DNA of 20,352 bases, from positions 1-20,352 of IMG/VR virus record IMGVR_UViG_3300025118_003626, one strand, 5' to 3'. The notes under the pieces were generated by a model, which was not told where the DNA came from, did no database searches, and saw only the letters and a list, made by a program, of their open reading frames with translations. This document shows, piece by piece, positions 1 to 20,352 of this stretch (the first letter of the stretch is position 1; each line of letters starts with the position of its first letter). Made by a program: the position numbers and the translations under genes. Origin of the DNA: a virus.

Positions 1-2
1 TA

Positions 3-179
3 CGAGTAGCAGAAGGCGGTCGTATAGTAGGAGTAGAGGGAAGTATGAGAGCTGATTTGTTTGACCACGATGTCAACTCTGAATACGACTTCTCTGAAGA
101 TGATTGTCCAGTGTGTGAATTACCTGAGCACGCTCAAAATGAAGTTATCCACGATATAGAGCAAGAGGAAGATGCCTAA
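3..179 (+). CDS. C-terminal end of an unidentified acidic protein (5' truncated by window)
   Basis: This frame is open from the first complete codon to a TAA that overlaps the next gene's ATG by 8 bases. The visible tail is acidic (D/E-rich near the end) and contains a C-P-V-C pair followed by a histidine five residues later, which could bind metal but is too little to call. The third codon positions upstream of the first ATG (position 45) are nearly all A/T and most codons begin with G, as expected of a coding frame in this genome. I therefore read it as the end of a longer gene. The alternative is a 44-residue gene starting at ATG 45, which has GAGGG just upstream. Function not recognised; the position upstream of the tail gene suggests a virion or head-tail gene. 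Confidence 0.55.
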   Translation, partial: RVAEGGRIVGVEGSMRADLFDHDVNSEYDFSEDDCPVCELPEHAQNEVIHDIEQEEDA

Positions 180-3100
180 GCAAATCCACAATATACAACA
201 GTTTCATGGTGGATTAAATTCTAACTCAGACCCCCGTGATATTAATGATACTGAATTATCATCCGCCACTGATGTAATGGTAGATGAAATCGGTAAGATA
301 AGAACAATGGGTGGGACAACTGCTCATGATGCTAGTACTTCAACTGCTATACAGATTGAGCCTGGATATGGATTATTTAAGTGGAGCCACGATAGGCTTT
401 ATGGTCACTTAGGAGAGCATTTAGCTAATACTGGGGATTTTAGTTCTGCTTGGTCTGGAGCAGGTGATATGGCAGCAGATGCAACTGATGCTACATATAC
501 ACATAATACAGGTTCTGGTACATTAATTCAAACTGCCGCTAATAGAGCTGAGGTTGGCATAGCTAATAAAACATATATTTTTACATATACAATTAGTAAT
601 TGGACTAATGGGAATATTACGACTTTTAGAATAAAGGGGACAGGTTCCGAATTTGCAGCTGCTCATACAAATTTAGAACAATCTAATGGAACTCATTCTG
701 TTACATTTACTTCACATGCTTCAAACCCAGACCAGCGATTTACAATAGATGTTGTATCAGATGGAGCAGCTACATTTAATATTGATAATGTTTCACTCCG
801 ATTGTATGATGTTGCAGAGACTGGTGATGATTATTTAGTACTGGCAGATGATGAGTCTAGTGACCCTGCTATTTATATGTATAGTAAAAATGAAGATGAT
901 TGGAGTAATTCACAAGTAATTACACTTGGAAGCACTAGTAACCCAAAACCTTCTTTTTATTCTATTGATGGAGCTTTGAGAGTAAGTGATGGAAATTTTG
1001 GGAGTGAAAATCTCAATCAATGGTATGGATATATTGATAGAACTTTGTTTGAAGAATTAGAACCAAGCTACACAATTAATCAATGGTTTAACGCTCCTCA
1101 GAAAATTGAAAAACCTAATTCATGTTTTTATGATGATAATATAGAATTTGGCGATGTTTATGGTGATACAGTAACAACTGCTGGTAGCGATTCTGCATCA
1201 AGTGTATCACAAAGCTCTTTTTCAGGTCAGGACGAAATTATAACCGTTGCCGTCACTACAAGATCTTTTATCGCATCCCCATTTGAAACTATGGACGTGA
1301 ATTTAGTAGTTAGGGTTGGAACATACTCTGATGGTGCATTTGTAACTTACCAAGATATAACAATGTTAAATGGATGGTATATGGCTGGAACTTTATATAA
1401 CGTAGGTTTTGCATATTTTGATGCAGCTGATACAACTGTGGCTGTCGATTGGGGAGGAGATGCCGCAGCAGATACTTTTAGAGCAGAGATTATAACGAGT
1501 ACAAATATAGCTCAATCGGGTATAATACAAATGACAACATATGAAGCGGGGACTCCCCCATCTGATTTATCTGCTAGTTTGGCTAATAATAATGCTTTTG
1601 TAGAGTTTGATTGGGAAACTGATACTGGAGCTTCTGGTTGGTGTACCGCTGTTGCAAATTCTGGTAAGTGGGAAATAGGATTTTCATTTATTTATGATGA
1701 AGAGCAGGAAAGTCAGATTACAACAGCTACAGATGTATCAGGAGGAGCTGCAACTCTTAATGTGCCTGGAACAGACGCTACGACAGCTCCAAATATTCGT
1801 TTGTTTTTTGCAGATTGGAATAATGTGGAGAGCCCATGGAATAAAAGAATAACAGGGTGTAATATGTATATGAGAGATGTTGCTCAGACTTCTACACAGT
1901 CTTGGTTTTTACAAGTGTCAGTGGATTTTATCAAAGGGAAGGCTTTAGTTGCTACATCGCAAAAGGAATTTGATGCTATATATTATGCTGAATCTAATCA
2001 ACCTTATTATTATTTTCAGATAGGATCAACTACTGGGGTTGCTAATGGATGTGAAATGTTAGAACCTTCTTTAACTACTACTTATGAAGTAAAATCTGGT
2101 TTAGATGCAATAGAAAAGAGCGTTATTTCACAGTATAGAAGCGCTGTAGTGGTTGGTAGGAGAGTTTATGTTGGTGGTTTAATGGTTGAAAATGAAGATT
2201 CTTCAAAAGATATTATGGCAGATGCAATGATTAAGACTCCTGTTAATAAGTTTGATGTGTTTCCATTAAGCAGGATAATTGAAGCTTCTGTTAGAGATGG
2301 TGATGAGATAATAAAGCTTGAAGAATATGCAGATAGGATACTGCAGTTTAAAAAGAATAAGGTGCATATAATCAATGTATCACAAGAAATAGAATTTTTA
2401 GAGGATACGTTTATACATAAAGGAATATCTCATCCTGCTGCTGCTTGTAAGACTGATTTTGGAGTAGCTTGGGTGAATAGACTTGGTTGTTATTTATATG
2501 ATGGTCAAAAGGTAACTAACTTACTTGAAAAAGGTGGTAGACAGATAATAAAGGAAAGTGAATGGGATATATTTACTACTGATAATTCTATGATAGGATA
2601 TTTGCCTAAAAAGAGACAGTTGATTGTATCAAGAGATAACAGGAATACTTTTACACTCACTGGTTCAATAGACCCAGTCGATAGTACAGCTGTGCCTGGT
2701 ACTGGAACGAAATTTCTCACAGAGCTTTCCGTAGGAGATAGCATTACAGTTACTTCTACAACAAGAGTAATTGATTCAATTACAGATGATACTACAGCAA
2801 CGGTTAGTGCTGCTTGGGGTAGCGATTTAGCTAACGATACTTCTCCAGAATGTCTGCCATCAGGGGATATTTTTCTTTATGATATGGTAACACAGAGTTG
2901 GGTGAAGGGAGACAGTGCTCTTACAGATGGTGTATTGAAAACAAACTTTGTTACAGACTGGAATGGTGATTTAGTTTATGTACATACAACTGGAACTGTT
3001 CTTAAGTGGGATGATTCATCTGCTGCATCAACTACTTTTGAAATGATAACGAAAGATATTGATTTAGGACAGCCAGGACAGAGAAAGAAATTACATAAGG

Positions 3101-3390
3101 TTTATGTTACTTATAAAGGAGCTACAGCTACCAATGTAGATGTGTATTTTGATGTAGATGGAGGAACATCTTTAAATAAGACATTTGCTGATGGAACTAA
3201 TTTTAGTAGTAATGAGTTAGCTGCTTCGGCTTCATGGGCTGTAGCTGAATTGAAGCCAACTACGTCTGCTCAAGCAAATAATATTAAATCTTTTAGGTTA
3301 AAGTTTGTAGCTGAGGGTGGACAAGTTGTTCCATCTGATTTTGAAATTAATGATATTTCAGCAGTTTATAGATTAAAGAATGTAAAATAA
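172..3390 (+). CDS. Tail nozzle/stabilisation-like virion protein, 1072 aa
   Basis: Probably a structural protein of the tail or head-tail connection. Residues 11-48 follow the pattern F-x-GGLN-x-x-x-DPRDI..ELS.A.D.M.DEIG.IR, seen at the N-terminus of phage tail tube/nozzle-like and 'stabilisation' proteins. The central part (about 690-810) is beta-rich, with propeller-like strands such as DRILQFKKNKVHIINVS. The C-terminus near residues 954-985 has the K-D-I-D-L-G..G..KK..KVYV.YKG pattern common in phage tail proteins. Residues 86-212 look like an inserted galactose-binding/CBM_4_9-type jelly roll, with GDF near its start, an early W, and I-D-N-V-S-L at the end. Residues 826-882 hold a second insert (PGTGTKF...GDSI...TVSAAW). 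The start ATG overlaps the previous stop and has GAGG a few bases upstream. Family assignment comes from sequence patterns only; the exact tail role is inferred. Confidence 0.7.
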   Translation: MPKQIHNIQQFHGGLNSNSDPRDINDTELSSATDVMVDEIGKIRTMGGTTAHDASTSTAIQIEPGYGLFKWSHDRLYGHLGEHLANTGDFSSAWSGAGDMAADATDATYTHNTGSGTLIQTAANRAEVGIANKTYIFTYTISNWTNGNITTFRIKGTGSEFAAAHTNLEQSNGTHSVTFTSHASNPDQRFTIDVVSDGAATFNIDNVSLRLYDVAETGDDYLVLADDESSDPAIYMYSKNEDDWSNSQVITLGSTSNPKPSFYSIDGALRVSDGNFGSENLNQWYGYIDRTLFEELEPSYTINQWFNAPQKIEKPNSCFYDDNIEFGDVYGDTVTTAGSDSASSVSQSSFSGQDEIITVAVTTRSFIASPFETMDVNLVVRVGTYSDGAFVTYQDITMLNGWYMAGTLYNVGFAYFDAADTTVAVDWGGDAAADTFRAEIITSTNIAQSGIIQMTTYEAGTPPSDLSASLANNNAFVEFDWETDTGASGWCTAVANSGKWEIGFSFIYDEEQESQITTATDVSGGAATLNVPGTDATTAPNIRLFFADWNNVESPWNKRITGCNMYMRDVAQTSTQSWFLQVSVDFIKGKALVATSQKEFDAIYYAESNQPYYYFQIGSTTGVANGCEMLEPSLTTTYEVKSGLDAIEKSVISQYRSAVVVGRRVYVGGLMVENEDSSKDIMADAMIKTPVNKFDVFPLSRIIEASVRDGDEIIKLEEYADRILQFKKNKVHIINVSQEIEFLEDTFIHKGISHPAAACKTDFGVAWVNRLGCYLYDGQKVTNLLEKGGRQIIKESEWDIFTTDNSMIGYLPKKRQLIVSRDNRNTFTLTGSIDPVDSTAVPGTGTKFLTELSVGDSITVTSTTRVIDSITDDTTATVSAAWGSDLANDTSPECLPSGDIFLYDMVTQSWVKGDSALTDGVLKTNFVTDWNGDLVYVHTTGTVLKWDDSSAASTTFEMITKDIDLGQPGQRKKLHKVYVTYKGATATNVDVYFDVDGGTSLNKTFADGTNFSSNELAASASWAVAELKPTTSAQANNIKSFRLKFVAEGGQVVPSDFEINDISAVYRLKNVK
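427..807 (+). other. Carbohydrate-binding-like jelly-roll insert in the tail protein
   Basis: This covers residues 86-212 of the 1072-residue protein. The order of features is that of CBM_4_9/galactose-binding-like domains: an N-terminal G-D-F followed by W94, a middle Y-x-F-T-Y-T strand, a G-T-H-S-V-T-F-T strand, and a terminal F-N-I-D-N-V-S-L strand. Such domains in virion proteins often bind glycans. The ligand cannot be told from sequence, and the fold is inferred from the pattern. Confidence 0.5.
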
Positions 3391-3391
3391 T

Positions 3392-4801
3392 ATGGGAATG
3401 ACAAGAGCAGAACGGGTTGCGTTACATACTAATCAGAAACGTATTCAATTATCTGGTAATATGCCCAACGAGAAGTCTCTTGTAGAGGGGAAACCTCAGT
3501 ATAGAGAGACTTTTAAAGGATTATATCAGTATGTAAAGTATAATAACGAGGTATATTCTCAGTTACTTACTAAAGATACGAGAACTCTTCAAGAAGAAAT
3601 AAATGATACTGTAAATAATATAACAGTAAATGAAATTACGATTTCTGGAACATTAGATGTAAGTAGTGGAGGGACTGGTCTTGCAACTATAGCGGATGGA
3701 GCTGTAATGCTTGGTTCTGGGACTAGCGCTGTTACACCACTAGCGGTTACAACAAATGGAGCTATATTAATTGGGGATGGAACGACTGACCCAACAACTT
3801 ATAACGCTTTTAGTTCGTCAACTGGCACTTTAAATGTAGGTGCTGGAGGAACTGGACAAACAACAGTAACAGATTTTAAAAATGTTTTAGATGATGAGAC
3901 TTGGACTTTTGCTAATAATGTAACAGCTACTGGTCGAGCTATAGTAGACGATACTACTGATGCTACTAGTAAAACTGACGGTTCTTTACAAACCGATGGT
4001 GGTTTAAGTGTTGCTAAGGCAATATATAATGGGACAGCAGCTACTTTGGCTGCGGATTCTGGTGTTGTGACAATAGGTTCTACCACAGCTGCTACTTTTT
4101 CAGCTGCTGGTTTACTAAATGTAAATAATGCAACTGAGGCTACTTCTACTACTGATGGTTCTTTACAGACTGATGGGGGATTAAGCGTTGTTAAAGATGC
4201 AATATTCGGTAATGATGTAAAGTTGTTGACAGACGCATCTGTGTTTAGTATGGGTGTAGGTAGTGATTTTACTATTACACATGATAATAGTGATGGAGGT
4301 ACTATAGCAGGTAGGCCTGTTACTATTACTTCTGGTAGTGCTGCTACATGGTCTACTTCCGCTGGAAATCTTACTGTTGACGCAGCTGCTGCTGTGCTTG
4401 TACTTGACGGTCATACTGGTATAACATTAGATGCTTCTAATAGTGGTAATATTGAAATAAATGTTACTGCTGCTGATGATATATTAATTGGCAATGATGC
4501 TGTTGCTCAAGATATTTTAATAGGAAATGCAGCAGCAACTCAAGTAGATTTAACTGCTATTTTAGTTGATATAAATGGTGGATCAAGTGGTGTCACAATA
4601 GATGGTGATGTTAATATTAATAGTTATGCTCTTACAAATTCAGACCCATATACTGTTAGTATAAAACCTAATAACTCTACACAACATATGACAATGGGTT
4701 TAGCAGATAAACAGAATAATTATTCAATGTTAGGAATATTTTCAGCTGCTGCCGCTGCCATATCTGGAGTCTCTGCTGATGACTGGTCTTGGGACACTTA
4801 G
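3392..4801 (+). CDS. Tail fibre-like repeat protein, 469 aa
   Basis: Likely an extended, trimeric beta-structured fibre or adhesin-like virion protein. Residues 1-80 form a charged, probably alpha-helical head that may attach it to the tail. From about residue 85 the protein is very rich in G, T, S, A, N and D, with G-G-T-G and D-G-T-T-D-P modules typical of phage fibres. Two 26-residue copies sharing T-D-G-S-L-Q-T-D-G-G-L-S-V occur at 189-214 and 248-273, 59 residues apart. Residues about 330-410 read as short beta-helix rungs (I-L-I-G-N-D-A, D-I-L-I-G-N-A). The stop is TAG. The start lies 2 bases after the previous gene's TAA; no clear Shine-Dalgarno sequence is visible, and an in-frame ATG two codons later is an equally possible start. 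Role inferred from composition, repeats and position. Confidence 0.65.
   Translation: MGMTRAERVALHTNQKRIQLSGNMPNEKSLVEGKPQYRETFKGLYQYVKYNNEVYSQLLTKDTRTLQEEINDTVNNITVNEITISGTLDVSSGGTGLATIADGAVMLGSGTSAVTPLAVTTNGAILIGDGTTDPTTYNAFSSSTGTLNVGAGGTGQTTVTDFKNVLDDETWTFANNVTATGRAIVDDTTDATSKTDGSLQTDGGLSVAKAIYNGTAATLAADSGVVTIGSTTAATFSAAGLLNVNNATEATSTTDGSLQTDGGLSVVKDAIFGNDVKLLTDASVFSMGVGSDFTITHDNSDGGTIAGRPVTITSGSAATWSTSAGNLTVDAAAAVLVLDGHTGITLDASNSGNIEINVTAADDILIGNDAVAQDILIGNAAATQVDLTAILVDINGGSSGVTIDGDVNINSYALTNSDPYTVSIKPNNSTQHMTMGLADKQNNYSMLGIFSAAAAAISGVSADDWSWDT
3956..4210 (+). repeat. Two imperfect 78-bp direct repeats inside the fibre-like gene
   Basis: Copies lie at 3956-4033 and 4133-4210, offset by 177 bases (59 codons). 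They encode near-identical segments around TDGSLQTDGGLSV. Differences are mostly third-position or conservative, so the protein repeat is being kept. This looks like a fibre shaft module rather than a mobile repeat. Confidence 0.75.
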
Positions 4802-4804
4802 AAA

Positions 4805-5788
4805 ATGGCTAAAATACCACAACACGCAAAGTACCTTGCAGCCGCAAGAGTTCCCCCTGATAGATTATTGTCTGGTTTTCTTACTGTTAATATTAGAAAT
4901 GCTTATGATAATAGTGATGATAAGGATGATACAGTCCAAGCTTATTATGACCATTGGGGAGACCTTGATACTGGGCATAAACATACATATCCATTTGGAG
5001 ATGTTCAACCTATTACACTTGGTGGTGGGTTAGAAGACCCAGGCAGGGAAGAAAGATGTCAATCATTTGCTGATTATGATTGTTTTTTATTTTGGGTAGC
5101 TGGTGGTATGACTTTATCTTCTGCTTTAACATATGGAGACTCTCATGTAGACCCTGCAGGATATCAAATTAAAGAAGGTACATGGTATGAGTCAATTACC
5201 GACACAAGGTGCAACAGTTATGTAAGAGCTCATTTAATTGCTAGAGCTAATAATGCTTATGGGCATAATGCTGATGGTACAACAAATTACGGAAAAGGAA
5301 CAGGTATTAAAAGAATACAAACTTTAGCTGATGATGACTTTGCTACGGGAGCGATTACAACAACATATTTAGCTGATGGAACTAGGACTGATTATTTGTA
5401 TAATAATGCAGATTATTCTCCATACCACGCGACTCATGATGATAAATATACTTTGGAAACCCCCTCCAATAATACTTTTTTTACCCCTGTAAGAGATATA
5501 TATATAAAAGGTTCTCATAGATTGAATCTGACTTCAAATGAATACGTCGGCGGTGGAATCGATGAGGGTACTTTATATCAGCTTTCTGCACATGACTCAA
5601 CATTCTGGAGTTTAAAAGTAGAAGTTCTTTTATACGGATATCAAGACGATGATGGTACAGACATAGATGCAGCGGATCATGATGGTACTGCTGACAAATT
5701 AAGGACTGATTATAATATCAATGTGTTTTATCAACCATTTGGAGAAACACCTGAATTAGATTTCGCAGTCACTGAGTGGTCTACTTAA
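4805..5788 (+). CDS. Unknown Asp-rich virion-module protein, 327 aa
   Basis: I do not recognise this family. The protein starts 4 bases after the fibre-like gene's stop and sits between fibre-like and internal virion genes, so a structural or receptor-interaction role is likely. It is mixed alpha/beta, rich in Asp, Tyr, Thr and His, with no signal peptide or obvious membrane segment. Acidic clusters occur near residues 37-42 (N-S-D-D-K-D-D) and 281-297 (D-D-D-G-T-D-I-D-A-A-D-H-D-G-T-A-D), the second resembling loops that bind calcium. Aromatic-rich strands such as D-C-F-L-F-W-V suggest a compact beta domain. Only a weak purine stretch precedes the ATG. The alternative reading frame across 4779-5033 is an overlap without support. 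Confidence 0.7.
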   Translation: MAKIPQHAKYLAAARVPPDRLLSGFLTVNIRNAYDNSDDKDDTVQAYYDHWGDLDTGHKHTYPFGDVQPITLGGGLEDPGREERCQSFADYDCFLFWVAGGMTLSSALTYGDSHVDPAGYQIKEGTWYESITDTRCNSYVRAHLIARANNAYGHNADGTTNYGKGTGIKRIQTLADDDFATGAITTTYLADGTRTDYLYNNADYSPYHATHDDKYTLETPSNNTFFTPVRDIYIKGSHRLNLTSNEYVGGGIDEGTLYQLSAHDSTFWSLKVEVLLYGYQDDDGTDIDAADHDGTADKLRTDYNINVFYQPFGETPELDFAVTEWST

Positions 5789-5835
5789 AAAATGTATAGA
5801 ACAATAATGAAAAATTTTGTAAATTAGAAAAAACT
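5789..5835 (+). other. A/T-rich 47-bp leader before the 278-aa gene
   Basis: This is the longest gap inside the plus-strand run. It is almost entirely A/T, has no Shine-Dalgarno motif before ATG 5836, and no recognisable bacterial -35/-10 pair. It contains an 11-codon open frame (5792-5827) that I do not call. It could act as an A-rich translation leader or hold a phage-specific promoter, but nothing in the sequence settles this. Confidence 0.35.
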
Positions 5836-6672
5836 ATGCCAAAGGGAAATTCAATATTCGATATATATTTTGCAGCAGAGTCAGACCCTGGTACGTATGA
5901 AGCTTCTAAGTTTGGCGTCCAAGACATATTGTTTGGATTTGAACATAGAGATAAGATGACTAAAGTAAAACAGGGAAACATTACTAATGTTGTTGATTCG
6001 TTACAGGCTTCAATAGAACTAGGAAGCACTCTGTATCAAGGTCGTTCAGATAGGTTACAGTTTGAATCTGATTTAAGCACTGTTTCTGGAGGTCAAGATG
6101 CAATTGAAGTTGGTTCTAAAGGTCAGAAGTGGAAAGATATGAATTTGTGGGAGCAGATGCGGAGTGGAGGTAAACAATATCAGATTGGAGATAAAACATA
6201 TACTAAATCCGATATAACAGTTACAGCTGGTATGATGAAATATGATGATTTGTTAGAAAAGACATCACTATATGATGAACAAGAAACTCCTAAACCAGAA
6301 GATGAACCTAAAAAACAATCTCAATCTGATGTAGATCCAGGTACAGGTGATAATGAGTTAACGTTATATGAAGAAGCAGGAGCGGAAACAGGAGAAGGTT
6401 CAGAAGAATTAGAAGGAGATGATCGTACGCAACTTATTGGTGAGATGGGTTTTCAATTATCAAGTTGGGGTGAATCAGGCCCTACTACTCAATATGCAGG
6501 TGCAAAACAAAAGGATAATATGAAGAAATTTATGAATCAAATGCAACAATTAGGGTATGATGTAGGTGATATAGATGATGATTGGAATAAATATGGATCA
6601 AGGGCTTGGGGTAAAAAATCAAAGACATCGTATGGACAAGTTTATCAAGAATGGCAAAATCTCTATAACTAA
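5836..6672 (+). CDS. Unknown virion-module protein with acidic linker, 278 aa
   Basis: Family not recognised. Residues 1-140 look globular (aromatic N-terminus, then helices around 45-80). Residues about 145-197 are a disordered, Glu/Asp/Pro/Gly-rich linker. Residues 200-278 form a smaller domain with a helical K-K-F-M-N-Q-M-Q-Q-L segment and a basic, aromatic end. A two-domain protein joined by an acidic linker, next to an internal-virion-type gene, suggests an assembly or internal virion component, but this is inference. No signal peptide or membrane segment. The start has an A-rich leader and no Shine-Dalgarno sequence. The stop lies 2 bases before the next ATG, so the two are probably co-translated. 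Confidence 0.65.
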   Translation: MPKGNSIFDIYFAAESDPGTYEASKFGVQDILFGFEHRDKMTKVKQGNITNVVDSLQASIELGSTLYQGRSDRLQFESDLSTVSGGQDAIEVGSKGQKWKDMNLWEQMRSGGKQYQIGDKTYTKSDITVTAGMMKYDDLLEKTSLYDEQETPKPEDEPKKQSQSDVDPGTGDNELTLYEEAGAETGEGSEELEGDDRTQLIGEMGFQLSSWGESGPTTQYAGAKQKDNMKKFMNQMQQLGYDVGDIDDDWNKYGSRAWGKKSKTSYGQVYQEWQNLYN

Positions 6673-6674
6673 TA

Positions 6675-7448
6675 ATGGCTACAATAGCAAATAATCATTT
6701 TTCAGAACTTGCACAGAAAGGCAGATATGGAGATACTGAAATACTTCATTTCTCTGGAGGCGAGCGTGCTCATGGTAATATAAAAGAGAAAGCTCTGATT
6801 AGTATGTATGGTCAGCAAGGTGAACGAATGGTGAAAGCTGCAGGAGCTGGGTCGACTAATCCATCTACTGGTTTACCAGAATATTTTGATCCTGTAACAG
6901 CAACTATAGCTGTTGGTAGTTTGGTGGTTGGAGCTATAGGTGGAGCAACGTCGGGAGCTGCTGCAGAAACACAAGCAAGATACGACCAAGAGGCCGCCCA
7001 ACAGGGATTGGAAGAGTTAGATAGAACTGAAGGTCTTCTTGAAAAAGGATATGTGTCAAAGAAAGCTGGGGCTCAACAAGATTATAGACAGAATGTAGAA
7101 AGTGTTTCAGCGCAAACTGGTATAGCCCAGGAAGATTTAGCACAACAAACTAGCGAAGCTATTCAAAAAACTGGAATGTCTACTAGTGGGACTGTTGGTC
7201 GGAAAAGTTCTCAAATGTGGAATAGAATACAAAGTTCGTTTGAAAAAGGTCGTCAAGGTTTAATAGGTGATCTTGGAAAAAAGATGGGAGCTATAGAAGG
7301 TTGGTATGAAGGCGAAAAGGCAAGAATATCAAGTGAGAGACTGAAATTTCAAAGACAGAAAGATTTAGCTAAGGAACAAGAAGATGCTTGGTATCTTGGA
7401 AAAAACGCTGGAAAAATTTGGGAGGGAGTAAAGAAATATGGCATATGA
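6675..7448 (+). CDS. Internal (ejected) virion-like protein with one membrane segment, 257 aa
   Basis: Likely a podophage-type internal virion or DNA-ejection protein, comparable in size and position to T7 gp14-like proteins. Residues 19-30 (G-D-T-E-I-L-H-F-S-G-G-E) and 62-70 (N-P-S-T-G-L-P-E-Y) follow the 'GDT..AH..PGE ... NP.TGLPEF' pattern that recurs in many phage internal proteins. Directly after it, residues 73-96 are a glycine/alanine-rich hydrophobic segment able to cross or perturb a membrane. The remainder (100-257) is helical, polar and charged, with a basic C-terminus. The last 11 bases overlap the next gene, showing tight coupling. The match is to a remembered sequence pattern; function is inferred from the family and context. 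Confidence 0.68.
   Translation: MATIANNHFSELAQKGRYGDTEILHFSGGERAHGNIKEKALISMYGQQGERMVKAAGAGSTNPSTGLPEYFDPVTATIAVGSLVVGAIGGATSGAAAETQARYDQEAAQQGLEELDRTEGLLEKGYVSKKAGAQQDYRQNVESVSAQTGIAQEDLAQQTSEAIQKTGMSTSGTVGRKSSQMWNRIQSSFEKGRQGLIGDLGKKMGAIEGWYEGEKARISSERLKFQRQKDLAKEQEDAWYLGKNAGKIWEGVKKYGI
7420..7428 (+). promoter_or_regulatory. Shine-Dalgarno for the 392-aa gene
   Basis: A G-rich GGGAGGGAG stretch ends 9 bases before ATG 7438. It lies within the end of the upstream coding region and is one of only a few clear ribosome binding sites on the plus strand here. Confidence 0.65.
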
Positions 7449-8616
7449 ATCAGGAGATGTAATAAGGTCAGTAAGAGCAATACTACAAGAAAGTCGTGAG
7501 TCTCGAGAGTTTGATGTTGCGACTGCACTTCAAATGATGCAGATAGCTTCAGCTCAAAAAGCTCAAAAGATGGAGATGGCTGAATCTCAATTAAAAAGGC
7601 TTGAGATTACTAATCTTCAGATGAGTCATTTACAGGCTAATGATTTTATAACTTTAACAGGCTTTAATCGTTGGTATAACCCTGAGGATGATGAAGGGTG
7701 GGCTTCAACTATGGTAGATGATTTAACTGATTCCCCAGATATGGAAGATGGTGTTAACACTGGTGGTTTTGGATTTAATGAACATGATGCATGGAGAATA
7801 GCTGGAGCTGTTCAGTCGTTTTATTTAAAAGAACCCGGAGCTATATTAGAAATTGCTAGTGAGTTATCTTCTAAAGCTGATACAGGAGTGCAGGATTCTT
7901 TTGTTAAAGGATTTTATAATACAGGTATATTTTCTGAAACAAAAAGGGAAATTACTTATCAGCAATTAGCTAATATAGATAAAACTATATTAAATAGGGA
8001 TATGATAGCTCAGGAAAGTTATGAGTTTGGAACGGGTGACTTTGATATATCAAGAGATATTAGTATGGCTGAAAGAGTTACTATGCCTACAGGAGATGAA
8101 AAAGATGACCTTACTTTAGCTGTTAATGCTGCCACTCAAGGTGCTTTTAGTAGTGAAATTCAAGGATTAATTAATTCGATTGATACTGATAAATCAACTG
8201 AACTACAGTTAAGGAATAAGTTAAAAAATTTGAGTGTAGAAATTTCAGCAGCTAAAGCTAAAAATAGAGTAGGTTTAGATTTAACACCTACTCAAGAAAG
8301 TTTATTACAAGATGAATTTGAAGCTATAGGATTAGTTGAAGATGAAATAAGAGATTTAAATATTTCAATACAGGAAAAGAGAGGTAAAGCTGAAGAATTA
8401 GTAAGTCTTAATAGAGAAGAAGCAATAAGAACGGGACAAATAGAGATGGCTCCTTCAATCACACATTTCGGTATAGACCCTTTACAAAAAGCTGGTCTTT
8501 GGTTGAGAAGTGGTGTTTGGCCAGATGATGAATTACTTAAAGTTGCTGAAGAAATTGCAGCTGAAAAGTTATCTGGCCCGTGGGAACAGTTAAAAGAAGC
8601 AGCAAAAAAACTATAA
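7438..8616 (+). CDS. Unknown coiled-coil virion-module protein, 392 aa
   Basis: Family not recognised. Residues about 28-65 form a long Met/Gln/Ala/Lys-rich helix. Residues about 229-330 contain heptad-like leucine and isoleucine spacing, compatible with a coiled coil. The C-terminal 45 residues form another amphipathic helical region rich in E, A, K and L. There is no signal peptide or clear membrane segment. Placement between the ejection-like 257-residue protein and the giant protein, with an 11-base overlap upstream and 13 bases downstream, suggests it is part of the same internal core or ejection assembly. Inference from context only. The start is supported by a good GGGAGGGAG site. Confidence 0.68.
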   Translation: MAYESGDVIRSVRAILQESRESREFDVATALQMMQIASAQKAQKMEMAESQLKRLEITNLQMSHLQANDFITLTGFNRWYNPEDDEGWASTMVDDLTDSPDMEDGVNTGGFGFNEHDAWRIAGAVQSFYLKEPGAILEIASELSSKADTGVQDSFVKGFYNTGIFSETKREITYQQLANIDKTILNRDMIAQESYEFGTGDFDISRDISMAERVTMPTGDEKDDLTLAVNAATQGAFSSEIQGLINSIDTDKSTELQLRNKLKNLSVEISAAKAKNRVGLDLTPTQESLLQDEFEAIGLVEDEIRDLNISIQEKRGKAEELVSLNREEAIRTGQIEMAPSITHFGIDPLQKAGLWLRSGVWPDDELLKVAEEIAAEKLSGPWEQLKEAAKKL

Positions 8617-8629
8617 ATATAATATTACA

Positions 8630-11600
8630 GTGCCTATTGATAATTTAACTCGAGATTTTTTGAAAGAGTTAGACGAGAGGTCTTCTCTAACAATTGCGAC
8701 TACATCACCTATGGCTCCAACTCCGGGAGTACAAAAAACAGGTGAGTCTCTTTGGTCTTCACTTGCTGAAGGCGAGGAGCCTGAATGGTTAATGACCCCA
8801 GAAAAAAAATCAGGAGCTTTACATTTTGCTGGTGCCGCTCTTTGGCATGCTTTCGATGTAGGATTATTAGGATTACCTGGAATAGCATTAGGTGAAGAAG
8901 CTCCTTATCAATGGGATGAATTAGGAGGAGGTGCTAAAGCAGGTGCTGTAATAGGAGAAGCTGCTGGATTCTTAGCTCCACTAGGATTAATAGGTAAGGC
9001 AACATCTAAAGGAGTAGCTGCTGTATCAAAGTATGGGACTAAAGCCGCTACTAAGAGGGCATCTGGAGCTGCTAAGGCTCTTGCAGTAGATAGAAAACTT
9101 GAAGATGCTGGTAAGATTGGTAGTACTGTTGGTAAAGTATTCGCTACAAAAGCTGCTAAAGAGCAGATACCTCTATATGAAATAAGTACTTCTACTATTG
9201 CAGGAGCTCAAAAAGAAATGGGTGGTTTAATAAGAGGAGCCTTAAAGGATAGGTTTCCTACTATTGCAGATGATTTAGTTGAAGATATAACGCAAGCTTC
9301 ATTAAAAGGATTATCTCAAAAGGGAGTCCATGTTAATAGTATAGGTAGATGGGTAGAGAGAGCTTTAAATACAAAATTTAGTATAGCAGATCAAAGTGCA
9401 ATAACTTCATATATTGGTAGAGCCGCTGAGTTAACTGCTAGTTTTTCAATATATAACCTTATTGATGATGGTATTAAGTCAATGGCAGTTGAAGGTCATG
9501 AGTTTGATCCAGTAACTGATGTTGGACAAGCTTTAATGTTCTCAGCTTTCTTACCGGCAGTAGAAGCTTTCCCCGGTGGTGGCAGGTTAAAATTCTTTAA
9601 GACTCGTAAAGATGTAAAGTCTGGTCTTAATAAGATTAAGACAATGGATTATGATGACTTAGATATTAATGAGGTCAATGCTTTATTTAAGATACTATCA
9701 AACAATAATAGATTAAAATATTCAAGCTTTGCTGTCGAAGCAAGTAAAAGAGTTGGTAATGCGTTTGTAAAAGGTGAAGAAAAAGAAGCAGCCTTACATT
9801 TAAAATCTTTATTCAGCAATTTTAACCCTGATAAAGTTTATAGTGAAATGTATAAAAAATTCGGAATGGATTTAATTCAGTCAGTCCCAAGAATGACAAT
9901 AGGAGCTGCTTATTTTAATGCATCTACACTTCTTGACGCAAACATGTTAAGGAATGTTGATCCTGAAGTATTAGGAGCCCACTTATTAGTTGGAGCTTTA
10001 TTCACAAGAAGATATAAACCTATTGTGAAAGAGAAGTTTCCAACATTAAATAACTTTGATAGAAAAGTAGAGTTTCTAAGAACCCTTGGGTTTGAAGGGG
10101 AACAGATAAAATATCTTGGGGAAGCATATGGATTAAGAGCAGACTTAGGTCATGCATATATGGGTCTTCTTAATCATCCTGTAATGAGACAGATTAATGA
10201 ATCTATTAATACTAGTGAAAATAAAAAACAAAGCGTAGAGGGTAAAGATGGTGTTGGTAAATTAAATAGTGATGTTCATTCATTAATACAACAAGTACAT
10301 AACCTATATGTTTTATCAGAAAACTCAAGAAAAGTTGGACTTGAAGATGCCAGTGTTGAACCTGATGTTAGGCTTAATAGATTAACAGATAGGCAGTTAG
10401 AAATACTTGACAAAAACCTGAGAAAGATAGAGATATCTGATGGTGAGTTTTTAAATGAACAGAATATGGCTGATTTTAGGGAGAATGTATTTAATAACGA
10501 TCAAGCCAATGGCATATATCAGAATTATATGAAAACTGTTCTTAACTCGTTAGGAGACTTACATGTTAAGACTGATTATATGGAAACTGCAGACCCATTT
10601 GATATAACAAAATCAATAGGTGTTGCAAAAGTAAAAGGATTAAAAGGTACTGATGGTGATGCTAATTTTGATCCTATAAGACAGTTGCATATGATAGTTA
10701 ACCAACTTGAATCACTTGGCTTTGTGCATGAAATAACTTTGACAGCCGAAGAAACGAAGATGGCTAGTGATATAGATTCAAAAAGAATGGGGCCTAAAAT
10801 ACAAAGGCATCTTGAATCACTAACAAAAAAGATTGTAGAAGACAATTATGAGCCAGGTACTGTACTAGATTTACTCCCAGAATCAAACCAATTCCTTAAT
10901 GTTCTTAAAAATTACAAGAGAGAACGATCATTAAATGCATTGTATAACTTTGTTGAAGGCAGGACTAATAAGTTAACTGAATCAGACAGATCTATTTATA
11001 ATGATATATTATTATTGATTCCTGAAGGCTTTAAATATAATGGAATGAAAATGCCTGAGGGTATGGACACTAAAAAGTGGCAGAAGATAATTACAGAAGG
11101 TGATTTCTTAGAAGTTGATAATGCTGCTAGAGCTTTATCAGAAATATTAAATATAAGTAGCCGTGGTGAAGTAAAAGAATTACAAGAATTAGACTATAAT
11201 GAAGTGAAAGCTGTAGTAAATAATCTTAAAAAGAGTGGGTTTAAGATTGATGTAGATATGTCCAGAACCTTTGAAAACTTCTATTATAAGAGACTTCTCA
11301 GTTCAATGAATATTGGGGCTAAGCAAATAGCTATTGTTGAGAATGGTTTAGCTCACAATGCGTTTAGAATGGAAGAAAAGAATGGTAAAAGAATTTTAGT
11401 TGTTCAAGACAGAAGGTCTGTTGAAAGAACATTGTCTAAAGACATGTCGAAAGAAGAACTAAAAGATGAAATGAAAAAGTATGATGCTATTCTAAGTGAA
11501 CTAAGGGCTATTAACGGTGCTTTTATAAGAGTTGAATCAGAGATGCCAATATCTGACACTGCATCTGCTGACTTACATAGCTTTATTTATGAGACACATA

Positions 11601-14600
11601 CTATTACTTCAAAGTTTGATAAGGATGTACCCGGTGAATACAGAAAAGTTAAGAAGGATAATAATGATAGGGTTGAAGTTATAGAATCTGTTGATAATGT
11701 AATGACAGACCTTTTCGATGTTACTGACCCAATTAATCCTGTAGCTAAGAAGCTAACTGTTGATGAAGTTAATGAGTTACTTGATTCATTACAAAAAGTT
11801 AAGACAGAATCAGAAAATAATATGTCTCCTGAAATGTTACAAATGGTAGACCAGTTAATACAAAAGTTAAGTCTTAAAAATGTTGGTGAAGATGGCATGA
11901 TGTCTGCTCACGGAGATCAGTTGCTAGCGTTGCAACGATCATTAACTCCAGAGTATAAAAGAATAAACTATATAAATGAAACTATCTCAAAAATTATATT
12001 TGGATACCAAAACTATGCTAGCGACAAGATACGAGGTAGAAAAAGACTTGACGCGTTAGTTGCTGACTTATCAGTGCAGTTAAAAAAAGGTGGTATTGAA
12101 GTAACTGATTCTGATAATCTTAGTCAGATGGTGAGTAAATATTTTAATAGTGGTCTCAGCCTTGATCAGAAAATTAAAAAGGGAATTACATTATCACTTG
12201 AAGATTTTGCAAGAGAACTAAACAATCATGTTGATGCTTGGAATAGTGTATTATCTGATGCTGAGTATTTTAATGGCGTAAAGATGTGGAGAGATTACTA
12301 TGGTGATAGTTCTTTAAAAGATAAGAATGTCGATATATTTGCAAAGTCTGGTAAAGAAATAAATAGACTATCTGAGCACAATAGTTATTTTAAGTCTGAA
12401 GAATTTTTAGGAGTCAAAGAAGATTTAAAACTTTCACTTATAGCAGAAAAAGGACATGAAGACCCACAGACTACAAGGTTTTGGATTGATAGAATACTTG
12501 AAGAAGCTGAAAGTGCATATAAAATGATGCATAGTGATTCTCCAGAACAAGCTGTAAAAGAATTTGATAATTTTAAACATTCTGTTATAAAAGAACTATT
12601 GTTTGCATCTGCTGGTTCACATACAGCTAGGTCTGTAAAGTTGCAATACGGTGAAACAGTAGATGGGAAACCTACTTATTTATTAACTGAATCCAAGATG
12701 GTTACATCTAGCACTGGTGTATCAGAATTACTTAGAGAGTTTGAAGAAGCTGGTGTATATGTTGCTTTGGCTGAAAGTGAAGGCATAATTCTTGGTGATA
12801 ACGGTAGAACTACAGCAGTAAGTAATATATTTGCAATACCAGACGTTGATGTAAAGTATTTTAATAATGCTAAACTTCAAGCGACAAAACAGTCAGCTAA
12901 AGAGAGACAAGAAAAAGAAGTAATTAGACCTATAGGGCCTGCGGTAATAAGGATTCCTATAAGTTTTAATACACAGTTGATTATTGATAGTAGAGGAGTA
13001 GGAAATGCTAAAGAAGTTATTACATCATGGTATAATGATAAGCTATCAAAATTAGAAGCAGGTAGAGAAGAAGGTATAATAAGCAAAGAAATTATAGATA
13101 ACTTTAAATCATTATTTAGTGTTATAGAAAAAGAAGGTGAATTAAATCCATCTCAATTAGAAGTGTTCGTTAGTTCAATGTACTGGGATAAGATGAACAG
13201 CGCAGCATTTAATAGACTAATGAAAACTCCAACAACTGGTAGTGAAATAAATCCTACAATGACTAACTTATTTAAGTATCTTAGTCTTGGTGAAGGGGTT
13301 GGTGCTAAAATAGCTGGAAATGAAACTGCTTTAAGGGCTATAAGAAGAGCGAATGAAATTGGTAAATATGCTGGAGAGTTGTTAACAACAGAACAATTAG
13401 GTGTTATTGATTATTATATAGATAAAGGGAAACTTGAAATTGTATCTATTCAAGATGAAGCAGGTCATTTTGAATCACTTGCAATGGTTGAAGCTCAGTT
13501 AACAGAATTAGCTAAGAATAATAATATAAAAGCTGATGCAAATTTCACTAGAGATATGGCTAAAAATATAATGAGGAGCCTAAAAGGTAAATCAGCTGTT
13601 GACGCTGCAACTTATGTTGGTACGAATATGTGGCATCTATCTCTATTGCAGGAAGGAAGGGAGGCTGGCGATGGTTCTGGTGGTGTAAAACAGTCTGTTG
13701 CTTATAATGATGGTATAAATACTGTCCTTTTAAAACAAAACTTTACATATGATCCTAATATTGCAGCTATTATGGATGGTCTTGGTATAGATATTTTAAC
13801 ATTTAATAGTGCAGCTAAAGAATATTCAAAAGAACAAGTTGTTCCCAGAGATAATTGGGCGGGAGAATCAGTACCATTATTTTTTAGTAGGTCTCTTGGC
13901 ACAAATGCTAATAAGCTGAGGACTGATGGGAAAGTACAAGATATAAAAATAGAGAATATTATGTTTGTTAAATCAGAAGATAGACATGCTGTTACAAATA
14001 TTACATATGCATTAGATGAGTATTTAAATAGTATTGGGCATGAACAGTTTATGAAAGAATATGCTGATTATGATGGAGTGACTTCTGCTGGTGATGCATT
14101 AATAAAAGGTGTTGTGAGTCGTGGTAGTCAGAGATTAGGTATATCTGATTTTATTCTTAATACATTAGCTGAGGAAGGAGCTATAATTGATGGTTCGACT
14201 AATGCGTTTGTAAAAGTTATGGTTACTGCTGGTATAGACCCTAAGTCTGAGCTCGTAAAAGATGATGTTAATAGAATTGTTTATAGGACTATTGTTAATA
14301 GAGTAAGAAAACCTCAAACAAAAGGTGGTTCGTATTCTACAATGATACCATTCCTAGAAGGTTCAATGCCTGTATATAGCAGCTCTGGTAACCAAGTTAG
14401 ATTTGGAGGGAAGAAGCTTTCATATGCTGACAGTAATATACGCATTGAGAACATGGATAAACTTCAATATATAGTTGATATTGGAGGTAGAGAGGTTCTT
14501 ATTGGAAAGGACGCAAGTGGTGACTGGGCTACTTCTAATATAGGAAAAAAGGAGTTCACTGCTGACGAAAGATTAATATTAAATGATAAGATGAGTACTC

Positions 14601-17233
14601 TTAATATGATAAGCAAGAGTAAGGGTTTAAAATTAGGTGTATTACATCATATGCTTAAGCCAAAAGATATATGGTTAGAGTCTTTAAGTTTAAGGATGCC
14701 TAACTTAGCTGCCGACGTTGCTGTTCATAAAGTTGAGGGATTCTATTCGTTTGAGATGGGCAATGTTGTTGGTATAAATGTTCTTGATTTAGCTACAAAA
14801 CATCAAGGCGATTTTGATGCTGATATGGCTTTTAGTTATCACGATACAAAATATGAAATAACTGATGCAGTAGCTAGTCTTGCACCAAGAAGAATGGATG
14901 CATATGTGTATGAGCCAACAGATTTCGACTTTAAAGATATTTTTAGTAATGGTGAAACTTTAAAACCAGTTGGTAGCGTTACAAATCCTATAAAGAGAAT
15001 GGATGAGCATGTAGTAAACTATAATATTGCTAAGAATCATTTCGGACAGATAAAACGGTTGTCAGCAGGTATTAATTCATTAAATAGAATTAATATGAAT
15101 ATGTTTGATAAAAATATGTTAAAACTTGAAGGGGAAACGTTCAATGCATATTTACAGAGATATGCAAACACTCTTCAAAGTTTAATTGATACTACAAAGA
15201 GAGCTAACCTTACTAATAAGTCAACAGTTAATGAGTTAAAGAGATATATATTATTTGGTGATAAGCCTAAAAATCATGACATAAAATCGGTTGATTATAA
15301 TGAAGATGGGTACAAGCCATTATTTGATTTAGAAAAGTATAAAGATTATGAGAAAGATGTTTATAAAGATGCTATAATAGAAATGATTGATGCTCTTGGA
15401 AGACCTTCTCGTGTTATGAGTGATCTATTTGATGGTTCAGGTAGAAGGATACCAGACCAAAATGATTTAGTAAGGATGAGACAAGAGATGGATCAGATTG
15501 CATTTAACCCTAACCAGTTTATCTTTAATAGACTTATCCGTAGATATAAAAAGGGTGACTCTAAGCGAGATGCTTTATTAAAGATATTCTATGATAAAGG
15601 GGCAAATGAAACAACTAATGTTTTAAGACAAAGAATATTAGATGGAAAGTTTAAAACAAAAGTAATGGTAGAGAGAACACCATTCAGTTTCTTAGGTGAG
15701 TATAAAATTAGACAAGGAGAGTTGTATGATTCCACTCCAGCAGGATATGCTCTAAAGAGAATAGGTAATGTTAAAAATACATATGATAGAACAGCTCAGA
15801 AGTATGGCATAGAGACAAAAGAATTAGCAAAGAGTATTAGTGTTGTTGAAAACTTCATTGCTCTATCTAATGCTGAGACGCATGAGCAAATAATGGAAGC
15901 ATTAGAAGAAGCTGACGGAGAAGGTCAACTTACATTTGGTCTTACTGGTGGACAATATGAAACAAAAATATCAGACTTAGCATATGCTCAGAAGTATTCA
16001 GTTGCATATGCATTAATTGGTAAGAATGCTGCTAGTATACGACAATCATTACGAAGAAATAGTAAAGGTAGCACATCTATTTATTTAGCTCAAAAGCTTC
16101 AGCGGTTAAATGCTATTATGGAACATATGAGAAAGAAAGAAGATGGTTTAATTGGTACACTATTAGATGGAAAAGCCGGTAAAGATATATTAGACCATTT
16201 TCAATTTCAAGAGTTTAAGATAAGTAAGTCTAAGTATATACCAAATCAGACTGGCAACAGAAATTATTTATATAGAGAGACAAGTGTTAAAGGAAAGTGG
16301 GAGAAAGTCACAGAGATAAGACCTAAGTCAACACAATGGGTAACCCCCGGTAGATATTTAGTTCTAAAGAATCCATTAAGATACGATGCAGCAAGTAAGT
16401 CTGAAACTATTGACGCATACTCATTATTGAGTGTTTTTGGTGACATTCAGGCGAATAATATTAGAGGATTTTCTGGAGAGGCTGTACAAGAGACTCTTTT
16501 TATTGATGCTGCGAGAAGATTAAAAGCTCAAATAAGTGCATTGTCTAGTGAAACATATAGAATAAGCGAAGGTCACCCGGCAGCAGTTGAGAACTGGGGT
16601 TTATTAAAGGATGCTGAAAATAGGCTTGTTGATGCTTTTATGAAGCAACATATACCAGACTCTGAGTTTTCTGAACCGTTGACATCTCAACAAGAATTAA
16701 ATACAATACATGATATTATTGGTTATATGATGAAGCCAGACCCTGCATTTGGTACCGTTACATATATACGGGATAGAAATGTTGCATTGCCGTCATTTAA
16801 AATAAATAAAAGAGTATCAAAAGCTATGTTAAGGTGGTTAGTGGATAATGGGTATGAAGAACTGTATCAAGATATTGTTATGAAGTATGGATCAACATTT
16901 AGGCGTAGGTATGATAATGTACCTGACTTAGAATATACATCTATGTATTCAGATGGTATACACAGAGAAAGGAACACACCGTTTGAAGGTAAGTCTGAGG
17001 TATATAATATGATTGCTGAGACTAATCCTGACTTTTTATATACACCAGCTATCTCAGAAGTATTGAAGAATGAAATGACATTCAGAAGTGCTAAGACAAG
17101 AAAGGTTCGTGACCCTAATGGAGATATTTATAGTATATTAAGGTTTGGTAAGTATGATGATATTGAAGTTGGCTTAGATGTATTTGCTGACCCTAAATCA
17201 AAAGAATCAACAACTAACTTGGAGTGCTACTAA
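8630..17233 (+). CDS. Giant virion protein, candidate packaged double-barrel RNA polymerase, 2867 aa
   Basis: Proposed to be carried in the virion, injected with the DNA, and to transcribe early phage genes. Residues 62-88 and 100-122 are Gly/Ala-rich hydrophobic segments like those of ejection proteins; more hydrophobic helices lie near 295-315 and 445-460. Much of 500-1800 is helical, charged and unrecognised. Residues 1894-1901 (K-P-Q-T-K-G-G-S) may belong to a first barrel. R2022-M-P2024 followed by D2061-F-D2063-A-D2065 (bases 14693-14824) reproduces the layout of the catalytic second double-psi beta-barrel of multisubunit-type RNA polymerases (E. coli beta-prime R425 and D460/D462/D464, motif NADFDGD). 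crAss-like virion polymerases carry a comparable D-F-D-x-D motif in one giant chain. About 800 residues follow. The start is GTG with no Shine-Dalgarno sequence; the frame has a stop at 8591-8593 and no ATG in between. The polymerase call rests on motifs only; the remaining regions could be unrelated ejection domains. Confidence 0.72.
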   Translation: MPIDNLTRDFLKELDERSSLTIATTSPMAPTPGVQKTGESLWSSLAEGEEPEWLMTPEKKSGALHFAGAALWHAFDVGLLGLPGIALGEEAPYQWDELGGGAKAGAVIGEAAGFLAPLGLIGKATSKGVAAVSKYGTKAATKRASGAAKALAVDRKLEDAGKIGSTVGKVFATKAAKEQIPLYEISTSTIAGAQKEMGGLIRGALKDRFPTIADDLVEDITQASLKGLSQKGVHVNSIGRWVERALNTKFSIADQSAITSYIGRAAELTASFSIYNLIDDGIKSMAVEGHEFDPVTDVGQALMFSAFLPAVEAFPGGGRLKFFKTRKDVKSGLNKIKTMDYDDLDINEVNALFKILSNNNRLKYSSFAVEASKRVGNAFVKGEEKEAALHLKSLFSNFNPDKVYSEMYKKFGMDLIQSVPRMTIGAAYFNASTLLDANMLRNVDPEVLGAHLLVGALFTRRYKPIVKEKFPTLNNFDRKVEFLRTLGFEGEQIKYLGEAYGLRADLGHAYMGLLNHPVMRQINESINTSENKKQSVEGKDGVGKLNSDVHSLIQQVHNLYVLSENSRKVGLEDASVEPDVRLNRLTDRQLEILDKNLRKIEISDGEFLNEQNMADFRENVFNNDQANGIYQNYMKTVLNSLGDLHVKTDYMETADPFDITKSIGVAKVKGLKGTDGDANFDPIRQLHMIVNQLESLGFVHEITLTAEETKMASDIDSKRMGPKIQRHLESLTKKIVEDNYEPGTVLDLLPESNQFLNVLKNYKRERSLNALYNFVEGRTNKLTESDRSIYNDILLLIPEGFKYNGMKMPEGMDTKKWQKIITEGDFLEVDNAARALSEILNISSRGEVKELQELDYNEVKAVVNNLKKSGFKIDVDMSRTFENFYYKRLLSSMNIGAKQIAIVENGLAHNAFRMEEKNGKRILVVQDRRSVERTLSKDMSKEELKDEMKKYDAILSELRAINGAFIRVESEMPISDTASADLHSFIYETHTITSKFDKDVPGEYRKVKKDNNDRVEVIESVDNVMTDLFDVTDPINPVAKKLTVDEVNELLDSLQKVKTESENNMSPEMLQMVDQLIQKLSLKNVGEDGMMSAHGDQLLALQRSLTPEYKRINYINETISKIIFGYQNYASDKIRGRKRLDALVADLSVQLKKGGIEVTDSDNLSQMVSKYFNSGLSLDQKIKKGITLSLEDFARELNNHVDAWNSVLSDAEYFNGVKMWRDYYGDSSLKDKNVDIFAKSGKEINRLSEHNSYFKSEEFLGVKEDLKLSLIAEKGHEDPQTTRFWIDRILEEAESAYKMMHSDSPEQAVKEFDNFKHSVIKELLFASAGSHTARSVKLQYGETVDGKPTYLLTESKMVTSSTGVSELLREFEEAGVYVALAESEGIILGDNGRTTAVSNIFAIPDVDVKYFNNAKLQATKQSAKERQEKEVIRPIGPAVIRIPISFNTQLIIDSRGVGNAKEVITSWYNDKLSKLEAGREEGIISKEIIDNFKSLFSVIEKEGELNPSQLEVFVSSMYWDKMNSAAFNRLMKTPTTGSEINPTMTNLFKYLSLGEGVGAKIAGNETALRAIRRANEIGKYAGELLTTEQLGVIDYYIDKGKLEIVSIQDEAGHFESLAMVEAQLTELAKNNNIKADANFTRDMAKNIMRSLKGKSAVDAATYVGTNMWHLSLLQEGREAGDGSGGVKQSVAYNDGINTVLLKQNFTYDPNIAAIMDGLGIDILTFNSAAKEYSKEQVVPRDNWAGESVPLFFSRSLGTNANKLRTDGKVQDIKIENIMFVKSEDRHAVTNITYALDEYLNSIGHEQFMKEYADYDGVTSAGDALIKGVVSRGSQRLGISDFILNTLAEEGAIIDGSTNAFVKVMVTAGIDPKSELVKDDVNRIVYRTIVNRVRKPQTKGGSYSTMIPFLEGSMPVYSSSGNQVRFGGKKLSYADSNIRIENMDKLQYIVDIGGREVLIGKDASGDWATSNIGKKEFTADERLILNDKMSTLNMISKSKGLKLGVLHHMLKPKDIWLESLSLRMPNLAADVAVHKVEGFYSFEMGNVVGINVLDLATKHQGDFDADMAFSYHDTKYEITDAVASLAPRRMDAYVYEPTDFDFKDIFSNGETLKPVGSVTNPIKRMDEHVVNYNIAKNHFGQIKRLSAGINSLNRINMNMFDKNMLKLEGETFNAYLQRYANTLQSLIDTTKRANLTNKSTVNELKRYILFGDKPKNHDIKSVDYNEDGYKPLFDLEKYKDYEKDVYKDAIIEMIDALGRPSRVMSDLFDGSGRRIPDQNDLVRMRQEMDQIAFNPNQFIFNRLIRRYKKGDSKRDALLKIFYDKGANETTNVLRQRILDGKFKTKVMVERTPFSFLGEYKIRQGELYDSTPAGYALKRIGNVKNTYDRTAQKYGIETKELAKSISVVENFIALSNAETHEQIMEALEEADGEGQLTFGLTGGQYETKISDLAYAQKYSVAYALIGKNAASIRQSLRRNSKGSTSIYLAQKLQRLNAIMEHMRKKEDGLIGTLLDGKAGKDILDHFQFQEFKISKSKYIPNQTGNRNYLYRETSVKGKWEKVTEIRPKSTQWVTPGRYLVLKNPLRYDAASKSETIDAYSLLSVFGDIQANNIRGFSGEAVQETLFIDAARRLKAQISALSSETYRISEGHPAAVENWGLLKDAENRLVDAFMKQHIPDSEFSEPLTSQQELNTIHDIIGYMMKPDPAFGTVTYIRDRNVALPSFKINKRVSKAMLRWLVDNGYEELYQDIVMKYGSTFRRRYDNVPDLEYTSMYSDGIHRERNTPFEGKSEVYNMIAETNPDFLYTPAISEVLKNEMTFRSAKTRKVRDPNGDIYSILRFGKYDDIEVGLDVFADPKSKESTTNLECY
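14309..14332 (+). other. Possible first-barrel Lys/Gly-Gly motif in the giant protein
   Basis: Residues 1894-1901 read K-P-Q-T-K-G-G-S, followed by Y-S-T-M-I-P. Two lysines next to a glycine pair resemble the first double-psi barrel of single-chain polymerases, where conserved lysines contact the nucleic acid or NTP. The order (first barrel upstream of the acidic barrel) fits. Weak on its own. Confidence 0.35.
14693..14824 (+). other. RNA polymerase-like catalytic barrel motif (R-x-P ... D-F-D-A-D)
   Basis: This covers residues 2022-2065. R-M-P-N-L starts the segment; alternating hydrophobic strands (V-A-V-H-K-V-E-G-F and N-V-V-G-I-N-V) follow, and G-D-F-D-A-D-M-A-F ends it. Arg to first Asp is 39 residues, against 35 in E. 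coli beta-prime. The three aspartates would bind the catalytic magnesium. The usual glycine of DFDGD is alanine here; variation at this position is known in phage polymerases. Confidence 0.68.
17221..17224 (+). promoter_or_regulatory. Shine-Dalgarno deciding the start of the 896-aa gene
   Basis: GGAG lies 8 bases before ATG 17233. That spacing favours this ATG over the in-frame GTG at 17224, which would have no room for a ribosome binding site. Confidence 0.6.
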
Positions 17234-19923
17234 TGGCTTGTGCTGTATTAACAAAAGAACAAGAGTTTACAAAAGAACATTTAGGAACTTTAAAAAAGCT
17301 GTTCGATGGCGGCACGATAAAAGATATTGACGGCAAGACAAGGTCTATTGGACATTCTATAAGAAAGTGGTATGGCGATACTACTGAAGACTTTGGTGAA
17401 AGGATGTTCCAAGAGATTGTTTGGAAGTCCACATATAAACCTGCTGATGAATCGTTTGCTAACTTCACTGAAGGTGATATCAGGCGTATTTCAAATGAAA
17501 TAGAGAAAGAGGCTGGTAGACTAAATAATCCTAAGTTGAATATAATTGAGAGGTTAGGGTTTGTTAAGCGTGGTGTAATGGGGAAATTTGCAGCAACAAG
17601 GTGGATGAATAAACATATTAACCTTGCAACAAACTATGAGAGAACGAAGTTCTCAATGTACATATCATCTAACACACAAATAGCAGGACACTTAAGGGCT
17701 GAGAGTATTCTTAGAGACCCTTCACTTGAGAATAAATTGCCCGGTATAAAATCTGATAGAGATTTAAGGAAATTTGAAAGGAATTTAGTGTATGAGCTGC
17801 AAAACCTTAAAAAATTAAAGGGTGCAGCTTATGAGAAAAAAGATAGAGAAATATCTGAATTAAGAGATGAAATTGGAGCTTCCCTTGCTACTAAAAGTGG
17901 TGAAGTATTAAGTGAGTTAGTAGAATGGTTAGAATCGACTCCAAATGAGGATGGGGTTAGACTTAGAACAAAAGAAGGATTAGATAAGCATGGCAGGCAG
18001 ATAAAGGGAACTAGGTTTTCTTTAAATGTAGAAAAAGCCGGAGCAGATGCAAGAACATTGCTGGATAATATGGGAGGAGTTTTAATTAATGGATTAAGAC
18101 GGCATAAAAAAGCTCTTCAACTATCATATAATGAATTAAGTACAGTAAGATTAAGTAGATACCTAAAAGGTGTTGATGAACATATAACCAGTATAGAAAA
18201 AGGTATTGAAAAAGGTGATTATTTTCCACATTATATTACAGAGGGACTTGCTTCTATTGAAAGAGTTATGAATAGGATTGATGAAGCTGGCACTATGGAA
18301 GGTAAAGATCAGTTCTTAGGTGATTTAGATACCGCATTTTCTATTGTTAGACAATCTATTGGTTCTACTCCATCATCTGTTAAAGATAGAAGTAGGTTTC
18401 AATATGATAATTGGATAAAGAACCCATTAACTGTATTAAGAAAATATTCAATGGATGCAATATCTTTTAATAGAACAAACTATTTAAAGAGCACTTATTT
18501 AAAAGGAATGAAAAATCTTCCTAAAGACGGTGAGGTTGCTAGAGGGTTAAATAATTATTTGAATGATGTGTTTACACTTGCTGGTCGTGGTTATAAAGAT
18601 AGACCTAACTGGGTTAATAAAACAGTAAGAGCGTTAACTGGGTATGAGTTCTTTTCTAAGATTGGGTTTGGAGTTGCAACAGCTGCTAGGAATACAATGT
18701 CAGGATTGTACTATATACAGTCAGTTGGTAACCGCTCTTTCTATACATATCTCAGAGATTGGAATAAAGAAGGATCAGAACACAGAGAAGCTCGTGAAGT
18801 ATTAGATAAGATAGAAGATGAACAGGGATTTAGGTTTGAAGACTTGTCGAACCCACTGTTTACAGAAGGTCTACTACCTACTGAAGGTTTGCGCGTTGAT
18901 AATGTCGACATTGTATTCGACCCCCAGACCCAACAACCATCACTACAGTACAAAAATGAAAAGGGATGGCAAACATTTGATAGTGTATTAACAAAAGCTA
19001 CCGGGGCTGGTGCTGTCCTGCAAAAGGTTACTGAAAACTTTCTTAGAAAACATATGTTTAGGTTCTCATTTAAACAAAAGTACAATGAATTGAAAGATGG
19101 TGGTAGCACTAAGGGTAGAGCTACAAAGGATGCTAAAGAGTATGCACTTGATATGGTGAATAAATATGCGTTTGAATATTCTGCATCTCAAAAAGCTCCT
19201 ATTATAGGTGGAACTGGTAAGAACCTTGGAGCTGCTGGTCAAGTTGCTTTTCAGTTTATGCACTTTCCAATGTCATTCTTACAATTACAATCAGAACTAT
19301 TAAGAAATTCTAAAGATGCTGTGATAGCAAGACAATGGAATAACCCAGACCTAGTAATACCAACTAAGTTTGCAGGATTATATTTGTTTACACAATTAAT
19401 GAGTGGTATAGGAAATGTTGATTTTAACAGGTTAATGGAAAATGATGCAGTAGATAGAATAAAAGATTTAAAAGATGCTATTGATGGTAAGAAAGATATT
19501 AAAGGTAGAGGTTATATAGGCCCTGCTGTCGGTGATTTATTTTTCTTAGCAAGTATGAAAGAATGGATTGAATTTCCAGACCATGTTATTACAGATATGA
19601 TAGTTGGATATAATAATGCATATAAATTAACAGATGAACAAAAAGGTATGAGGTTATTATCTACGTTTAATGTTGAGATGGCTAAGATACCTAGGAATTG
19701 GAAAGCTCTACAAAATGGTACAATATGGAGTGTGTTAATGCATGAATTTGGATTGTATCCTAAAGCATGGACAAGAGATGCGAGAGAAAAGTTTCCTTTA
19801 AAACATTTACCTTGGGAACCGAGAAAAAAGAAGAAGAAAAAGACTGAAGCTCAGAAAGCTGTTGAATTAGCTCAAAGTAGACAAACAGAACTAACTAAAT
19901 TATATAGGTCTATGGGAATTTAA
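17233..19923 (+). CDS. Large polyvalent/ejection-type virion protein, 896 aa
   Basis: Probably a second large virion cargo protein acting with the giant protein. The start ATG shares a base with the preceding stop (TAATG), implying translational coupling. The first half is helical and charged. Residues 471-495 (E-F-F-S-K-I-G-F-G-V-A-T-A-A-R-N-T-M-S-G) and 645-690 (Y-A-F-E-Y-S ... Q-V-A-F-Q-F-M-H-F-P) match the style of C-terminal regions of very large phage proteins described as 'polyvalent', where a hydrophobic 'lGfn...alrN' helix is followed by a '.F.Ys..' segment. Another hydrophobic stretch (F-A-G-L-Y-L-F-T-Q-L-M) lies near 715-730. These could insert in the host membrane during ejection. 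The C-terminus has six consecutive lysines (865-870), suggesting nucleic acid contact. No enzymatic motif was recognised. It is the last gene of the run, just before a terminator hairpin. Confidence 0.66.
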   Translation: MACAVLTKEQEFTKEHLGTLKKLFDGGTIKDIDGKTRSIGHSIRKWYGDTTEDFGERMFQEIVWKSTYKPADESFANFTEGDIRRISNEIEKEAGRLNNPKLNIIERLGFVKRGVMGKFAATRWMNKHINLATNYERTKFSMYISSNTQIAGHLRAESILRDPSLENKLPGIKSDRDLRKFERNLVYELQNLKKLKGAAYEKKDREISELRDEIGASLATKSGEVLSELVEWLESTPNEDGVRLRTKEGLDKHGRQIKGTRFSLNVEKAGADARTLLDNMGGVLINGLRRHKKALQLSYNELSTVRLSRYLKGVDEHITSIEKGIEKGDYFPHYITEGLASIERVMNRIDEAGTMEGKDQFLGDLDTAFSIVRQSIGSTPSSVKDRSRFQYDNWIKNPLTVLRKYSMDAISFNRTNYLKSTYLKGMKNLPKDGEVARGLNNYLNDVFTLAGRGYKDRPNWVNKTVRALTGYEFFSKIGFGVATAARNTMSGLYYIQSVGNRSFYTYLRDWNKEGSEHREAREVLDKIEDEQGFRFEDLSNPLFTEGLLPTEGLRVDNVDIVFDPQTQQPSLQYKNEKGWQTFDSVLTKATGAGAVLQKVTENFLRKHMFRFSFKQKYNELKDGGSTKGRATKDAKEYALDMVNKYAFEYSASQKAPIIGGTGKNLGAAGQVAFQFMHFPMSFLQLQSELLRNSKDAVIARQWNNPDLVIPTKFAGLYLFTQLMSGIGNVDFNRLMENDAVDRIKDLKDAIDGKKDIKGRGYIGPAVGDLFFLASMKEWIEFPDHVITDMIVGYNNAYKLTDEQKGMRLLSTFNVEMAKIPRNWKALQNGTIWSVLMHEFGLYPKAWTRDAREKFPLKHLPWEPRKKKKKKTEAQKAVELAQSRQTELTKLYRSMGI

Positions 19924-19926
19924 AGA

Positions 19927-19982
19927 TGTTAGAGCCCAAAATGAAAATAAAAGGTTAAACAAATTGGGCTTTTATTCTAACA
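19927..19982. other. Extended inverted repeat between convergent genes
   Basis: An outer arm TGTTAGA (19927-19933) pairs with TCTAACA (19976-19982) and continues into the inner GCCCAA/TTGGGC stem with a 6-base T-rich bulge on the 3' side. The outer arm competes with the terminator pairing for the T-rich strand. It fills most of the gap between the two convergent gene sets. Confidence 0.5.
19931..19977 (+). terminator. Rho-independent-like terminator of the virion gene run
   Basis: AGAGCCCAA (19931-19939) pairs with TTGGGCTTT (19964-19972), one G-T pair included, leaving a 24-base A-rich loop. A T-rich tract (TTTATT) follows at once. It lies 8 bases after the stop of the 896-residue gene, where the plus-strand run should end. 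The long loop makes it weaker than a classic terminator. Confidence 0.6.
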
Positions 19983-19983
19983 C

Positions 19984-20172
19984 CTAATTAACTGATAGTG
20001 TAATATTGGCTTCTATTTTTTTAAATAGTGATAACGTAAACATTATATATGTTTCTTCTAGTTGAACCATTAATGATATAAGTATAAAGTTTATATGTAT
20101 GAATTTTGTTATTTCTTTTTCTTTTTTGTATTCACCTATTGACAAAGAAATATAGTTATTTCCTATTATCAT
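19984..20172 (-). CDS. Small hypothetical protein, 62 aa
   Basis: Not recognised. The ATG directly follows the stop of the upstream resolvase-like gene, and a perfect AAGGAGG lies 4 bases before it, so it is very likely translated. The product is rich in I, K, L, N and E. It has a hydrophobic stretch near residues 26-36 (I-H-I-N-F-I-L-I-S-L-M), too short and polar for a confident membrane helix. It ends 2 bases from the outer arm of the convergent inverted repeat. Confidence 0.55.
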   Translation of the reverse strand: MIIGNNYISLSIGEYKKEKEITKFIHINFILISLMVQLEETYIMFTLSLFKKIEANITLSVN

Positions 20173-20352
20173 TTAACCTCCTTGCTCTGTTGTAAATCCA
20201 TAAACTGCTATTAATATAGCATCTGCGTTATACAGTGTTACTTTTTTTTCTGTATATTTAGAAGCTATCTCTTTTAAATGTCTTTTTCTTTCATCTTTAG
20301 ACAACTTTGGTATGTTAAAATGTTTCTGCCATTTTTTAGGCGTAACAAATGT
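20173..20352 (-). CDS. RuvC-like Holliday junction resolvase, C-terminal 59 aa (5' end outside window)
   Basis: The frame is open from the window edge to TAA. The visible C-terminus matches the end of phage/bacterial RuvC-fold resolvases: T-P-K-K-W-Q-K-H-F near the start, then K-D-E-R-K, and finally N-A-D-A-I-L-I-A-V-Y-G, where the Asp of D-A-x-L-I-A is normally one of the metal-binding catalytic residues. Such enzymes cut four-way DNA junctions during phage replication or before packaging. The N-terminal catalytic residues lie outside the window, so activity cannot be judged. It is coupled to the downstream 62-residue gene through a stop/start junction with a shared AAGGAGG. Confidence 0.72.
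   Translation of the reverse strand, partial: TFVTPKKWQKHFNIPKLSKDERKRHLKEIASKYTEKKVTLYNADAILIAVYGFTTEQGG
20177..20183 (-). promoter_or_regulatory. Strong Shine-Dalgarno (AAGGAGG) for the 62-aa gene
   Basis: CCTCCTT on the plus strand is a perfect anti-16S match on the minus strand, 4 bases from the ATG. It sits inside the last codons of the resolvase-like gene. Confidence 0.75.

Follow-up and report, generated by a model that had tools for sequence, protein, structure and literature searches.

The window, by which we mean the whole stretch of DNA analysed here, is the complete 20,352-base virus fragment of IMG/VR record IMGVR_UViG_3300025118_003626, and it derives from an uncultured phage. 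It carries eight genes, all on the + strand, and a search of the window for tRNA genes yielded none. The following genes and gene regions are discussed here:

172..3390, + strand: large protein in the late-type operon shared with the giant gene, its upstream position kept in relatives
6675-7448 and 7438-8616, + strand: two cysteine-free proteins of 257 and 392 aa, candidate ejection or channel proteins, directly upstream of the giant gene
8630..17233, + strand: giant protein (GTG start, 2867 aa), predicted two-barrel virion RNA polymerase with long N- and C-terminal extensions
13370..15829, + strand: polymerase core of the giant (residues 1581-2400), counterpart of the modelled and fold-matched region in the relative L027
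17233..19923, + strand: partner protein of ~896 aa, whose ATG at 17233 overlaps the TGA of the giant gene (the list of open reading frames gives a GTG at 17224)

The giant gene sits in an operon of structural (tail/ejection) type in all contigs, and the ~900-aa partner adjoins it in every contig that reaches that far. Judged by position only, the product of 172..3390 is likely a tail component. The 257-aa protein has a weak match to the PHROG 'DNA ejection' (E 3e-4), and the versions in relatives have no such match; identification of this product as a DNA-ejection protein, based on a single weak match that is not reproduced in relatives, was rejected. The partner protein, at 18-22% identity to distant members and with no match to any family, did not match phi14:2 gp076 or gp078 when compared with them, and is possibly a polymerase accessory subunit. 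Two further observations concern neighbouring genes in relatives. A small gene in the ejection-protein region of one contig (L014:6348-7268) contains NYFAENVLVHN, which by eye resembles a C-terminal motif of Hint/intein type, and the end of an ORF in another (L002:1-588) is similar, again by eye, to a tail-fibre intramolecular chaperone of S74 type.

Catalytic signature and relatives of the giant protein

A preliminary description of this DNA had noted, in the 2867-aa ORF at 8630-17233, an R2022-x-P2024 element followed by D2061-F-D2063-A-D2065, with 39 residues from the arginine to the first aspartate, and all of these were found at those positions. The residues of interest in the two double-psi barrels are:

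13601..13603, + strand: D1658, where the beta-like barrel (DPBB-B) region starts, from the alignment and a weak hhalign match to the crAss 'TDAQ' segment (a second match, non-significant alone)
13688..13690, + strand: K1687, conserved lysine in a predicted DPBB-B strand, from the alignment and model
13733..13735, + strand: K1702, conserved, candidate first catalytic lysine of DPBB-B, from inspection against crAss K-x3-F
13817..13819, + strand: K1730 in I-D-[MI]-[VL]-x-F-x-S-A-x-K, a candidate for the second catalytic lysine in DPBB-B, opposite the crAss IDxVxFxSxxKxG segment in the alignment
14693..14701, + strand: R2022-M-P2024, R-x-P element of DPBB-A, from conservation and the crAss-like comparison
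14810..14824, + strand: D2061-F-D2063-A-D2065, predicted Mg-binding triad of DPBB-A, from conservation and the profile match

The same giant gene is present in 20 further contigs, giving a family of 21 contigs after duplicate removal, in which the giants measure 2.9-3.05 kaa. Direct search recovered two close relatives (80% and 61% identity) and alignments led to four distant ones (~19% identity), while a DNA pattern written for N-Y-W-W-D-T-P, a conserved string that follows the triad, matched 18 stretches, 18/18 of them true relatives. Motif matches in L005 and L006 were due to chance, as were all 22 additional viral matches to the pattern DxDKxNYW. Among cellular genomes, no relative turned up in the A3 scan, and the three matches to the NYWWDTP pattern were all by chance. 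As a single sequence, the giant had only chance matches in phage records, Pfam, PHROGs and the PDB; by sequence comparison, the family is absent from Pfam and PHROGs.

In an alignment of 20 relatives (15-81% identity to the query row), 14 of the 820 core positions are invariant, and these include all three aspartates; the R and P of R-x-P hardly vary there, and not at all in the 21-sequence alignment. The most remote members, at 17-19% identity to the window clade, keep the triad and R-x-P wherever the region is covered, and the DPBB-B lysines K1687, K1702 and K1730 are conserved alongside them in relatives. Position 1658 is Asp in the window clade and most relatives and Asn in the L037/L046 group. 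The preliminary description had made its polymerase reading depend on conservation of the aspartates in homologues, and they are present in all relatives. Their context is D-[FYH]-D-[AVILY]-D, so that A, V, I, L or Y always takes the place of the usual Gly; such variable residues around the triad are expected if selection acts on the aspartates.

The same motif could be read as a structural, EF-hand-like calcium-binding loop in a large tail or ejection protein that is no polymerase, since the conserved D2061, D2063, D2065 and D2072 would occupy loop positions 1, 3, 5 and 12. Position 6 of an EF-hand loop is nearly always Gly. Here, however, it is Met or Lys in all relatives, and position 8 has no conserved hydrophobic residue; moreover, R-x-P and the DPBB-B lysines are conserved together with the triad, and the profile and fold matches described below are RNA polymerases. 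As the Gly expected at position 6 and the hydrophobic residue expected at position 8 are both missing, the EF-hand reading was rejected, and we regard it as exceedingly unlikely.

Predicted fold and comparison with known polymerases

When AF2 was run on seven sequences with the window protein as query, pLDDT was 35. A model of the 820-residue core with L027 as query, built from 20 family sequences only and with no templates, reached a pLDDT of 75.2 and a pTM of 0.77. The model itself is that of L027, which is ~16% identical to the window core, and the fold is carried over to the window protein by profile comparison. With this core, the best PDB match in Foldseek was 6VR4 (E 4.8e-9), with QDE-1 and RDR2 next; RNA polymerases make up 50/50 of the top matches, and the fold matches are all two-barrel enzymes. 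The Foldseek TM-scores are low, about 0.3, owing to poor whole-length superposition. VIA-align of the L027 core gave Z 14.6 for QDE-1 (441 residues, 5.6 A), 14.2 for RDR2, 11.7 for P74 gp62, 11.4 for P23-45 gp64, 10.5 for 6VR4 (544 residues, 4.4 A) and 9.6 for P23-45 gp96. The fold comparison that the preliminary description had proposed has thus matched a confident L027 core model to crAss-like, QDE-1 and RDR2 polymerases, and the core of the giant almost certainly adopts the two-barrel polymerase fold predicted by this model. A search of BFVD (predicted viral structures) with the core model returned as its best two A0A516L9L2 and A0A516M3R5, both unnamed (E 7e-49, with a quoted identity of 26%, and E 5e-29); these very strong matches indicate that more deposited members exist. 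After them came many crAss-like proteins, some of which are annotated as helicases.

Comparison by hhalign with the single sequences of phi14:2 gp66 and P23-45 gp96 and gp64 gave no significant match, and a crAss profile was therefore built from 14 crAss-type polymerases, namely that of phi14:2 and thirteen others including Flavobacterium phage Fpv1. All thirteen further enzymes, that of Fpv1 included, contain RxP and DxD[IV]D. Against this profile, the match of the family to crAss-like virion polymerases was significant (score 74.4, E 4.2e-7, 299 columns) in a comparison of the kind proposed in the preliminary description, and the controls were null (18.1 for the reversed profile and 20.4 for the best of 40 column shuffles). 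The aligned block spans I-D-x-V-x-F-x-S-x-x-K (K1730), R-x-P and D-x-D-x-D. The window clade alone, which is too small, gave a non-significant match to the crAss polymerases (E 0.015); this clade matches the remaining family with a score of 144.6 (E 2.7e-16, 780 columns). A search of the giant for the T7-type polymerase family PF00940 gave no match, and the control was likewise without any match.

Like the window giant, phi14:2 gp66 (= Phi14:2_gp077, the chain of PDB 6VR4, the best PDB fold match of the family core) is a giant single chain that holds both barrels. Its R1322-I-P and D1361-F-D-I-D-K are separated by the same R-to-D spacing of 39, and it shares with the window family the non-Gly triad, the IDxVxFxSxxK segment and terminal cysteines that face neighbouring proteins. 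However, the two giants are only ~10% identical, have no BLAST-level similarity and carry differing long extensions, and phi14:2 has two partner proteins whereas the window family has one. The Ala in place of Gly in the triad, pointed out at the outset, is indeed present but is no special feature, as the motif reads DFDID in phi14:2 and DFDVD or DFDID in other crAss-like phages; since crAss-like members also lack it, the Gly of DxDGD is no membership criterion for the crAss-like branch. Likewise, the suggestion that the giant is larger than the crAss-like polymerase does not extend to all known ones, the proteins of CrAssphage LMMB and Fpv1 having 4070 and 4401 aa. The Fpv1 'structural protein' ANB40275 (L100:10369-23574), with RTP and DYDIDK, is by sequence similarity a crAss-type polymerase in a phage that is non-Crassvirales by NCBI taxonomy; it can be aligned to crAss-like polymerases by tblastn (E 6e-22), whereas the window family cannot. 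The records of three crAss-like polymerase giants (L079, L080 and L081) label them 'hypothetical protein', 'DNA helicase' or 'exonuclease V'.

Other polymerases resemble the family in part. QDE-1 and RDR2, which have the highest VIA-align Z, show the same barrel order, DPBB-B then DPBB-A, but are eukaryotic RNA-interference enzymes and not virion proteins, unlike the reading proposed for the window family. Their triad has the canonical Gly. P23-45 gp96, a virion RNA polymerase fused to the tape measure, is likewise a polymerase within a giant virion protein; gp96 and gp64, however, have DFDGD and DYDGD and no cysteines and belong to a long-tailed phage, while the window family has no triad Gly. 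N4 gp50 (Schitoviridae) is a ~3500-aa ejected polymerase of a podovirus, with zero cysteines and a gene that adjoins ejection-protein genes. It is of T7 type and not a two-barrel enzyme.

One could suppose that the polymerase fold is catalytically dead and that the giant's sole role is structural or, as an ejection protein, to escort the DNA, given that the Gly of DxDGD is replaced, that long non-polymerase extensions are present and that activity of the giant is a prediction. Such a protein would not be expected to keep its triad invariant at 15-19% identity while neighbouring residues vary, and the phi14:2 polymerase, reported to be active (review PMC10136315), also lacks this Gly (DFDID). 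A dead enzyme therefore seems improbable to us, and the sequence conservation suggests that the giant is very likely an active enzyme.

We propose that the polymerase would be packaged in the capsid, ejected along with the phage DNA, and would then transcribe early genes without the host RNA polymerase. Precedents exist: gp47, gp49 and gp50 of crAss001 were detected in virions by mass spectrometry (PMC10172136), gp076-078 are entered in the phi14:2 record as structural proteins on MS/MS evidence, and P23-45 gp96 is a polymerase protein carried as virion cargo (PMC10770324). As packaging of the giant is deduced, it might instead be made after infection, in the manner of P23-45 gp64, a non-virion two-barrel enzyme of similar fold. 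We consider this very improbable in view of the size of the giants, of their place in a tail/ejection-type operon in all contigs, where a late operon would be a poor location for the gene of an early enzyme, and of the virion proteins related to them (PMC10172136). Gene position, homology and size thus make packaging and ejection of the giant highly probable. Supported by the fold model, the significant crAss-like profile match and the conservation of the aspartates, the double-barrel polymerase reading of the preliminary description stands, and with good confidence we take the giant to be a DNA-dependent RNA polymerase with both barrels in one chain, of the crAss-like virion type, which would be packaged and ejected.

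The window has no TerL, portal or MCP gene, and packaging genes were read on one relative contig, G001 (44.6 kb). The closest matches of its TerL are those of cobaviruses, ICP2 and other podoviruses (24-26% identity), Pfam identifies a P22-type portal and an SU10-type MCP, and its terminase, portal and capsid genes found no match by tblastn in 74 kb of phi14:2 (26-100 kb). The packaging genes of this single contig, from a set of fragmentary contigs, suggest that the phages of the family are podovirus-like and outside Crassvirales. Placement outside the crAss-like phages is likely, as judged from genome fragments. A 111-kb contig (G007, containing L042) carries two terminases and two P22-type portals ~60 kb apart with a single giant gene, and is possibly two joined phage genomes.

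Cysteines at the giant-partner junction

Two residues at the junction of the giant and partner genes are considered here:

17225..17227, + strand: C2866, the sole cysteine of the giant and second-last of its 2867 residues
17239..17241, + strand: the sole cysteine of the partner protein, in its N-terminal M-A-C

The base composition of the window giant predicts ~87 cysteines, and it contains one. All complete giant ends (20/20) have exactly one cysteine, as the last or second-last residue, and all partner N-termini checked have exactly one, within the first seven residues. This pair, an unexpected feature that the preliminary description had overlooked, is kept across three deep clades at 17-19% identity. 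Other genes on the same contigs have ordinary cysteine content, and the presumed ejection-type proteins have none or few.

All the polymerase-gene junctions that were checked, in Crassvirales and in Fpv1, have the same arrangement. In phi14:2, C1797 of gp078 (its last residue and only cysteine) faces C3 of gp077, the polymerase, whose only other cysteine, C2179 of 2180, faces C3 of gp076, again the only one in that protein. In crAss001, C2339 of Gp47 (of 2341 residues) faces C5 of the polymerase Gp50, and C2404 of Gp50 (of 2412) faces C5 of Gp49; Gp47 and Gp49 have no other cysteine, Gp50 has one internal cysteine in addition, and the Gp47 gene lies on the opposite strand. The polymerases of cr111_1, cr126_1, DAC15 and cr7_1 have a cysteine within the last three residues, with that of the next protein at position 3-4, and have internal cysteines as well, so a cysteine-free interior is not universal among gut crAss-like polymerases. 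In CrAssphage LMMB the polymerase is fused with one subunit, and the single remaining junction carries the cysteine pair; in Fpv1 the sole cysteine is at 4400 of 4401 and the next protein begins MAC. Cysteines are absent from N4 gp50-52 and from P23-45 gp96, neither of which is a split polymerase complex of the crAss-like kind.

Were the proteins threaded one behind the other, their cysteine-bearing ends would meet, and a disulfide that links each protein to its neighbour, making one string, is the most economical reading. Inside the virion, the C-terminus of the giant would be joined to the N-terminus of the partner by a disulfide; the linked chains would pass unfolded through the narrow tail, one after the other; and reduction in the host cytoplasm would free them to fold and assemble there. 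Internal cysteines would be avoided so that no other bond could jam an unfolded chain. The crAss001 virion study proposed that cargo is partly unfolded when it is ejected (PMC10172136).

Alternatively, the terminal cysteines could serve another purpose, such as portal or tail anchoring, metal binding or a packaging signal. The evidence for chaining consists of sequence position, and crAss001 tail proteins form disulfides with other partners, the disulfides reported in these virions being only in tail and portal-vertex proteins (PMC10172136). Another role would leave unexplained that the cysteines occur only on ends facing each other in gene order, that their count fits the junctions (in phi14:2, the first protein has one at the C-end only, the middle protein at both ends and the last at the N-end only), and that N4 gp50-52 and P23-45 gp96 have none. 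We therefore consider another role possible but rather doubtful. We favour, with moderate confidence, the reading in which polymerase subunits and companion cargo of crAss-like phages and the new family may be chained head to tail by disulfides from a C-terminal to the next N-terminal cysteine. With similar confidence, the chained cargo would behave as a single protein string, run through the tail in a set order and come apart in the reducing environment of the cytoplasm. No description of terminal cysteines in cargo emerged from a search of the literature outside subscription journals, one of which carries the phi14:2 polymerase paper, and an earlier mention is possible.

These results add to the virion polymerases an undescribed branch in environmental phages that neither Pfam nor PHROG models cover, and they make it likely that the crAss-like enzyme type extends beyond crAss-like phages. 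The channel out of a phage capsid is too narrow for folded proteins. The terminal-cysteine rule would offer a simple and testable answer to how several very large proteins may nevertheless leave the capsid in order, together, and before the DNA.
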